From positions 1 through 64,000 of the forward strand of contig CALXLD010000042.1 in the NCBI GenBank assembly GCA_944389105.1: 64,000 nt of DNA, in the 5' to 3' direction. The position numbers were made by a program, and so were the translations under genes. Positions 1 to 64,000 of this stretch are shown here, piece by piece. Below the pieces are notes generated by a model, which was given only the letters and a program-made list of their open reading frames with translations, did not search any database and was not told the DNA's origin. Origin of the DNA: an uncultured Spirochaetaceae bacterium. Lineage in GTDB: Bacteria > Spirochaetota > Spirochaetia > Sphaerochaetales > Sphaerochaetaceae. Position 1 is the first letter of the stretch. The number at the start of each line of letters is the position of its first letter.

Positions 1-72
1 ATGTGCAGGATCTGCTTCAGGAAGCTGGCTAGCGAAGGCCAGATCCCTGGCGTAACGAAGTCGAGCTGGTAG
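1..72 (+). CDS. rpsN: 30S ribosomal protein S14 (zinc type), 3' part
   Basis: The window opens inside this gene: 23 codons and a TAG stop remain. The fragment keeps a C-x2-C pair (CRIC) and the closing GQIPGVTKSSW, which match the end of the short zinc-binding (C+) form of S14. The first Cys pair would lie upstream of the window. S14 helps assemble the 30S head. It sits 9 nt before rpsH, the usual spc-operon order (L5-S14-S8-L6). Confidence 0.9.
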   Translation: MCRICFRKLASEGQIPGVTKSSW

Positions 73-81
73 GAGTGAAGT

Positions 82-480
82 ATGGCAGTTAGTGATCCAA
101 TTGCAGATATGCTGACTAAAATCAGAAATGCTAGTCAGGCAAAGCATGAAAAAGTGGATGTGACAGCCTCCAATCTTAAGCTTCAGATTATCAAGATTCT
201 TAAGAATGAGGGCTTCATCAAGAATTTCAAGAAGGTCACAAAGGATGATGTGACATACATCCGCATCTTCCTCAAGTACGGTGATGATCAGTCTCCAGTA
301 CTTCATGGCCTCAAGCGTATCTCCACACCTGGTCGCCGTGTATACTGCGGTTACAAGGATATGCCATCCGTTTACAACGGAATCGGTATTGTGGTCGTCT
401 CTTCTTCTACAGGTGTCATCACTGGCAAGAAAGCTAAGGAAGCAAAGGTCGGCGGTGAACTTCTCTGCACAATCTGGTAA
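82..480 (+). CDS. rpsH: 30S ribosomal protein S8
   Basis: At 132 aa this is the normal length for S8, a primary 16S rRNA binder needed for assembly of the 30S platform. The N-terminus ([17 protein letters not shown]) is the family signature, and the C-terminus keeps the conserved [14 protein letters not shown] and GGELLC stretch. A GGAG-type ribosome site lies just before the ATG. It is third in the chain S14-S8-L6 and is presumably cotranscribed with the whole cluster. In other bacteria S8 autoregulates this operon; no such site can be judged from this window. Confidence 0.97.
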
Positions 481-492
481 GGGGGCTGATGA

Positions 493-1035
493 ATGTCTAG
501 AATCGGAAAGCTTCCGGTATCGATTCCGGAGAAAGTAGAAGTAAAGGTGGAGAACGGACTTGTTTCCGTAAAGGGACCAAAAGGAGAGCTTGAGCTTCAG
601 ACAAGACCTGAAGTTACAGTAGAAATCCAGAACAATGAAGTTCTTGTCACAAGGAAGAATGATGAGAAGCTGTCAAAGAGCTATCATGGCCTCTATCGCC
701 AGCTTATTCAGAACATGGTTACAGGCGTAAGCGCAGGTTTCCAGAAGGTTCTTCTTATCAATGGTGTTGGTTACAGAGCTGAGATCAAGGGAAATATCCT
801 TACTCTCAACCTTGGTTACTCAATGCCTATCGAGTACATCATTCCTGAGGGAATCAAGATTGAAGCTGATGGTCCAGCAAAGCTTACAATCAGCGGAATC
901 AACAAGGAGAAGGTAGGCAAGTGTGCTGCTGAGATCCGTTCTCTCAGAGGACCTGAGCCATATAAGGGCAAGGGAATCAAGTACGAAGACGAGACTATCC
1001 GCCGCAAGGTTGGTAAGTCCGGTGGCAAGAAATAA
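493..1035 (+). CDS. rplF: 50S ribosomal protein L6
   Basis: A 180-aa protein starting MSRIGKLPVSIPEKVEV, the standard L6 N-terminus. L6 binds 23S rRNA next to the sarcin-ricin loop and helps form the factor-binding site. The conserved C-terminal block (GPEPYKGKGIKYEDE followed by a KVGKSGGKK basic tail) is present. It lies 12 nt after rpsH and 14 nt before rplR in the spc part of the cluster. Nothing unusual was seen. Confidence 0.97.
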   Translation: MSRIGKLPVSIPEKVEVKVENGLVSVKGPKGELELQTRPEVTVEIQNNEVLVTRKNDEKLSKSYHGLYRQLIQNMVTGVSAGFQKVLLINGVGYRAEIKGNILTLNLGYSMPIEYIIPEGIKIEADGPAKLTISGINKEKVGKCAAEIRSLRGPEPYKGKGIKYEDETIRRKVGKSGGKK

Positions 1036-1049
1036 GGCGGTTTAGAGTT

Positions 1050-1409
1050 ATGAACAGAATGATCGATAAGAACAGAAGGCACGCCAAGAGAAAGGCTCAT
1101 ATCAGAAAGAGAATTTCTGGCACAGCCTCAAGACCGAGAATGACTGTTTTCAGGAGCAATTACCATATGTATGTCCAGATTATCGATGATACAGTAGGAC
1201 ACACATTGGTCTCTGCCTCTACCGTTGAAGCCGATCTCAGAAACCTTAAGAATACAGTCGTTGATGCTGAGAAGCTTGGTGAGATTGCTGGAAAGAGGCT
1301 TCTTGAGAAGAATATCGATTCTGTAGTGTTTGACCGCAATGGTTATATCTATCACGGAATCGTCAAGAGCATTGCCGACGGCGCTAGAAAAGCCGGAATC
1401 AAGTTCTAG
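1050..1409 (+). CDS. rplR: 50S ribosomal protein L18
   Basis: A 119-aa protein with a very basic N-terminus (KNRRHAKRKAHIRKRISGT) and the conserved C-terminal FDRNGYIYHG and KSIADGARKAG motifs of L18. L18 binds 5S rRNA and docks it on the 50S subunit with L5. It lies between rplF and rpsE with short gaps (14 and 9 nt), consistent with one transcript. Length and motifs are ordinary. Confidence 0.97.
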   Translation: MNRMIDKNRRHAKRKAHIRKRISGTASRPRMTVFRSNYHMYVQIIDDTVGHTLVSASTVEADLRNLKNTVVDAEKLGEIAGKRLLEKNIDSVVFDRNGYIYHGIVKSIADGARKAGIKF

Positions 1410-1418
1410 GAGAGCGGT

Positions 1419-1925
1419 ATGGAAAAGGGAAAAGACAGAGAAGTCAAAGACGGATGCATCGAGAAGCTTGTCAAGCTCAATCGTGTTGCTAAGGTCGTCA
1501 AGGGTGGAAAAAGATTCTCATTCTCCGCTCTGGTTGTAGTAGGCTATGGTGACGGAAGAGTAGGGTATGGCTTCGGCAAGGCTAACGATGTCTCCGATGC
1601 GATAAGAAAGGCAACAGATAAGGCTAAGGCCCATCTCATCACCGTTCCTCTCAGGGGAACAACGATTCCTCACGACATTGTCGGCAACTACAAGAGCGCT
1701 TCAGTTCTTCTTAAGCCGGCTGTTCCTGGAACAGGTGTTAAGGCAGGTGGTGCTGTTCGTCTCGTCTGTGATGCAGCAGGTATCAGGGATGTTCTTTCCA
1801 AGTCCCTCGGTTCCAGAAATGGAATCAATACTGTAAAGGCAGCATTCGATGCTCTCGAGCACCTGTATGATGCAGCTGCAGTGGCAAAGGGAAGGGGCAA
1901 GACTCTGAAGGAAATGTGGAGTTAA
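1419..1925 (+). CDS. rpsE: 30S ribosomal protein S5
   Basis: A 168-aa S5. The N-terminal double-stranded-RNA-binding-like domain includes [17 protein letters not shown] and TTIPH. The C-terminal half carries the [11 protein letters not shown] loop and [15 protein letters not shown]5 contributes to decoding accuracy and lines the mRNA entry channel. A GGAG ribosome site precedes the ATG. rpmD follows 2 nt after the stop codon, so the two are very likely translationally linked. Confidence 0.97.
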
Positions 1926-1927
1926 TC

Positions 1928-2113
1928 ATGGCAAAGCAGATTAAGATAACACTCGTTAAGGGGCTTGCAGGTACCCTTCCTGTTCAGAGAAAGACCATTA
2001 AGGCTCTTGGTCTGGGGAAGATTTCCAGCTCCATCGTTTGTGAAGCAAACCCTGTCAATCTTGGCATGGTACGCACAGTATCACACCTCGTGAAGGTTGA
2101 GGAGGTTCTCTAA
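1928..2113 (+). CDS. rpmD: 50S ribosomal protein L30
   Basis: A 61-aa protein of normal L30 length: [15 protein letters not shown], then the conserved [13 protein letters not shown] and [14 protein letters not shown]. An upstream in-frame start at 1916 would overlap rpsE and add only four residues. The ATG at 1928 is preferred because GGAG lies about 6 nt upstream and the family N-terminus begins there. The stop overlaps the rplO start by one base (TAATG). Confidence 0.95.
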
Positions 2114-2544
2114 TGGCACAGATTGTAAAGCCAGCGGGAGCGACAACTCGCAAGACCATAGTAGGCCGTGGAAATGGCTCTGGAATCGGACGTTCATGTG
2201 GACGTGGTCATGATGGACAGAACAGCCGTTCCGGCGGTGGTGTCCGCCTTGGATTCGAGGGTGGACAGATGCCTCTCTACAGGCGTATAGCAAGACGTGG
2301 ATTCTCCAACTATCCATTCAAGGAGGAGACACAGGCAATTTCTCTTGCTTCGCTTGATAGAGTATACTCTGATGGTGAGACAGTTTCCGATGAGACTCTT
2401 CGCCAGAAGGGACTTCTTAAAGGGAGGATGGCAGCTAAGATCCTTGCTGATGGCGAGGTGACAAAGAAGCTTGTCATCGATGGGGTTAAGATCTCCGGTT
2501 CTGCATCTGAAAAGATCAAGGCTGCAGGTGGTGAGGTCAAATAA
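2113..2544 (+). CDS. rplO: 50S ribosomal protein L15
   Basis: A 143-aa L15. The N-terminal half is Gly/Arg-rich (VGRGNGSGIGRSCGRGHDGQ) and threads through 23S rRNA. The conserved GFEGGQMPLYRRIARRGF segment follows, and the globular C-terminus ends GSASEKIKAAGGEVK. It starts in the TAATG overlap with rpmD, so reinitiation is likely, and it ends 15 nt before secY. The L15-SecY pairing is nearly universal in bacteria. Confidence 0.97.
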   Translation: MAQIVKPAGATTRKTIVGRGNGSGIGRSCGRGHDGQNSRSGGGVRLGFEGGQMPLYRRIARRGFSNYPFKEETQAISLASLDRVYSDGETVSDETLRQKGLLKGRMAAKILADGEVTKKLVIDGVKISGSASEKIKAAGGEVK

Positions 2545-2559
2545 AAAAGAAGGGATACA

Positions 2560-3861
2560 ATGGCAAACACTCTGGTAGAAATGTTCAGAATGAAGGATAT
2601 AAGGAAGAAGATACTCTTCACTCTTGGCATCCTTGCGGTGACAAGAATCGGTGCAGCTCTTCCTATTCCGGGTGTGAACCCAGGTGCTGTTCTCAGCTAC
2701 TTTGAGTCCAACTCAAATTCCTTCACAGAGTATCTGAACTTCTTCTCAGGCGGTGCCTTCGCAAATTTCTCTATCTTCATGCTCGGGGTAATGCCATACA
2801 TCAGCACTCAGATCATCATGCAGCTGCTGATGCTCGTTATCCCGTCGCTGAAGAAGCTTGCGCAGGATCCGCAGGGATCTAAGAAGATCCAGCAGTATAC
2901 ACGCTACGCAACAATCTTCGTAGCAGCTATCCAGTCGCTTGCTGCATCAATGTATGCACGCAGTATTCCCGGAGCGCTTGCTATCGGGCCTGGAGCATTT
3001 ACTGTGGTCTCCATCATCACTGTAACAGCGGGTTCAATGCTCATGGTATGGCTTGGTGAGAAGATTACACAGAATGGAATCGGAAATGGTATCTCACTGA
3101 TGATTTTCGCAGGTATCGTAGCCCGCATCCCGTCAGCTTCCTATACAATGGTAAGAAGCGTCGCTAGCGGTGTTCTTAATCCTGTTTCAATCATCGTTGT
3201 CATCGTTATGTTCTTCTTCGTTGTTGCGCTTGTCGTATATGAGGAGAAGGGACAGAGGAAGATTCCGGTACAGTATTCACGCCGTGTTGTAGGAAGAAGA
3301 ATGTATGGGTCTCAGGGATCTTATATCCCATTCAAGATCAACCCATCGGGAGTTATCCCAGTAATCTTCGCTTCTACGCTGCTTTCTTTCCCGCTTCAGC
3401 TTGGGTATAACTCAAACATTGGCTGGCTCAGAGCAGTTGCAGATTTCCTCAATCCGCAGGGAGCACCGTATCTCATAATCTATACTCTCCTGATCATCGC
3501 GTTCGCGTTCTTCTACACACAGGTATCGCTTAACCCGATAGAGATGGCAAAGAATATCAGGGATAACGGAGGATCTATTCCTGGAGTAAGAAACGAGAAG
3601 CTTGAGGAATACCTTACAAAGGTACTTAATCGTATAGTTCTTCCTGGAGCTATATTCCTGGCTTTCATCGCCTTGATTCCAACATTGATCCAGATGTTCT
3701 TCTCATTCCCATCGAATGTTGCTATGCTGTTCGGCGGAACATCGCTGATCATCCTCGTAGGTGTAGACCTTGAGACAATGAGACAGCTCGATGGACTGAT
3801 GAAGATGCATCACCATGACGGCTTCGTGGATGCAAGGAAGCGCAGACTTAAGAAATTCTGA
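2560..3861 (+). CDS. secY: Preprotein translocase subunit SecY
   Basis: A 433-aa inner-membrane protein with about ten hydrophobic segments, the channel of the Sec translocon. Visible signatures are [12 protein letters not shown] in the plug/TM1 region, [14 protein letters not shown] in TM2, [15 protein letters not shown] in TM4, and PVQYSRR...[15 protein letters not shown] around the cytoplasmic loop and TM7. The C-terminal tail is Lys/Arg-rich. It exports proteins and inserts membrane proteins with SecE, SecG and SecA. Unlike in many bacteria, adk, map and infA do not follow; rpmJ comes directly after, as in spirochaetes. Confidence 0.98.
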
Positions 3862-3875
3862 TAGGAGTTCTAGAA

Positions 3876-3989
3876 ATGAAAGTCAGAGCTAGTGTAAAAC
3901 CAATTTGCGACAAGTGCAAAGTTATAAGACGTGCCGGTGTTGTCCGCATTATCTGTGAGAACCCGAAGCACAAGCAGAGACAGAAATAA
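3876..3989 (+). CDS. rpmJ: 50S ribosomal protein L36
   Basis: A 37-codon gene: [19 protein letters not shown], then a Cys (RIICEN) and NPKHKQRQK. The zinc ligands C-x2-C ... C-x4-H are intact, so this is the C+ (zinc-binding) form of L36. A GGAG site lies about 9 nt upstream. It sits between secY and rpsM in the usual position. The last helix of 23S rRNA assembly depends on this small protein in other bacteria. Confidence 0.96.
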
Positions 3990-4002
3990 CAGGAGGCCGT
4001 GA

Positions 4003-4368
4003 ATGGCGCGTATTGCAGGTGTTGACCTGCCCAATAAGGCAGTTAAGATCGCACTGACATATATCTATGGAATCGGCAGAGTATCAGCTGAGCAGATTTG
4101 TCAGAAGACGAATATCGACCCAGATGTCAGGATCAACTCCCTCTCCAATGATGACCTTGCCCTTCTCAGGAAGGTCATCGAGGATGAGTACAAGATTGAA
4201 GGACATCTCCGCACTGAGGTTGCCCTCAACATCAAGAGATTGATGGATATTGGCTGTTATAGGGGCCTCAGGCATAGGAAGGGACTTCCTGTAAGAGGAC
4301 AGAGGACAAAGACCAATGCCAGAACCAGGAAGGGCAAGAAGAAGACCGTTGCCAATAAGAAGAAGTAA
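4003..4368 (+). CDS. rpsM: 30S ribosomal protein S13
   Basis: A 121-aa S13 starting [25 protein letters not shown]. The helix-two-turns-helix region is intact, and the C-terminal extension ([21 protein letters not shown]) contacts the A and P sites. AGGAGG lies 7 nt before the ATG. It is followed 16 nt later by rpsK, the usual head-protein pair of the alpha operon. Confidence 0.97.
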
Positions 4369-4384
4369 GGGCAGGTGAGAAGAA

Positions 4385-4759
4385 ATGGCTAATGTAAAGA
4401 AGACTAAGAAGACCGTACTCGAGGGAAATGTCTATATTCAGGCAACCTTCAACAACACGATCATCACAGTAACAGACCTTGCCGGTAATGCTGTTTCCTG
4501 GGCATCAGCAGGTATGCTCGGATTCCGCGGAGCTAAGAAGTCCACACCGTATGCTGCACAGACAACATGCGAGACAGCTGCTAAGAAAGCTATGGATTTC
4601 GGTCTTAGGGAAGTCAATGTATTTGTAAAAGGACCAGGAGTCGGACGTGAGAGTGCTATCAGAACACTCGGAGTTCTTGGACTCAAGGTTCGTACAATCA
4701 GGGACGTTACCCCTATTCCGCACAATGGATGCAGGCCGCGCAAGACACGCCGTGTCTGA
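4385..4759 (+). CDS. rpsK: 30S ribosomal protein S11
   Basis: A 124-aa S11. The core motifs [21 protein letters not shown] and [13 protein letters not shown] are present, as is the closing [17 protein letters not shown]11 forms part of the 30S platform and the E-site mRNA channel. rpoA follows 39 nt later. rpsD (S4), which lies here in many bacteria, is absent, as in other spirochaetes. Confidence 0.97.
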
Positions 4760-4798
4760 TTGATTCCGGCTCTAAGAGCTGCATAATAAGGAGCGATA

Positions 4799-5860
4799 AT
4801 GGCTAGAAAAAATCTTCTCAAGGGATTCAAGAGACCTTCGGGAATCATCTCTGATCACACTGTCTCGACAGCTGACTACGGTAAGTTCGTTGCATATCCT
4901 TTCGAAAGAGGATTCGGAACGACGGTAGGCAATACGCTCCGCCGCGTCCTCCTTTCCTCAATTCAGGGCTATGCTGTAACGGCTATCCGCTTCACGACAT
5001 TCGGTAATGGCGACTCTCGTGAGGCACATATGGTTACATCGGAGTTCGAGCCTCTGAGAGGTGTGAAGGAAGATATCAGTGATATCATAGCAGCCATTAA
5101 GAAACTGCAGATTTCCATGCCTGACGATTCTGAGGGCACAGTACTTACAATCCCCTGCAAGGGACCGGGTGTTGTGACGGGAAAGGATTTCGAGCGTGAT
5201 CAGGTAACTGTAACAAACCCCGATCTCCCTATCTTCACAATGATGGATGACTGTGACCTTGAGATGGAAGTTCAGATTGACCTTGGAAGAGGTTATGTTC
5301 CATCCGAACTCAATGAGAAGTATTCGGAAGAGCCGGGAACAATTGCTATCGATGCATTCTTCTCGCCAGTAAAGAGAGTTCTCTATTCTATCGAGCCTAC
5401 GAGAGTCGGTCAGAGAAACGATTATGAGAAGCTTACTCTTGAAATTTATACTGACGGTACCATTTCCCCTGAGAATGCTCTCGGAGAGGCTGCAAAGATC
5501 GTAAAAGAGCATTTCACGATCTTCATCAACTTTGATGAGGGACAGGTATTTACTACAGAGGAGATTGATGAGGAAGAGGAGAGAATCAGGAAGCTTCTTG
5601 ATACTCCTGTAGAGGAGCTTGAGCTTACTGTTCGTTCTTCCAACTGTCTGAAGAATGCTGGCATCAAGACAATCGGAGATCTTGCAAGAAAGACTGAAGA
5701 CGAGATTGCCAAGACAAGGAACTTCGGAAAGAAGTCACTTTCGGAGATTAAGGATAAGCTCAGAGAGTGGGGCCTTACACTTGGAATGTCAGACTTCAGT
5801 GTATTAAAGACGTCTATCAAAGTTCCAGAGAACAAGGAAGTAGAGAACAATGAAGCATAG
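4799..5860 (+). CDS. rpoA: DNA-directed RNA polymerase subunit alpha
   Basis: A 353-aa alpha subunit. The N-terminal domain (about 1-235) dimerises and scaffolds beta/beta'; its [24 protein letters not shown]-like segment is near residues 25-50. An acidic linker ([14 protein letters not shown]) follows. The C-terminal domain (about 265-330) has the helix-hairpin-helix [23 protein letters not shown] and [14 protein letters not shown], which bind UP elements and activators. The stop overlaps rplQ by 11 nt, so the pair is translationally coupled. Confidence 0.98.
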
Positions 5861-6266
5861 GATCGGATTCAACGCGCTTTCGCGCAAATCCAGCGAACGC
5901 AAGGCGCTTAAGCGCAACATGGTCACATCCCTTTTCAGATATGAAAGAATTGAGACCACAAAGGCAAAGGCTCTTGAAGTTAGAAGGATGGCTGAGAAGA
6001 TGATTACTAGGGCTAAGGTTGATTCAGTTCACAACCGCCGTATGATTGCCCGTGATGTCTATGACGAAGCTATCGTAAATAAACTCTTCAAGGAGATCGC
6101 ACCGCTTTTCGCCGACAGAAATGGCGGCTACACAAGAATTCTCAAGACTGGAAACAGACTTGGGGACGCAGCAGAGATGGTAATCCTCGAACTTGTTGAG
6201 AAGACAAAGAAAGAGGAGAAGGCCGATAAGAAGGCTGCAAAGGACAAGAAGGCTGAGAAAGCCTGA
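5850..6266 (+). CDS. rplQ: 50S ribosomal protein L17
   Basis: The conserved L17 core ([40 protein letters not shown]) takes up about the first 118 residues. A Lys/Ala/Glu-rich tail of about 20 residues ([17 protein letters not shown]) extends the protein to 138 aa, slightly longer than usual. It starts inside the end of rpoA and is the last gene of the ribosomal cluster. A rho-independent terminator follows about 50 nt after the stop. Confidence 0.97.
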
Positions 6267-6313
6267 CACGTTTCCCATGACTGGGGAAGCCCAAGACAGA
6301 CATAATGTCTGAA

Positions 6314-6340
6314 GCCGTCACAGAGTGTGGCGGTTTTTTT
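6314..6340 (+). terminator. Rho-independent terminator of the ribosomal operon
   Basis: CCGTCACA (6315-6322), loop GAG, TGTGGCGG (6326-6333), an 8-bp stem with one G-U pair, followed directly by seven T residues. It is placed just after rplQ and ahead of the rny promoter. Confidence 0.9.
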
Positions 6341-6414
6341 ATGGCTTAAGTTTGCTATTTTCAGTGAGTATCTCTCATTTCTTGCTGCTTCAGGCCATTA
6401 TTTGCCCATGATTA

Positions 6415-6443
6415 TTGACACCTGTCTGTTATGTGGCAATAAT
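6415..6443 (+). promoter_or_regulatory. Sigma-70 type promoter of rny-ymdB
   Basis: TTGACA (6415-6420), 17-nt spacer, AATAAT (6438-6443). The start site would be near 6450, giving a leader of about 28 nt that contains AAGGAGG before the rny ATG. This is a conventional promoter plus Shine-Dalgarno arrangement and contrasts with the leaderless-type genes further on. Confidence 0.75.
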
Positions 6444-6477
6444 CTTAACATTAATGATTCATAAGGAGGAATAATTA

Positions 6478-8010
6478 ATGGCTACTGTTATTATTTCCCT
6501 CCTATGTTTTGTTGCTGGTATCGCAATAGGTTTTGTATGCCGTTGGATATATGCTAAATCAAAGCTCACATCAGCGGAGCAGACTGCTCAGAGAATAAGC
6601 GAGGATGCTGTCTCAAAGGCAGAGGCTCAGGCAAAGGAAATTGAGCTTGAGACTCGTGACAGGCTTCTGCAGGAACAGCAGCAGCAGGAACGAGAAGCTA
6701 GAGAGAGACGATTTGAACTGCAGAAATCAGAGCGACGACTTCTGCAGAAAGAGGAAAATCTTGAACACAGGCAGCAGGAGCTTGAAGCTGTAAAGCGACA
6801 ACTGGGAGAGAGGGATGCCGCACTTTCCGCCAAGGAAAAGGAAGCTGAAGAAATGCATCAGACGCTTACTTCTGAACTGGAAAGAGTCGCGGCGATGACG
6901 AGAGAAGAGGCTAAGAACGTCATCATCGAGGAGATGAAGAAGGATGCTGAGCATGATGGGCAGGTCTATATCAATAAGATCGAACAGGAAGCTCAGATCC
7001 AGGCGGATAAAGTCGCAAGGGATATTATCGTCACATCTATACAGCGCCTTGCAACGGAAGTTTCCGGGGAGATAACTACCGCATCGGTATCGCTGCCAAG
7101 CGATGAGATGAAGGGCAGGATTATCGGCAGGGAAGGAAGGAATATAAGGACTCTTGAGACGCTTACCGGTGTGGATATCATCATTGATGATACTCCGGAG
7201 GCTGTTGTCATATCCTGTTTTGATCCTGTGAGGAAAGAGATTGCAAGAGTTGCGCTTGAGCGCCTTGTTCAGGATGGAAGAATACATCCTGCACGTATCG
7301 AAGAGATGGTTAATAAAGTCTCGAAGGAAGTCGGCAGGATTATCGTGGATGAAGGTGAAAAGGTTGTATTTGATCTTGGTTTCCATAATATGGGACCTGA
7401 GATGATCAAGAATCTTGGGCGTCTTCATTTCAGGACAAGCTATGGGCAGAATGTGCTTCTTCATTCCAAGGAAGTTGCTATTCTTGCCGGAATGATTGCT
7501 TCAGAAGTAGGTGCAGATCCGGAGATTGCTAAACGTGGAGGTCTTCTCCATGATATCGGAAAGGGAGCTGAGACTGAGAGCGAAGCAAATCATGCTGAAA
7601 TCGGTGCAGAGCTTGCAAAGCGCCTAGGAGAGGATCCTAGGGTCATCAACTGTATCCTTGCCCATCACAATGATACGGAGCCGACATGTCCGGAGGCAAT
7701 CATCGTGCAGGTCGCAGATGCAATCTCTGCAGCAAGACCGGGTGCTCGCCGGGAAAGCCTTGATAACTATATCAAGAGACTTGAATCGCTTGAGAATATC
7801 GCTAAAGGATTTGAAGGTGTTGACAATGCCTTCGCTATCCAGGCTGGCCGTGAACTGAGAATCATGGTAAACAGCGATATGGTATCCGATGAAAGCGCTA
7901 AGAAGATTGCCCGTGGCATCGCAGATAGAATTGAAGCAGAACTCAGGTATCCTGGAAAGATCAAGGTTACGATTATCCGGGAAACCAGAGTAGTGGAGTA
8001 TGCGAAGTGA
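6478..8010 (+). CDS. rny: Ribonuclease Y
   Basis: A 510-aa membrane-anchored endoribonuclease that starts bulk mRNA decay. Seen in order: one N-terminal membrane helix (about 4-22), a long Gln/Glu/Arg-rich coiled coil (about 30-175), a KH RNA-binding domain with GRIIGREGRNIR (about 213-224), and an HD metal-dependent phosphohydrolase domain with the HD pair at about 348-349 (GLLHDIGKG) and a later HH (ILAHHND). Length matches the Bacillus enzyme. A strong AAGGAGG site precedes it. Its stop overlaps the GTG start of ymdB, so the two are made together, as in Bacillus. Confidence 0.97.
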   Translation: MATVIISLLCFVAGIAIGFVCRWIYAKSKLTSAEQTAQRISEDAVSKAEAQAKEIELETRDRLLQEQQQQEREARERRFELQKSERRLLQKEENLEHRQQELEAVKRQLGERDAALSAKEKEAEEMHQTLTSELERVAAMTREEAKNVIIEEMKKDAEHDGQVYINKIEQEAQIQADKVARDIIVTSIQRLATEVSGEITTASVSLPSDEMKGRIIGREGRNIRTLETLTGVDIIIDDTPEAVVISCFDPVRKEIARVALERLVQDGRIHPARIEEMVNKVSKEVGRIIVDEGEKVVFDLGFHNMGPEMIKNLGRLHFRTSYGQNVLLHSKEVAILAGMIASEVGADPEIAKRGGLLHDIGKGAETESEANHAEIGAELAKRLGEDPRVINCILAHHNDTEPTCPEAIIVQVADAISAARPGARRESLDNYIKRLESLENIAKGFEGVDNAFAIQAGRELRIMVNSDMVSDESAKKIARGIADRIEAELRYPGKIKVTIIRETRVVEYAK

Positions 8011-8789
8011 AAGACCGTGTCCGTGTCCTTATGATAGGAGATGTGTCGGGAAGCGCAGGTATGGGAGCCCTTTTTCTGGGGCTCTCTTCGCTTGTCCGTG
8101 ATATGAAAGCCGATTTTGTCATCATGAATGGGGAAAATGCCGCAGGCGGATTCGGGATTTCCATCCAGGATTACCAGAGCATGAAGAAGATGGGAGCTGA
8201 TGTCATAACAAGCGGTAACCATATCTGGCAGAAGGAAGAGATCTACGACATCCTCGAGAAAAATGATGATATCCTTCGTCCTCTGAACTATCCGGATCCA
8301 TGCATAGGCCATGGTTATGCAATCCGCAGGAAAGCAGATTATTCAATTGCTGTAATCAATGCCCAGGGCAGAGTCATGATGGCTCCGATTGATGATCCCG
8401 TAAAAAGGGTGGACAAGGTCCTTCGTGAAATAAGGAAGGAGACAAACCTTGTTTTTGTTGATTTCCATGCTGAGGATACTCTCGAAAAGGAAGCATTTGC
8501 TTTTGCCTTCGACGGAAAGGTTACTGCAGTTGCCGGAACGCATACACATGTACAGACTGCGGATGAGAAGATCCTTCCCAATGGGACTGCTTATATAACG
8601 GATCTGGGGCTTACCGGAGTAACCGATGCAGTGATTGGCTCTGATCCTGTGAAAAGCATTGAGAGACAGATGACCCAGCTCCCTATGAAGAGCGAAGTTG
8701 CCTCTGGGGAAAGCCATATACAGGGTATCCTTATAGAAGCTGATCCGGAAACAGGAAAGGCCCTCTCAATTGAAAGGTTCACTAAATAA
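8007..8789 (+). CDS. ymdB: YmdB family metallophosphoesterase
   Basis: A 260-aa calcineurin-like phosphoesterase of the YmdB/TIGR00282 type, reported to hydrolyse 2',3'-cyclic nucleotides and to affect RNase Y-linked regulation. Metal-site motifs are GDVSGSAG (about 11), NGENAAGG (about 48), SGNHIW (about 70), and GTHTHVQTADEKILPNGTAY (about 173-192). The GTG start at 8007 overlaps the rny stop and gives the expected N-terminus. An internal ATG at 8031 would begin directly on the first motif and is less likely. The 3' end overlaps the convergent next gene by 8 nt. Confidence 0.93.
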   Translation: MKDRVRVLMIGDVSGSAGMGALFLGLSSLVRDMKADFVIMNGENAAGGFGISIQDYQSMKKMGADVITSGNHIWQKEEIYDILEKNDDILRPLNYPDPCIGHGYAIRRKADYSIAVINAQGRVMMAPIDDPVKRVDKVLREIRKETNLVFVDFHAEDTLEKEAFAFAFDGKVTAVAGTHTHVQTADEKILPNGTAYITDLGLTGVTDAVIGSDPVKSIERQMTQLPMKSEVASGESHIQGILIEADPETGKALSIERFTK

Positions 8790-9249
8790 GAGAACCATTT
8801 ATGATGAAATCAAGCTCTCTGAAATCTATAGAGAGCCTGATGCTTTCCTCTATCTGCTCAAGAGCTTTTCTGTCATTTGCTGAGATATCTCCTGAATATT
8901 CTGCGTAAATATATCCATCTTTTTCAGATATTCCAATCAGCCTTATATCTTCAGGGATGCAGGTGAAAAGACCGCTTCCGTCTTCAGGTGGAAGAATCGC
9001 GGCTTCAGCTATCAGATGAAGCCTGTCAGCTCCGCCTTCATTAAGCGTTGCCTTGCTTATCACCTTATTTCCTTCACTGTCGTAGAGAATCCTGTCCACC
9101 TGGATATACTTAGCCCTGTATTCCTGTCCGCTGGATCTGCTGATTACGTCTGTAACAGAATCAAGGTTCATGAATACGATGGCGCCAGAGAGAAGGATTA
9201 TTGCTGTAAAAGCGATGAAAGATATAAGAAAGCCACTCCTTTTTCCCAT
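8782..9249 (-). CDS. Membrane-anchored protein with GerMN-like domain
   Basis: A 155-aa protein with one N-terminal membrane helix (about 6-27) and an extracytoplasmic part. Residues about 60-130 resemble the GerMN fold: a PPEDGSGLFTCIPEDIRLIGI segment, then KDGYIYAEYSGDI. The family is known from spore germination GerM but occurs in many non-spore formers as an envelope protein of unclear role. There is no ribosome site. An extended -10 (TGTTATAGT) ends 7 nt before the ATG, so the mRNA is probably leaderless. It is divergent from ptsI and convergent with ymdB. Assignment to GerMN is by eye and could be wrong. Confidence 0.6.
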   Translation of the reverse strand: MGKRSGFLISFIAFTAIILLSGAIVFMNLDSVTDVISRSSGQEYRAKYIQVDRILYDSEGNKVISKATLNEGGADRLHLIAEAAILPPEDGSGLFTCIPEDIRLIGISEKDGYIYAEYSGDISANDRKALEQIEESIRLSIDFRELDFIINGSLI

Positions 9250-9256
9250 GATTACT

Positions 9257-9265
9257 ACTATAACA
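9257..9265 (-). promoter_or_regulatory. Extended -10 element, leaderless-type start of the GerMN-like gene
   Basis: On the minus strand TGT-TATAGT; the hexamer occupies 9262 down to 9257 and begins 13 nt before the ATG at 9249. The predicted start site falls within a base or two of the ATG. No Shine-Dalgarno sequence is present. Confidence 0.6.
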
Positions 9266-9302
9266 GCTGAAAATCATTTTGTATCCTCATTATGCACATT
9301 CC

Positions 9303-9311
9303 TGCTATAAT
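9303..9311 (+). promoter_or_regulatory. Consensus extended -10 promoter of ptsI
   Basis: TGC-TATAAT, a perfect extended -10. TTGTAT at 9279-9284 is too far away (21 nt) to be a good -35. The start site would be near 9318, leaving a leader of only about 9 nt before the ATG at 9327, with no Shine-Dalgarno sequence. It also rules out the upstream ATG at 9279 as the start. Confidence 0.7.
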
Positions 9312-9326
9312 GAGCTGATTGCGATT

Positions 9327-11063
9327 ATGGTAGAGAAACGTGGTATAGGAGTATTTCCTGGAATTGTTACAGGAAAAGCGGCCGTTTTCAGGCATACTGT
9401 TCTGGATAACGTGGAACATGCGCTTGCAGATGATCCGGAGAGAGAGCTTAGGGAGTTCGAGGCTGCACAGAAAAGCGTGCTTGACGAGCTGCATTCCATA
9501 AAGCCTTCCTCAAGAGAGGAGAGGGATATGCTTGATGTCTATGAAAGCATGCTCTCTGATCCTGATTATCTTGCATTGATACGGGAGAATATCCGGGAGA
9601 GAAAATACACAGCATCCTGGGCTGTGGAGGCTGCTACGGAAAAATACACGGCAGCGCTTGCCGCACTTGGCGATTCCTATTTCTCTGAGCGTATAGCAGA
9701 TATAAGGGATGCTGAGAACAGGCTGCTTGCAGCTATTTCAGGAATCGCCACAGAAATCGTAATCTCCGAACCTTCGATAATAATAGCAGACTATCTTCTT
9801 CCATCTGAGCTTATCCAGATGGACAGGAAAAATGTTCTTGGCCTGCTGCTGGATACAGGAGGTTCCACCAGCCACATCGCCATTCTTGCCCATTCCGATG
9901 AAATCCCCGCAGTTCTTGGCCTTGGAGATATCTCAAAAACAACGGAGGATGGAGCTGCTGTAGCGATGGATGGCAAGGAAGGCGTTGCCATAATAGATCC
10001 TGATGAGAAGACACTTAGAAGTTTCAGGGCAAAGAAAGGTGTTGCAGCAAGGGCTGAGAAGGAGCTAAGAAAAGGTGCTGCGCTCCCAGCGGTAACTACC
10101 GACGGTGTTCAGATACATCTTCTGAGCAATATCGAGGGATTGGAAGGGCTTGACAGCGCTATAGCGGCAGGGGCTGAGGGGATCGGTCTTTTCCGTACTG
10201 AATTCCTTGTTCTCCGGGATTCTGACTTCGATGACGGCAGAAAGGATTCGGTGTATGCAGAAGCTGCAAAGGTAATGGGGAATTATGGTCCTGTAACTTT
10301 CCGTACCTATGATCTCGGAGGAGATAAGATAGCAGAAGGAATGGATAGGAATGAGGAGAATCCTATCCTTGGATGGCGTGCTGTCCGTTTCTGCATGGAA
10401 CGCAGGGATATATTCCGATCGCAGCTCATTTCGATACTGAAAGCATCCGCATTTTCCGACTCGGTACGCCTTATGTTTCCGATGATCTCGGGTTCCGAGG
10501 AACTGGTGGAAGTGCTTGCCTTTTTTGATGAGGTCAAGGATGAATGCCGTAAAAAGGGCATAGCATTTGATGAGAACATGAAAATCGGGACGATGATTGA
10601 AACGCCCTCAGCTGCAATTACGGCAGATATACTGGCAGACTATGTTGATTTCATGTCCATAGGGACCAATGATCTTATCCAATACACGATTGCAGTCGAT
10701 AGAGGCAATGAAAAGATTGCCCATCTCTACCGCCCTTTGCATCCTGCGGTACTCCGGCTTCTGAAATATGTTGTTGATTCAGCAAAGAAGAAAGGCGTGA
10801 CAGTCTCCATATGCGGAGAAATGGCTGGAAATGCCGAGTACGCCCCTCTTCTTGTCGGTCTTGGCTTTGATGAGCTTTCAATGTCATCGCATTCCATACT
10901 TGAGGTAAGAAAACGCATAAGAACATTGAGCAGGGAGAGTTGCGTTCATTTTGCTGATAATGTACTCTCTCTTCCCGATGCAACTTCTATAGAGAAAGCG
11001 TTGAATGAGTATAATCAGAGAACTGTGGCACAAGGCCGCAGGTATGAGGGCTATTCAGTTTGA
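9327..11063 (+). CDS. ptsI: Phosphoenolpyruvate-protein phosphotransferase (PTS enzyme I)
   Basis: A 578-aa cytoplasmic enzyme that moves phosphate from PEP to HPr to drive PTS sugar uptake. It has the N-terminal HPr-binding/swivel domain with the phosphorylated His in GGSTSHIAILA (about residue 187). The TIM-barrel PEP-binding domain follows, with EGIGLFRTEFL, and ends in the signature SICGEMAGNAEYAPLLVGLGFDELSMS region. The ATG at 9327 is chosen because the promoter lies between it and the ATG at 9279, and because MVEKRGIGVFPGIVTGKA fits the family start. No ptsH or EII genes are nearby. Confidence 0.95.
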   Translation: MVEKRGIGVFPGIVTGKAAVFRHTVLDNVEHALADDPERELREFEAAQKSVLDELHSIKPSSREERDMLDVYESMLSDPDYLALIRENIRERKYTASWAVEAATEKYTAALAALGDSYFSERIADIRDAENRLLAAISGIATEIVISEPSIIIADYLLPSELIQMDRKNVLGLLLDTGGSTSHIAILAHSDEIPAVLGLGDISKTTEDGAAVAMDGKEGVAIIDPDEKTLRSFRAKKGVAARAEKELRKGAALPAVTTDGVQIHLLSNIEGLEGLDSAIAAGAEGIGLFRTEFLVLRDSDFDDGRKDSVYAEAAKVMGNYGPVTFRTYDLGGDKIAEGMDRNEENPILGWRAVRFCMERRDIFRSQLISILKASAFSDSVRLMFPMISGSEELVEVLAFFDEVKDECRKKGIAFDENMKIGTMIETPSAAITADILADYVDFMSIGTNDLIQYTIAVDRGNEKIAHLYRPLHPAVLRLLKYVVDSAKKKGVTVSICGEMAGNAEYAPLLVGLGFDELSMSSHSILEVRKRIRTLSRESCVHFADNVLSLPDATSIEKALNEYNQRTVAQGRRYEGYSV

Positions 11064-11178
11064 AGCTGCTTGGTGGTTTTATTAGATATGCTAGGAATGA
11101 ATCTTCCATAGCAGCTGAGTTTAAGTATTTGTACAAGGAGGCCGGCATTTCCCCCTTCAGTATCTAGCCGGAGTTATT

Positions 11179-12735
11179 ATGGAAAAGCTTGATATAAAGA
11201 ATAAGGCAGATATCGATACATCGTTACCGCTGATTTCGATCATAGGACGTCCTAATGCAGGTAAATCGACACTCTTTAACCGTCTTATAGGAAAGAGAAG
11301 AGCCATAACAGACCCGACCCCAGGTGTTACCAGGGATCCGATACCAGAGCGCTGGCTGCTTGGCAATAATGCTGTAACGCTGGTGGATTCAGGCGGTGTC
11401 AAAGTAGATAAGGAAGGAATAGATTTCGCAGTGACCGATAAATCCCTGTCCCTTCTGGAACAGAGCGATGCGATTATCTTCCTCATGGACTGTACGGAAG
11501 TCACGGCAGAGGACATGATGCTTGTAGAGAAGCTCCGTCCATATACGGATAAGGTGATCCTTACAGTAAATAAGGTTGATGATCCTAAGAGAGAGGACCT
11601 TGTCTGGAATTTCTTTTCCTATGGCTACCAGAGGGTTGTCGGAATTTCTGCAGCCCATGGTTCCGGTATAGAGGAGCTTGAGGATTCGCTTCTTGGTATC
11701 CTCGCGCTGGAAAGAACCGAGGAAATTCCTGACGAACCCGATACGATCAAGATCGCGATACTCGGAAAACCTAATACTGGGAAATCTACGCTGATGAATC
11801 TTCTTACCGGCCGTGATATTTCCATTGTCAGTCCTATAGCCGGAACCACACGTGACGTAATGCGTGGTACATTTGTCTATAAAGGAACTGAGTACACAGT
11901 CCTTGATACAGCCGGAATAAGACGGAAGTCAAAGGTTGAAGAGGATGTAGAATACTACTCGGTGAACAGGGCAATAAAGACAATAGAAGAAGCTGATGTA
12001 GTCCTTCTCATGGTTGATATCATAGAAGGGATTACGGAGCAGGATAAGAAGATTGCCGATCTCATCGTAAGAAGGGGAAAAGGCGTAATAATCGTTCTTA
12101 ACAAGACAGATCTCCTCCGTGGTATTCCCAATGAAATTGAGGCGATTAAGGATAGGGTAAGATTCCTGTTCCCAGTTCTTTCCTTTGCTCCTCTGATGCC
12201 TATTTCCGCCCTTAAGGGCATTGATATCGGGAAACTTCTGGATATGGTATGGAGTGTATGGAAACAGCTTACCAAGCGTGTTGATACATCTGCTTTGAAC
12301 GCAGCATTGAAAGCCTGGACAAAGGACAATGAACCTCCTCGTGGAGCAGCTGGACATTATAAGGTGCTTTATGGAACGCAGGTCAGTGCAGCTCCTGTCA
12401 GATTCCTGTTCTTTGTTAACAGAGTGCATGCTTTCCCTGAATCCTATATCTCTTATCTGAAGAATATGATCCGCAAGGATTTCGGTTTCACTTATATACC
12501 GATAGAAATATCTCTGAGGGAGAGAAGACGGAACCCAAGCCTCAATGAGAATGGCCCTACGAAGACAGAAGCCAGGATCCAGAGCGTCATGAAGGCCGCA
12601 GAAGGCGGAAGCAGGAAAAAGGCGAAGGGTACGGCCAGAAAGCCCGGTGGCAAAGCCCGGATGGGGAAGGCGAGGGAGAGAGCGGAGACAATTGTCCGTA
12701 ACTCGAACCAGAAGCGCAGGACAGGTAAGAAATAA
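11179..12735 (+). CDS. der: GTPase Der
   Basis: A 518-aa ribosome-assembly GTPase with two G domains in tandem and a KH-like C-terminal domain; it helps mature the 50S subunit. P-loops are GRPNAGKS (about 24-31) and GKPNTGKS (about 195-202), with the matching DSGG/DTAG and NKVD/NKTD motifs. The C-terminus carries an unusually long Lys/Arg/Gly-rich tail (about 455-518), making it longer than the common 435-490 aa. GGAG precedes the ATG. Its TAA overlaps the next ATG by one base (TAATG). Confidence 0.97.
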   Translation: MEKLDIKNKADIDTSLPLISIIGRPNAGKSTLFNRLIGKRRAITDPTPGVTRDPIPERWLLGNNAVTLVDSGGVKVDKEGIDFAVTDKSLSLLEQSDAIIFLMDCTEVTAEDMMLVEKLRPYTDKVILTVNKVDDPKREDLVWNFFSYGYQRVVGISAAHGSGIEELEDSLLGILALERTEEIPDEPDTIKIAILGKPNTGKSTLMNLLTGRDISIVSPIAGTTRDVMRGTFVYKGTEYTVLDTAGIRRKSKVEEDVEYYSVNRAIKTIEEADVVLLMVDIIEGITEQDKKIADLIVRRGKGVIIVLNKTDLLRGIPNEIEAIKDRVRFLFPVLSFAPLMPISALKGIDIGKLLDMVWSVWKQLTKRVDTSALNAALKAWTKDNEPPRGAAGHYKVLYGTQVSAAPVRFLFFVNRVHAFPESYISYLKNMIRKDFGFTYIPIEISLRERRRNPSLNENGPTKTEARIQSVMKAAEGGSRKKAKGTARKPGGKARMGKARERAETIVRNSNQKRRTGKK

Positions 12736-13418
12736 TGGGTTACGCAGCTGAGAACGGCATAAAGGCTCTTATTTTTGATATCGATGGAACTTTCTACCCG
12801 AAAAGGGCAATGATGTTCCGTCTTGGTCTGGCTTCAGCTCTTCATCTTCCATTTGCTCTTAAGTACAACAGGATGAGACAGGACCTTCGTAAGGAAACGG
12901 GTTTCGAAATGGGGGATGCCTCTTCTCTTGGTGAGCTCCAGGAGAAAGAAAGCCGGATGATGTATCCGGGCCGGGACGTGGAGTATTTCATTTCCAAGGA
13001 GGAGCGTGTCTTCCGTAAGCCGTGGGAAAGGCTTTTTTCGAATATAAAGCCCTATCCGGATGTAAGGAATGTGCTTATGAAAGCCAGGAGCGAAGGTTAT
13101 ATTCTCGCAGCCCTTTCCGATTTCCCTATCGGGACAAAACTCAGAGCTCTCGGAATTGATGATCTTCTCGACCTGAGCGTATCAACAGAGGAATATGGCG
13201 CTCTTAAACCATCTATAAGACCATTTTCCGCAATTCTTGATGAGCTGGGCCTTAAAGCAGCTGAAGCCCTTTATACAGGAGACAGCAGGTCAAAGGATGT
13301 TGACGGGGCTAAAAATGCAGGAATGCATACAGCCCTTATCTCTCGCTCTGTCAGAGTGTATAATAATGCTGATATCATCTTCTCCTCATGGGAGGAGTTT
13401 GGAAAAATGGTGCTATAG
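12735..13418 (+). CDS. HAD superfamily hydrolase
   Basis: A 227-aa HAD-type phosphatase. Motif I is FDIDGTFYP (nucleophile Asp about residue 14), motif III/Lys is in the EEYGALKPS region, and motif IV is TGDSRSKDVDGAKNAGM. A helical cap lies between motif I and motif II. The substrate cannot be read from sequence. It starts in the last base of der and is followed 8 nt later by a coiled-coil membrane protein, so the three form an operon. Confidence 0.85.
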   Translation: MGYAAENGIKALIFDIDGTFYPKRAMMFRLGLASALHLPFALKYNRMRQDLRKETGFEMGDASSLGELQEKESRMMYPGRDVEYFISKEERVFRKPWERLFSNIKPYPDVRNVLMKARSEGYILAALSDFPIGTKLRALGIDDLLDLSVSTEEYGALKPSIRPFSAILDELGLKAAEALYTGDSRSKDVDGAKNAGMHTALISRSVRVYNNADIIFSSWEEFGKMVL

Positions 13419-13426
13419 AGGTTGAT

Positions 13427-15292
13427 ATGCAGATAGATTCTCAGATGCTGTTGTTTGGAGCTCTGATACTCCTTGTTTCGTTTCTGATTAACCTTGTTGT
13501 CGTCATGCTTGTCAGACGCAATATAAAGAATGACAGGATGTCCAAGATGATAACAATGCAGCAGGCTGCTTTCCGTACTGAGTCGGCTTCGACGCTTGAC
13601 AGGATGCGGACTACGGCAAAAGAGTGCCAGCAGAATGTGGAGCTGTCTACTTCTCAGGCAGAGGATATGGTCCGGCAGATAAGCGATTCGCTGAAAACCC
13701 TCTCTGATTATCAGGAAGATCTTGCTGCGCTGCAGGCTGTATGCGCTGAATATAAAGCTGCCCTGGAAAAACTCAGGATTGCAACTGACCAGGCTGAGGC
13801 AAGGATACTTGCTGTCCAGCAGGAAGTCAGGAAGGTTGAAGCTGTAAATGACAGAATGGACAGCTTCAGAAGCGAAGCAGAGAGAAGCATGAATCAGCTG
13901 CAGGATCTGAAAGCTGAGTATGTCCGTCTTGTTGCTGCAACGCAGGAAAGCCTGAAGAATGCTGCTGAATCCCAGAAGAGCGAGAATCAGGATATGCTTG
14001 CTGCATTCTCCCAGCAGATTGAAAGGGCAAAGGAGCTTTTCAGCGCATTTGTCACTCAGGAGAGAATGGATTTCAAGGCATTCTCAGATAGCGAGATCAA
14101 GAAAGCAGAGGATATGGCTGTTGATACAGAGAACAGGCGTGATAGCATCATGAAGAGCCTTGAGGATGGAAAGGCTGAACTTGATACCTTCCGCACGGAT
14201 CTCACATCATCTATCTCCTCACTTGAGAGTGTCAGGGACGGAATCAGGAAGGAAGGGGACGAAGCTGCCTCTTCGTTTGCTGCAGATATTGAAAAGAGAA
14301 AGAGTGAGGCAATTGCGGATATCCAGACTGAGATTTCTTCTGTGAAGCTTTCAATTGAGGAATTCTCAAAGGATTCTGCTGCCAGTGCAGAGAAGCTTCA
14401 CAGTGAGCTTTCGGATAATCTCGATGCTCTTTCCGGACGTTTTGATGAATTCCTCAGAGAGCAGAAGAATGCTCTTGATTCGTATGTAGGGGAGCAGAAG
14501 AAAGTGCTCCAGGAAGAGGCTGATAGCGTCATAAGCCGTGTTTCAGCGGAGAAGAATGCACTCGATGAGGCCGTTGCAGCCTTTGGCAATGAACGCTCTG
14601 CTGCAGAGGAGAACACTAAGCTTGCAGTTTCCGAAGCCCTTAAGAACGTCGAAAGCGCACGGCTTGCTCTCGATGGTGAGAGAAGCTCATTTATAGAAGC
14701 CTCAAAGGATGCGCTTTCAAAGAGCTTTGCGGAGATGCTTGAAGGCGTGAATCAGCGTTACGAACGCCTTAAGGGAGATGCAGATACATTTGTCAAGGCA
14801 ATTGCTGACCGGGTCAATGATACCAGGGAGACTATAACGCTTCTTTCCCAGGGAGAGCAGGAGAGAATCCAGGATTCTGTTGCAAGGCTTCAGGAACTCG
14901 ACAGAAAGATCAAAGGATCTGAGGAACAGCTTCAGAAGCTTGCTGAGACTATTACAGCTACCCGGGAAGAACTCTTTTCAGTGCAGCAGGACCGCGGCCG
15001 TCTTGACAGCGATATCGAGGAGCGGAACAAGGAGCTTGAAAGGCTGAATGACGAGATGCAGAAATCAAAGAGCGCAAGGCTCGGAGAGGAAGCTGCTCTT
15101 GTCAGGCTGAAGCTTCAGATATCCAATCTCGAGAAAGAGAAGAAGCAGGCTGAGATGAAGAAGGAAGCAGCTCCTGAACCTAGAGCGGAAGAGAAAGCTC
15201 CTGAGAAGAAGCCAGAGGAGATGATTGAGGAATTCCCTGATGACATCTTCACTGGCAACGTCGAGGAAGTTAATCTCGATGAGGATGATTAA
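13427..15292 (+). CDS. Membrane-anchored long coiled-coil protein
   Basis: A 621-aa protein: one N-terminal membrane helix (about 6-29), then some 550 residues of almost continuous heptad-like coiled coil rich in Glu, Lys, Ala, Ser and Gln, then a Pro/Glu/Lys linker (EPRAEEKAPEKKPEE) and a short acidic tail ending DLDEDD-like. No enzymatic motif was seen. The layout suggests a structural or scaffold protein of the envelope, comparable to SMC-like or RmuC-like N-termini, but no RmuC nuclease core is present. The ATG at 13427 is preferred over one at 13388, which would lie inside the preceding gene and place residues before the helix. Confidence 0.75.
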   Translation: MQIDSQMLLFGALILLVSFLINLVVVMLVRRNIKNDRMSKMITMQQAAFRTESASTLDRMRTTAKECQQNVELSTSQAEDMVRQISDSLKTLSDYQEDLAALQAVCAEYKAALEKLRIATDQAEARILAVQQEVRKVEAVNDRMDSFRSEAERSMNQLQDLKAEYVRLVAATQESLKNAAESQKSENQDMLAAFSQQIERAKELFSAFVTQERMDFKAFSDSEIKKAEDMAVDTENRRDSIMKSLEDGKAELDTFRTDLTSSISSLESVRDGIRKEGDEAASSFAADIEKRKSEAIADIQTEISSVKLSIEEFSKDSAASAEKLHSELSDNLDALSGRFDEFLREQKNALDSYVGEQKKVLQEEADSVISRVSAEKNALDEAVAAFGNERSAAEENTKLAVSEALKNVESARLALDGERSSFIEASKDALSKSFAEMLEGVNQRYERLKGDADTFVKAIADRVNDTRETITLLSQGEQERIQDSVARLQELDRKIKGSEEQLQKLAETITATREELFSVQQDRGRLDSDIEERNKELERLNDEMQKSKSARLGEEAALVRLKLQISNLEKEKKQAEMKKEAAPEPRAEEKAPEKKPEEMIEEFPDDIFTGNVEEVNLDEDD

Positions 15293-16245
15293 GATACCAC
15301 GTTCTTAGGCGTTCCGATCATAAAGGATACAAGGTTGTCGAGGGTGCAGTTCATGAGCCGCATCCTCGTTTCTTTTGCAGCCCATGCTATATGGGGCGTT
15401 ATAATGCACTCCGGTATTCCGATAAGCGGAGAACCATGGCGCGGCGGTTCTTCTCTTAGGACATCAAGCCCGGCGCCTGCTATCATCCTGCTTTTCAATG
15501 CAGCAGCCAGAGCTTCCTCATCTATAAGGCCGCCCCTTGCAGTATTTATGAGGATTGCGTTTTGCTTCATCTTCCTGAGGCTCTCCATGTTTATCATATT
15601 CTCTGTTTCCGGAGTGAGTGGAACATGCAGAGATATGTAGTCAGATTCTGAGAGCAGCGTATCGAAATCCACTGGCCTGAATCCCTTTTCCTCGGCTTCG
15701 CTTTTACTGCTTCTTGAGGTGTATATCACTCCCATGCCGAATGCCGAGGCTATTTCAGCAGTTCTCATCCCTATATGTCCCATACCTACTATGCCGATTG
15801 TCTTCCCATATAATTCCGCGAGGGGAAAAAGCGAGTATGAGAAGAGGGGTGATGCTGACCAGTCCCCGTTTCTTACGCTCTCCGAATGTTCGGATACCCG
15901 ATGTGTGAAGCAGAGAATGTGGGCAAAAACCGACTCTGCGACTCCTTCGGTACTGTATTCCGGAACATTTGTAACGGTGATTCCCAGATCCCGTGCTGCC
16001 TGGATATCAATGATATTGTAGCCCGTTGCTGTTACCCCGATATACTTCAGCTTGGGAAGCTTTTCCATTGTTTCCCGCGTGAATGGTACTTTGTTCGTAA
16101 GGATGAACTCTGCATTTTCAGAGCGGGGTATTATTTCATCAGGAGATGTCGTGTCATATACCTCAACATTTCCAGTACTTTCAAAATCTTTCCAGGAGAG
16201 GTCTCCCGGATTAAGGATCTTTCCATCGAGAATCGCAATATTCAT
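15289..16245 (-). CDS. D-2-hydroxyacid dehydrogenase (glycerate dehydrogenase-like)
   Basis: A 318-aa NAD-dependent reductase of 2-oxoacids. The Rossmann motif is GIVGMGHIGMRTAEIA (about 152-167), with the catalytic triad Arg in NTARGGLID (about 235), Glu in REEPP (about 264) and His in ITPHIAWAA (about 283). The substrate is probably hydroxypyruvate or glyoxylate by similarity, but specificity is uncertain. No ribosome site exists. TAGAAT lies exactly 12 nt before the ATG, so the transcript is probably leaderless. The 3' end overlaps the convergent coiled-coil gene by 4 nt. Confidence 0.88.
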   Translation of the reverse strand: MNIAILDGKILNPGDLSWKDFESTGNVEVYDTTSPDEIIPRSENAEFILTNKVPFTRETMEKLPKLKYIGVTATGYNIIDIQAARDLGITVTNVPEYSTEGVAESVFAHILCFTHRVSEHSESVRNGDWSASPLFSYSLFPLAELYGKTIGIVGMGHIGMRTAEIASAFGMGVIYTSRSSKSEAEEKGFRPVDFDTLLSESDYISLHVPLTPETENMINMESLRKMKQNAILINTARGGLIDEEALAAALKSRMIAGAGLDVLREEPPRHGSPLIGIPECIITPHIAWAAKETRMRLMNCTLDNLVSFMIGTPKNVVS

Positions 16246-16251
16246 ATCAGG

Positions 16252-16257
16252 ATTCTA
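16252..16257 (-). promoter_or_regulatory. -10 box of leaderless-type dehydrogenase promoter
   Basis: TAGAAT on the minus strand (16257 down to 16252), 5/6 match to TATAAT, beginning 12 nt before the ATG at 16245. A clear -35 was not found. No Shine-Dalgarno sequence lies between it and the start. Confidence 0.5.
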
Positions 16258-16313
16258 CCGCACTGCGGAAGTTTTCTCACGCAGTTTCGGTTTATCTGAA
16301 TGAATGAAGCGGT

Positions 16314-16342
16314 TTGACCATTTTCAAGGCTATTGTTAATTT
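16314..16342 (+). promoter_or_regulatory. Candidate promoter of the grpE-dnaK-dnaJ operon
   Basis: TTGACC (16314-16319), 17-nt spacer, TAATTT (16337-16342). The -35 is good and the -10 poor, which would fit an inducible or specialised promoter. The predicted start (about 16349) coincides with a perfect inverted repeat. No CIRCE element (TTAGCACTC-N9-GAGTGCTAA) was seen. Confidence 0.35.
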
Positions 16343-16348
16343 ACTAAT

Positions 16349-16364
16349 GTATCATCCTTGATAC
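16349..16364 (+). promoter_or_regulatory. 16-bp inverted repeat upstream of grpE
   Basis: GTATCA-TCCT-TGATAC, perfect 6-bp arms with a 4-nt spacer, about 39 nt before the grpE ATG. Its position at the predicted +1 would suit a repressor operator for the heat-shock operon. This is inference only; the arms could also be chance. Confidence 0.35.
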
Positions 16365-16402
16365 GTGCTGAAATGAAAAGAAAAAAGAAAAGAGGCTTTA
16401 AA

Positions 16403-16966
16403 ATGGCTGATGAGGAAATCAAGAAGGAAGAAGAAGCTGTGGCTTCCGAAGAAGATAAGGATACAGAAGCTGAGACTGAGGTGTCCGAGGCTGATGAGCT
16501 GAGGGCCAAGGTAAAGGAACTTGAGGATACAATTGCAGATCTCAAGGATAAAGCTCTAAGGGAAGCTGCAGAGACCGAGAACTACAAGAAGCGTCTCAGG
16601 CAGGAGAAGGAGAATGCTGTCAAATATGCTAATGAGGCATTGATCAGGGATCTTCTTGATCCGCTTGATAATTTCTCCAGGGCAATTGAGGCTTCGGAGA
16701 AATCAAAGGACTTCGATACTATCCGCACTGGCGTTGTGATGGTAGAGGATCAGATCCATACATTGCTTAAGAACAACTGGGGCCTTGAGGCTTATTCTCC
16801 GGAGGGAGAGGATTTTGACCCTTCTGACATGGAAGCCTGCATGATGCAGGAAGTTGAGGGGCTGGATAAGGAAAAGGTCCTGCAGGTGTTCGTAAAAGGC
16901 TATAAGCTGCATGGAAAAGTCATAAGAGCTGCAAAGGTTGTAGTAGGAAAGCCGAAAAGCAATTGA
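16403..16966 (+). CDS. grpE: Nucleotide exchange factor GrpE
   Basis: A 187-aa GrpE. A highly acidic, disordered N-terminus (MADEEIKKEEEAVASEEDKD) leads into the long dimerisation helix (KVKELEDTIADLKDKALREAAETENYKKR-like), then a beta-wing domain with the conserved EVEGLDKEKVLQVFVKGYKLHGKVIRAAKVVV-type ending. It releases ADP from DnaK. The ATG at 16403 has AGAGG 7 nt upstream. Upstream in-frame starts (TTG 16358, ATG 16373) overlap the inverted repeat or lack a ribosome site. Confidence 0.95.
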   Translation: MADEEIKKEEEAVASEEDKDTEAETEVSEADELRAKVKELEDTIADLKDKALREAAETENYKKRLRQEKENAVKYANEALIRDLLDPLDNFSRAIEASEKSKDFDTIRTGVVMVEDQIHTLLKNNWGLEAYSPEGEDFDPSDMEACMMQEVEGLDKEKVLQVFVKGYKLHGKVIRAAKVVVGKPKSN

Positions 16967-17050
16967 CGAAAGAGGTTGGCATTATTATTTTACCTCTGGA
17001 TACGGAGCGTGGCTCCAGAATGATCTGGATAAATATGGAGAGAAGATAAA

Positions 17051-18973
17051 ATGGGAAAGATTATAGGTATAGACCTTGGAACAACTAACAGCTGTGTTGC
17101 TGTGATGGAAGGCAACGAGCCTGTTGTAATTGCAAACAGCGAGGGAGACAGAACGACACCGTCTGTTGTCGGTTTCACTGATACGGACCGTCTTGTAGGA
17201 AAACCTGCAAAGAACCAGATGGTTACAAACCCTGAGAATACTGTCTATTCCATCAAGAGATTCATGGGAAGAAAGTACCATGAGGTTACTGAAGAGATTA
17301 AGATGGTACCGTATAAGGTTGTATCCGGTGCTAATGATGAGATAAAGGTTGCTGTAAGAGGCCATGAGTATTCTCCTCAGGAGATTTCCGCAATTGTTCT
17401 TCAGAAGATGAAGAAGACAGCAGAGGATTATCTTGGAGAGCCTGTAACAGAGGCTGTTATAACAGTACCTGCATACTTCAACGATGCCCAGCGCCAGGCA
17501 ACAAAGGATGCTGGACGTATTGCTGGTCTTGAAGTAAAGAGGATTGTCAACGAGCCTACTGCAGCAGCTCTTGCATACGGATTCGGAAAGGATAAGTCCG
17601 ATAAGGAAGAGACCATTGCTGTATACGATTTCGGTGGCGGTACTTTTGATATCTCCATTCTTGAACTTGGAGATGGAGTATTTGAGGTTAAGTCGACAAA
17701 CGGAGATACACACCTCGGCGGTGATAACATCGATCAGGTGATCATCGACTGGATGGCTGCTGATTTCAAGAAGAATACAGGAATAGATCTTTCAAAGGAT
17801 AAGATGGCGCTTCAGAGGCTGAAGGAGGCTGCAGAACAGGCAAAGATTGTTCTTTCTTCTTCTACAACTACCACAATCAACCTACCGTTCATCACAGCTG
17901 ATGCAACTGGCCCGAAGCACCTTCAGATGGAGCTTACAAGAGCTAAGTTTGAGCAGATGATTGCTCCGCTTGTAGAGAGAACAAGGATCCCGTGTGAGAA
18001 TGCTCTCCGCGATGCTGGCATCTCCGCTTCAGGTGTCGATGAGGTAATCCTTGTCGGTGGTTCTTCAAGAATCCCTTGCGTACAGGCTCTTGTTAAGGAG
18101 CTTTTCGGAAAGGAACCGCATAAGGGAGTCAACCCTGATGAGGTTGTTGCTGTCGGCGCATCCATCCAGGGTGGTATTCTCAAGGGAGATGTAAAGGATG
18201 TTCTTCTTCTCGATGTAACTCCGCTCTCACTTGGTATTGAGACACTCGGCGGTGTCTGCACAAAGCTCATTGAGAGAAATACTACTATTCCTACAAGGAA
18301 GAGCCAGATTTTCTCAACAGCAAGCGATGGACAGACTGCTGTATCGATTCATGTTCTTCAGGGTGAGCGTGAGCTTGCTTCTCAGAACAGAACGCTTGGA
18401 ACATTCAATCTTGAGGGAATTGCTCCTGCACCGCGCGGAGTACCGCAGATTGAGGTTACATTCGATATCGATGCCAACGGTATAGTCCATGTATCTGCAA
18501 AGGATCTTGGAACTGGCAAGGAGCAGAAGATCAGGATTGAGTCCTCTTCAGGTCTTTCAGAGCAGGAAATCGACCGCATGGTAAAGGATGCGGAAGCTCA
18601 TGCTGCTGAGGATAAGAAAGCTAGAGATACTATTGAGGCAAAGAATAATGCTGAAAGCGTAGTCTATGCTACTGAAAAAGCTCTTAAGGACTATGGCGAC
18701 AAGGTCTCTGCAGATGAAAGAGGAAAGATTGAGAGTGCTCTCCAGGAGCTTAAGGATGCACTTGCAAACAGCAATGCAGCTCCAGATGAGCTGAAGAGCA
18801 AGACAGAGAAGGTTCAGCAGGCTTCTATGGAACTTGGACAGAAAGTCTATGAGGCAGCACAGCAGAACGGTGGTGCTCAGGGAGGCGGTGCATCATCCTC
18901 CTCTGACAGCCAGGCATCTTCCGGTCCAAAAGATGATGGAACTATGGATGCAAGCTACGAAGAGGTCAAATAA
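17051..18973 (+). CDS. dnaK: Chaperone protein DnaK (Hsp70)
   Basis: A 640-aa Hsp70 of normal length. The N-terminal ATPase domain has [35 protein letters not shown] and the [10 protein letters not shown]-like motif. The substrate-binding domain begins near residue 390 ([17 protein letters not shown]), followed by the helical lid and a Gly/Ser/Gln-rich tail ending DASYEEVK. It folds and disaggregates proteins with DnaJ and GrpE. A GGAG site precedes the ATG. Gene order grpE-dnaK-dnaJ is classical, but hrcA is missing here. Confidence 0.98.
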
Positions 18974-18990
18974 AAGACTCTTCAGCCAAA

Positions 18991-19020
18991 GGGAAGCAGC
19001 ATGGAAGCATGCTGCTTTCT
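18991..19020 (+). other. Strong hairpin between dnaK and dnaJ
   Basis: AAGCAGCATG (18994-19003), GAAG tetraloop, CATGCTGCTT (19008-19017): a perfect 10-bp stem that extends about three further pairs with wobbles. No T-run follows, so it is more likely an mRNA stability or processing element that lets dnaK exceed dnaJ than a full terminator. Confidence 0.6.
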
Positions 19021-19037
19021 GACGTTAAGAGGGAACT

Positions 19038-20153
19038 ATGGCAAAGAGAGATTATTACGAGGTTCTTGGGGTTTCCAAGACAGCTACTGAAGAAGAGATA
19101 AAGAAAGCATACAGGAAGATAGCTCTGCAGAATCATCCGGATACTCATCCGAATGACAAGGCTGCGGAGGAGAGGTTCAAGGAAGCCAGCGAGGCGTATG
19201 AGGTCCTTTCGGATCCGAAGAAGAGAAGTGCGTATGATCAGTTCGGCTTCAGCGGTATGAATGATTTCCAGGGCGGAGCCGCAGGTAATTATTCAAATGT
19301 ATATCGTGATTTCTCCGATATCTTCTCCGGTGCGGGTTTCTCTGATTTCTTCTCATCCTTCTTCGGAGGAGGCGGTGGAAGAGCTCAGCAGCGCGGAAGC
19401 TATGGAGAACCCGGTGCATCTCTCAGATATGATATCACGATAGATTTCAGCGAAGCTGTTAATGGCTGCAAGAAGGAGATTTCCTTCGGCCATAAGATCA
19501 AGTGCTCAAGCTGTGGCGGTACAGGGGGAACCGGCATCAAAACATGTCCTACATGTCATGGAACGGGGCGTGTTACAAGCGGTAATTCCTTCTTCCAGAT
19601 GGCTTCAGGCTGCCGGACATGCGGTGGCAGCGGCCATGTGATTGAACATCCCTGTGCAGAGTGCCATGGAAGCGGAACTGTCACGAAGACTGAGAAGCTT
19701 GTTGTCAATATTCCTGCAGGAGTGGACAACGGATCCCGTCTGACTCTTCGTGGAAAGGGTGATGCTGGAACGAATGGCGGCGCTGATGGTGACCTTATTC
19801 TTTTCATCTCAGTGCGACCTGACAAGTATTTTGTCAGGGAAGGAAATGATGTTTATCTTCAGATTCCTGTCACGATAACACAGGCTGCCCTGGGTGCTGC
19901 TGTGCTTGTTCCTACAGTCGATGGAGTTAATATCAAGGTGGATATACCTGCTGGCATACAGTCTGGTACAATGCTTCGTGTGAAGGGCAGAGGAATACCA
20001 TCGCCAAGAAGTTCTTCCCGCGGTGATATGTATATACGCGTGATGGTTGAGACACCTCGCCGTCTTTCTTCCAGAGCTCGTGACCTGATGAAGGAACTTG
20101 CATCTGAGATTAAGGAAGATACAAGCCCGACACCTATGGAGTTTCAGGAATAA
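19038..20153 (+). CDS. dnaJ: Chaperone protein DnaJ (Hsp40)
   Basis: A 371-aa class I DnaJ. The J domain has HPD near residues 33-35 ([10 protein letters not shown]). A Gly/Phe-rich linker (about 70-125) follows, then the zinc finger with four CxxCxGxG repeats ([32 protein letters not shown]) at about 155-225, then the C-terminal peptide-binding domains. It delivers substrates to DnaK and stimulates its ATPase. AGAGGGA precedes the ATG. The stop overlaps the next ATG by one base (TAATG). Confidence 0.98.
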
Positions 20154-20896
20154 TGGGTGAGAAAGTATATGGTTTTCATGCAATAGAGGAGGCCCTTAAA
20201 AAAGCTGGAATGGGGTCCACTCTGTTTGTTCAGCGTCAGGGCGGAGAGAGAATTGAGGCACTTGTCCGGGAAGCAAAGCTCACTGGTAAGGTCGCTGTAA
20301 AGAAACTTTCCCGTGATGAACTAGAGAGAATGCTTCCTGGTGTGGATCTGAGAGGAGCTCTTCTTGATCTTGGTGGTCCAAGGCGCGGTGCCTCTAGGCT
20401 TATAGAGAAGAGTGTCGAGGAATTCTGCGAAGCTCTTGGCGAGGATGATGGGGCTCTTGTCCTCATTCTTGACGGCATAACAGATCCTCATAACCTTGGA
20501 GCTATTCTGCGTTCAGCAGATCAGTTCGGAGTCGATCTTGTAATGATACCGGAGCGCAGGGCAGTTCAGGCTAATGAGACAGTTGTGAAAGTCTCCTCAG
20601 GAGCTGCGCAGTATGTCCCGATGTCTGTTGTCACAAATCTCACAAGAGAGATGAAGATTCTCAAGGATAATGGATTCTGGATCTATGGTGCAGATATGAA
20701 AGGCGAGGAGAGCTATACGGTGGATTTCCCTAAGCGTACAGCTATAGTCATGGGCTCTGAAGGTGATGGCATCTCCCTGCTTGTCAGAAAGAATTGTGAC
20801 CATATTATATCAATACCGATGAGCGGTCATATCGACTCGCTCAATGTATCGGTAGCTGCAGGAATACTGCTTTACGAATTCAGAAGGCCCCGTTAA
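20153..20896 (+). CDS. rlmB: 23S rRNA (guanosine-2'-O)-methyltransferase RlmB (TrmH family)
   Basis: A 247-aa SPOUT methyltransferase. The N-terminal substrate-binding domain (VYGFHAIEEALKKAG) is followed by the knotted catalytic domain with motif 1 DPHNLGAILRSADQFG (about 107-121), motif 2 AIVMGSEGDGIS (about 200) and motif 3 IPMSGHIDSLNVSVAAGILLYE (about 221-242). It probably 2'-O-methylates G2251 of 23S rRNA. A tRNA target for this family cannot be excluded. It is coupled to dnaJ and overlaps the convergent purD by 4 nt. Confidence 0.9.
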   Translation: MGEKVYGFHAIEEALKKAGMGSTLFVQRQGGERIEALVREAKLTGKVAVKKLSRDELERMLPGVDLRGALLDLGGPRRGASRLIEKSVEEFCEALGEDDGALVLILDGITDPHNLGAILRSADQFGVDLVMIPERRAVQANETVVKVSSGAAQYVPMSVVTNLTREMKILKDNGFWIYGADMKGEESYTVDFPKRTAIVMGSEGDGISLLVRKNCDHIISIPMSGHIDSLNVSVAAGILLYEFRRPR

Positions 20897-22155
20897 TCAG
20901 AGAAGTAGGCATTTCCTATGTCGTCTCTATACCAGAGACCCTGGAAATGCTTTCTTTTTATCAGGTCATATGCATTTTTATTGGCTTCTCCGATACTGTT
21001 TCCTTTTCCTACTACGGTAAGATTCCTTCCTCCGGTAGTTATTGCTTTGCCATCTTTTTCCTGGATTGCACCGCAGAATACTATCGGGCCTTCATTGAGA
21101 GGCTCGAGGAATGCAGATGTAAGTCCCTTGATCTCCTTCCCGATTTCAGGATTCATTGGATATCCCTGGGAAGCAAGCACTACAGCTACAGTTGACTCGT
21201 CCGTCGTTGATAGCTGTATTGAACTTACGTTGTCCTTTTCCATCGCACCGAGAATTTCTATCAGATCTGTATTGATGATAGGAATCATGGCCTGGGCGGA
21301 AGGATCGTTGAAGCGGACATGGTAATCAACGAGATAAGGCTCCTTATCTTCTGTAATCATCAGAGAGAGCGTTAGTATGCCTTTGTATGAGAGCTGCTCA
21401 ACCTGCATCCCATAAAGAGTCGGCTTTATTATCCTATCGATGATCTTTTCTTTTATTTCGTCGATGATCGGAACAGGGCAGAGCGCTCCCATTCCACCTG
21501 TCGGAGTCTGATCATCTGCCGCTTTCTTCGTGTAATCGCTTGTTATCGGAAGCACTAGATAGCCATTGCGGTCAAGAAGCAGCGAACAGCTTGCAGGAGT
21601 TCCGTTGATGAACTCCTCCAGTAGCACGGGCCCTTTCTCGAAAAGCTTCTTTGCGTAATCTACCAGAGCGCCTGTATCATCTGAAGAGAGCATTATCCTT
21701 GATGGAGCAATATAGTTGCTTTTTATTGTGAAGTATTCTCCGCTATGTCTCTCAAGATATTTCTCAAGCCCTTCGATATCGCCAAAAAGAGAGCTGTGGG
21801 GAATCGGAATATTATGCCGTCTTGTGAATGCTCTGGAAAATGATCTGTCTCCTTCAAGCTTTACCGAGTTCTCCGGTGCTCCGAATGTCTTTATCCCTCT
21901 GTCATTCAGATACTTAACCACACCTGTGAACAAAGGTGCCTCAGTTCCTATGAATACATAGTCTATTTTATGATCCTTACAGGCATTGTAGACAGAAACA
22001 GGGTCGGATGGCTTTACATCCGGCAGATTCTGGCAGAATCGTCCAGTGGCGAGATTGCCAGGAGCTGCGAAGAGCCCTGAAAGGTAGCAGCTCTTGCTGA
22101 ACCACCATGCGACAGCATGATCTTTTGCTCCAGATCCTAGCAGTAGAACGCGCAT
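20893..22155 (-). CDS. purD: Divergent phosphoribosylamine-glycine ligase (PurD-like ATP-grasp)
   Basis: A 420-aa ATP-grasp protein with the GARS layout. The N-terminal GSGAKDHAVAW replaces the canonical GGGGREHALAW. TPTGGMGALCPVP corresponds to NTGGMGAY, and VDYHVRFNDPSAQ to the EVRFGDPE metal-ligand motif. The strongly conserved KADGLAAGKG loop is replaced by KSNYIAPSRIM. It should make glycinamide ribonucleotide in purine synthesis, but activity is uncertain. AAAGGAGTC precedes the ATG. No other pur genes are nearby; it is a lone gene convergent with rlmB. Confidence 0.75.
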   Translation of the reverse strand: MRVLLLGSGAKDHAVAWWFSKSCYLSGLFAAPGNLATGRFCQNLPDVKPSDPVSVYNACKDHKIDYVFIGTEAPLFTGVVKYLNDRGIKTFGAPENSVKLEGDRSFSRAFTRRHNIPIPHSSLFGDIEGLEKYLERHSGEYFTIKSNYIAPSRIMLSSDDTGALVDYAKKLFEKGPVLLEEFINGTPASCSLLLDRNGYLVLPITSDYTKKAADDQTPTGGMGALCPVPIIDEIKEKIIDRIIKPTLYGMQVEQLSYKGILTLSLMITEDKEPYLVDYHVRFNDPSAQAMIPIINTDLIEILGAMEKDNVSSIQLSTTDESTVAVVLASQGYPMNPEIGKEIKGLTSAFLEPLNEGPIVFCGAIQEKDGKAITTGGRNLTVVGKGNSIGEANKNAYDLIKRKHFQGLWYRDDIGNAYFSD

Positions 22156-22293
22156 TCTTTTGACTCCTTTATTAAAACGCTACCATACCGGAAAGTGAAA
22201 ATCAAAGAAAATCCTCTGTTTTCAGTATGAAAAAATAAGTATGGCACGTAGTAAAAAAGAGACGGGAAGCTATTTGGGAAAAGGCGGGGAAAA

Positions 22294-22333
22294 GCAGGAT
22301 TCTACCGCTATATCCAGATATAGGTATTCCTGC
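22294..22333 (-). terminator. Long hairpin downstream of dus (candidate terminator)
   Basis: On the minus strand GCAGGA...TCCTGC encloses TACC/GGTA and TATAT/ATATA arms around CTGG, with small internal loops, followed by TTTTCCCC. It lies 32 nt after the dus stop and about 140 nt before purD. The T-run is short, so it could instead be a processing structure. The rest of 22156-22364 shows only the purD ribosome site. Confidence 0.5.
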
Positions 22334-22364
22334 AGTATCGCATTCATTCAGGCAGCATCTTCCG

Positions 22365-23324
22365 TCATTCCCGGTTCAGACCAGAGAGGGCGGCTATCAT
22401 TTCTTCCCTGGTACATGCAGCTGCTAATTCATTCTTCACTCTGCTGCTGCCGGGAATCCCTTTGATATAGGCCATCAGATGCTTTCTCATTTCCCTGCAG
22501 GCAATATTCTCTCCATAGTATCCGATCATCAGATCAAGATGTTTTTCAGCAGTCTCTATCTTTTCCTGCAATGCGGGGTGCTGATAGCTTCCTTTTTCGA
22601 GGAGATCCTTTGTCTCTCTGAATATGAATGGATTCCCAATTGCTCCGCGTGCGAACATCACACCATCAAGACCATAAAGGTTTATCATATCCAGGGCATC
22701 CTCGGGCGTGAATACATCTCCGGAACCGAAGATAAGCATCCCGCTTTCTCTGAAATGATTGCTGAGGGTCCTGAATGCTTCCTTATCAGCTGTGCCGCTG
22801 TAGCCCTGGGCCCGGGTTCTTGCGTGAAGGGTAAGCATCTCTGCACCGGCTTCTGCTGCTGTATCTGCAAATTCGATATAATTGATTGACGAGGAATCCC
22901 ATCCAAGGCGGAATTTGACAGATACCGGGATATCTGTATATTCCTTTATCGTTCTTATGATTTTACCTATCATTTCAGGATTCTTCATCAATGCCGAACC
23001 TGCTCCGGTCTTTACGACTTTTGGAACAGGGCAGCCGCAGTTTATATCTATTACGGTAGGATTGTATTCAAGAAGATTATCCATGGCTCTTCTCACCGGA
23101 TCATCTGAAGGTGCGAATATCTGGATGATAAACCTGTCCTCTCCCTGAAACCTCTCTAGCAGCGCTTTTGTCTTCTCTCCGTTTCTTGCAAGTCCTTCTG
23201 CACTTACCATTTCGGAGACTGCTGAATCAGCGCCTTTGCTCCGTGCGATTTCACGGAATGCCTTATCTGTATATCCTGCAAGAGGGGCTAATATGAAAGG
23301 CCCTCCGATTCTCTTAATATCCAC
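22365..23324 (-). CDS. dus: tRNA-dihydrouridine synthase
   Basis: A 319-aa FMN enzyme that reduces uridines in the tRNA D-loop. Family signatures are ILAPLAGYTDKAFRE near the start, VIDINCGCPVPKVVKTGAGSAL (catalytic Cys) near residue 90, LHARTRAQGYSG, and VMFARGAIGNPFIF (FMN phosphate loop). The GTG at 23324 is preferred to a TTG at 23354. It gives the usual short Dus N-terminus, and an extended -10 (TGCTAGTAT) sits 13 nt upstream, so the mRNA is likely leaderless. It is divergent from ricT. Confidence 0.9.
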   Translation of the reverse strand: MDIKRIGGPFILAPLAGYTDKAFREIARSKGADSAVSEMVSAEGLARNGEKTKALLERFQGEDRFIIQIFAPSDDPVRRAMDNLLEYNPTVIDINCGCPVPKVVKTGAGSALMKNPEMIGKIIRTIKEYTDIPVSVKFRLGWDSSSINYIEFADTAAEAGAEMLTLHARTRAQGYSGTADKEAFRTLSNHFRESGMLIFGSGDVFTPEDALDMINLYGLDGVMFARGAIGNPFIFRETKDLLEKGSYQHPALQEKIETAEKHLDLMIGYYGENIACREMRKHLMAYIKGIPGSSRVKNELAAACTREEMIAALSGLNRE

Positions 23325-23331
23325 ACCACGA

Positions 23332-23340
23332 ATACTAGCA
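23332..23340 (-). promoter_or_regulatory. Extended -10 element, leaderless-type start of dus
   Basis: TGC-TAGTAT on the minus strand; the hexamer runs 23337 down to 23332 and begins 13 nt before the GTG at 23324. It lies inside the longer open frame that starts at 23354, an argument against that start. Confidence 0.5.
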
Positions 23341-23383
23341 CAGACCCTTTTCAAATTGCCATCAGTGTGTTAGCTTCTCATTT

Positions 23384-24415
23384 ATGAAGCAGAAATTGGG
23401 TCAAGATGACGACTGGGCCTATGTATATGTTATAAAAAACCCATCATATAATGATGTTTGCCTCTGTGCATGGGACAGTGTTCTTTATGCTGGTACTCCA
23501 GTGGTCTACGAAACCAGATTCGGTCTGGATCTCGGTATTGTGGTAGGTCCTGCCCCGGTTCCCGGCGCATCGTATGTTCCTGGCCATAGCGAGGTTCATG
23601 GTGCCTGCCTTCATTTCGCTGATGAGAAGGAAGAAGATGATGTCAGGTATACAGCATCTGAGAGCGCTCACCAGTGTGACTCCTGTTTCTGCTGCCAGAT
23701 TACGAAAGAGCCGGAGAAGATGAAGGTCGATGGCAGCGTGACATGGATTGACCATCTTGCAACTCCTTCTGAAATGGCCAGGTATGCGGAAAATGAGGCG
23801 AAAGAGGAAGAAGCGGTCAAGGTATGCAGGGAAAAAATCAGAAAGCATAATCTTGGAATGAAGCTTGTGACAACTCATTTCCTTCTCGGGGAGCCTAAGG
23901 TAATCTTCTTCTTCACAGCAGATGAACGTGTTGATTTCCGGGATCTTGTCAAAGATCTTGTCGCTGTTTTCAGGATGCGTATAGAACTGAGGCAGATCGG
24001 AGTAAGGGATGAATCCAGGCTTATCGGAGGACTTTCTGTCTGCGGCAGGGATTATTGCTGCCATCTCATGACAAAGGAGATGGAGCCTGTAACAATAAAG
24101 ATGGCAAAAGAGCAGAACCTGTCCCTGAACTCGATGAAGATCTCTGGTCCATGCGGCCGTCTTCTATGCTGTCTTGCTTATGAGTATGACTACTATATGG
24201 AAGAAAAAGCCGGCTGTCCTCCTGAAGGAACACGGCTCAGGCTTGATAGGGAGCTGTGGAGAGTAAGCGAGGTCAACATCTTATCAAGAAAGATTACAGT
24301 TGCCGGAAGCGAAGGCCGTACAATCCAGATTCCTTTTGAGGAAGTCTCATTCAACAGTGAAACAGGTTTCTGGGAAGTGAGCGAGGAGTATCAGGAGGAA
24401 ATCTTCTCTTCGTGA
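23384..24415 (+). CDS. ricT: PSP1 domain protein, RicT/YaaT family
   Basis: A 343-aa protein of the RicT type. In Bacillus RicT, with RicA and RicF, forms an iron-sulphur complex that steers RNase Y. The conserved core SGPCGRLLCCLAYEYDYY (about 250-268) and CGRDYCCHLM (about 222-231) are intact. An extra Cys cluster (HQCDSCFCCQ) lies near residues 93-102. The presence of RNase Y in the same window fits a role in RNA maturation. No clear ribosome site precedes the ATG. It is divergent from dus with only about 60 nt between starts. Confidence 0.88.
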   Translation: MKQKLGQDDDWAYVYVIKNPSYNDVCLCAWDSVLYAGTPVVYETRFGLDLGIVVGPAPVPGASYVPGHSEVHGACLHFADEKEEDDVRYTASESAHQCDSCFCCQITKEPEKMKVDGSVTWIDHLATPSEMARYAENEAKEEEAVKVCREKIRKHNLGMKLVTTHFLLGEPKVIFFFTADERVDFRDLVKDLVAVFRMRIELRQIGVRDESRLIGGLSVCGRDYCCHLMTKEMEPVTIKMAKEQNLSLNSMKISGPCGRLLCCLAYEYDYYMEEKAGCPPEGTRLRLDRELWRVSEVNILSRKITVAGSEGRTIQIPFEEVSFNSETGFWEVSEEYQEEIFSS

Positions 24416-24418
24416 TGG

Positions 24419-24440
24419 AATACTTTGGAAATAAAGTATT
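24419..24440 (+). other. A+T-rich hairpin after ricT
   Basis: AATACTTT, GGAAAT loop, AAAGTATT: a perfect 8-bp stem starting 4 nt after the ricT stop. No T-run follows, so termination here is doubtful. Confidence 0.4.
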
Positions 24441-24453
24441 GCTAGGTAACGTG

Positions 24454-24480
24454 TTGACGCTTAAGTATCTTTATGATAAT
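24454..24480 (+). promoter_or_regulatory. Promoter of rpsT-HU-lnt-cinA
   Basis: TTGACG (24454-24459), 15-nt spacer, GATAAT (24475-24480), inside TATGATAAT. The start site would be near 24487, giving a leader of about 65 nt that contains a terminator-like hairpin before rpsT. Confidence 0.55.
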
Positions 24481-24490
24481 TTCTTTAATC

Positions 24491-24518
24491 GCTGTCATTG
24501 GTATGACGGCTGCTTTTT
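24491..24518 (+). promoter_or_regulatory. Terminator-like hairpin in the rpsT leader
   Basis: GCTGTCAT (24491-24498), loop TGGT, ATGACGGC (24503-24510), 8 bp with one G-U, then TGCTTTTT. It lies wholly within the predicted leader, between promoter and the rpsT ribosome site (GGAGGAATAA). It may act as an attenuator for S20 autogenous control or as a leaky terminator of upstream transcription. Confidence 0.5.
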
Positions 24519-24552
24519 GAATAGAACGATTGGAAATTTTTTGGAGGAATAA

Positions 24553-24813
24553 ATGGCTAACAAGTCAGCAGAGAAAAGAGAACGCCAGGAAGCAAAGCGC
24601 CGTCTTCGCAACCGTATGGCTAAGAGCACTATGCGCACAGCTATCAAGAAGTTCGATGCAGCTGTAGCTGCTGGAGATAAGGACGCTGCAGCCGTAGCAA
24701 TGGCAGAGAGCAATAAGCTCCTCGATACAGTCGCTGGAAAAGGAATCATCCACAGGAATACTGCTGCAAGGAAGAAGAGCAGAATCGCACATGCATACCA
24801 CAAGATGGCTTAA
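24553..24813 (+). CDS. rpsT: 30S ribosomal protein S20
   Basis: An 86-aa, Lys/Arg/Ala-rich helical protein: MANKSAEKRERQEAKRRLRN, then SxMRTAIKKF-like and a C-terminal KGIIHRNTAARKKSRIAH, the S20 pattern. It binds 16S rRNA early in 30S assembly. GGAGG lies 6 nt before the ATG. The HU gene follows 18 nt later, an operon arrangement different from the usual stand-alone rpsT. Confidence 0.95.
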   Translation: MANKSAEKRERQEAKRRLRNRMAKSTMRTAIKKFDAAVAAGDKDAAAVAMAESNKLLDTVAGKGIIHRNTAARKKSRIAHAYHKMA

Positions 24814-24831
24814 TTTCTGTGGGGTATTGCT

Positions 24832-25149
24832 ATGGAACAGAAACTGACAAAGGCTGCTATCATAGAAAGCCTGCATGCTAAATTAGGAATCAATAGGACA
24901 GATATTCACTCGGTTATCGATGAGCTGTTTGAGGAAATCAAGGATGGTCTCAAAGATAACAGGGTTATAGAGCTCCGTGGATTCGGAACTTTTGAAGTCC
25001 GTATCAGAAAGGGACGTGAGAAAGCTCGTAATCCGAAGACCGGAGATGTGGTTGCCGTTGACAGGCATGGTGTTGCTATTTTCCGCCCTGGAAAAGAGCT
25101 CAAAGATTTTGTCTGGGATATCACAACCGGACCATATGAGGAAAAATAA
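24832..25149 (+). CDS. HU-family DNA-binding protein
   Basis: A 105-aa nucleoid protein. The helical body is KLTKAAIIESLHAKLGINRTDIHSVIDELFEEI-like, and the beta-arm region carries ELRGFGTFEVR, KGREKARNPKTGDVV and the closing FRPGKELKDFV. It bends DNA as a homodimer. The C-terminus has about 10 residues more than E. coli HU. Its last 14 nt overlap the start of lnt. A broken second copy of the HU N-terminus is found near 60.0 kb on the other strand. Confidence 0.93.
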   Translation: MEQKLTKAAIIESLHAKLGINRTDIHSVIDELFEEIKDGLKDNRVIELRGFGTFEVRIRKGREKARNPKTGDVVAVDRHGVAIFRPGKELKDFVWDITTGPYEEK

Positions 25150-26830
25150 CTTGGAAGGGAATATAAAGACTTCCAGAAGAAGCCTCAGAACTTTAGGTTC
25201 TGAGGTTCTTGTTTTAGTAACAGCTGCGTTTGTTTATTCGATGGCGTTTCCGGGATTCATGATTCCCGAAGGACTGGGTTTTATTGCGTTATTTGCATTG
25301 ATTCCGGTCTTCGCTGTCATAAGGCATACATCATGGAAGCATGTCTGGTGGATGGGATTCCTGTTCGGATTTGTCTTTTTCCTCTTCTTCACATATTGGC
25401 TTAAAAGCTTCCATGCACTTGCGATTGTACTCATACCTGTAATCAAAGCATTTGAAATGATGCTCTGTTTCGTGGCCCTGAAAGCTGCTGACAGTTTCTT
25501 TAAGCGCTTTGGATACATCGTTCAGGCTATCATATGGATTGCGTATGCATATCTTTCAGAGAGCTGGTTCGCAGGATTCTCCTATGGGAATATAGCATAT
25601 GCATTCTATAAGTATGCTCCATTTATACAGATTGCAGATATTGCCGGTATATGGGGTGTTGGTTTTATTGCAATACTGCCTCAGCCGTTTCTCGGAAGAT
25701 ACCTTTCTGACTGGGTAAGCGGCAGATCCGGACGTTTTGCCAGCTATATTCTGAAGAACATTGCTTTCGTAGTGATTTATGCTGTTCTTCTTCTATCCAC
25801 TCTTATCTATGGATTTGCAAAAGTCTCGGAGTGGAAAAATAAGGAGCCTGACAGGATATGGGATGTTGTTGCCGTACAGCATAACCATGATTCATGGGAG
25901 GGCGGGTATTTCACATATCTCCACAATTTCAATAATTTAAGGAGATATACTCTTGAAGCACTCTCGAAAACTGATCCGGATCTCGTGATCTGGAGCGAAA
26001 CAGCATTTATACCATCTGTGGCCTGGCATACGAATTATTCAACAGAAGGTTCCGGCTACGAGGTTACAGCAGATCTTGTTAATCAGTTCGTTTCATTCGG
26101 AGAGAATCTGGGAGTCCCTCTTCTTACAGGCAACCCCGAAGGTGTCATCGCAGATGAATCGCTTCCGCCTATTCTTGAGGATGGTTCCACAAACCGTGTT
26201 GATTACAATACTGTCATTCTCTTTGACGATGGCCATATTGTGGAGACTTACCGCAAGCAGCATCTGGTTCCTTTCACAGAGTATTTCCCCTATGAGGAGG
26301 AATTGCCCTGGCTTTATAATCTTCTCCTTGCAAATGACTATAACTGGTGGTTGCAGGGGGATACTCCGGTTGTCTTTGAGTCGGATGGCGTTAAGTTCTC
26401 CACACCGATCTGCTTCGAGGATAATTTCGGATATCTTTCAGGTGAGTTCGTTGCTTCGGGCGCGGATGTGATTGTCAATATGTCGAATGATAACTGGTCA
26501 AAGAAAGTGAGCGCTGAGCTGCAGCATGCTGCTATGGGTGCTTTCAGATCAGTCGAGACAAGAAAGGCAACAATAAGGGGAACCAACAGCGGCATAACAT
26601 GCATGATAACCCCTGAAGGAACAATGCACGACAGGATGGAGCCTTTCGCAATGGGTTGGCATCTTTACCATGTTCCTGTTTACACACATGACAGCAATCC
26701 TGATACATTCTATGTGAATCATATAGATCTCTTTGCTCATATTGCGGTTTATTCTTCCTATGTCCTGATAGCACTCGGTGCCTTGATGAAGATAGCTGCC
26801 GTAATCAGGGGCAGGGGAAAGAAGGACTGA
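25136..26830 (+). CDS. lnt: Apolipoprotein N-acyltransferase
   Basis: A 564-aa inner-membrane enzyme that adds the third acyl chain to lipoproteins. There are about six N-terminal membrane helices (residues about 20-215), then a periplasmic nitrilase domain. Catalytic residues in sequence are Glu in VIWSETAFIPS, Lys in YRKQHLVPFTEYFP and Cys in TPICFEDNFG; a final membrane helix follows. The ATG at 25136 lies inside the end of the HU gene, giving coupling. Starts further upstream in the HU gene would add irrelevant residues. It fits a lipoprotein-rich diderm and the lipoproteins near 57-60 kb. Confidence 0.94.
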   Translation: MRKNNLEGNIKTSRRSLRTLGSEVLVLVTAAFVYSMAFPGFMIPEGLGFIALFALIPVFAVIRHTSWKHVWWMGFLFGFVFFLFFTYWLKSFHALAIVLIPVIKAFEMMLCFVALKAADSFFKRFGYIVQAIIWIAYAYLSESWFAGFSYGNIAYAFYKYAPFIQIADIAGIWGVGFIAILPQPFLGRYLSDWVSGRSGRFASYILKNIAFVVIYAVLLLSTLIYGFAKVSEWKNKEPDRIWDVVAVQHNHDSWEGGYFTYLHNFNNLRRYTLEALSKTDPDLVIWSETAFIPSVAWHTNYSTEGSGYEVTADLVNQFVSFGENLGVPLLTGNPEGVIADESLPPILEDGSTNRVDYNTVILFDDGHIVETYRKQHLVPFTEYFPYEEELPWLYNLLLANDYNWWLQGDTPVVFESDGVKFSTPICFEDNFGYLSGEFVASGADVIVNMSNDNWSKKVSAELQHAAMGAFRSVETRKATIRGTNSGITCMITPEGTMHDRMEPFAMGWHLYHVPVYTHDSNPDTFYVNHIDLFAHIAVYSSYVLIALGALMKIAAVIRGRGKKD

Positions 26831-28068
26831 TGAACGCTAGTATCATAGTAATCGGGACAGAGCTTACAAGAGGTATAATACAGGATCAGCATGGATCTCT
26901 TATCAGCCGTGAGCTTACGCACCTTGGGGTCCATGTCTCCGAAATAGTTGCGCTTCCTGATGATGGGACAATAGAGGCTGTGCTTGGTGCTTTGATGAGA
27001 TCCTCTGATATGGTGATCATAACAGGAGGGCTTGGACCGACCAGCGATGATATGACACGTTCTGTTATTGCGGAAGCTGCAGGGAAGAAGCTCGTCAGAG
27101 ATAAAGAGTCCTGGGAATTCCTTGTGAATAAGCTTGGGGAGAAAGCTTATGGTGCTAACTCCAGACAGGCTATGATACCTGAAGGTTTTTCCATAATCCC
27201 GAATCATAATGGCACCGCGCCAGGTTTCTATGGTTATGGAGGAAGCACTCTTCTTGTTTCGCTTCCCGGTCCTCCAAGGGAAATGCATCCTATGTTTTAT
27301 GATTCGGTGATTCCTCTTGTTAAGGATAAGCTTGATCTCAAGGATGCAGAGCGTGATGAATATACTTCATTCATAACAGCAGAAGCTAAGCTTGAAGAGC
27401 TTTATGAAAGCGTGGATCCCGATCTTGACTGGGGAACAAGATTCCAGGATTACAGGATTTCGCTTTATGTCTCTGGCAAGTCCAGATCAGAGAGGGATGC
27501 TGCGATAGGAAAGCTGCAGTCCCTTATTGGCAAGCACAGACTTGAGCGTGGAGACTCTGATGCCCTTTCGATCCTCATCGATGCTCTGAATGAGAAGAAT
27601 GCTACTGTGTCTGCTGCAGAAAGCTGCAGCGGAGGACTTATCTCAGAACTTCTCACTTCCCGTCCCGGATCATCCCGCTTCATGGTGGGATCTGTCACTT
27701 CTTATGCTGCCTCCGTCAAGGAGCATGTGCTTGGTGTCAGAAAGGAGACGATAGAGAAGTTCGGAACAGTCTCTGCGGAATGCGCTATTGAAATGGCGGA
27801 GGGTGTCAGGAAGCTTACCTCTTCTGATTTCTCCGTTTCCGTCACGGGCGTTGCCGGTCCTGACAAGGATGAGGGCAAGGATGTTGGTACTGTTTATTTT
27901 GGATTCTCATCCAGAGATGGCAGGGCAGAGAGTGTTCTTCTCCGCTTTTCCTCATGGGGAAGGGAATCTATAAGGCGAAAGGCAGCTGTGTCTGCATTCC
28001 TTCTTCTTGCTTCTTTCATAAAGGGCGAAGATGTCGCTGAAATAGCCGGGAGCTGGAAGCAAATCTGA
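26830..28068 (+). CDS. cinA: CinA-like protein (MoCF-like domain plus NMN amidohydrolase)
   Basis: A 412-aa two-domain protein. The N-terminal MoaB/Mog-like domain has the GTELTRGIIQDQHG start and TGGLGPTSDDMT (about 64-75). The C-terminal PncC-type nicotinamide-nucleotide amidase domain starts near residue 255 with SAAESCSGGLISELLT and includes GSVTSYAASVKEHVLGV and SVTGVAGP. It recycles or cleans NAD by-products in other bacteria. Its ATG overlaps the lnt stop (TGATG), completing the rpsT-HU-lnt-cinA operon. Confidence 0.92.
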   Translation: MNASIIVIGTELTRGIIQDQHGSLISRELTHLGVHVSEIVALPDDGTIEAVLGALMRSSDMVIITGGLGPTSDDMTRSVIAEAAGKKLVRDKESWEFLVNKLGEKAYGANSRQAMIPEGFSIIPNHNGTAPGFYGYGGSTLLVSLPGPPREMHPMFYDSVIPLVKDKLDLKDAERDEYTSFITAEAKLEELYESVDPDLDWGTRFQDYRISLYVSGKSRSERDAAIGKLQSLIGKHRLERGDSDALSILIDALNEKNATVSAAESCSGGLISELLTSRPGSSRFMVGSVTSYAASVKEHVLGVRKETIEKFGTVSAECAIEMAEGVRKLTSSDFSVSVTGVAGPDKDEGKDVGTVYFGFSSRDGRAESVLLRFSSWGRESIRRKAAVSAFLLLASFIKGEDVAEIAGSWKQI

Positions 28069-28088
28069 TTGCAGCGCTTTTTCTGCTG

Positions 28089-28116
28089 TTGACTATTTGC
28101 AGATGATAGCAATAAT
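28089..28116 (+). promoter_or_regulatory. Promoter of rho
   Basis: TTGACT (28089-28094), 16-nt spacer, AATAAT (28111-28116). The predicted start near 28123 leaves a leader of about 70 nt with a GGAG ribosome site before the ATG. In other bacteria rho is autoregulated through its leader; no specific structure was identified here. Confidence 0.6.
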
Positions 28117-28191
28117 ATCGGAGAAGTTAGATATGCCCTATGTTCATGGGCTCAATCCTTTCAGAAACCAATAATTTCTTTTGGAGTAATA

Positions 28192-29991
28192 ATGTCAGAT
28201 TTATTAGAAGAGGCTGGGGTAGCGGAGAATCCGGCACCGGCTGAAGAAAAGCCTGTTGTAAAAAGAAAACCTGGTCGTCCAAGAAAAGCTAAGACTGATG
28301 CTGAAAGCGTAAAAAAACCTCGCGTGACTGTCAGAAGAAAGCCACGCGTCAGCGTAAAAAGCGCAGAAGATATTGAAGAAGCGGCAGCTGCGGATAATCC
28401 GGAACCTGCAATAGAGGCTGAAAATGCTGTAGCAGAAGCTCCTGTATTGCCGGCTGCTGAAGAAGAATCACCGTCCTTCGAGCCTGTAGAGGTTTCGGAT
28501 AATAGTACTGATAGTTCCACCGATAATGCTGATGAAGCTTCTTCCGAAGAGAAGAGCTCGGATGGAAAACAGTATGATAGACGATATGATGACAGATTCC
28601 ATAATGGGAATCGCCGCGATAAGAGGATGAAGAACAACGGGAAGAGAAGGGTTCCTGAGGATTTCCAGCCTGAGATCAACCTGGATGAGCATCCTGAAGC
28701 TCCTCAGCTCTTCATATCCGTGCTTACAGCTCTTCATATCGATGAGCTGAGGGATAGGGCAAAACTCCAGGGAATTCCAGAAGATGTTATTCTCGATTGC
28801 CGTAAGTCAGAGCTTATCGCGAAGATGATGCGTCTTCATTCTGCAAATGGCGGAGCGCTTCTGGCTGAAGGAACGCTGGAGGTGCTGCAGGAGGGAAGCT
28901 TCGGCTATCTCAGATATCCTTTCAACAACTATCTTGCAGGAACTGAGGATGTATATGTTTCAGCTTCTCTTATCAAAGCGATAGGAATGAAAACAGGCGA
29001 CTTGGTCTATGCCCAGATAAGAGCTCCACGGGAGAATGAGAAGAGCGCTGCTGTCGTGCGTGTCCTTAAGGTCAATGGTGAAGAGCCGAAGATGGCAAAG
29101 ATCCGTGCTCCTTTCGATACCCTTACTCCTCTTTTCCCAGATGAGAGACTTCATCTTGAAATCGTTGAAGAGGAGAAGCCTTCCGATCTTTCTACGAGAG
29201 TCGTCGATCTCTTCTGCCCGATAGGAAAAGGCCAGCGTTCACTTATCGTCGCGCCGCCGAGAACGGGAAAGACAGTCCTTATGCAGAAGATTGCCAATGC
29301 AATCACAACAAACCATCCGGAGGTTACTCTGATTGTCCTTCTTGTCGATGAGCGTCCTGAAGAGGTCACCGATATGCGGCGCAATGTAAACGCAGAGGTT
29401 ATTGCTTCTACGTTCGATGAGCAGGCTCAGCATCATGTTCAGGTAGCGGAGATGGTTATTGAGAAGGCTAAGAGGCTCGTTGAATATAAGAAAGATGTTG
29501 TTATCCTCCTTGATTCAATCACGCGTCTTGCCAGGGCTTATAATCAGACTGTTCCTGCTTCTGGAAAGATCCTTTCCGGCGGTGTTGATTCCAACGCGCT
29601 TCATAAACCAAAGAGATTCTTCGGTGCTGCTAGGAATATTGAGCAGGGAGGTTCCCTCACGATTATATCGACAGCGCTGATTGAAACCGGATCAAGGATG
29701 GATGAGGTTATATTTGAGGAGTTCAAAGGAACGGGAAACAATGAAATCGTTCTTGACCGCAAGATGGCCGATAACCGCAAGTTCCCTGCCATCAATATAA
29801 AGAAATCAGGAACAAGGAGGGATGATCTTCTTCTTCCAGCTGATGTGCTTTCCCGTGTATTCCTTCTCCGCTCAGCATTCGGTAATCTCGATGATGTCGA
29901 CATGTCTGTTGCTCTGATTGACAAGATGAAGAAGACAAACAATAATAAGGAGTTCCTTGACTCGATGAATACGCCATCGACGTTGAGGTGA
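28192..29991 (+). CDS. rho: Transcription termination factor Rho
   Basis: A 599-aa Rho with an N-terminal insertion-type extension of about 165 residues: a basic [14 protein letters not shown]-hook-like patch, an acidic Ala/Glu stretch and an Arg/Asn/Gly-rich patch ([18 protein letters not shown]). The core begins near residue 170 with the Rho_N domain. The cold-shock RNA-binding domain follows (GSFGYLRYP), then the RecA-type motor with Walker [12 protein letters not shown] (about 357), Walker [17 protein letters not shown] and the Q/R loops. Such extensions occur in spirochaetes and actinobacteria and can help bind RNA. GGAG precedes the ATG. Confidence 0.96.
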
Positions 29992-30003
29992 TGATGATAT
30001 CGC

Positions 30004-30023
30004 CCATCTGTGAAAGCAGATGG
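30004..30023 (+). other. Hairpin in the rho-rpmE intergenic leader
   Basis: CCATCTG, loop TGAAAG, CAGATGG: a perfect 7-bp stem 28 nt before the rpmE ATG, with no T-run. L31 genes are often controlled through their leaders; this hairpin is a candidate site, by inference only. Confidence 0.4.
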
Positions 30024-30051
30024 AAATGCATAGAACCGGAGGAAAATGAAA

Positions 30052-30258
30052 ATGAAGAAGGATATCCACCCTGAGTACACACTTCAGGAAATCCATTGCT
30101 CCTGTGGCAATGTGATTAAGACAAAGTCTACTGCAAAGAATCTGCATGTTGAAATCTGCTCAGCCTGCCACCCATTCTTTACAGGTACACAGAAGCTTGT
30201 TGATACAACAGGACGTGTTGAGCGCTTCAACAAGAGATACCACAGAGAAACAAACTGA
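30052..30258 (+). CDS. rpmE: 50S ribosomal protein L31 (zinc type)
   Basis: A 68-aa L31 with the zinc ligands intact: HCSCGNVI and [15 protein letters not shown]. It belongs to the C+ form, not the zinc-independent paralogue. L31 bridges the subunits at the central protuberance. GGAGG at 30038-30042 is 9 nt before this ATG; the ATG at 30046 is only 3 nt away, so 30052 is preferred. The rho-rpmE order is common in bacteria. A perfect terminator follows. Confidence 0.95.
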
Positions 30259-30278
30259 GGTTGTTTTCAGAGGAAGAG

Positions 30279-30309
30279 GACCGGAGATTATTCTCCGGTC
30301 TTTGTTTTT
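30279..30309 (+). terminator. Rho-independent terminator after rpmE
   Basis: GACCGGAGA (30279-30287), loop TTAT, TCTCCGGTC (30292-30300), a perfect 9-bp stem, followed by TTTGTTTTTG. Its T-tract runs into the -35 box of the next promoter. Confidence 0.93.
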
Positions 30310-30336
30310 GACAAAAACTGATTCCTTGTCTAATAT
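30308..30336 (+). promoter_or_regulatory. Promoter of the galactokinase-like/surE/nif operon
   Basis: TTGACA (30308-30313), exactly 17 nt, TAATAT (30331-30336). It starts in the last T residues of the rpmE terminator. The start site would be about 30343, 17 nt before the ATG; the leader has no good Shine-Dalgarno sequence. Confidence 0.75.
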
Positions 30337-30359
30337 TACCCCAAAGAATCGGGACAATT

Positions 30360-31535
30360 ATGAAGGGAATTATCGACGTACATAAAGCTGAATATGGGGA
30401 GGAGCCTGCCGTTGTCGTGGAAGTTCCACAGGTCACCACACTCCTTGGTGCTTTTTCTGAGTTCTGCTCTGGATTTGCTCTGATGAGTACCAATACACAG
30501 GGGTTGCGTGTGGCTGTATCAAGACGTGCGGACAGTCAGGTTCATGTATTGAATTCCACAAAGAAGGAACGCCGTAAGTTTCAGCTGATAGGCATAAAGG
30601 GAAGAAAGGAAGATAAGTGGTGTACGCCAGTCAAATCGATATGCCAGGTTCTGCAGGCATCGGAACTTGATGTTCCTGGGTTCAATCTGACTATCAAAGG
30701 ACAGAGTGCAGTTGCTGATCCTCCTGCAATAACGGCGGCAATAACATCCGGCCTTCTTCTGGCACTGGATAAGCTTTTCGGGTATAAGCTTAAGATAAAC
30801 AGCCTGATGCGGCTTGCCTATAATTCGAACAGATTCTCAGATAGCTATAAGGCAAGACTCCGCGACCTCATTACGATTTTCTCTTCAAAGCCCGGAAAGA
30901 TGATACACTTCGATCTTGAAACCTACGACTACTCGTTTTTTCCTTATCCGTTCACGGAGGAAAGCGGGGTAGGGTCATGGTTCATTGACTGTTCCCTCCC
31001 TGCAGATGAGCTCTCGGAGGAAGTAGCAATTTTCAGGAAGGAAGCTGCAGCGGCATTTATACAGCTTAAGAATGAGCTTCCCCGTGGGACAAAACTCAGG
31101 AATATCCCGAGAAAGGAGATAATCCAGAACAGGAACATATCCGAGGACTGGAAGAGGATCATCTCTTTTGTGATAGAAGATTCAGCAGCTGCAGAGAAAG
31201 GCTATGAATATCTTCTCTCAGGGGATTCCAGACAGCTTGGCAAAGTACTTTCAGAGGAACAGCGCAACCTGTCTCAGAGTGCCGGACTTACTTCTCCTGA
31301 AGTTGACTGGCTTGTGAAGAGAGGAGCTGAATCTGATAGTGTATGCGGCGTTACGGAGATTTCCGTAGGAATCACCGGAACCCTCGTTGCCCTGATTGAA
31401 CGGGATAAGGAAGCTCTCTTCGGGGAGAAGCTTGAGGAATATGAGCGAATATTTGGATTCAAGCCTGTAATGCGGGAGTATATCCCATCAGGTTCTATAA
31501 GGATAATACCGAAAGATGAATATCCTTCTATCTAA
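30360..31535 (+). CDS. Catalytically degenerate galactokinase homologue (GHMP kinase family)
   Basis: A 391-aa protein with the galactokinase outline in length, N-terminal substrate motif position, central ATP-loop position and C-terminal GHMP domain (CGVTEISVGITGTLVALIE). The active-site motifs are lost. The family GRVNLIGEHTDYNGG reads VTTLLGAFSEFCSG here, replacing the catalytic Arg, Glu, His and Asp. The Ser-rich PxGxGLSSSA loop reads QSAVADPPAITAAITSG. It is probably not a sugar kinase; a regulatory or sugar-sensing role like the Gal3 paralogue is possible. It overlaps surE by 20 nt. Confidence 0.7.
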   Translation: MKGIIDVHKAEYGEEPAVVVEVPQVTTLLGAFSEFCSGFALMSTNTQGLRVAVSRRADSQVHVLNSTKKERRKFQLIGIKGRKEDKWCTPVKSICQVLQASELDVPGFNLTIKGQSAVADPPAITAAITSGLLLALDKLFGYKLKINSLMRLAYNSNRFSDSYKARLRDLITIFSSKPGKMIHFDLETYDYSFFPYPFTEESGVGSWFIDCSLPADELSEEVAIFRKEAAAAFIQLKNELPRGTKLRNIPRKEIIQNRNISEDWKRIISFVIEDSAAAEKGYEYLLSGDSRQLGKVLSEEQRNLSQSAGLTSPEVDWLVKRGAESDSVCGVTEISVGITGTLVALIERDKEALFGEKLEEYERIFGFKPVMREYIPSGSIRIIPKDEYPSI

Positions 31536-32245
31536 TGATGATGGTTATAAAGCACTTGGTATAAGAGTTCTTGAAGATGTTCTGTCCGAAGCTGGCCATG
31601 ACGTTTACGTATCAGCTCCGGATAGTGAGCAAAGCGGCAAGTCCCATGCTATGACCATAAGAGGAAGGATCGTAGTGACGGAATATGCACCAAAGCACTT
31701 CCATGTCTCCGGGACTCCTGCTGACTGCATTGTATATAGCCATCGCTGCTCATTGTTTCCGATCCCTTTCGATGTTGTTATTTCCGGAATAAACCATGGC
31801 TACAACCTTTCTACTGATATTATCTACTCAGGAACCTGCGCTGCAGCTCGTCAGGCCGCATTCTATGGCGAAGGCTATTGCTATCTCTGCTGAGGAACGT
31901 GACAATGAAGAGCTGTTTTTCAGAACCGCACGCTTTCTTGTTTCAGATATGGATTCTTTCCTTGGGAAAATCCCGGGTGGTGCATTCATGAATATAAATG
32001 TTCCCTCGTCTTTTTCCGGAGGATATGAGGCTGGTGGCATGGGGGAGATTTCCTACAATGATACTATTGCAGTAAGGGAAACCCATGGAGATAAAAGAAT
32101 CCTTGAAATAGATTCTGCATCTCTGGAGTATCATCCTTCTCAGACTATATACCGTGCGGACCATGAGATCTGCCGCTCAGGAAAAGCTTCTGTCTCAATC
32201 ATTGAGACCATGCCAGCTCTTTCTTCTGCGATGGAACTGCTATGA
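31516..32245 (+). pseudogene. surE: surE 5'/3'-nucleotidase, interrupted by a frameshift
   Basis: SurE is a metal-dependent nucleotidase of about 245-250 aa. The first frame (31516-31893) holds the conserved NDDGYKALGIRVLE, SAPDSEQSGKSHAMT, GTPADCIVY, VISGINHGYNLSTDIIYSGTCAAARQAA and then stops. The second frame, one base over, continues without a gap as AIAISAEERDNEELF through GGAFMNINVP to the TGA at 32245. The switch is near 31867-31876. Either two bases are missing or one is extra. The downstream frame still overlaps the next gene by 4 nt, so the lesion is recent or a sequencing error. Confidence 0.85.
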
Positions 32246-32541
32246 AATGGGAGGATATCTGCTCAAGATGCGGCCTGTGCTGCCATGAGAAGGTGATTTT
32301 CCCGGAAGCTCTTGTGATTGACCTATCAATGCATTGTGGGTTCTACGATGAAAGCACGCATAGCTGTACAGTTTACAGCAATCGCTTCTCAGAATGCTCC
32401 AGATGTGAGAAAGTGACTCCTCTTAAAGCGATGTTCAGTCCATCTTTGCCGGAAAGCTGTGCTTATGCTGAGTGGGCGAGACGCCACCATATAAGATTTG
32501 TACGGAAAAGGGAACTGGTACTGGCAGACAGTACTTCTTGA
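32242..32541 (+). CDS. YcgN/YkgJ-like cysteine-cluster protein
   Basis: A 99-aa protein with the Cys pattern of the YkgJ/UPF0260 zinc/iron-chelating group: CSRCGLCCHEKV near the start, then CTVYSNRFSECSRCEKV and PESCAYAEWA at the end. The family is thought to bind a metal or Fe-S centre; its function is not known. Position just before nifS and nifU suggests a link to Fe-S assembly. It starts in the surE stop (ATGA overlap). About 45 nt separate it from nifS. Confidence 0.75.
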   Translation: MKWEDICSRCGLCCHEKVIFPEALVIDLSMHCGFYDESTHSCTVYSNRFSECSRCEKVTPLKAMFSPSLPESCAYAEWARRHHIRFVRKRELVLADSTS

Positions 32542-32586
32542 CGCTTTCTCTGGCTCTGGATACCTTAAATCCGAATGGAGAATAAT

Positions 32587-33759
32587 ATGGATAGAAGATA
32601 TGTCTATCTGGACAACAATGGCACAACCAGAATGGCCGATGAAGTCAGGGCTTTCATACATGAAAATGAATCGCTCTATGGCAATGCTTCAAGCATGCAT
32701 ACTCTTGGCCGTCAGGCTGCTGCCGGAATAGAATGGGCTCGCTCAGAGATTGCAAAGCTTATAGATGGTGATCCATCCTCTGTATACTTTACTTCTGGAG
32801 CGACTGAAAGCAATAATACTGTTCTTTCGATTTTCAGGGACAGAATTGATTCTGGTGACAGCAGAAAGAAAATTGTCATATCGACAGTCGAGCATCCAGC
32901 TACGATAGAGACGGCTAAGTATCTTGCAGGCAAGGGTTATATTATTGACTACTGTCCTGTGGATGGAATCGGACGGCTTGATCTTGAAACGCTGAAGAGA
33001 ATCGTAACGGATGAGACTGCGCTTGTCTCAGTTATGACTGGAAACAATGAGTCCGGTACAATCCAGCCTGTAAAGGAAGCCGCGGCAATTGCACATTCCC
33101 ATGGTGCTTATTTCCATACGGATGCGACACAGGCAATAGGCAAGATTCCTGTTTCCGTTAAGGATATCGGTGCTGATTATCTCTCCCTTTCAGGGCATAA
33201 GTTCTATGGGCCAAAGGGTGTTGGAGTCCTTTATGCGCGAAAGGGTGCGCCTCTTTCTCCTTTTATCCATGGTGGTCATCAGGAGCATGGAATGAGAGCC
33301 GGAACATATAACAATCAGGCTGTTTATGGCATCGGGAAGGCTGCAGAGCTTGCAAGGCTGAACCTTACAGAGGAGCATGACAAGCTTTGGCAGATGAGGG
33401 AAGCTCTCAGGAAAGGGATTGAAGAGAGAATACCTGATGTTGTGGTAAATGGCTCTAATGATGAGAACCTTTGTCTTCCCGGCACGCTCAATATGTCATT
33501 CCCTTCAGCGGAAGGAGAATCAATCCTTCTTTATCTGGATCTTGAGGGGATAGAAGTATCTACAGGATCTGCATGTGCAACCGGATCTCTGGAACCAAGT
33601 TATGTTCTTCTTGCTGCTGGGCTTGATGTTGAGCTTGCACATGGTTCCATCAGGTTCTCTTTTGGCAGATATAATACAATGGAGGATGTAGATTATGTGC
33701 TTGAGAAGCTTCCTCCGATTATTGAGAAAGTAAGATCCATGAGCACAAGGAAGGTTTGA
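32587..33759 (+). CDS. nifS: Cysteine desulfurase (NifS/IscS family)
   Basis: A 390-aa PLP enzyme that takes sulphur from cysteine to supply Fe-S cluster assembly. Motifs: VYLDNNGTTRMADEV at the start, HTDATQAIGKIPV, the PLP Lys in SLSGHKFYGPKGVGVLY (about residue 203), and the catalytic Cys loop STGSACATGSLEPSYVL (about 320-336). The ATG at 32587 has GGAG 6 nt upstream. An ATG at 32575 lies before this site and is less likely. nifU starts 1 nt after the stop, so the two act together. Confidence 0.95.
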   Translation: MDRRYVYLDNNGTTRMADEVRAFIHENESLYGNASSMHTLGRQAAAGIEWARSEIAKLIDGDPSSVYFTSGATESNNTVLSIFRDRIDSGDSRKKIVISTVEHPATIETAKYLAGKGYIIDYCPVDGIGRLDLETLKRIVTDETALVSVMTGNNESGTIQPVKEAAAIAHSHGAYFHTDATQAIGKIPVSVKDIGADYLSLSGHKFYGPKGVGVLYARKGAPLSPFIHGGHQEHGMRAGTYNNQAVYGIGKAAELARLNLTEEHDKLWQMREALRKGIEERIPDVVVNGSNDENLCLPGTLNMSFPSAEGESILLYLDLEGIEVSTGSACATGSLEPSYVLLAAGLDVELAHGSIRFSFGRYNTMEDVDYVLEKLPPIIEKVRSMSTRKV

Positions 33760-33760
33760 T

Positions 33761-34372
33761 ATGGCAGATAGTTTCATGGCCCAGTGGGTATATACTGATA
33801 CTGTAAAGGATCATTTCATAAATCCTCGTAATCTCTGGAAAGAGGGAGAGGCTTTTGAAGCAGATGGAGTTGGTGAGGTCGGTTCTCTTGCATGTGGTGA
33901 TCAGATGAGAGTCGGTATCAAGGTAAAGGATGGAAGGATCTCGGACCTCAGATGGCTTACTTATGGATGTGCTTCAGCTATAGCCTCTACATCAATGATG
34001 AGCGAGATGGCGAAAGGAATGACGCTTGAGGAGGCTTATCATCTGACTCCTTCGATGATTACCGATGCGCTGGGAGGACTCCCAGAGCATAAATTCCATT
34101 GCTCTGTTCTTGGAGATAAGGCTCTCAGGGCCGCTATTGATGATTATCTTGAGAAAAACGGCCTCGATAATCCTTATAAAGGGTCAACTGCAAAGATCAT
34201 CTGTGAATGCAAGGGCGTAACAGATCAGATGATCGAGGAGCTTGTGAAAACGGGAAAGGTATCTACGTTTGAGGAGCTTCAGAATGAAACAGGTGCTTCA
34301 ACCGCATGCGGCAAGTGCCGGGACAGGATTCTGGAAGAGCTCAATGAATGCCTCCATATCTACGGTAAATGA
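33761..34372 (+). CDS. nifU: NifU-like Fe-S scaffold (IscU domain plus [2Fe-2S] BFD domain)
   Basis: A 203-aa fusion. The IscU-type scaffold domain (about 1-130) has the three cluster Cys in LACGDQM, YGCASAIAST and HCSVLGD. The C-terminal BFD-like [2Fe-2S] domain (about 140-203) has ICECKGVT and ASTACGKCRDRI. The third Nfu domain of true nitrogen-fixation NifU is missing, as in the H. pylori-type protein. It forms the general Fe-S cluster system with the adjacent nifS; no nitrogenase genes are present. The last 4 nt overlap the next gene. Confidence 0.93.
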   Translation: MADSFMAQWVYTDTVKDHFINPRNLWKEGEAFEADGVGEVGSLACGDQMRVGIKVKDGRISDLRWLTYGCASAIASTSMMSEMAKGMTLEEAYHLTPSMITDALGGLPEHKFHCSVLGDKALRAAIDDYLEKNGLDNPYKGSTAKIICECKGVTDQMIEELVKTGKVSTFEELQNETGASTACGKCRDRILEELNECLHIYGK

Positions 34373-34683
34373 TAAGCGTATATCTTGAAGAGGTGAGGGA
34401 TGCCCTTTATCCCAGAAAGAATGGCGTCCTCACCAAACGCAATAAATATGTGAAGATTGAGCCATTGCGTCCTTATACGGCAGATGAGATAAGGACGCTC
34501 AGGCTTCGTCTGCATCTTTCTCTTGGTCTTTTTGCAGAACTTCTCGGAGTCTCGGAAAAGACTGTGGAGGCATGGGAAAGCGGACATAATGAGCCGTCAG
34601 GTCCTGCACTGCGTCTTATGAATATGATCCAGCGTTATCCAGATGTGCTTATGGAAACCCACACGGTCTATATAACTAAGTAG
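34369..34683 (+). CDS. XRE-type helix-turn-helix protein, NadS/HigA-like
   Basis: A 104-aa protein whose C-terminal two thirds is a lambda-repressor-like HTH: TADEIRTLRLRLHLSLGLFAELLGVSEKTVEAWESGHNEPSGPALRLMNMIQ-type. Such proteins are mostly antitoxins of RelE/HigB-type pairs, but no toxin gene is adjacent. It is coupled to nifU by a 4-nt overlap and ends the operon, so it may regulate Fe-S genes. The role is inferred from position only. It overlaps the convergent kinase gene by 8 nt. Confidence 0.75.
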   Translation: MISVYLEEVRDALYPRKNGVLTKRNKYVKIEPLRPYTADEIRTLRLRLHLSLGLFAELLGVSEKTVEAWESGHNEPSGPALRLMNMIQRYPDVLMETHTVYITK

Positions 34684-36331
34684 CCGAGTATATAGAACCT
34701 CCGATAAATTCCCTGAGAAGAGAGTCTCCCGGCACTGATTCCGATGGTATCGGGTAGATATAATCAAGGAAATCCAGCAATCGTCTTGCAGAGGCATAGG
34801 ATTCTCCTTTGTCCTTCGAGACAGATTTCAGAAGCGGAACTGCATAGGTTTTAAGCACCCCAAGCTCATATTCCAGAGCACTGTTTATCATGACGTCCGC
34901 ATTGTTCTGGAATGGGAAGATATGATTCTTCTCTCCTCTTTCCACCGACGGCCATCTTGAAAGTGTCTCTACTGCATCAAAGCCTCTGGTACGGCTGTCC
35001 CTTACCATCCGCCTCAGTATTCTGTTGTCCGTTGTGCTTATCCTGGATCTTGTATCAAGGTTCACCTGCGTCAATGCTGATATGTATATCCTGAATCCCA
35101 TTTCCCTAGGCAGGGATGGAATGAGGGCAGGATTGAGGCCATGTATACCTTCTATTACAAGGATCGAATCCTCATTCATCCTTACCGGCTCTTTTCTGAA
35201 TGTAGTTTTCCTTTCCTTGAATGAAAATTGTGCAAGATTGACGCTCTTGCCTTCTATAAGGGCAGAAAGCTGTTCTCTCAGAAGCGGAAGATCCAGTGCT
35301 TCAAGCACTTCGTAATCCTTTTCGCCATACTCATCTACAGGTACTTTCTCCGTGGGCAGATAGTAGTCATCCAATGATATTTTTATCGGTTTGAAACCAT
35401 CAACCCTGAGTTCGTCTGAAAGTCTCATTGAGAATGTTGTCTTTCCCGATGAGGATGGTCCTGCGATGAAAACAGCTTTCACGCTTCCTTTTGATTTTAT
35501 CATCCTGGAAATATCTGAGATCCGTCTTCTCTGCAAGGCTTCGGATAACAGGATCGTTTTGCCTATCTCTCCCTTCTGGACCTTCATGTTAAGCTCTCCG
35601 ATGCTCGATATCCCGAGTATTGAGGCATAGCGCTTGTTTTCGCTGAATACAGAGAAGAGAAGCGGATTATCTGCAAATTCCATCAGCTCATAAGGCTGCC
35701 GGCTCTGCGGATAGCGCAGAAGAAGTCCATCCTCATACTCTCTCAGCTCCCATAGCTCGAGATATCTCAGCGAAGGAAGCAGAGGTTCATAGTACATCTC
35801 CAGACAGCCTTTGATGCGGGCAAAACGATATGATGAGCTGTTCATTGTCTTCAGAAGTATCTCGGATTCTGTCAGGCCATGGCTTTGTGCATACTCCAGA
35901 GCCTCGCTCTCCGTCAGCTCCACCAGTTCTATTGGAAGGTCTTCAGCTATTGCTTCTTCCATGACTTTCTTAAGCTTTTCCGTATCAGGTTTCTCGCTGC
36001 GGCGGTAGCGGAAATAGTATCCATCGCCTAGACTGTGCCCTATGATCAGGGAGCGTTCTGGGGCTATGACTGAAGAGGCATAGGATAGGAGGAAGCAGAG
36101 GCTTTTCCTATAAATCCTCTTCCCGAACGGAGAGAGAAGGCGGATGCTCTCAATTGAAGCATTGCCAAGAACATGTTCAGAAAGGGATACCGGTTTGCCA
36201 TTAAGCTTTGCGGCAATTACTGGATTGTCCTTATATGACAGGGCTCTTCCTTCATCCAGAAGATCGATGATCCTGGTTCCTCTTTTCGCTTTTATTTCTT
36301 TTCCGTCCAATGTTATCTTAAGCTCAAGCAT
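34676..36331 (-). CDS. TGS-domain uridine kinase family protein
   Basis: A 551-aa fusion known from Thermotoga and Clostridia. It has an N-terminal TGS-like domain (about 1-60; LDGKEIKAKRGTRIIDLLDEG) and a threonyl-tRNA-synthetase-like second additional domain with GHSLGDGYYFRY. From about residue 285 a P-loop uridine kinase/phosphoribulokinase domain follows, with AGPSSSGKTTFSMRL (Walker A) and KISLDDYYLP. It should phosphorylate a nucleoside; RNA binding by the N-terminus is possible. The ATG at 36331 fits the TGS start and has TGGTATCAT 12 nt upstream with no ribosome site, so the mRNA is likely leaderless. Confidence 0.88.
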   Translation of the reverse strand: MLELKITLDGKEIKAKRGTRIIDLLDEGRALSYKDNPVIAAKLNGKPVSLSEHVLGNASIESIRLLSPFGKRIYRKSLCFLLSYASSVIAPERSLIIGHSLGDGYYFRYRRSEKPDTEKLKKVMEEAIAEDLPIELVELTESEALEYAQSHGLTESEILLKTMNSSSYRFARIKGCLEMYYEPLLPSLRYLELWELREYEDGLLLRYPQSRQPYELMEFADNPLLFSVFSENKRYASILGISSIGELNMKVQKGEIGKTILLSEALQRRRISDISRMIKSKGSVKAVFIAGPSSSGKTTFSMRLSDELRVDGFKPIKISLDDYYLPTEKVPVDEYGEKDYEVLEALDLPLLREQLSALIEGKSVNLAQFSFKERKTTFRKEPVRMNEDSILVIEGIHGLNPALIPSLPREMGFRIYISALTQVNLDTRSRISTTDNRILRRMVRDSRTRGFDAVETLSRWPSVERGEKNHIFPFQNNADVMINSALEYELGVLKTYAVPLLKSVSKDKGESYASARRLLDFLDYIYPIPSESVPGDSLLREFIGGSIYSAT

Positions 36332-36337
36332 GTGATG

Positions 36338-36346
36338 ATGATACCA
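36338..36346 (-). promoter_or_regulatory. Extended -10 element, leaderless-type start of the TGS-kinase gene
   Basis: TGG-TATCAT on the minus strand; the hexamer runs 36343 down to 36338 and begins 12 nt before the ATG at 36331. Predicted +1 is the A of ATG or within one base. Confidence 0.6.
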
Positions 36347-36374
36347 TACTAAAAGCGATAGAACATGTAGAGTA

Positions 36375-36743
36375 TCAGTGGCTTCTGTCAATTTCCTCTG
36401 AAATCCAGCGCATTATCAGAGATACAGTATAGTCTATTTCGCTTTCGGTCATATCTCGTCCTTTCGGTATGTGATGCCATTTCTCTAAACAGTTTCTGCA
36501 GCAGCACCCCAGTGCGTGCTGTGCTATGAATACAGGGTGTCCTTTCATTGGTGTCTGCTTCCCGTCGTTTGCAGGATGGGCAGGAGCAAGGCGTTTCCTT
36601 ATGAAGGCAAAGGCATGCTCCTCTATGGTTTCAAGCCCTTTGTCATTGATGTATCTAAGATCCTTTTCTGAGAGATGAAAGCGCATCCTGAAGCCTGACA
36701 GGCTTCTTCTGCTGTTAAAAGCTTTCCATTCTTCTTCATTCAT
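36375..36743 (-). CDS. DUF4186 family protein
   Basis: A 122-aa protein matching the DUF4186 pattern as I recall it: FRMRFHLSEKDLRYINDKG, then KRLAPAHPANDGKQTPMKGHPVFIAQHA, then CCCRNCLEKWHHIPKGR. The conserved His/Cys residues suggest a metal site; function is unknown. The ATG at 36743 begins the conserved part; a longer frame to 36809 would run into the divergent gene. There is no ribosome site, and TACACT begins exactly 12 nt before the ATG. Confidence 0.8.
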   Translation of the reverse strand: MNEEEWKAFNSRRSLSGFRMRFHLSEKDLRYINDKGLETIEEHAFAFIRKRLAPAHPANDGKQTPMKGHPVFIAQHALGCCCRNCLEKWHHIPKGRDMTESEIDYTVSLIMRWISEEIDRSH

Positions 36744-36749
36744 GGCTAT

Positions 36750-36755
36750 AGTGTA
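36750..36755 (-). promoter_or_regulatory. -10 box of leaderless-type DUF4186 promoter
   Basis: TACACT on the minus strand (36755 down to 36750), 4/6 match to TATAAT, 12 nt before the ATG at 36743. It faces away from the aldehyde oxidoreductase promoter only about 20 nt away. Confidence 0.4.
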
Positions 36756-36776
36756 TTCCTTTTTCGCTTTACAGAA

Positions 36777-36782
36777 TATAAT
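36777..36782 (+). promoter_or_regulatory. Consensus -10 box of leaderless-type oxidoreductase promoter
   Basis: TATAAT, a perfect match, beginning exactly 12 nt before the ATG at 36789. The predicted +1 is the A of the ATG. No Shine-Dalgarno sequence could fit in the 6 nt between. Confidence 0.65.
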
Positions 36783-36788
36783 CGCAGT

Positions 36789-38465
36789 ATGGCAGTTCTT
36801 GTTATCCATCTAGATAAGGAAAGCGTGGAAAAAAGGGAGAGAGGTCCTCATACGGGCCTTGAACTTGCTATCGACCTTTACCATGAATATGAGGAACTGT
36901 TGCCGATTGTGATAGTATCTCCATCGTCAGATGCTGTTCGCTTCCAGGGTTCTGCATTCTTTTCTTTTGTATTCCGCTCTCCTATAACCGATAGGATGAT
37001 GATAGCCTCGTCAGGGCTTGCTCCAGGATATTCCCTGTACAGACTTGGATATGAAGCCGTTGTTATCACTGGAAGAGCGAGGAGACTTCAGGCTTTGGCA
37101 ATATCGTCAGACGGTGCAGAGCGATTCAGTGCGGAGGCACTTCGCGGACTATCTGAAGAGGAAGCGGAGAATGCTGCCAGAAAGCAGATAACCGATACAG
37201 CTCTTGGAATAGGAAGAGCTGGGGAAAATGGTGTTCTGTTTGCTTCTCTGCAGTCTGGCGGGAGGGAAGTTGCCTCCCTTGGGCTGGGATGCCTGTTTGG
37301 CTGGAAGAATCTCAAGCTGATAACATTGCCGGGTTTCAACCGCAAGGATGATATAAAGAATGGGAAGCTTGAGAGAAAGGTCCGGAGAAGACAGGAGAGG
37401 GTAAAGGCTTCGAGAACGCTACGCAAGGAAGGCGGCGGGAGGTTCATCGATACACTGCTTCGCCTAGGTGCCTTGCCTGTTGCCGGATACAGTGACAGAT
37501 TTGATCCAAGGGCTTATTTCCTGGACGGGAAGTCTTTGATTGACCAGTACGGAATCTATCCGGAATCCTGTCAGGAATGTTATTTCTCATGCGGCAGGCG
37601 GACAAGGGATAATGCGATTCTCCCATCCTGGGAAGAATCAGTAATGCTTGGCAGCAATCTTGGATTCTTCTCTCTGGAGAGCGTCAGGCTTCTCTCGGAT
37701 GCTGTCCGCGAAGAAGGGCTTGGGGCTACTGATACTGGTGCCCTTCTTTCAGCGATGGATTCTCTGAAAGGAAAGACTCCAGAGGATTTTGCAGAGGCAA
37801 TTCATATAATCGGAGAAAACAGAGTATATGGTGATAAGCTTTCCCAGGGGGTAAAGGCTTTTCCTGGAGCGGTTGCGGCCTCCGATCATCTCCCGATTCT
37901 TACCGATCTCCGGGGAGACAGACCTGGCGCAATCCTTGTCATGCTTGGCCTTCCTGAAAAGCTTTCTGCTTCATGGCTGCTTCCTGAAAAACCGCTTTCG
38001 GATAAAGCCGGGGCTATTATGGCACTGTATGAAAGCGTGTATCGGTATGCCTTGGTATCAGATGGATATTCTCCGATGGGTGTTATTTCCGAGTGGTGGG
38101 GACGTTTTCCTTCGTTCATATTCCGTTTCCCATTCCTTCTTCGCATTGCGGCGATGCTGTTTTGTGCATATGGAAAGAAAGGGTGGGATCTTTTCGATAA
38201 GGGAAAGAGGATAATTGAGGAAATGATTCCCGCAGAGTATGGGAAAATCCCTGATTGCTTTGTATCGAATCCCATAAGTGCATATGGTGATGGAGCAACT
38301 GTTTCTCCTGTGCGTCTGATTGAGAATTATGAGCGGGAAAAACGTATAGCAGAGAAGATGCTGAAATCCAGAAGGGAGAAAAGCTCCATTCCATCTTCAG
38401 ATAACAATGCAGCTGATGGGCCTTCGGAGGAGCGGGGCCTTGAAGGGGATCCAGGGTTGCAGTAA
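36789..38465 (+). CDS. Divergent aldehyde ferredoxin oxidoreductase family protein
   Basis: A 558-aa protein with the layout of the tungsten aldehyde:ferredoxin oxidoreductases. An N-terminal domain has SSGLAPGYSLYRLGYEAVVITGRA and GIGRAGENGVLFAS, and a Cys cluster ESCQECYFSCGRR (about 259-270, C-x2-C-x3-C) would hold the 4Fe-4S centre. The fourth cluster Cys, near the DxGxC motif, seems replaced (SDGYSPMG, about 421). The cofactor-binding C-terminal regions are weakly conserved. It would oxidise an aldehyde if functional. The 3' end overlaps the convergent yfcE by 139 nt. Confidence 0.75.
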   Translation: MAVLVIHLDKESVEKRERGPHTGLELAIDLYHEYEELLPIVIVSPSSDAVRFQGSAFFSFVFRSPITDRMMIASSGLAPGYSLYRLGYEAVVITGRARRLQALAISSDGAERFSAEALRGLSEEEAENAARKQITDTALGIGRAGENGVLFASLQSGGREVASLGLGCLFGWKNLKLITLPGFNRKDDIKNGKLERKVRRRQERVKASRTLRKEGGGRFIDTLLRLGALPVAGYSDRFDPRAYFLDGKSLIDQYGIYPESCQECYFSCGRRTRDNAILPSWEESVMLGSNLGFFSLESVRLLSDAVREEGLGATDTGALLSAMDSLKGKTPEDFAEAIHIIGENRVYGDKLSQGVKAFPGAVAASDHLPILTDLRGDRPGAILVMLGLPEKLSASWLLPEKPLSDKAGAIMALYESVYRYALVSDGYSPMGVISEWWGRFPSFIFRFPFLLRIAAMLFCAYGKKGWDLFDKGKRIIEEMIPAEYGKIPDCFVSNPISAYGDGATVSPVRLIENYEREKRIAEKMLKSRREKSSIPSSDNNAADGPSEERGLEGDPGLQ

Positions 38466-38821
38466 TAGATGCCTTTTTCTTCGAAAAGAAGAGGGACATG
38501 TGTGTGTCCCGAGATGAAGATATCCCCAGTATGGAGGGAAAAGTCCTCCGGGGCGAGCTTATCTCCATGGGTCATTACGGTTCTGTGCCCATATATATTC
38601 AGTTCCCGTGATACAGGCGGAAATGCTATGTTCATGTACTCATAGAATCTATCGCAGTTCCCTCTTACAGAAATAAGGGATGAGTAGAATGAAGCATTCA
38701 GCATATCCGGGCATTGATCGCCAGCACTCAGTATTCCTTCTGGCCTGAAACGTGCAATTGCTTTTTCTATAAGCTTTATGCCCTCGGATGAACCATGGAT
38801 ATCAGAGAGAATCAGATACAT
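38327..38821 (-). CDS. YfcE-type metallophosphoesterase
   Basis: A 164-aa calcineurin-like phosphodiesterase. Motifs: SDIHGSSEG (about 6-14), SAGDQCPD (about 32), VRGNCDR (about 52), THGD (about 83), SGHTHVPLL (about 104), and the family ending NPGSPSRPR (about 121-129). E. coli YfcE cleaves artificial phosphodiesters; the natural substrate is unknown. There is no ribosome site; TATCAT lies 12 nt before the ATG. The conserved C-terminus lies within a 139-nt overlap with the opposite-strand oxidoreductase gene. Confidence 0.9.
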   Translation of the reverse strand: MYLILSDIHGSSEGIKLIEKAIARFRPEGILSAGDQCPDMLNASFYSSLISVRGNCDRFYEYMNIAFPPVSRELNIYGHRTVMTHGDKLAPEDFSLHTGDIFISGHTHVPLLFEEKGIYYCNPGSPSRPRSSEGPSAALLSEDGMELFSLLDFSIFSAIRFSRS

Positions 38822-38827
38822 GTGGAA

Positions 38828-38858
38828 ATGATATATTGACTGCTCTTCAGAGTGTCAA
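38828..38858 (-). promoter_or_regulatory. Promoter of yfcE, leaderless-type
   Basis: Minus strand: TTGACA (38858-38853), then within the next 19 nt TATATC at 17-nt spacing and TATCAT at 19-nt spacing; the latter begins 12 nt before the ATG. Either choice leaves a leader of 0-3 nt. Confidence 0.6.
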
Positions 38859-39202
38859 GCAGAGCATCTGTTCAGTATCTTTCTGAAAAAATGCAGAACA
38901 GTCCTGAATCTGCTTGTGGTTCATGTAGTATCCAGCTTCCCCGGAAATAATGGGCTTTCGCAGGACTTGGAATGGAAAATGCCCCTAGCGGAATTAGAGT
39001 TTGAGCAGGAGAGGAAAAGAAAGTAGAATAAAAGCAGAATTGAATAAACAATATGGGGGAGCTGACTATCTCTCCCCGGCTGGAGGGGCAGCTGCTGGCT
39101 GTTAATGCAGTCTTGTACCGAAGTCTGGGATGATGTGAGGGATTGCATGTATCAGAGCCCCTCATGTTTATAGGAGCAGTCAGTCTCCGCAGAGAGGAGA
39201 TT
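38859..39202. other. Intergenic stretch without a recognised gene
   Basis: About 340 nt between the yfcE promoter and the hydrolase gene. I saw a G-rich/C-rich hairpin (GGGGGAG ... CTCTCCCC near 39054-39076) and other short pairings, but no motif of tmRNA, RNase P, SRP or a known riboswitch. Open frames on either strand do not look like proteins. It could hold an unidentified structured RNA or simply regulatory sequence for the hydrolase. Confidence 0.5.
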
Positions 39203-40129
39203 ATGGAAGAGAGATATTTAACAGCTGATGATGGTCATAGAATCTTCCTTCGGGTATGGAAGTGTGAGAATCCTGTAGCCACTTTGCATATCAACCATGG
39301 AATGGCTGAGCATAGTCTTCGCTATAGCAGATTTGCTGAATATATGAATTCTCTGGGGTTTGCTGTTTATGCTCAGGATCACAGAGGGCATGGACTTACT
39401 AAAGAAGAGGACGAGAAGGGCTGGTTTTCCGAGACAGGTGGATGGAGAAGAGTCGTGGAAGATGCCTGGATTGTCGATAAATCCATTACTCTTGATTATC
39501 CTGATCTTTCTCATTTCCTTTTCGGCCATTCTATGGGTTCTTTTGTGACACGCACATGTCTTGGCCTTCATTCCTCTGCCTACGATGCTGTAGTGATATG
39601 CGGAACCGGGGCATCGCAGGGACTCATCGGAAGAATAGGAAAGAAGCTTGCTGAGGTAAGGGCAAGAAAGTACGGTTCAAGAATGCCTGATGAAAAGATG
39701 GAGAAACTTGCTTTTGGCAGCTACATGAAGCACTTCCCCGGAGAGGGAAGAACCGCATGGCTCTCAAAGGATAAGGAAGAGGTGAGGAAGTACGATGATG
39801 ATCCGCTCTGCGGCTTTGTCTGCTCCTCGCAGTTCTATGCGGACCTTATAGAAGGTTCTTTTACGGCTAATGATAAAAAACTCGCTTCTGCAATAAGGAA
39901 AGATATCCCGATGCTGATAATCTCCGGCAGAGATGATCCTGTCGGTGATTATGGACACGGAGTTGAGAAAGTCTGCAGAATGTATAAGAATGCGGGGTTA
40001 AAGGATGTCCGTCTCCGTCTTTTTGATGGGGATCGGCATGAGATACTTAATGAAACTGACAGAGATGAAGTAATGAAGAGCATTTCTGATTTCCTTCTCT
40101 CTGTACTGAAGGACTACGATGCTCGATAA
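39203..40129 (+). CDS. Alpha/beta hydrolase, monoacylglycerol lipase-like
   Basis: A 308-aa serine hydrolase of the Hydrolase_4/lysophospholipase group. Visible: INHGMAEHSLRYSRFAEYM (oxyanion region), AQDHRGHGLT (about 70), nucleophile elbow FGHSMGSFV (Ser about 117), acid in ISGRDDPVGDYG (about 258) and the catalytic His in FDGDRHEILNE (about 287). It probably cleaves lysophospholipids or monoglycerides. The ATG at 39203 has AGAGGAG upstream; the longer frame from 39143 lacks one. It overlaps brkB by 11 nt. Confidence 0.9.
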   Translation: MEERYLTADDGHRIFLRVWKCENPVATLHINHGMAEHSLRYSRFAEYMNSLGFAVYAQDHRGHGLTKEEDEKGWFSETGGWRRVVEDAWIVDKSITLDYPDLSHFLFGHSMGSFVTRTCLGLHSSAYDAVVICGTGASQGLIGRIGKKLAEVRARKYGSRMPDEKMEKLAFGSYMKHFPGEGRTAWLSKDKEEVRKYDDDPLCGFVCSSQFYADLIEGSFTANDKKLASAIRKDIPMLIISGRDDPVGDYGHGVEKVCRMYKNAGLKDVRLRLFDGDRHEILNETDRDEVMKSISDFLLSVLKDYDAR

Positions 40130-41369
40130 CGCTGAAAATGGTTTTTTTGCCAGAGTCGGACAGTGGTGGATGAGATATGGGAAAGCACTCAGTCTCGCTT
40201 TCCGCGGAATGGGAAGGGACAATATCTCGATGATGGCATCCGGAATGGTCTATTCAACACTCATTGCTATTGTTCCCTGCCTTACCTTCCTCATAGCGTT
40301 TCTTTCTGCATTCGGTGTTCTGCAGCCATTCATGGATCTTATCGGGATCATGTTCAGGGAAACTTTCGGAGAAAGCACCGGCTCGGAGCTTCTTGCCTAT
40401 ATTGAGCAGTTCTCTTCCAATGCTATGAGCCTTGGTGTTATAGGTCTTGTTTCCTTCATCTTCACGGGTATCCTCCTTGTAAACAAGATATATACAGTCA
40501 TAAACCATATTTTCCGTACTCATGCCTCATCTGGCACAGTCAGACGATTCACGGCTTTTCTCACTCTTCTGATAATGGGAGCTTTCATGGTTGTGGTTGT
40601 CTTCGCTTTGAGAAGCATGGTCGGAGACAGAATCCGGAATATGATGCTAGGTTCTGAGAAGACAGGCAATTTCCTCTATTCTGTTCTTGTATTTGCCATA
40701 ATCTGGGTTCTCCTGTTCCTGCTTTACTATGCAGTTCCTAATACCAAGATAAGATTTGTATCCGCCGCAGTCGGAGCGACAACATGCCTTGTCTCCTTTA
40801 TTGTTGTCGCGGCATTGTTCAGAACAATTACTTCGATGATGGTAAGCTATTCCGTAATCTATGGTTCCATGGCTTCAATCTTCATCGCGCTTCTGCTTCT
40901 TTATATAATCTGGTTTGCCATCTTCTTCTCTGCTGAGCTTGTTTTCGTACACCAGTTCAAACCTGATAAGACTTATATCCTAGGAGATTCCGAAACCCCA
41001 TACAGGCAGATTTCCGAGGCTGTCAACGCTCTTCTGCTTATCTCAGATAAGTATCAGAAAGGAGCTGGGGCAATGAGCCAGAAAGAGCTCATAAAGAAGC
41101 TTGCCATTCCTTCAAACAGGCTGTCAAAATACCTTTCTGATCTTGAAGCGGCGGAAATGGTACTAGCTGCAAATACGCAAAGGACATTGTTCGTTCCTGC
41201 CAAACCGCTTGAGCAGATAAAGGTGAGTGCCGTAATTACTGCTCTTTTTGGTGCCATGAATGACGAATCAATCGAAACAATAGGAGAGGCAGTCGCTGCT
41301 GAATTCCTGCATCGCGGTGTTGCCGATACATCTACGATTACTGTAGAAAACCTTCTGGAGAGAGTATGA
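40119..41369 (+). CDS. YihY/BrkB family membrane protein
   Basis: A 416-aa inner-membrane protein. About six helices fill residues 35-285, with the family segment ASGMVYSTLIAIVPCLTFLIAFL near the start and AAVGATTCLVSFIVVAALFR later. A cytoplasmic C-terminal part (about 300-416) resembles a winged helix (MSQKELIKKLAIPSNRLSKYLSDLEAAEMV). The family was once called tRNA-processing RNase BN in error; its role is unknown, perhaps transport. It overlaps both neighbours (11 and 4 nt), forming a three-gene operon with the hydrolase and the next gene. Confidence 0.88.
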   Translation: MLDNAENGFFARVGQWWMRYGKALSLAFRGMGRDNISMMASGMVYSTLIAIVPCLTFLIAFLSAFGVLQPFMDLIGIMFRETFGESTGSELLAYIEQFSSNAMSLGVIGLVSFIFTGILLVNKIYTVINHIFRTHASSGTVRRFTAFLTLLIMGAFMVVVVFALRSMVGDRIRNMMLGSEKTGNFLYSVLVFAIIWVLLFLLYYAVPNTKIRFVSAAVGATTCLVSFIVVAALFRTITSMMVSYSVIYGSMASIFIALLLLYIIWFAIFFSAELVFVHQFKPDKTYILGDSETPYRQISEAVNALLLISDKYQKGAGAMSQKELIKKLAIPSNRLSKYLSDLEAAEMVLAANTQRTLFVPAKPLEQIKVSAVITALFGAMNDESIETIGEAVAAEFLHRGVADTSTITVENLLERV

Positions 41370-41827
41370 TTTTAGATAGAAGAGAAACAGAGAGCATTGT
41401 AGGGACATTTCCCACTATACCTGCGGAAAACAGTGCAGTGGTCAGATACTATAAAGCAGGGGATCTTGAAATAAGGTACCATAGAAATGCTGAATCTGCC
41501 GGATCCGATGTCATGATAGCTATTCCTTATTCGGTTTCCGTGCATTATGACGGAGAATATATATTTGCTGCGTCAATTGAGCGTGATGATCTCAGAGCCA
41601 TCTCTCCGATGATAGGAGTTCCTATACGTGAACTTCAGGAAGAGTATGGTGTAAAGGGCTTCTATGGAGAGCCCAAGGTTTCACTCTACGGTAATGGCGA
41701 AAAAGAGAGCCTCGGAGTCTATCAGGGGATGAATAATGAGGAGGAAATCATAGACTTCCTCCTTTCTCTGGTTCTTGATACATTCGATGAGCTTGCAGAG
41801 CCTGTAGAGATTCAGAAAGCCAGATAA
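41366..41827 (+). CDS. Conserved-looking hypothetical protein
   Basis: I do not recognise this 153-aa protein. It is soluble, acidic and without a signal peptide; it reads as alternating beta strands (VVRYYKAGDLEIRYHRN; SVSVHYDGEYIFAASIERDD) and a C-terminal helix (EEEIIDFLLSLVLDTFDELA). It starts in the brkB stop (ATGA overlap), so it is coupled to brkB and may serve the same process. Its last 16 nt overlap the convergent ccdA-like gene. Confidence 0.7.
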   Translation: MILDRRETESIVGTFPTIPAENSAVVRYYKAGDLEIRYHRNAESAGSDVMIAIPYSVSVHYDGEYIFAASIERDDLRAISPMIGVPIRELQEEYGVKGFYGEPKVSLYGNGEKESLGVYQGMNNEEEIIDFLLSLVLDTFDELAEPVEIQKAR

Positions 41828-42498
41828 AGCATATACAGCCCTATAGCAAGGACGACAACGCCGAGGAGGATGTTCAGAACCCTGCTTACGGCTCTGAATG
41901 ATTGTTTCTGCCCAAGCTTCCTTATTAATGCGGGAGAGGAGCCAAGGACAACAGCAAGTGCCGTACATCCTATCGAATATAGGAGAAGCAGGAATCCTCC
42001 TTTGACTACACCTCCATCTGCACCAGCGATTGAAAGAAGCGCAACAAGCACGGGAGTTGAACAGGGGGAGGAGAATATTCCTCCGAGTATTCCTGCAAGC
42101 AGCGCTCCGATATAGCCTCTTTTCCTGTTTTCAGCTGCTAGATAGGTTGAGGGTATCAGGGTGATTATCCCCCACATCTGGAGCGCCATCAGGATCATAA
42201 GTATGCCTAGTATCAGATACCACCACCAGGAAGCATTCCCAATCAGCCTGCCCAAAAGGGCTGCTGCAATACCGAATGCTGTGAATGTGACCGCGATTCC
42301 CGCTGCATAGACCAGCGACAGCCTGAAAGCTTTCCCCGGAGAGGCTTCTTTGCCGACATATCCAAGAACAAGCGGTATCTGGGAAAGCGCACATGGGGTT
42401 ATTGATGTAATCAACCCAGCCGCTAATGCTATTACTGGAGAAAGCCATCCGCTCTGGGCCATGCTTTCCGATAAAGACTGGAGAAGTGAATCAAGCAT
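41812..42498 (-). CDS. CcdA/DsbD-type thiol-reductant membrane protein
   Basis: A 228-aa protein with six predicted membrane helices, the CcdA fold. Two conserved Cys sit in TSITPCALSQIP (about residue 36) and FSSPCSTPVLVAL (about residue 146). It carries electrons from cytoplasmic thioredoxin across the membrane to an extracytoplasmic partner, here most likely the thioredoxin-like protein encoded just upstream (8-nt overlap). It overlaps the convergent hypothetical gene by 16 nt. Confidence 0.92.
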   Translation of the reverse strand: MLDSLLQSLSESMAQSGWLSPVIALAAGLITSITPCALSQIPLVLGYVGKEASPGKAFRLSLVYAAGIAVTFTAFGIAAALLGRLIGNASWWWYLILGILMILMALQMWGIITLIPSTYLAAENRKRGYIGALLAGILGGIFSSPCSTPVLVALLSIAGADGGVVKGGFLLLLYSIGCTALAVVLGSSPALIRKLGQKQSFRAVSRVLNILLGVVVLAIGLYMLYLAF

Positions 42499-43030
42499 CT
42501 CTTAAATCCTCGATTATCGTTTCCAGCTGTGATTTCGTAAGATATCCTTCATGGATCGTGAGCGCATGTTCTCCGCTGTCCTTGTACGTGTAAAGGATGT
42601 ATTCTATCTCTGAATCCTCTGGCGGGGTGAATGGTACGCCATCTGGCATGAATACCGCTATTGTAGGTGTGACCCTTATCGGGAAATACTGGAATGCAGC
42701 CTCGTTCTTTCCTAAATCAAGGTATCGTATATCTACATCATCGACAGTCCTGCTGAGTTCCGTGAGGTCAGGCATCATGCGAAGGCATGGCTGACACCAG
42801 CTTTCTCCCATGACTATTATGAGCGGCTTCTCGTTGGTTTTTATCATTTCAGGGGAAAATGAAGCTATTTCCAGCGGTGTCCTGCTGCTTTGCTCCCTTG
42901 AGGCATTATCATCTATCGAAGCCTGCATTGAAGCCATGTTCCCGCTTCCTGATTGCTTTATCAGGAATACCGCTCCAACTAAGGCAATGACAATCAGTAT
43001 TACGATGCTGTTTACTATCTTCTTTTTCAT
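42491..43030 (-). CDS. Membrane-anchored thioredoxin-like protein
   Basis: A 179-aa protein with an N-terminal signal anchor (about 5-25) and a thioredoxin fold outside the membrane. The active site is GESWCQPCLRMMPDL (about 75-89), with the cis-Pro region RVTPTIAVFMPDG. It is probably a periplasmic reductase kept reduced by the adjoining CcdA homologue. It overlaps the discoidin gene upstream by 4 nt and ccdA downstream by 8 nt, so the three are cotranscribed. Confidence 0.92.
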   Translation of the reverse strand: MKKKIVNSIVILIVIALVGAVFLIKQSGSGNMASMQASIDDNASREQSSRTPLEIASFSPEMIKTNEKPLIIVMGESWCQPCLRMMPDLTELSRTVDDVDIRYLDLGKNEAAFQYFPIRVTPTIAVFMPDGVPFTPPEDSEIEYILYTYKDSGEHALTIHEGYLTKSQLETIIEDLRDA

Positions 43031-43809
43031 AAACTATCTCTTCCCCAGGCTTCAATCTGCACAAGTGCAGGGAATGGAGAGGGATCATCTGCCTTGATAA
43101 GCCTGGATATGGTGATTGCATTGATGCCCTTTCTGTTTACTATTACAGCTTCCTGTGCCCCATCCTTTTTCTCGAATGGCGCTTTGATGCTGCTTCCGTC
43201 GGAGAATGTGACAGTAGCTTCTGTCCACCAGGCATCGTGGGGGAAATCCGCTCTGTTGTAGAAGATGATCTTATCGATATCCACGGCTCTTCCGAAATCT
43301 ACAGTCATCTCGGCATCTGGGTTGCGGTTTATACCCCAGCTTGTCCAGGGGAATATTCCATGCATATCAGCGGCGATGAATCCATCCATTGCATTTCTTG
43401 AGGCGAAGACGGATTCTCCTCTTGTCTCCACATTTGCCCAGGAATGAGGATAGAGTGCTGTGTTTCCATGCCAGTCGAGCGGGTTGAGGCACAGATTGCG
43501 GTAATTGTCTTTCTCCTCATCCTTTGCTTTTCTTATCTGGATAAGGTGCATATCTCCGCTGAAAGCCTGCGGAGGGTATGGAAGCTTTGCATCTCCGAAT
43601 GGAACCGGAAGCGTGTATTTCCCGCTGCACCACAGGAGTGCAGGATATAGCGATGTGTCCAGGCTTACCCAGTAAAGTCCCTTTTCCGTGAATTCTGCTT
43701 CTATTGCAGTTCCTTCTCTGTATTCTTCCTTATATACCGCATAGAGCTCTGAGTCTCCGCTTTTTTCGAGAAGCGTATTTTCTTTATCCGTTATCCTTAT
43801 TGTAATCAT
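43027..43809 (-). CDS. Discoidin (F5/8 type C)-like domain protein
   Basis: A 260-aa protein without a signal peptide. The C-terminal half (about 110-255) looks like an F5/8 type C carbohydrate-binding fold: SRNAMDGFIAADMHG, WTSWGINRNPDAEMTVDFGRAVDIDKIIFYNRADFPHDAWW, then VTFSDGS. The N-terminal half is beta-rich and unassigned. GAAGGAG precedes the ATG. It is divergent from the heparinase-like gene, which suggests a shared job in handling a uronic acid-containing glycan inside the cell. The fold call is by eye. Confidence 0.65.
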   Translation of the reverse strand: MITIRITDKENTLLEKSGDSELYAVYKEEYREGTAIEAEFTEKGLYWVSLDTSLYPALLWCSGKYTLPVPFGDAKLPYPPQAFSGDMHLIQIRKAKDEEKDNYRNLCLNPLDWHGNTALYPHSWANVETRGESVFASRNAMDGFIAADMHGIFPWTSWGINRNPDAEMTVDFGRAVDIDKIIFYNRADFPHDAWWTEATVTFSDGSSIKAPFEKKDGAQEAVIVNRKGINAITISRLIKADDPSPFPALVQIEAWGRDSL

Positions 43810-43870
43810 ACAGTCTCCTTCAGAGATTCTAGCATCAATGCTGAGAATACTGATATTAGTTTAAAGTCTT

Positions 43871-43899
43871 TTCACACTTTTTACCGCAAAATGCATAAT
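43871..43899 (+). promoter_or_regulatory. Promoter of the heparinase-like gene, leaderless-type
   Basis: TTCACA (43871-43876), exactly 17 nt, CATAAT (43894-43899). The -10 begins 12 nt before the ATG at 43906, so the predicted +1 is that A. An upstream ATG at 43891 overlaps the -10 region and cannot be the start from this promoter. Confidence 0.65.
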
Positions 43900-43905
43900 A
43901 GAGCT

Positions 43906-45873
43906 ATGACAAAGGATGAATTATTCCAGGATAGACGTTTTTTCTTTGATACGTGCCAGATGAAGGAGACCGCGGAATATGCACTTAAGTATTCGCCCTA
44001 TGAGGCTGAGAAAGTGCTAAGGACAGCTGATGCTGCTGTCAGCCAGAGCTACATATTCACGCTTCGCTGGGATCTTGAGCAGACTCAGGTTCCCGTGGTT
44101 TTTGAAGGTGATATAGACTGGTTCAGACAGCCTGGGGATGATGCGGAGTTCGTATATGCCTTCAATCGGATGAGGCATTGGATCTGCTTCGGCGAAGCCT
44201 ATGCAATGACCGGTGATGAGAAATATGCCAGGGCCTTTGCAAAAGAACTTCTGAGCTGGACTGAGAATGTCCAAAAATCCGATCCCGCGTGCCAGAAAGC
44301 ATGGCGGACAATCGAGGCGGGGTTCAGGATGGAATACTGGTCCAAGGCAATCCAGTTCTTCCGATCCTCGGAGAACCTTACAGATGATGTAGTAGATGCT
44401 TTTGTCCTTTCAATGAAAGAACATGCTGAGTTCATAATGGGAGTATGGGACAGCTATAACAAGCTTTCGAACTGGGGTATTATCGCGAACCATGGCCTAT
44501 TTGAAGCTTCAGTTATACTTCCGGAATCGGAACAAACCATGCGCTGGAGATCTGAAGCACTGAGGAGGCTTGATGAAGAGCTGAGAATGCAGGTGTATGA
44601 TGATGGTGTCCATTGGGAGCAGAGTGCAATGTATCATAATGAGGTTCTTCAGTGCTTCCAGGACGTTCTTATTCTTTCCAGACACTGCGGCATAGAACTC
44701 CCTGAAGGAATGGAAGAAAGGATATATAAGCTTGCCTATGCATCTGCCATCATGCAGAAGCCGAACGGATCTGAACCTATGTCGGGGGACAGCGATGATA
44801 TAGATCAGAGAGATCTTACGGAGAAAAGTGCATGGCTTTTCTCCAGCCCTTTATTCAGATCCCTTGGCGAAGATCATATGACTTTTGATGCACTGTGGGA
44901 TACTGGGCTTGATGCTGCTCTTGAATATGAGGCGATTAAGGGTGAGAAACCCTCTGATCTTGTTTTCTCATTCCCTGATTCCGGCAGGGCTGTCTATAGA
45001 AATGACCAGACTTATCTCTTATTCAAGAATGGAACATTGGGAGCTGGCCATGGTCATGCTGATCAGACGCATTTTGATCTTTTTTATAATGGAGAGGATA
45101 TTCTTGTAGATCCCGGCCGCTTTACCTATGTGGATAAAGCTGAGCGCTATGAGTTCAAGGACTCATATGCCCACAATGTTATTACGATAGATGGTGAAAA
45201 CAGCTATAAGGCTTCGGACAGCTGGGCTTATTCAAAGATGAGCAGGGCCTATGGGTTTTCAGTGAAGGATAAGGATGGGTCAGCATTTATTGCAGGCGGA
45301 CATCTCGGGTATTACGGCAGAGGTGTATTCATCTCAAGGAAAATCATAGTTCTGTCGGATACATTGATAGCGATTGCGGATGAGTTCTATTCAGATGGAA
45401 AGCATGAGGCTACGCTGAATCTTCACTTCTCTGAAACAGGTGCTGTATCAACTGATGGCGTGGACAGGATTTCCTTCAGATCTGACAGAAATAATGCTGG
45501 AATACTTGTTCTAGGGGGAGAGCGTACGGAAGTCTATTCCTCCAGGATATCAAGGCATTATAACCAGGCGAGTTCCAACCAGAGTACAAGGACGTATTGT
45601 ACATTCGATGGCTTTGGGTCTCTTCTTACTGTGATAGATCTTTCAGGTAAAGCTGATGCAGAGCCAGCTGAGCTGCTTAGCAATTACTACAGCAGGCCGA
45701 TTGATAAGACAGCGGCAGAGGGATACCGGATCGGGGATTACTATCTTGTAGTCGGACATTATGAATGGGGATCTCCGACGGATAGTTTCTCAATAGCAGG
45801 GCATGATGGCTGGGGACAGACTGTTGTCTTCAAACCCGGCGACGGAGATATAGGAACGGTGCTTGAGTATTGA
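43906..45873 (+). CDS. Heparinase II/III family polysaccharide lyase
   Basis: A 655-aa protein with the alpha/alpha-toroid plus beta-sandwich layout of heparinase II/III and oligo-alginate lyases. Motifs: SNWGIIANHGLFEAS (about 190), EQSAMYHNEVLQ (about 245), and GHGHADQTHFDLFYNGEDILVDPGRFTY (about 380-407), which holds catalytic or structural His/Asp/Tyr residues. No signal peptide is present, so it likely acts on imported oligosaccharides. Start 43906 is chosen from the promoter. No PTS or ABC importer is next to it. Confidence 0.87.
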   Translation: MTKDELFQDRRFFFDTCQMKETAEYALKYSPYEAEKVLRTADAAVSQSYIFTLRWDLEQTQVPVVFEGDIDWFRQPGDDAEFVYAFNRMRHWICFGEAYAMTGDEKYARAFAKELLSWTENVQKSDPACQKAWRTIEAGFRMEYWSKAIQFFRSSENLTDDVVDAFVLSMKEHAEFIMGVWDSYNKLSNWGIIANHGLFEASVILPESEQTMRWRSEALRRLDEELRMQVYDDGVHWEQSAMYHNEVLQCFQDVLILSRHCGIELPEGMEERIYKLAYASAIMQKPNGSEPMSGDSDDIDQRDLTEKSAWLFSSPLFRSLGEDHMTFDALWDTGLDAALEYEAIKGEKPSDLVFSFPDSGRAVYRNDQTYLLFKNGTLGAGHGHADQTHFDLFYNGEDILVDPGRFTYVDKAERYEFKDSYAHNVITIDGENSYKASDSWAYSKMSRAYGFSVKDKDGSAFIAGGHLGYYGRGVFISRKIIVLSDTLIAIADEFYSDGKHEATLNLHFSETGAVSTDGVDRISFRSDRNNAGILVLGGERTEVYSSRISRHYNQASSNQSTRTYCTFDGFGSLLTVIDLSGKADAEPAELLSNYYSRPIDKTAAEGYRIGDYYLVVGHYEWGSPTDSFSIAGHDGWGQTVVFKPGDGDIGTVLEY

Positions 45874-45918
45874 TAGTTAGCTCCGATTACTAATTATAAT
45901 TATATATTGGATAAAGAA

Positions 45919-45951
45919 ATGGGCTCTCCGTATCTGGAGAACCCATTCTTT
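45919..45951. terminator. Bidirectional terminator between convergent genes
   Basis: ATGGGCTCTCC (45919-45929), loop GTATCT, GGAGAACCCAT (45936-45946): a stem of ten pairs and one mismatch, followed by TCTTT on the plus strand and TTTCTTT on the minus strand. It sits between the heparinase gene and the iron alcohol dehydrogenase gene. Confidence 0.65.
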
Positions 45952-45966
45952 AGTAAGGGCAACTTG

Positions 45967-47190
45967 TTAAGCTATGGTGACAACATTGGCTTTCTTGGTT
46001 TCTGCTACATCGAAGTAGAATTCCTCAAGCTCCTTGGCATCCATCAGCATTGGTACCGGATAGAGCGGATTTGCTTCTTTATCTGCATATTCTGAAAGCT
46101 CGTGGATATCTTCAACCCTGATTCCGCTCAGTTTTTCCGGAATGTTCATTTCTCTCTCCATTGCTTTTATTGCATATATGAATGAGAGGGCTTTTTCATG
46201 TGCGTCTGTTCCGCTGATCCCTGCTGCGTCTGCTAGTTCTGCAAGCTTCTTTTCTGCTTTCTTTCCATACTTTTCAAGTACATATGGCAGAAGGACAGCA
46301 TTGGCAAGGCCATGTGGTATATTGTATTTGCCGCCTAGTGAATGGGCTACAGCATGGACATATCCGACATAGGACACAGTGAATGCAGATCCTGCAAGGA
46401 ATGCAGCATGCAGCATATTCCTTCTTGCTTCCATATCGTTTCCATTATGATAAGCTTCTGTAAGCGAGGAGAATATCAGGCGCACTGCTTCTCTGGCGCT
46501 TTTCCTTGTTTCCCTGGTGGTAGACCCGCCTATGTAAGCTTCAACGGCATGTGTCAGAGCATCAAGTCCGGTAGAAGCTGTAAGAGATGGAGGCAGGGTC
46601 CTTGTGACTTCAGGATCCAGAACAGCATATCGGGGAATCAGGGGGAATGAGTTTATCGGATACTTATGCCTGGTTCTGCTATCTACGATTACAGAGGCAA
46701 GAGTGGTTTCTGAGCCTGTCCCGGCTGTTGTGGGAATGGCAACAAGAAGAGGAATCTTCCTTAGGACCTTCAGTATTCCTTCCATTTTCGAAAGAGGTTT
46801 CTTTGGATATGCGATCCTTGCTCCTACAGCCTTTGCCGCATCTATCGAGGAGCCTCCGCCAAAGCCTATTATGGCTTCTGCTTCGGAGGAGATATAGAGG
46901 CGCCTGGCTTCCTCGACATTCTCTGTGGTTGGATTGGCAACAGTATCATCATAGACAGATAAAGCTATTCCGTTTTCTGCCATGATGGCTTCGAGGTTCT
47001 TTGTGAGCCCCATACTTCTGATTCCTTTGTCAGTTACAAGGAGTACGCTTTTTATTCCTTTGCTTCTGAATAGTCCCGGCAGCTCATTGATGCCGTTGAG
47101 AATCTCCGGCTTCCTGTATGGAAGGAGTGGAATAGCTATTCTGAATGCTTTCTGGAAAACCCTGCAGTATATCTTCCTTGCTCTGTTCAT
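45967..47190 (-). CDS. Iron-containing alcohol dehydrogenase
   Basis: A 407-aa group III NAD(P)-dependent alcohol dehydrogenase. The nucleotide-binding [14 protein letters not shown] (about 108-121) and [18 protein letters not shown] (about 151-168) are present, as are iron ligands in the [15 protein letters not shown] (about 207-221) and [26 protein letters not shown] (about 278-303) segments. It reduces aldehydes or oxidises alcohols in fermentation. AAGGA lies about 8 nt before the ATG, a normal ribosome site. A 14-bp palindrome lies upstream and may control it. Confidence 0.93.
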
Positions 47191-47235
47191 CTGTGAATCC
47201 TTATCGCCGCTTTTGTTAACACATGTGCCAAATTA

Positions 47236-47249
47236 TGTCAATATTGACA
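47236..47249. promoter_or_regulatory. 14-bp perfect palindrome, candidate operator
   Basis: TGTCAATATTGACA, without spacer, 46 nt upstream of the alcohol dehydrogenase start and 30 nt upstream of the divergent VOC gene. Its right half is TTGACA (47244-47249), which could be the -35 of the VOC promoter, so a bound regulator would block it. The regulator is unknown. Confidence 0.5.
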
Positions 47250-47278
47250 AATTATTAAATAGTGTAATCTTACATAAG

Positions 47279-47554
47279 ATGAAGCCTAACCCGATCTATA
47301 AGCCTGTTTTTATAATGTTTGCTGATGGGATCATGACTAAATCTGATATGGATGATGTGGAAAAAAGCTTGGCAAGAACCGGGTTCATCCATATTGCTTT
47401 TTCTGTAGAAAGCAGAGAAAAGGTGGATGAACTGACCAAGTGCCTGAAAGCGGATGGTTTTGAGGTTCTCAGCGGACCTCGCACAACTGGAGACGGGTAT
47501 TATGAAAGCTGCGTGCTGGATGCAGAAGGAAATCAGATAGAGATAACAATCTGA
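47279..47554 (+). CDS. Single-module VOC (glyoxalase/bleomycin-resistance) protein
   Basis: A 91-aa protein that matches only the second half of a VOC protein: [52 protein letters not shown]. The metal ligands His (GFIHIAF) and Glu (NQIEI) are present, but the N-terminal module with the other two ligands is missing. The upstream DNA is the divergent dehydrogenase region, so nothing of it remains. It may work as a dimer of half-modules or be a truncated remnant. A longer frame from 46982 runs antisense through the dehydrogenase and was rejected. Confidence 0.65.
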
Positions 47555-47560
47555 TGATTC

Positions 47561-48238
47561 TTATGCGTCATTTTCCAGCAGAGACAGCAGTTCATTGTAT
47601 GATGACACAGACCATGTTGCATCTGAAGAAGCATTTCCGCTGAATGAGATTAAAACAGAATCTATTCCTGCATCATTTGCGCCCTTTATATCGCTGGAGA
47701 GACTATCCCCAATGACAAGACAGCTTTCCTTTGATGCATTCAGCGCGTTAAGCACAAAGTCAAAAAAGCGTGTGTCCGGTTTTGCATATCCTATTTCCTG
47801 GCTGATGAATATGCTGTCATAGAATGATTCCGTTCCGGTTCTTCTGATTCTTTCCCTTTGTACTCTGGCAATGCCGTTTGTTATGATCGAAAGGCTGTAT
47901 TTTCCTTTTATCTTCCCAAGAAAATCTACGGCACCGGGAATCATTATACCTTCTTCTCCAAGCATTGCTGCATAGTCGTTTCCCATTGCAGCTGGATCTG
48001 CCGTAAGCCCTGCTGCTTCAGCGAAGAGCCTGAAGCGTTCAGTTTCAAGTGCCTCCAGGGTAAGTTCTCCTTTTTCATAGCGTGCCCAGCATTCAGCATT
48101 GCCTCTGTGATAAACGGGATAAAGAGATTCTGATATCGAATACTTACCAAAGAGACGTTTCAGGGCTGCTTTTTCTGTTGCAGTGAAATCATATAGCGTG
48201 TTATCTGCATCAAAGAGAAGATATTTCTTTCCTTTCAT
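47561..48238 (-). CDS. YjjG-type HAD nucleotidase
   Basis: A 225-aa HAD phosphatase close to YjjG/YfnB, which dephosphorylates pyrimidine nucleotides including unusual ones. Motif I is LLFDADNTLYDFTATE (Asp about residue 10), motif II IITNGIARVQRERI (about 117), motif III Lys in EIGYAKPDTRFFD, and motif IV VIGDSLSSDIKGANDAG (about 175). There is no ribosome site. TAACAT begins exactly 12 nt before the ATG, so a leaderless mRNA is likely. It is convergent with the VOC gene. Confidence 0.88.
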   Translation of the reverse strand: MKGKKYLLFDADNTLYDFTATEKAALKRLFGKYSISESLYPVYHRGNAECWARYEKGELTLEALETERFRLFAEAAGLTADPAAMGNDYAAMLGEEGIMIPGAVDFLGKIKGKYSLSIITNGIARVQRERIRRTGTESFYDSIFISQEIGYAKPDTRFFDFVLNALNASKESCLVIGDSLSSDIKGANDAGIDSVLISFSGNASSDATWSVSSYNELLSLLENDA

Positions 48239-48244
48239 GGGTCC

Positions 48245-48250
48245 ATGTTA
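48245..48250 (-). promoter_or_regulatory. -10 box of leaderless-type yjjG-like promoter
   Basis: TAACAT on the minus strand (48250 down to 48245), 4/6 match to TATAAT, 12 nt before the ATG at 48238. No convincing -35 was found. Confidence 0.4.
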
Positions 48251-48312
48251 GACAAAAAGGATCAAAAGTGGAACAGCGCCGCATCTTCCTTTCCTTTTTT
48301 GCAATACGGGAT

Positions 48313-48318
48313 GATACT
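48313..48318 (+). promoter_or_regulatory. -10 box of leaderless-type hdeD-like promoter
   Basis: GATACT, 4/6 match to TATAAT, beginning 12 nt before the ATG at 48325. The intervening bases (TAGTAT) contain no Shine-Dalgarno sequence. Confidence 0.4.
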
Positions 48319-48324
48319 TAGTAT

Positions 48325-48882
48325 ATGAAGAAATATCTACCACTATTGATATCCGGGCTGCTGATGATTTTCATCGGTCTGTATATGATACTCCGCCCAA
48401 GCGGATTTCTTTCCGTTGTGATATCTGCATTCGGTATCTATCTTATTATCGATGGCGTCAGGACCTTATTGGGTGCATATAGACTTAAGGATATATTCGG
48501 GAAAGGCATACGCAGCGTATCCATGGGAAAGGCTCTGCTTAATATGATTGCCGGAATTGTCGTAATCATAATAGCTGTCGCAGCTCCTTCGCTTATACCT
48601 ACAATGCTTGTATACCTTGTGGCTGCCGCGTTTGTCATAACAGGCATTGTCGATGTCATTGAGCTTGTGGTTCTTTCAAGAGCCGAAATACCTGCAGCTT
48701 CTCTGGGACTGGAGACGATACTTTCATTTGTATTTGCTATTATCCTTTTCCTTTTCCCGAACTTCCTTACAGGGGTGATAATGACGCTGTTTGCAGCAAT
48801 ACTGTTTGCTTCCGGAGCTATGATGATTTACGGATCTGTCAGTTCAATGGTATATGCACATAAATACAGAAAGCCTGAGTAG
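48325..48882 (+). CDS. HdeD/DUF308 family membrane protein
   Basis: A 185-aa inner-membrane protein made of six hydrophobic segments in three similar hairpins, the DUF308 pattern (SGLLMIFIGLYMILRPSG; IAGIVVIIIAVAAPSLIP; AIILFLFPNFLTGVI). E. coli HdeD is linked to acid resistance, but the biochemical role is not known. It has no ribosome site, and a -10-like box lies 12 nt upstream. It precedes the his operon promoter by only about 14 nt. Confidence 0.82.
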   Translation: MKKYLPLLISGLLMIFIGLYMILRPSGFLSVVISAFGIYLIIDGVRTLLGAYRLKDIFGKGIRSVSMGKALLNMIAGIVVIIIAVAAPSLIPTMLVYLVAAAFVITGIVDVIELVVLSRAEIPAASLGLETILSFVFAIILFLFPNFLTGVIMTLFAAILFASGAMMIYGSVSSMVYAHKYRKPE

Positions 48883-48895
48883 GGTGTCTTTTCTG

Positions 48896-48923
48896 TTGAC
48901 TACACGCTCTTGATTCATGTACT
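48896..48923 (+). promoter_or_regulatory. Promoter of the histidine operon
   Basis: TTGACT (48896-48901), 16-nt spacer, TGTACT (48918-48923, 4/6). The start site would be near 48930, two bases before the ATG of the leader peptide at 48932. A small shift of the -10 call would change this by a base or two. Confidence 0.5.
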
Positions 48924-48931
48924 GTTTTTAC

Positions 48932-48976
48932 ATGGAAAGAAGAAATGCACATCATCATTGCATAGTCAGAACATGA
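48932..48976 (+). CDS. hisL: his operon leader peptide
   Basis: A 14-codon open frame, MERRNAHHHCIVRT then TGA, with three consecutive CAT codons at 48950-48958. It lies 119 nt before hisG and is followed by a terminator hairpin at 49006-49037. Size, repeated His codons and placement match the attenuator leader peptides of enterobacterial his operons, though the sequence is unrelated. Translation speed over the His codons would decide which downstream hairpin forms. No Shine-Dalgarno sequence precedes it. Confidence 0.8.
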   Translation: MERRNAHHHCIVRT

Positions 48977-48981
48977 CAGAT

Positions 48982-49037
48982 GCCATGATGGGTACTTATA
49001 TGCAGAGCCTCCCAATTGGCGGGAGGCTTTTTCTTTT
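48982..49037 (+). terminator. his attenuator: antiterminator and terminator
   Basis: Terminator: AGCCTCCC (49006-49013), loop AATTGGC, GGGAGGCT (49021-49028), perfect 8 bp, then TTTTCTTTT. Antiterminator: GCCA (48982-48985) with TGGC (49017-49020) and TGGG (48989-48992) with CCCA (49011-49014), which uses the terminator's 5' arm. Region 2 (ATGATG, 48985-48990) can also pair with the His codons (CATCAT, 48953-48958), giving the protector hairpin. All three structures are mutually exclusive as attenuation requires. Confidence 0.8.
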
Positions 49038-49050
49038 CAAAGGAGGCGGT

Positions 49051-49908
49051 ATGGCAGCTATAAGCATTGCAGTACAGAAAAGCGGCAGGCTTTCTGAAAA
49101 GAGTCTGGATCTTATCAGGTCATGTGGAATAGATTTCAGTGCAGACAGCCGTGTTCTGAAAACTTCGGCCACGGGATTTCCTCTGGATTTTATCTTTGTC
49201 CGTGATGACGATATTCCGCAGTATGTTGCGGATGGTGTTGCTGATATCGGCATTATAGGCAGGAACGAGTATGATGAGACTGGTCTTGAACTTGAAGTGG
49301 TACGTGACCTTAAATTTGCATCATGCCGTCTTTCAATTGCTGTTCCCCATGGTTTTGATTACAGAGGTCTTAAGTCTCTGGAAGGGAAGAGGATTGCAAC
49401 ATCATATCCCCGTATTCTGTCCAGGATACTTAAAGAGAACGGCGTAAATGCCGAGCCTGTTGTTGTATCGGGGTCGGTTGAAGTTACGGTTGAGGTCGGA
49501 ATTGCAGATGCAATAGCGGATCTCGTTTCAACCGGAACGACTCTCAAGATGAATGGACTGGAGGAAGCAGAGTGCATTTACCGGTCTTCTGCGATTATGA
49601 TAGCCCGTCCTGATCTTCAGGAGGAGAAAAAGGCAATACTTACCAGACTCCTAGAACGCATCGATGCTGTAATGCTTGCTCGTCATCAGAAGTATATTCT
49701 ATTCAATCTTCCTGAGGAGAAGCTCGAAGAAGCTGCTAGGATAATAGGCGGCATGAAGAGCCCTACAGTTACACCATTGATGGACAAAGGATGGGTTTCT
49801 GTGCAATCAGCAGTAGAGGAAGGACGGTTCTGGGCTGTTTTTGAGGAGCTTAGGAAACTTGGAGCTGAAGGCATTCTTGTTATGAATATCGAGAAGATGG
49901 CGGAGTGA
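49051..49908 (+). CDS. hisG: ATP phosphoribosyltransferase, long form
   Basis: A 285-aa first enzyme of histidine synthesis (ATP + PRPP). Length and the C-terminal regulatory domain (about 215-285; RIIGGMKSPTVTPL, VEEGRFWAVFEELRKLGAEGILVMNIEKM) mark the long, self-regulated HisG that needs no HisZ. The catalytic part has ISIAVQKSGRL, GFPLDFIFVRDDDIPQYV and the PRPP loop SVEVTVEVGIADAIADLVSTGTTL. AGGAGG lies 4 nt before the ATG. A longer frame back to 48910 would run through the attenuator and is rejected. Confidence 0.96.
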   Translation: MAAISIAVQKSGRLSEKSLDLIRSCGIDFSADSRVLKTSATGFPLDFIFVRDDDIPQYVADGVADIGIIGRNEYDETGLELEVVRDLKFASCRLSIAVPHGFDYRGLKSLEGKRIATSYPRILSRILKENGVNAEPVVVSGSVEVTVEVGIADAIADLVSTGTTLKMNGLEEAECIYRSSAIMIARPDLQEEKKAILTRLLERIDAVMLARHQKYILFNLPEEKLEEAARIIGGMKSPTVTPLMDKGWVSVQSAVEEGRFWAVFEELRKLGAEGILVMNIEKMAE

Positions 49909-49910
49909 TT

Positions 49911-51197
49911 ATGTATCTGGAGTTCAGGGATTTTGATCAGACGCTTCTCAAGCGTCCGAATGATGGAAACAGGGATATAGAAAAAACCGTCGGCAGGATA
50001 ATAGATGAAGTCAGAGAACACGGCGATGAGGCATTGCGGGAATATGCTCTGAAATTCGATGGATCACAGCTGGATAATCTTTATGCGGATGAAGCAGAGT
50101 TCAGAGAAGCTGAGAAGGCTGTTCCGGAGAATCTGAAGAGGGCTATAAACCATGCTATGCGGAATATAAGGAAATTCCATGAAGCACAGCTTCCATCTGG
50201 GGAATATGCCGAAACTGAAAGCGGAGTCAGATGCTGGAGGAAAATTGTTCCGATATCGAGGGTCGGTTTATATATTCCAGGTGGTACGGCACCTCTTTTC
50301 TCGACGGTTCTGATGCTTGCTGTCCCTGCTTCTGTTGCAGGGTGCAGGGATATTGTACTTGCAACCCCTGCTAGAAACGGCGTGGTGAATCCTGCTGTTC
50401 TCTATGCCGCCTCTGTTTCAGGCGTCCATTCAGTATTGAAAGTCGGCGGAGCACAGGCTATCGCAGCATTTGCCTATGGCACTGAAAGCATCCGGAAGCG
50501 TGATAAGATATTCGGGCCAGGAAACAGTTATGTCACAGAGGCCAAGAAGCAGGTTGCTTCAGTCACTTCTATTGATATGCTGGCAGGACCATCTGAAGTC
50601 ATGGTGGCTGTGGACAGCTCATCTGTGCCGGAATATGCAGCAGCTGACCTTCTCTCCCAGGCCGAGCATGGAAAAGACAGCCAGGCAATGCTTCTGATAA
50701 GAGCGGAGACAAGGGAAGAGGCTGAAAGAATACACGATTCAGTTGAGGCTGCAATAGAAAGGGAACTTGGACAGATCGGGCGTCATGAATATATGCTTCC
50801 ATCTCTTTCCCATTCATTCTCGTTCCCTGTTTATTCCGATGAGGATCTTGTTGATGCGATAAATGCCTATGCTCCTGAGCACCTTATTATCTCGACAAGG
50901 AATCCGGAGGAAATCCTCAGCGGCGTGGAGAATGCTGGGTCTGTATTCCTCGGTTCGTTTACTCCTGAGTCAGCTGGCGATTATGCTTCCGGAACAAATC
51001 ATACACTTCCGACCTCAGGATGGGCCAGATCTTCTTCCGGTGTTTCCGTAGACTCCTTCATAAAGAAAATCACAGTGCAGCAGATTGATAGAAATGGGTT
51101 AGAGGGTCTTGGAGGGACTATAAGATGTATGGCTGAGGCAGAGGGGCTCGAAGCTCATAGCTATGCTGTGAAAGTGAGGTTGTCCGATGATAGATAA
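49911..51197 (+). CDS. hisD: Histidinol dehydrogenase
   Basis: A 428-aa zinc enzyme that makes the last two oxidations to histidine. Signatures: PISRVGLYIPGGTAPLFSTVLM (about 103-124), VGGAQAIAAFAYGTESI, the FGPGNSYVTEAKKQV motif (about 203), LLSQAEHGKDSQ with the zinc/catalytic residues, and APEHLII. ATG 49911 follows the hisG stop by 2 nt; a GTG at 49905 overlapping that stop is an alternative. It overlaps hisC by 11 nt. Confidence 0.97.
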   Translation: MYLEFRDFDQTLLKRPNDGNRDIEKTVGRIIDEVREHGDEALREYALKFDGSQLDNLYADEAEFREAEKAVPENLKRAINHAMRNIRKFHEAQLPSGEYAETESGVRCWRKIVPISRVGLYIPGGTAPLFSTVLMLAVPASVAGCRDIVLATPARNGVVNPAVLYAASVSGVHSVLKVGGAQAIAAFAYGTESIRKRDKIFGPGNSYVTEAKKQVASVTSIDMLAGPSEVMVAVDSSSVPEYAAADLLSQAEHGKDSQAMLLIRAETREEAERIHDSVEAAIERELGQIGRHEYMLPSLSHSFSFPVYSDEDLVDAINAYAPEHLIISTRNPEEILSGVENAGSVFLGSFTPESAGDYASGTNHTLPTSGWARSSSGVSVDSFIKKITVQQIDRNGLEGLGGTIRCMAEAEGLEAHSYAVKVRLSDDR

Positions 51198-52230
51198 TCT
51201 TCTCAATCCATGGATAAAGGATCTTGTTCCATATAGTTCTGCAAGGAGTGAATTTTCCGGAAAGGCGGAAATACTTCTGGATGCGAATGAGAGCTGGGAA
51301 GGTGGAAATGATGGTATAAACAGATATCCTGACCCTCTGGCAAAAGAACTACGCAGGGAAATAGAGCGTGTCATGGGAATCCCATATGAGATGAGCGCTA
51401 TAGGAAACGGCTCTGATGAAGTCATTGATATGCTTATCAGGATGTTCTGCTGCCCTGGCAGGGATTCAATAATGATTGAGCGGCCGACTTATGGTACATA
51501 TTCAGTTTTTGCCTCTACTTCCAATGTTTCTGTGATTGATGTGCCTTTGACTCCGGATCTTGATCTGGATGAGGAGGCGATGATGGAAGCGATAGTGCGG
51601 AAAAAGCCTAAAATTGTCTTCATATGCTCTCCTAATAATCCTACAGGCCGGGTTTATCCTCTGGAGAAGATAGTCCGCATTGCAGAGATCAATGAAGGAA
51701 TAACTGCCGTGGATGAGGCTTATGCTGATTTTGCATTGAACTTTGAATCTGCAATCAGCTATATAAAGAAAAATCCAAGGATAGTTGTCCTGCGTACATT
51801 CTCCAAGGCTTATGGAAAGGCTGGCGCAAGGCTTGGAATCCTGGTTTCCGATCCTGAGATACAGAAAGTATTCATGAAAGCCAAGCCTCCTTATAATGTC
51901 TCTAGCCCTGCAGAGAAAGCCGGTCTGGATGCATTATCTGAATATGATGAGGCAATGGAAAGAGTCCGGGAGACTATTGCAAGGAGGAATGAGCTGACAG
52001 CTTTTCTTCAGACACTTCCATATGTCGTCAGGGTTTTCCCTTCCGAGGCTAATTTCGTTCTTGTCCGGGTGTCAGATGCTGCAGCTCTTTATTCCTATCT
52101 TCTAGAAATGGGAATTGTTGTCAGAAATAGATCATCAGACCTTCTTCTTGAGAATACTCTGAGAATAACGATAGGTTCTGAGATGGAAATGGAGAAACTG
52201 AAGGAGGCTTTGAATGGCTGGAATGGATAA
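51187..52230 (+). CDS. hisC: Histidinol-phosphate aminotransferase
   Basis: A 347-aa class I/II PLP aminotransferase. Motifs: LLDANESWEGG near residue 28, NGSDEVIDMLIRMFC, ICSPNNPTGRVYP (about 138-150), DEAYADF (about 176) and the PLP Lys in VLRTFSKAYGKAGARLG (about 205). It transfers an amino group to imidazole acetol phosphate. It overlaps hisD by 11 nt and hisB by 17 nt, so the genes are tightly coupled. Confidence 0.95.
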   Translation: MIDNLLNPWIKDLVPYSSARSEFSGKAEILLDANESWEGGNDGINRYPDPLAKELRREIERVMGIPYEMSAIGNGSDEVIDMLIRMFCCPGRDSIMIERPTYGTYSVFASTSNVSVIDVPLTPDLDLDEEAMMEAIVRKKPKIVFICSPNNPTGRVYPLEKIVRIAEINEGITAVDEAYADFALNFESAISYIKKNPRIVVLRTFSKAYGKAGARLGILVSDPEIQKVFMKAKPPYNVSSPAEKAGLDALSEYDEAMERVRETIARRNELTAFLQTLPYVVRVFPSEANFVLVRVSDAAALYSYLLEMGIVVRNRSSDLLLENTLRITIGSEMEMEKLKEALNGWNG

Positions 52231-53350
52231 GAAGAAGGTCCTTTTCATTGATCGGGATGGTGTGATCGTGAAGGAGCGCCAGGTTGATACCTATGAAAGC
52301 ATTGAGTATATCCCGCATGTTTTTGAAGCACTCCGGGAGATATCCAGAAAGACGGATTATCTTCTTGTTATGGTATCGAACCAGGATGGTGTGGGTACAT
52401 CAGCTTTCACTTATGAAGGCTTCCAGGGCCCCGCGGACCGTATATTCTCGACATTGCGCGGAGAAGGAATCGTATTCGATGAGATAAATATCGATTTATC
52501 TTTTCCAGAAGACAATCTTCCTACAAGAAAGCCCCTTACCGGAATGATAGACCGATACAGATCCGCTGAATATGATATGTCTTCATCTTTCATGGTCGGG
52601 GACAGGCTTACTGATATGATGCTTGCAGAAAGCATGGGGTGCCGCGGCTTTCTTCTCAATGCTGATGAGCTTGAGGTTCCTGATGAACTTGTCAGCACTG
52701 TAGCAATGAAGACGGGTTCCTGGCTTGATATAGCGGGGTATCTCATTCCAGATGGGACTCTTCCGCACAGAACAGCTGCTGTTGTAAGGAATACAAAAGA
52801 GACGGAGATTTCCCTTTCTGTAGATATTGATGGGACTGGAGAGGGAAGGATAGAGACTTCTCTTGGCTTTTTTAACCATATGCTGGATCAGGTTGTGCGT
52901 CATTCCCGTTTTGATATCGCCGGTAATGTGAAAGGCGACCTTTTCGTAGATGAGCATCATAGCGTCGAAGATACCGCACTTGTTTTAGGAGAGGCTGTCA
53001 GGAAAGCTCTCGGCGATAAAAGAGGAATAGAAAGATATGGTTATGAGATTGTGATGATGGATGATACAGTGGCAACTGCAGCAATTGATTTCTCAGGCCG
53101 CCCTGAATTCATCTGGGATGTCAGGTTCTCAATGGAATATATCGGAGAGTTTCCTTCCGAGCTTATCAGGCATTTCTTCCGGTCTTTCTCTTCTTCGGCC
53201 TGCTGTAATCTCTATCTTTCTGCAACAGAGGGAGGAAACAGCCATCATACTGCAGAGGCTGTTTTCAAGGCATTTGCACGCGCAATGCGGAAAGCTGTAA
53301 GGAGAATCCCCGGGGACACAAGGGTGCAGAGCACAAAGGGTGTATTATGA
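52214..53350 (+). CDS. hisB: Bifunctional histidinol-phosphatase / imidazoleglycerol-phosphate dehydratase
   Basis: A 378-aa fusion. Residues about 1-165 form a HAD-type histidinol-phosphatase (LFIDRDGVIVKERQ; MVSNQDGVGTSAF; FMVGDRLTDMMLAESMG). Residues about 190-378 form the IGP dehydratase with the manganese motifs FFNHMLDQVVRHS, DEHHSVEDTALVLGEA, HFFRSFSSSA and NSHHTAEAVFKAFARAM. This fusion is known from gamma-proteobacteria, Campylobacter and Bacteroidetes. Its presence here is one sign that the operon may have been acquired. A second possible start lies 9 nt downstream. Confidence 0.96.
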   Translation: MAGMDKKKVLFIDRDGVIVKERQVDTYESIEYIPHVFEALREISRKTDYLLVMVSNQDGVGTSAFTYEGFQGPADRIFSTLRGEGIVFDEINIDLSFPEDNLPTRKPLTGMIDRYRSAEYDMSSSFMVGDRLTDMMLAESMGCRGFLLNADELEVPDELVSTVAMKTGSWLDIAGYLIPDGTLPHRTAAVVRNTKETEISLSVDIDGTGEGRIETSLGFFNHMLDQVVRHSRFDIAGNVKGDLFVDEHHSVEDTALVLGEAVRKALGDKRGIERYGYEIVMMDDTVATAAIDFSGRPEFIWDVRFSMEYIGEFPSELIRHFFRSFSSSACCNLYLSATEGGNSHHTAEAVFKAFARAMRKAVRRIPGDTRVQSTKGVL

Positions 53351-53937
53351 TAGCCGTAATCAAATACAATGCTGGTAATATTCTTTCTGTGATGAACGCG
53401 CTTTCAAGACTTGGGAAGGAGGCAGTCCTTACCGATGACCCAGAGATTATAAGCAGTGCTGATAAAGTGATTTTCCCGGGAGTCGGGGAAGCCTCTTCTG
53501 CAATGCGTTATCTTAATGAGAGAGGATTGAGCACTGTTATAAGATCTCTGAAGCAGCCTTTCCTTGGAATATGCCTTGGAATGCAGCTGATGTGCGCCTC
53601 TTCTGAAGAAGGTGATACCGAATGTCTCGGCATCTTTCCTTCTGAGATTATCCAGTTCCGAAGAGGTGCAGGATGGAAAGTTCCCCATATGGGCTGGAAT
53701 ACGCTGGAAAACATATCCGGGCCTCTTTATAAGGATACCAAGGAAATGGAGTATGTCTATTTTGTCCATTCCTATTACGCTCCGCTTTCAGAATACACCT
53801 CAGCGGAGACTGAATATGCTGGCGTAAGGTTCTCGGCTTCTCTCTCCAAGGATAATTTCCATGGTATGCAGTTCCATCCTGAGAAGAGCGGAGATGCTGG
53901 AGAACGTATGCTCAGATGTTTTCTGGAGGATTTATGA
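53347..53937 (+). CDS. hisH: Imidazole glycerol phosphate synthase glutaminase subunit
   Basis: A 196-aa class I glutamine amidotransferase. The nucleophile Cys is in FLGICLGMQLM (about residue 79), and the catalytic His/Glu are in GMQFHPEKSGDAGERML (about 176-179). The oxyanion region VIFPGVGEASSAM is present. It feeds ammonia to HisF to close the imidazole ring and release AICAR. It overlaps hisB and hisA by 4 nt each. Confidence 0.96.
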   Translation: MIAVIKYNAGNILSVMNALSRLGKEAVLTDDPEIISSADKVIFPGVGEASSAMRYLNERGLSTVIRSLKQPFLGICLGMQLMCASSEEGDTECLGIFPSEIIQFRRGAGWKVPHMGWNTLENISGPLYKDTKEMEYVYFVHSYYAPLSEYTSAETEYAGVRFSASLSKDNFHGMQFHPEKSGDAGERMLRCFLEDL

Positions 53938-54647
53938 TAGTCATTCCTGCTATTGATATCATAGACGGACGTCCTGTAAGACTTTCAGAGGGGGATTATT
54001 CTCGTCTGACTTCATATTCTCTCACAGCACTTGAGGCTGCAAGAAAATTTGAAGATGGCGGTCTGTCCCGGCTTCACCTTGTGGATCTGGATGCTGCCAG
54101 AGGAAGCGGAAACAATCTTGCTGTTCTTGAAACAATAGCTTCAAAGACAAGCCTTTCTGTTGATTTTGGTGGTGGTATACGTTCCGAGGAGTCTGTCCAT
54201 AGTGCTTTTGATGCCGGTGCAAGCTATGTGAATGTTGGCTCAGCTGCGGTGAAGAATCCTATGGATGTCTGCAGATGGAATGAGCTTTATCCTGGGCGGA
54301 TCATTCTATCATCCGATGCCAGAGATGGCCGTATTGCAGTATCTGGATGGATGGAGAATACAGATCTGGAGATTATTCCTTTTATAAGGAAATTCCTTGC
54401 AAATGGAATAAAGACAGCAGTCGTTACAGATATATCTAAGGATGGTATGCTTTCCGGACCATCATTTGCTTTGTATGAGAGGCTATCTTCGGAACTTCCT
54501 GAATTGAATCTTATAGCTTCTGGTGGTGTTTCTTCGCTTTCTGATCTTGTCGCGCTGCGCTCTGCTGGCATTTATGGTGCTATTGTAGGGAAGGCTTACT
54601 ATGAGGGGAGAATTTCGATAAAGGAGATGAAGGAGGCTGAATGTTAG
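53934..54647 (+). CDS. hisA: ProFAR isomerase
   Basis: A 237-aa TIM-barrel isomerase. The half-barrel repeats are seen: [19 protein letters not shown] near the start (catalytic Asp), [13 protein letters not shown] and [13 protein letters not shown] (second Asp), then [11 protein letters not shown]. It opens the ribose of ProFAR to make PRFAR for HisF. The ATG at 53934 overlaps the hisH stop; the frame from 53916 would extend into hisH. It overlaps hisF by 7 nt. Confidence 0.95.
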
Positions 54648-55402
54648 CAAAGCGGATAATCCCATGTCTTGATGTGAAGGATGGCAGGACTGTAAAGGGC
54701 GTGAATTTCGTCCAGCTAAGGGATGCGGGTTCAGCTCTTGAGCTTGCTGAGTTCTATTCTTCCCAAGGGGCTGATGAGCTTGTGTTCCTCGATATAACAG
54801 CAACAATTGAAAACAGGGGAACGATGACTGATCTGGTCCGTTCTGTTGCCAGGCGTATCTCAATTCCTTTTACAGTTGGCGGAGGGATAAGGACTGAAGA
54901 TGATGTGGAGAGGATGCTCAGCGCTGGAGCGGATAAGATATCAGTGAACTCTGCAGCAGCCAGAAATCCTGGACTCCTGAATACATTGGCTTCAAGATTC
55001 GGAAGCCAGTGTGTCGTGCTTGCTCTTGATGCCAGATCCAATCCTCTTTTCCCCTCTGGATATGAAGCTGTTCTTGATGGCGGCCGTACTCCTTCTGGCC
55101 TGGATGCCCTTTCATGGGCGAGGGAAGCCTGTGATAGAGGAGCTGGGGAAATACTTCTGACATCTATGGATAAGGATGGTACGAAGGATGGCTTTGCTGT
55201 TGACTTAACCCGGATAATCAGCAGTAATATTGATATTCCCGTTATAGCCAGTGGTGGCGCTGGGAAGATGGAAGATTTTAGGACGGTTTTTGAAGATGGA
55301 ATGGCGGATGCCGCTCTTGCTGCATCGGTTTTTCATTTCCATGAGATAGACATTCCGGAACTTAAATGCTATCTCAGGCAGTCCGGTATTCCTGTCAGAT
55401 GA
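54641..55402 (+). CDS. hisF: Imidazole glycerol phosphate synthase cyclase subunit
   Basis: A 253-aa TIM-barrel related to HisA. Catalytic residues lie in [17 protein letters not shown] (first Asp, about 11) and [13 protein letters not shown] (second Asp, about 175). [25 protein letters not shown] holds the phosphate loop, and [11 protein letters not shown] follows. It forms the synthase with HisH. It overlaps hisA by 7 nt and is 10 nt before hisI. Confidence 0.97.
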
Positions 55403-55412
55403 GGGGATTGTT

Positions 55413-56021
55413 ATGACTATAGATTTTGAGAAAGGCGGTGGACTTGTTCCTGCGGTTGTCCAGGATGCTGTTACCAGAAAAGTCCTGATGCTGGGATATA
55501 TGAACGAGGAAGCCTATAAGCTGACTCTTGACCGTGGCCTTGTTACCTTCTATTCAAGGTCCCGGGGACGGATCTGGACAAAAGGGGAGACTAGCGGGAA
55601 TTTCCTTCAGGTCAGGGAGATCCTTGCTGATTGTGATGGCGATACGCTTCTTGTAAAGGCAATCCCTTCCGGTCCTGTGTGTCATACGGGTTCTGATACA
55701 TGCTTCGGTGAGGAGAATCAGCCGACAGAAGTTTCTTCTCCTGAGTTTCTTTTCTATCTTGAGTCTGTAATCCATGACAGAATGACAAACCCTGTAGAGG
55801 GCTCTTATACAAATCATCTTTTCTCAAGAGGTCTTAACAGGATTGCCCAGAAGGTCGGGGAGGAAGCTGTGGAACTTGTCATTGCCTCCAAAGATGATGA
55901 TAAGGATCTGTTCCTTGGTGAAGGGGCTGATCTGATGTATCACTTCCTTGTTCTTCTTGCTCAGAAAGGCTGTTCGCTATCTGAAGTTATTGATGTTCTG
56001 AAGGAGAGACATTCCCGCTGA
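55413..56021 (+). CDS. hisI: Bifunctional phosphoribosyl-AMP cyclohydrolase / phosphoribosyl-ATP pyrophosphatase
   Basis: A 202-aa HisIE fusion. The cyclohydrolase domain (about 1-105) has LMLGYMNEEAYKLTL, FYSRSRGRIWTKGETSGN and the metal Cys residues in DCDGDTLLV and GPVCHTGSDTCF. The pyrophosphatase domain (about 113-202) has NPVEGSYTNHLF and RIAQKVGEEAVELVIASK. It carries out the second and third steps of the pathway. The pathway is then complete in this operon. The next gene starts in its last base (TGATG). Confidence 0.96.
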   Translation: MTIDFEKGGGLVPAVVQDAVTRKVLMLGYMNEEAYKLTLDRGLVTFYSRSRGRIWTKGETSGNFLQVREILADCDGDTLLVKAIPSGPVCHTGSDTCFGEENQPTEVSSPEFLFYLESVIHDRMTNPVEGSYTNHLFSRGLNRIAQKVGEEAVELVIASKDDDKDLFLGEGADLMYHFLVLLAQKGCSLSEVIDVLKERHSR

Positions 56022-56617
56022 TGTCTTTTCTTGATGTTGCTTCAGAGTTTCTGGAGGCAGAGGAGATAGAAGAGGAAGGAACTTTTTACGATGGAAGGAA
56101 TTTTGAGGGTGTTACCATACGCTCATCATCTTTCCGTTCAGTTTCGTTTTCATCGGCTTCATTTCTCAATGCTTCGATATCTGATACAGTTTTTGAATCC
56201 TGTGATTTTTCCAATGCTGATTTCTCATCATCTTCAATGCATAGGGTATCTTTCCGTGAGTGCCGGCTTACAGGGGCCGTGTTCCTTTCTTCGAGGCTGA
56301 AACATCTGGAGATAATAAATTCAGCATCACGTTATTCATCTTTCGATAATGCATATATCGATGATTGCCATTTCTCCGATTCGGATTTCCCTGATTCCTC
56401 TTTCTCCGGAATCCGGCATAAAGCATTCTCAATTACATCATGTAATTTGGCAGGGTGTATCTTCCGTGGAACTTCCCTTCAGAACTTATGCCTTTCGAAT
56501 TCAAAAGTCGGGAGGACTTCTTTCTCTGAAAATCTGAGGGAATTGCGTGGCGCGAATCTTGATCTCGAACAGTCACTGGATATAATACGCTCACTTGGTG
56601 TTAATATTATTCCTTAA
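56021..56617 (+). CDS. Pentapeptide-repeat-like protein at the end of the his operon
   Basis: A 198-aa protein with about 20 imperfect A(D/N)LxX-type five-residue repeats from residue about 25 to 185, dominated by SF/SS variants (FRSVSFSSASFLNASISDTVFESCDFSNADF-type). It should fold as a right-handed quadrilateral beta helix. There is no signal peptide. Role unknown; some relatives mimic DNA and protect gyrase. Its ATG overlaps the hisI stop, so it is translated with the his genes. Codon choice is a little more A/T-rich than the his genes. Confidence 0.75.
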   Translation: MSFLDVASEFLEAEEIEEEGTFYDGRNFEGVTIRSSSFRSVSFSSASFLNASISDTVFESCDFSNADFSSSSMHRVSFRECRLTGAVFLSSRLKHLEIINSASRYSSFDNAYIDDCHFSDSDFPDSSFSGIRHKAFSITSCNLAGCIFRGTSLQNLCLSNSKVGRTSFSENLRELRGANLDLEQSLDIIRSLGVNIIP

Positions 56618-56624
56618 TAATATT
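56603..56624 (+). other. A/T-only hairpin overlapping the 3' end of the pentapeptide gene
   Basis: AATATTATT, loop CCTT, AATAATATT: a perfect 9-bp stem of A-T pairs spanning the stop codon, followed by CCTAATTAGG, a second small palindrome. No T-run follows. It may mark the end of the his transcript but is too weak to call a terminator. Confidence 0.4.
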
Positions 56625-56737
56625 CCTAATTAGGTATTAATTGTATCTATAAATATTATACAGCTCCTTGTTGTTTACCGTGCTGTTAATGCTCTTGCAT
56701 GGTGAGGCATGGTACTGAAAATCACAATCCGGATGGG

Positions 56738-56953
56738 TTATGATGTTGTTCTATGCATAGTCCATTTAAGTTCCAAAGAAGCATACGTCTCTGAAAGTGT
56801 TTGAGGACGAATCTTCCGATTATTGTACTCCAGCTTCGCGTTAGAGCCAGAATTTATTGAGAGATTACCTTTGCACTTCCATTTTAGGTCCAACGTTATG
56901 TTATAATCCCGATGCGTGTAGCCCTTCTTCTGTGTTTCAGGATTTGCTTGGTT
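56738..56953 (-). other. Possible coding remnant, unassigned
   Basis: A stop-free frame of 71 codons without an ATG, bounded by TGA and TAA, reading QKKGYTHRDYNITLDLKW ... NNRKIRPQTLSETYASLELK. It has a protein-like composition and could be the end of a transposase or other gene, but I cannot name a family. The remainder of 56640-57056 shows nothing else but a hairpin (AGCAAC-CGGA / TCCG-GTTGCT, 56984-57010). Confidence 0.25.
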
Positions 56954-57056
56954 TCATGATGAAATGGATGTATTCATTGCAATAGCAACCCGGATTATCT
57001 CCGAGTTGCTATTATGCTTCCACAATTAAAATGTGTACATTTAATCTTAGAAATAA

Positions 57057-58355
57057 TTATTCCTTCCAAAGAATGTGCAAAGGATTGAACCTATGTGATT
57101 CAGAACCTGATCCAACAATATCCCAATCCTCTGGCCAGTTCTGTCCATCTGGTACAGCAAAGTGTTCGAAAGGCTCTGTTACGATTCCGGGTTTTTCAAT
57201 ACACATAAAATTCAGCGTGTTGTTTTCTCCGAACCGGCTTACGAAATTATCATTTGAACTATCTGTACCAAATTCTACGCTGTCCGTATCTAGGTTCAAT
57301 GTAAAGTTTTCCGCAACACCTTCAAAAGCCCAAGGTAGTAAAATAACAGGTCTGCTAATCGTTATTTCTTTAATACTGGTATACTGAAAAGCATCTGCAT
57401 TAATAGTTATTTTTGAATTGGATTCTTCAAATTGAACAGACGAAAGCTCAGAATCTTTAAATGCATAAGCTCTAATCTCTTCTGTCTCTGCTGGGATGGT
57501 TATTGATGTGAGTCCCGTATTTTCAAAAGAAAATGAGCCTATTGTGTTTGGACCATCCCCAGCAAATACTACTGATGTGAGATGTACAGCATTTCTGAAG
57601 GCGTAAGAACGAATAGTATCTACTCCACCATTGAAAGTTACAGCAGTTATATCTGTATTTGCGAAGCAAGAAAAACCTATTTTCTCAAGAGTGGAAGGAA
57701 GAATAAGTTCTCCTTGAAGAGTTGATCCTTCAAAAGCACTGTCTCCAATCTCTTTGATGCCTTCTGGAATAGTCAATGATTGGAGGCTTTTGTTATTGCT
57801 GAAGACATATCCTCCGATTTTTGTTACAGGAATCCCATTGATCTCACTTGGAATTACAATATTCTGTACAGTGGATTCTACGCCAGAAGAATAAATTGCA
57901 TATCCGCCAGTCTCTTCATCAATTTCTGCTTTGGTACCTTCAGGGAGGGATTCATCTTCAGTAATTTCACCAGTGGATGCGAAGAACGCGTAGATGTTTG
58001 TATTGGCAGTTATCTGCGAGGTGAAGTCAAAAGCTGTGTAAATATCACTATTTGTACTCCAACCTATGAATTGCCAACCGTCTTCGACTGCCGGTGCTGC
58101 TGGTTCTGCAATTATGGAATCTTTTTCAACAAACATTGCTGAAGGTAGTGTTGCTCCTGATGGCTGTGATTCCTGATTGCTCATTAAAAATGTTACTGTG
58201 TATGTTGTTGTCTGATTATACGGAGGGAAAAGCATCCAAGGTGGAATTGATGTGTTATTCCTGCAGGAAACAAGGATAACAGACAGAGCGCATATCAGTA
58301 GGAGGATTCTACCTCCCCCTCGTAAAGTCTTTGAAGATCTAGATTTAATTGTCAT
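57057..58355 (-). CDS. BspA-like leucine-rich-repeat surface lipoprotein
   Basis: A 432-aa lipoprotein. The lipobox is LSVILVSC (Cys about 31). Residues about 50-130 contain an InlB/Flg_new-type beta module (TVTFLMSNQESQPSGATLP ... DGWQFIGWSTNSD). About seven LRR_5 (BspA) repeats run from about 165 to 360: ITKIGGYVFSNNKSLQSLTIPEGIKEIGDSAF-type units. Such proteins mediate adhesion in oral treponemes and gut anaerobes. TATAGT about 27 nt before the ATG and a G-run before the start suggest a normal leader. A possible phase-variable or exchangeable surface antigen. Confidence 0.88.
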   Translation of the reverse strand: MTIKSRSSKTLRGGGRILLLICALSVILVSCRNNTSIPPWMLFPPYNQTTTYTVTFLMSNQESQPSGATLPSAMFVEKDSIIAEPAAPAVEDGWQFIGWSTNSDIYTAFDFTSQITANTNIYAFFASTGEITEDESLPEGTKAEIDEETGGYAIYSSGVESTVQNIVIPSEINGIPVTKIGGYVFSNNKSLQSLTIPEGIKEIGDSAFEGSTLQGELILPSTLEKIGFSCFANTDITAVTFNGGVDTIRSYAFRNAVHLTSVVFAGDGPNTIGSFSFENTGLTSITIPAETEEIRAYAFKDSELSSVQFEESNSKITINADAFQYTSIKEITISRPVILLPWAFEGVAENFTLNLDTDSVEFGTDSSNDNFVSRFGENNTLNFMCIEKPGIVTEPFEHFAVPDGQNWPEDWDIVGSGSESHRFNPLHILWKE

Positions 58356-58760
58356 AAAACCCCCATAAGTGTACTATATTTCAGAACATAATGATTTTCA
58401 ATCATAAATAATATGATTTCGTGATTTATAGATGTTAATCAGGAGTTTTTAAATGCAACGTCTGCTATGCGTGGGGTTCTGTACTTGATGACTTCCATTA
58501 ACTCAGATTTACTTCTCGATACCTTAAATTGGTCAAAAGTAATTTCGAAATTGATGATGTTATTACTTTATATTTATTCACATGTATGGAGGCTGGATGC
58601 AAACCTCGTAGTCAGAAGAACGAAATCACGGTTTTCTGATTACTGTACAGATAATGGACCACTTATTATTGAATAGATTCAGTGATACCAATTCTCAATT
58701 AAAGTTCGTTGATTTTATTCATAACTTTGTTAACCTATAAACAGCAAATAGAGGAAAAAT
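58356..58760. other. Intergenic stretch without a recognised gene
   Basis: About 400 A+T-rich nt between two lipoprotein genes. A 69-codon frame (58467-58676) ends in DYCTDNGPLIIE, recalling the DDE-transposase TDNG motif, but the rest does not support it. AGAGG lies before the downstream ATG. Nothing else was seen. Confidence 0.4.
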
Positions 58761-59930
58761 ATGAGATATCCCAAATATATCCTGATGTGTGCAGTGATTA
58801 TTTCGGTATTGTTTGTAGCTTCATCATGTTGTAAACATGAATGGGTAGAAGCAACCTGTACAGAGCCTAAAACATGTAGCAAGTGTGGAAAAACAGAAGG
58901 AGCTGCTTTAGGGCATAATATTGACTATAAATCTGGACAGATAATTACAGAGTCAACCTGTACAGAGCCAGGGGTAGTTGTTTATAGCTGCTTACGCTGC
59001 AATGCAAATATAGAGGAAGTTATAGAACCTCTTGGTCATAGTTTCAGTATTGCAGGAACAATTAGGGAAGCTACGTGCACAAATGTTGGAATCCAAGAAT
59101 TTCAGTGCAATAGGTGTGGTTATGAAGAGCAAAGAGGGATTCCAAAGAGGGAGCACATATATGTCGATGGGATATGTTCAGTCTGTGGAAACTTTGAAGA
59201 AATCGATCTTTATATGTCCTTATCAGAAACGAGGACGGCTGAATCAATTCGGTATCTTTCGGATCGTTCAATACAGGAGGATGAAGGGCATTATACATTA
59301 TTGTTTGGGCTAGAGAATGCTTCAGAAGAGAAAGTTGCTGTACCTGCTATTATAGATATACGAATTGTTAATGACGATGGTAAGGAAGTATACAGAAGCC
59401 GCAGAGAACTATCTGAATATGATTTTGGAACATGGTCAAATAGGATTTCTGGCTCCAGATTGCTTGCTTCAGTTGAGATAGATTTCGATGCCATAAAAGG
59501 AGGAACAACATCAGACGGAACGATTTTTTTCACGATATTTAATCCTGGATATTTTTCTTTTAGTGAAAGCGAACTTAGCTTATATGATTTACCATATGGC
59601 TTAGACAGCGATGAGATAATCACGGTTAATCCATATGAATTTTATGCGGATATGGATAATGAAATTAGATTTAAGAACCTGTATTCAGATAAGTGGCTTG
59701 AAATGCAGGTGCGAGTAGAGTCAGTCTATTCTGATTATGATGACTCGTATTATATATATGCTTCAGATTATAATTATTTAACTTATGAAGGATATTACCT
59801 GAACATATATCCTGATACAGAAAAGGTTTCAGAAACACAGCTAGCTAATCTACGCACAGGACAATACATCACGATAAAAGGTTTCTTAGGAGATGGAAGA
59901 ATCAGGGGGGCCGAGATAATCAAGCAGTAG
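58761..59930 (+). CDS. Lipoprotein with Cys-rich repeats and OB-fold-like C-terminus
   Basis: A 389-aa protein with a signal peptide and lipobox (VASSCC, Cys about 23 or 24). Residues about 25-150 hold four units with paired CxxC motifs: HEWVEATCTEPKTCSKCGKTEG, STCTEPGVVVYSCLRCNAN, ATCTNVGIQEFQCNRCGY and DGICSVCGNF. These units are frequent in gut Firmicutes surface proteins. A beta-rich middle follows, and the last about 90 residues resemble the tRNA_anti-like OB fold (WLEMQVRVESVY ... QYITIKGFLGDGRIRGAEII). The role is unknown. AGAGG precedes the ATG. Confidence 0.75.
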   Translation: MRYPKYILMCAVIISVLFVASSCCKHEWVEATCTEPKTCSKCGKTEGAALGHNIDYKSGQIITESTCTEPGVVVYSCLRCNANIEEVIEPLGHSFSIAGTIREATCTNVGIQEFQCNRCGYEEQRGIPKREHIYVDGICSVCGNFEEIDLYMSLSETRTAESIRYLSDRSIQEDEGHYTLLFGLENASEEKVAVPAIIDIRIVNDDGKEVYRSRRELSEYDFGTWSNRISGSRLLASVEIDFDAIKGGTTSDGTIFFTIFNPGYFSFSESELSLYDLPYGLDSDEIITVNPYEFYADMDNEIRFKNLYSDKWLEMQVRVESVYSDYDDSYYIYASDYNYLTYEGYYLNIYPDTEKVSETQLANLRTGQYITIKGFLGDGRIRGAEIIKQ

Positions 59931-59935
59931 ATATT

Positions 59936-60079
59936 CACCTTGGTGCATCTATCTTTTTTCGAGCCATCATTTGCCTCATCAAAGAACCATATCGATTATC
60001 GCATGGATATCCTTTCTGTCGGTTCCGGGCTTATCGTGCATATTCTCTATAATCTCAGCTTTAGTCGGTTTATGTTCAT
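59936..60079 (-). pseudogene. Broken HU-family gene fragment
   Basis: Minus strand encodes KPTKAEIIENMHDKPG then TDRKDIHAIIDMV, about half identical to the N-terminal helices of the HU protein at 24.8 kb (KLTKAAIIESLHAKLG...). The frame then hits two stops, but one base further on it continues FDEANDGSKKDR, matching FEEIKDGLKDNR of HU. The beta-arm part is gone and no start codon is in frame. An upstream hydrophobic stretch is joined to it in an 80-codon frame (59979-60221), probably by chance. Confidence 0.7.
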
Positions 60080-60248
60080 GTGCAAAACTTTCATGAAAAA
60101 ATTTTTCTATTCTTATTGCCACTGTTAGGGCCGGGACCAAAACACCAACCGAGGACAAGACGAAAAACCAAATCTGCGCTGAAACCAATAACCAGGCCAT
60201 CAGAAAAACAAAGAAGGTCATTTCTCAGGCTATCAATAATCCTTAGGC

Positions 60249-60982
60249 TTGAAAACGATCAACCAACAAGCCGAAGGAGAAAAGAAGGTCAATGAGAATA
60301 ACCTTGATAAAATTCTAGTACAAGAGCTGGAAAGGATTAAGGAATGCGGGGAAAAGATAAACCTTGCAGAAATAGAAAGACGAACGAGGATTAGCAGATC
60401 CATACTACGAAGATGGAAAAGGAATGGGTATGTCCTCCGTCCATCAAGAACGGGATGGAGGGCTGGTAAAAGCAAGCTTAATGGCTTTTCCGAGACAGTT
60501 GATTCATATCTACGCAATGGTGTAACGAATTCGTCTGTGATTTTTGAGAGGGCCCGAAAGCTTGTATACGATGGAGGAATCTCAATACTGAAGGACTATA
60601 TCCATCACCACAGAGATCTTGTGCCTGCACCAAGGCATGCCGTAGAACCCAAAGGAAACCGTGGAAGACGATACACTACCGGGCGTGGCGACTACCGCCA
60701 AATGGATTGGGGCTTTGTGGATGTAATGGATTGGAAGGAGATACCTGGAGGTGTGCATGCTTCGTCATGGTTTGTCATCATTGCGGGTTCAGGTATATAG
60801 AGTTCTTTCCTAATGCCAGACAAGAGAATCTTTTCATAGGAATGATACATCATTCATTCACACTGATGGGAATACCCAGACGAGTACTTACGGACAATAT
60901 CTTTGAAGCCGAGTTAATTCAGCCAAACGGTTGGTTATTTTGTACCGGTCCTAACAATATTAAAATACATAATTCTTGTTAA
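60249..60982 (+). pseudogene. IS21-like transposase (IstA) remnant
   Basis: The first frame (60249-60800) has an IstA-type N-terminus: a helix-turn-helix (INLAEIERRTRISRSILRRW), then DGGISILKDYI, then the start of the DDE core GDYRQMDWGFVDV. It breaks near 60785-60795. The core goes on in another frame as FRYIEFFPNARQENLF and LMGIPRRVLTDN, then loses similarity near 60900. No istB and no terminal repeats were found. It is a dead, truncated copy and marks this segment as a site of insertion and decay. Confidence 0.75.
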
Positions 60983-61026
60983 TAAAAAAAAATAGTCTAC
61001 CTTATTAATGAAGAAGGAGATTAACT

Positions 61027-61941
61027 ATGAAGAAAATATTTCTTGTGTTCTCTTTGGTTTTATTGCTGCTTTCTAATATCAGTGCTGCCATAACAATTGG
61101 CTTTGATGAAATAAAAGATCTGCCTGTTATTGAGATGGAGGAAAACTCAGGAAGGGTCAGGACACCATCATGCAAATTTTATGATTTTCGTTTTTCTCTA
61201 ACAGCTGATAATCCGCTAAGCTCTTCTGCTCCATTTGTTCGTGATAGAAATGAAATAACTCACTTGATTCCATTTGTTGTTAACCTGGCTTCATTTGAAC
61301 TGAATAGCGTTTATGATGATTCAAGATTCAAAATTTATGCCAACGTTTACCCTACAAGTGCTTCTTCTATTGCTCAGGCTGTTGAGCTTGGTTTTGAAGA
61401 TAGCTATATACACTATTTTGATGGTTACCCTCTCTTCTTGGTGGCTTTGGGGGATTTCAGTATAGAAATCAGAATATTGGATACGGTTGACAACAGGGTT
61501 TATGGACACACATATGATTTTGCTACAGAGTTGCAATCTACAAAAAAACCTGGTGAGTTCTTGATTTGTTCAGAAAATAATCCAGAGTATGAACCGCTTT
61601 CTGGGATGGATATTTATCTGCAAGCTCCTGGTACAATCGGGCATGGAGTCGTAATTAAATATGACCCGACAGTTTCTGATGATTTCATAGAAAGCAGAAT
61701 TGATATTGCATCTCCTGCGGATGATGATTTAATTCATAATCTGAATTGGATTTCATGGGTTCCTGGAGGTTCTACAAAAATACTTTCAGATGCTGCGGCT
61801 GGTTCTTATGCGCTTGTCTATCACTATTACTCATCGCCGGATTCAATAGTTTTTTCGTTTGCAAATTATGCTGGTGCAACAAGTGTTTCTGATGAGGCTG
61901 GTGATCAAATTTGGATAGAGCGATTTGAGGTTGTAGATTAA
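61027..61941 (+). CDS. Secreted protein of unknown function
   Basis: A 304-aa protein with a classical signal peptide (MKKIFLVFSLVLLLLSNISAA, about 1-21) and no lipobox, so periplasmic or outer surface. The mature part is beta-rich, with aromatic strands (FYDFRFSLTADNP; DSYIHYFDGYPLFLVALGDFSIEI) and a low-charge C-terminal domain (YALVYHYYSSPDSIVFSFANYAG). I recognise no family. GAAGGAG lies 7 nt before the ATG. It stands alone downstream of the transposase remnant. Confidence 0.75.
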   Translation: MKKIFLVFSLVLLLLSNISAAITIGFDEIKDLPVIEMEENSGRVRTPSCKFYDFRFSLTADNPLSSSAPFVRDRNEITHLIPFVVNLASFELNSVYDDSRFKIYANVYPTSASSIAQAVELGFEDSYIHYFDGYPLFLVALGDFSIEIRILDTVDNRVYGHTYDFATELQSTKKPGEFLICSENNPEYEPLSGMDIYLQAPGTIGHGVVIKYDPTVSDDFIESRIDIASPADDDLIHNLNWISWVPGGSTKILSDAAAGSYALVYHYYSSPDSIVFSFANYAGATSVSDEAGDQIWIERFEVVD

Positions 61942-61943
61942 TA

Positions 61944-62168
61944 TCATACCTTCATTCTGATGTTCTCAGCTTTCTCTGCCAGATCTTCCTGGAGTTCAGT
62001 TGCATGAGCTTCAGAATCTGCATGGTCATATATGGCTAATCCATAACAGAGCCGGGGAAGGGCAGATGTTGCCAGTCTCCGGTTTCGCTGTCCTATGAAT
62101 ATTTCACCGGAGAGGCTTTTGGTTTTGTGGCTTTTGTAGATTCTCTTCGTGAAAACTGGTTTGAGTTT
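61944..62168 (-). other. Probable coding remnant, unassigned
   Basis: A stop-free frame of 74 codons with no ATG start, read on the minus strand, including GEIFIGQRNRRLATSALPRL and AIYDHADSEAHATELQEDLA. Composition is typical of a real C-terminus, but I cannot name the family. The rest of 62169-62430 holds no gene; AGGAAG before 62431 is the next ribosome site. Confidence 0.3.
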
Positions 62169-62430
62169 TTATTCTTACAGTAATATAATACTCCGTAAAA
62201 GAATTAGTGATAGCAATGCTGTCTGCTAGGTGATTTGTTTTAAGTGAGACTTCTTATTCTAGAATAGTAGCTATCGAAGATGATTTGAGCCTAACTGAAA
62301 ATGCTGTTAATCGGGATATGCTAAGTCGAGAGCCATGTTTTCTGGTTTTTAGAGGGGTGTCAAAAGGCTTCCTAACGCTATCTGTTTGATTGGATAGAAA
62401 TGGGGGTTGTAAGTTATTAGGAAGAATAGA

Positions 62431-63279
62431 ATGGGAATTCTTTTTATAGCTGCCATTATCATTCTGTTAGTGAGGATAATAGTCAAATCCTCAGACAGCA
62501 ATAACTCTCAGAATAGTAGCAGTTCAACAATCCGATTTACTGAAAGTATCGAAGAAAGGGGTATAAGAGGTGAATTGGAAGTTTCCTATATTGTTGACTG
62601 GGTTTGTACTAGTATCAATGCAATTCCAATAAGGAATCTGTATCTGCCTTGGCCAGATGGCAGCACCTCTCAAATTGATGAACTTATAATTGCTCCTAGC
62701 GGAATCTATGTTATTGAGATGAAGAACTATAAAGGCTGGATATTCGGTAATGAGAACAACCAGTACTGGACACAGGTTCTATACAAAGGCTATAGAGGAG
62801 ATTCAACAAAGAATAGACTATATAATCCAATCCGGCAGAATGCCTCACATATTTCTTGTCTCAGGAAGAATCTCAGGTGGTATAAAGGTCCGATTCATTC
62901 ACTTATAGTTTTCAGTGATGAAGCTGAATTCAAGGATGTTACATTTTCCTCGTTGGATGTATATGTGCTTTATGAAAGTGATCTTAATCGTACGGTACGG
63001 GAAATTGATTCTGCGTATAAAGATAGCCTCTCCGAGAACGAAATGAATGATATACGTACTAATCTCCTGCAAGTCTCTTCCGGTACTGATAGCACACATC
63101 ATGTAGAGAAGATATATCAGCGGCTTGCAGAAAAGGAAGAACGCCTCGAGAAGGGACTTTGCCCTCGTTGCGGCGCACCTCTTGTCGTACGGACAGCAAA
63201 GAAAGGACCGAATGCTGGTTCCCGTTTTTTAGGCTGCTCTAGATATCCTGATTGCAGGTATACAAAGAACATAGATTGA
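62431..63279 (+). CDS. NERD-domain protein with C-terminal zinc ribbon
   Basis: A 282-aa protein. One N-terminal membrane helix (about 2-17) is followed by a NERD nuclease-related domain (about 40-160): RGIRGELEVSYIVDW, DGSTSQIDELIIAPSGIYVIEMKNYKGWIFG with the Asp and ExK residues of the restriction-nuclease-like core. The C-terminus (about 240-282) is a topoisomerase-type zinc ribbon (CPRCGAPLVVRTAKKG ... FLGCSRYPDCRYTKNID). A DNA-processing role at the membrane is plausible; such genes are common in accessory regions. AGGAAG precedes the ATG. Confidence 0.85.
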   Translation: MGILFIAAIIILLVRIIVKSSDSNNSQNSSSSTIRFTESIEERGIRGELEVSYIVDWVCTSINAIPIRNLYLPWPDGSTSQIDELIIAPSGIYVIEMKNYKGWIFGNENNQYWTQVLYKGYRGDSTKNRLYNPIRQNASHISCLRKNLRWYKGPIHSLIVFSDEAEFKDVTFSSLDVYVLYESDLNRTVREIDSAYKDSLSENEMNDIRTNLLQVSSGTDSTHHVEKIYQRLAEKEERLEKGLCPRCGAPLVVRTAKKGPNAGSRFLGCSRYPDCRYTKNID

Positions 63280-63649
63280 TTAGCCGCATTCTGCAGATTA
63301 AGAAGAGAATTTTCTGGAATTTCTTTGGGCAGTCTTTCATGAGATATTTTCTGATATATTTTTCTGTGAATGTAGATAGCTATATCTGATTGAACGAGGA
63401 TAACGAGGATAGGAATTGTCATATGATTTTACAGCGTATCCCACCGTCTATTAACAAGTGGTATTCATAATAAAGCTTCGGGGAAAAGGCCGATTTTCAC
63501 AGAATTCTTCACAATGGTTTTTGTTCGGAAAAATCCGTGTTGTGTCTGAGGCTTCATAATCCCTGATTGGAACCTGCCCAAATAGATATTTACTTGTACA
63601 GTTGCAGAGCTTAGGTGTTTTACGTTTATGGTATTGCGAAGAAGAATCT
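63280..63649. other. Intergenic stretch without a recognised gene
   Basis: About 370 nt between the NERD gene and radC. Seen only: a short direct repeat GAGGATAAC-GAGGATA near 63397-63415 and small hairpins such as CGGAAAAATCCG. The minus-strand open frame overlapping the NERD gene looks like a shadow. Confidence 0.4.
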
Positions 63650-64000
63650 TTACATTAGCCCATGTTCTAGGAAGGAGTAGTATCTGTCAGCTGAGAAGAC
63701 CAGATGGTCCAGTACTTTTATTCCCAGTATTTCCCCGCATTTAATTATTCTTCGTGTCACATCCTTGTCATCTTCAGATGGTTCAACGTTTCCCGATGGA
63801 TGATTATGTGCAATTGCTATTGCTGCGGCTCGGCGCTTGAGCGGTTCAGAAAAGACTTCTCTTGGGTGGACAATGGTCCTGTTTAATAAACCTACGGTTG
63901 ATACAATTGTTCCTATTGATTCATGGGCACCATTCATCATGACTACTATCAAGGACTCCTGATCTCTTGTCGCAAAGTGGCGTACTTCAAGGTAGATATC
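63650..64000 (-). CDS. radC: RadC/MPN domain protein, 5' end outside window
   Basis: The last 116 codons of a RadC (UPF0758) protein, open through the window edge. The JAMM/MPN metal motif is intact: AIAIAHNHPSGNVEPSEDDKDVTRRI, with HxHPSG...SxxD. GIKVLDHLVFSADRYYSF is the family ending. The helix-hairpin-helix N-terminus would be outside. RadC is not a repair protein as once named; relatives are often found in mobile or accessory DNA. Confidence in the family is high. Confidence 0.92.
   Translation of the reverse strand, partial: DIYLEVRHFATRDQESLIVVMMNGAHESIGTIVSTVGLLNRTIVHPREVFSEPLKRRAAAIAIAHNHPSGNVEPSEDDKDVTRRIIKCGEILGIKVLDHLVFSADRYYSFLEHGLM

Follow-up and report, generated by a model that had tools for sequence, protein, structure and literature searches.

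A conserved, probable histidine attenuator with a predicted leaderless leader peptide upstream of the his operon in an uncultured spirochaete genus

The window analysed here, a stretch of 64,000 nucleotides from an uncultured Spirochaetaceae bacterium, carries a complete hisGDC(NB)HAF(IE) operon, the product of which is histidine, downstream of an intrinsic terminator. All of its genes lie on the forward strand: hisG in its long form with the C-terminal domain (49051-49908; TIGR00070 and TIGR03455 above cut-off), preceded by the Shine-Dalgarno sequence AAGGAGG (49040-49046), hisD (49905-51197; TIGR00069), hisC (51187-52230; TIGR01141), a bifunctional hisNB (52214-53350; NF003937, E 1.5e-124, 415.6 bits, just under the cut-off of 443), hisH (53347-53937; TIGR01855), hisA (53937-54647; TIGR00007), hisF (54641-55402; TIGR00735) and hisIE (55413-56021; NF002747). 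An ORF for a pentapeptide-repeat protein (56021-56617) begins at the last base of hisIE and is apparently a member of the operon. On the other side of the terminator, the gene at 48325-48882 is HdeD-like by reading of its sequence and has no NCBIfam match. The source assembly comprises 2.1 Mb in 47 contigs and is ~91% complete, and its closest named matches are MAGs of uncultured Spirochaetales/Spirochaetaceae (83-92% HisG identity). The genus sample consisted of 48 genomes, the source genome included, with a long HisG found in 41; together with five loci from other families (L123-L127), these gave a set of 46 spirochaete regions upstream of hisG, all with long HisG.

Ahead of hisG lies a short leader ORF, MERRNAHHHCIVRT (48932-48976, forward strand), whose 14 codons run from ATG at 48932 through three CAT codons (48950-48958) to TGA at 48974-48976, with the stop where the preliminary description had put it. 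As in an attenuator, the leader repeats codons for the amino acid that the operon makes. A sigma-70-type promoter, earlier assigned to 48896-48923, is likewise present on the forward strand at 48896-48925, the earlier end being 2 nt short: TTGACT (-35, 48896-48901) and TACTGT (-10, 48920-48925) are separated by an 18-bp spacer, and the -10 box ends 6 nt 5′ of the leader AUG. Across the same-genus loci this arrangement was nearly constant, positions -12, -11 and -7 being T, A and T in 39/39, 36/39 and 37/39 respectively, and all 39 leaders began with A (+1) after a pyrimidine (-1). The first T of TTGAC lay 35 or 36 nt from the leader ATG in 38 of the 39; in the remaining locus (L120 or L121) the count had caught a second, ATG-nearer TTGAC, and the proper -35 is also at 36. 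The corresponding distance in other families was 35 in L123 and 37 in L124 and L125, and in L127 a short 5′ UTR apparently precedes the leader. A Shine-Dalgarno-like 4-mer at -18 to -5 was found in just one of the 39 same-genus loci. These loci thus show the features of leaderless mRNAs: they lack a Shine-Dalgarno sequence, and 6-7 nt separate the -10 box from the AUG. From this spacing and the missing Shine-Dalgarno sequence we infer the actual transcription start site, which is predicted to be the first base of the AUG (48932).

Starts of this type look ordinary in the lineage of the source genome, because a genome-wide search for the same promoter followed after 6 nt by ATG gave 33 matches (L128-L157), compared with 15 in a reversed control, and about half of the 33 were starts of long ORFs lacking a Shine-Dalgarno sequence. 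Such starts include those of genes that, named by eye, are apparently recO and genes for NAD synthase, a Fur-like protein, endonuclease IV and cysteine desulfurase. A published genome survey found leaderless genes in 6/18 spirochaetes, at a mean of 3.9% (PMC3160421). It is conceivable that the attenuator is real and only the leaderless step is wrong, with the leader starting farther upstream or behind a normal 5′ UTR, since some relatives have in-frame ATGs ~15 nt upstream; however, these upstream codons share bases with the conserved -10 box, and the near absence of Shine-Dalgarno-like sequences also speaks against this arrangement, which we consider unlikely.

Downstream of its start, the leader RNA contains four segments with alternative pairings, all on the forward strand, and its predicted fold, at -41.7 kcal/mol (z -4.85), is more stable than chance would give. 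Region 1 (48950-48966) consists of the His codons (48950-48958) and the bases following them. Its partner, region 2 (GATGCCATGATGGG, 48979-48992, with the core GCCATGATGGG at 48982-48992), is the alternative partner of both region 1 and region 3. Region 3 (49006-49020) comprises the arm AGCCTCCC (49006-49013) and the loop AATTGGC, its CCCA and TGGC pairing with region 2. The terminator (3:4; 49006-49032) is formed by AGCCTCCC and GGGAGGCT (49021-49028), followed by a T-run (49028-49032), and it stands between the leader ORF and the first structural gene, as expected of an attenuator. All pairings proposed previously were present, namely CATCAT with ATGATG, GCCA/TGGC plus TGGG/CCCA, and AGCCTCCC/GGGAGGCT with its T-run. 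Leader, region 2 and terminator were all kept in 39 of 41 same-genus genomes. Because MAFFT alignments placed the terminator arms wrongly across clades, pairings were scored sequence by sequence and by swapping partners in 10,000 permutations.

By these measures the 1:2 and 3:4 pairings were well supported. The His codons themselves form 1:2 (CATCAT/ATGATG), which extends beyond them, and its energies covary within the genus: native partners paired better than swapped ones, and 0/10,000 permutations were as good. This is a protector pairing that excludes 2:3. The 3:4 terminator was strong in all 40 leaders tested (mean z -3.39, each below -1.64), and its stem has undergone many replacements of pair type, most positions being occupied by more than two kinds of pair or so across the leaders. 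Region 2, in which GCCA and TGG were invariant in 26 genus sequences, mostly begins 1-8 nt past the leader stop codon. Given the usual footprint of a ribosome, a region so placed would be covered by a ribosome at the stop codon and left uncovered by a ribosome stalled on the His codons.

Of the parts of the attenuator, 2:3, the antiterminator, is both weakest and least certain. Here it is an interrupted helix of 4+4 bp (GCCA/TGGC plus TGGG/CCCA) with an energy of -9.4 kcal/mol, compared with -16.2 for 3:4, and for this sequence it is no better than shuffles (z 0.02). Over all sequences, native 2:3 pairs beat swapped ones in all but 1 of 10,000 permutations, a signal that lies between clades only and rests on few independent events; in the main clade of the genus regions 2 and 3 hardly vary, leaving no room for covariation. 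The pairing is nevertheless kept with other sequences, as hairpins of the type AGGTGG-TTTTG...CAAAAGGTCGTCCT in L110-L119 and as GAAGTGCG/CGCATTTC in L124-L126. A 2:3 pairing that is weak and in many leaders falls short of significance would fit a leader ORF that senses His-tRNA without a classical 2:3 structure, with 3:4 formation determined solely by the stalled or translating ribosome or by coupling, or with control exerted mainly on the stability or translation of the leader mRNA. This scheme is very improbable in our judgement, as complementarity between regions 2 and 3 persists across clades of differing sequence, and a T-run terminator upstream of a separate hisG Shine-Dalgarno sequence favours transcriptional control.

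Conservation of the His-rich leader and its hairpins in close relatives, proposed at the outset as one of the observations on which a histidine attenuator would stand or fall, was borne out. A short His-rich ORF was found 111-156 nt upstream of hisG in 39 of the 41 same-genus genomes with long HisG, and before hisG in all five spirochaetes of other families with long HisG (L123-L127). With dinucleotide shuffles of the 46 upstream regions as the chance control, the ORF was observed in 43/46 regions against a mean of 0.55/46; of the remaining three, L101 and L108 lack it and L122 (MLRSIHFHHFSL) has H.HH in a looser sense only. Leader peptides differ between same-genus genomes (MERRNGHHHHSAES, MRKIAHHHHLLS, MKAIKRHHHHFVF, MIYRNTEAHHHTSRTA) while keeping the His cluster, and the His run is maintained through synonymous CAT/CAC changes (116 CAT and 37 CAC over 44 leaders) and gaps that preserve the frame (3 or 6 nt). 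An intrinsic terminator behind the gene at 48325-48882 would be nothing unusual, yet a constitutive terminator with a meaningless short ORF between the HdeD-like gene and hisG deserves practically no credence, given the shuffle result, the retention of the ORF in 39/41 relatives and the leader's own promoter between upstream gene and terminator.

In short-HisG spirochaetes (L158-L175) no His-rich ORF was found before hisG. The regulatory leader appears to go with operons of the long-HisG type. In G025 and G018, members of the genus with long HisG, hisG directly follows the HdeD-like gene, and leader and terminator are absent; this and the small number of His codons, only three, count against an attenuator. 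In both of these genomes (L176, 2010-2055; L177) hisG is preceded by GCTAGAGATTAGAATCC, in which repeats (CCTCC or CCTTT) are complementary to the hisG Shine-Dalgarno sequence and might base-pair with it; this region gave no Rfam match. Five genomes of the genus without long HisG (G005, G013, G022, G041 and G032) have a distant short HisG match (~30% identity), which may reflect contamination or gene replacement.

We regard it as highly probable that the his operon is controlled here by ribosome-mediated attenuation of transcription, and, judging from the sequence, leader and terminator very probably turn the operon on upon histidine shortage. In this attenuator, transcription would begin with the first base of the leader's start codon and a 70S ribosome would load on the leaderless 5′ end. 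With histidyl-tRNA plentiful, the ribosome would reach the UGA at 48974 and cover the first half of region 2, so that 3:4 would pair and polymerase would terminate at 49028-49032, before hisG. When histidyl-tRNA is scarce, we infer that the ribosome would stall on the three CAU codons and cover region 1; region 2 would then be free to pair with region 3 in the cell, blocking the terminator and allowing hisGDC(NB)HAF(IE) to be transcribed in response to the lack of histidine. Without translation, 1:2 and 3:4 would form and transcription would stop. If the leaderless reading is true, transcription and translation of the leader share one starting base.

The comparison with the enterobacterial his leader, drawn in the preliminary description, holds for the His-rich leader, the alternative 1:2 and 3:4 pairings with a candidate 2:3, the intrinsic terminator and the hisGDC(NB)HAF(IE) genes downstream. 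It fails at the 5′ end, where there is no Shine-Dalgarno sequence and the predicted start coincides with the leader AUG, leaving no 5′ UTR; further, 2:3 is weaker than in enterobacterial hisL (RF00514), and there are three His codons in place of seven in a row. Rfam RF00514 (His_leader) gave no match in the window or in the leader, even at E up to 10. The same is true of the His attenuators reported from Firmicutes, which also have 3-5 His codons and a terminator and antiterminator before his genes, in another phylum and with other sequences (PMC9413887). The view that histidine attenuation is known mainly from Proteobacteria therefore needs revision, both for these Firmicutes lineages (PMC9413887) and because His-rich ORFs were present in 60/69 mostly Bacteroidota regions upstream of hisG. 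These Bacteroidota leaders (L013-L081), examined at the level of their ORFs, likewise precede a long HisG (~50-55% identical); unlike the same-genus spirochaetes, in which the distance is fixed at 6 nt, they have a Bacteroidota -7 box lying ~4-45 nt from the ATG. Our search for published His attenuation in spirochaetes or Bacteroidetes covered the open-access literature and found nothing relevant, an absence that carries little weight. Some Bacteroidetes attenuators reportedly appear as early as Vitreschak et al. (2004).

The kind of switch is already known, and its distinctive predicted feature is the leaderless leader peptide. Leaderless attenuator peptides have been described for leuL, trpL and ilvL of Streptomyces lividans (PMC8079986) and trpL of Sinorhizobium (PMC7298713), where the leader AUG is also at the transcription start and an amino-acid gene is attenuated; those cases concern other amino acids and phyla, and their starts were measured, whereas ours is predicted. 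On phylogenetic evidence, the present locus would add Spirochaetota to the phyla with ribosome-mediated His attenuation, in a form that existing RNA models miss. The ~40 genomes would offer a clean natural case in which the leader peptide of a transcription attenuator apparently begins at +1, and with it a means of studying how soon ribosome loading has to occur if attenuation is to function.

Horizontal spread from gammaproteobacteria has been proposed for the HisNB fusion and the compact operon (PMC1963479, PMC8305728), and the 2007 survey found HisNB in 0/4 spirochaetes. The leader may have moved together with the his operon. We somewhat favour the idea that a leaderless His attenuator became fixed genus-wide, possibly acquired with a compact his operon of Bacteroidota/gammaproteobacterial type and rebuilt onto a sigma-70 promoter.

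Elsewhere in the source genome trpE (PF04715) was not found, the assembly being ~91% complete. The interpretation of the his leader as an attenuator is supported by the leaderless starts elsewhere in the genome and by another attenuator that this genome and its genus possess, in which a leader led by a Shine-Dalgarno sequence, MNKITLISSSLLLSVLIITC, precedes ilvH/ilvN-ilvC-leuA (minus strand of L183, contig C40 of the source genome, reverse-complement offsets ~6153-6290; also L185-L203). Its pairings are ACCACGG/CCCGTGGT and GCCCG/CGGGC with a T-run. Similar ilv leaders were among the listed ORFs at 17 out of 19 loci of the genus, and at one further locus such a leader is visible downstream of the listed ORF.
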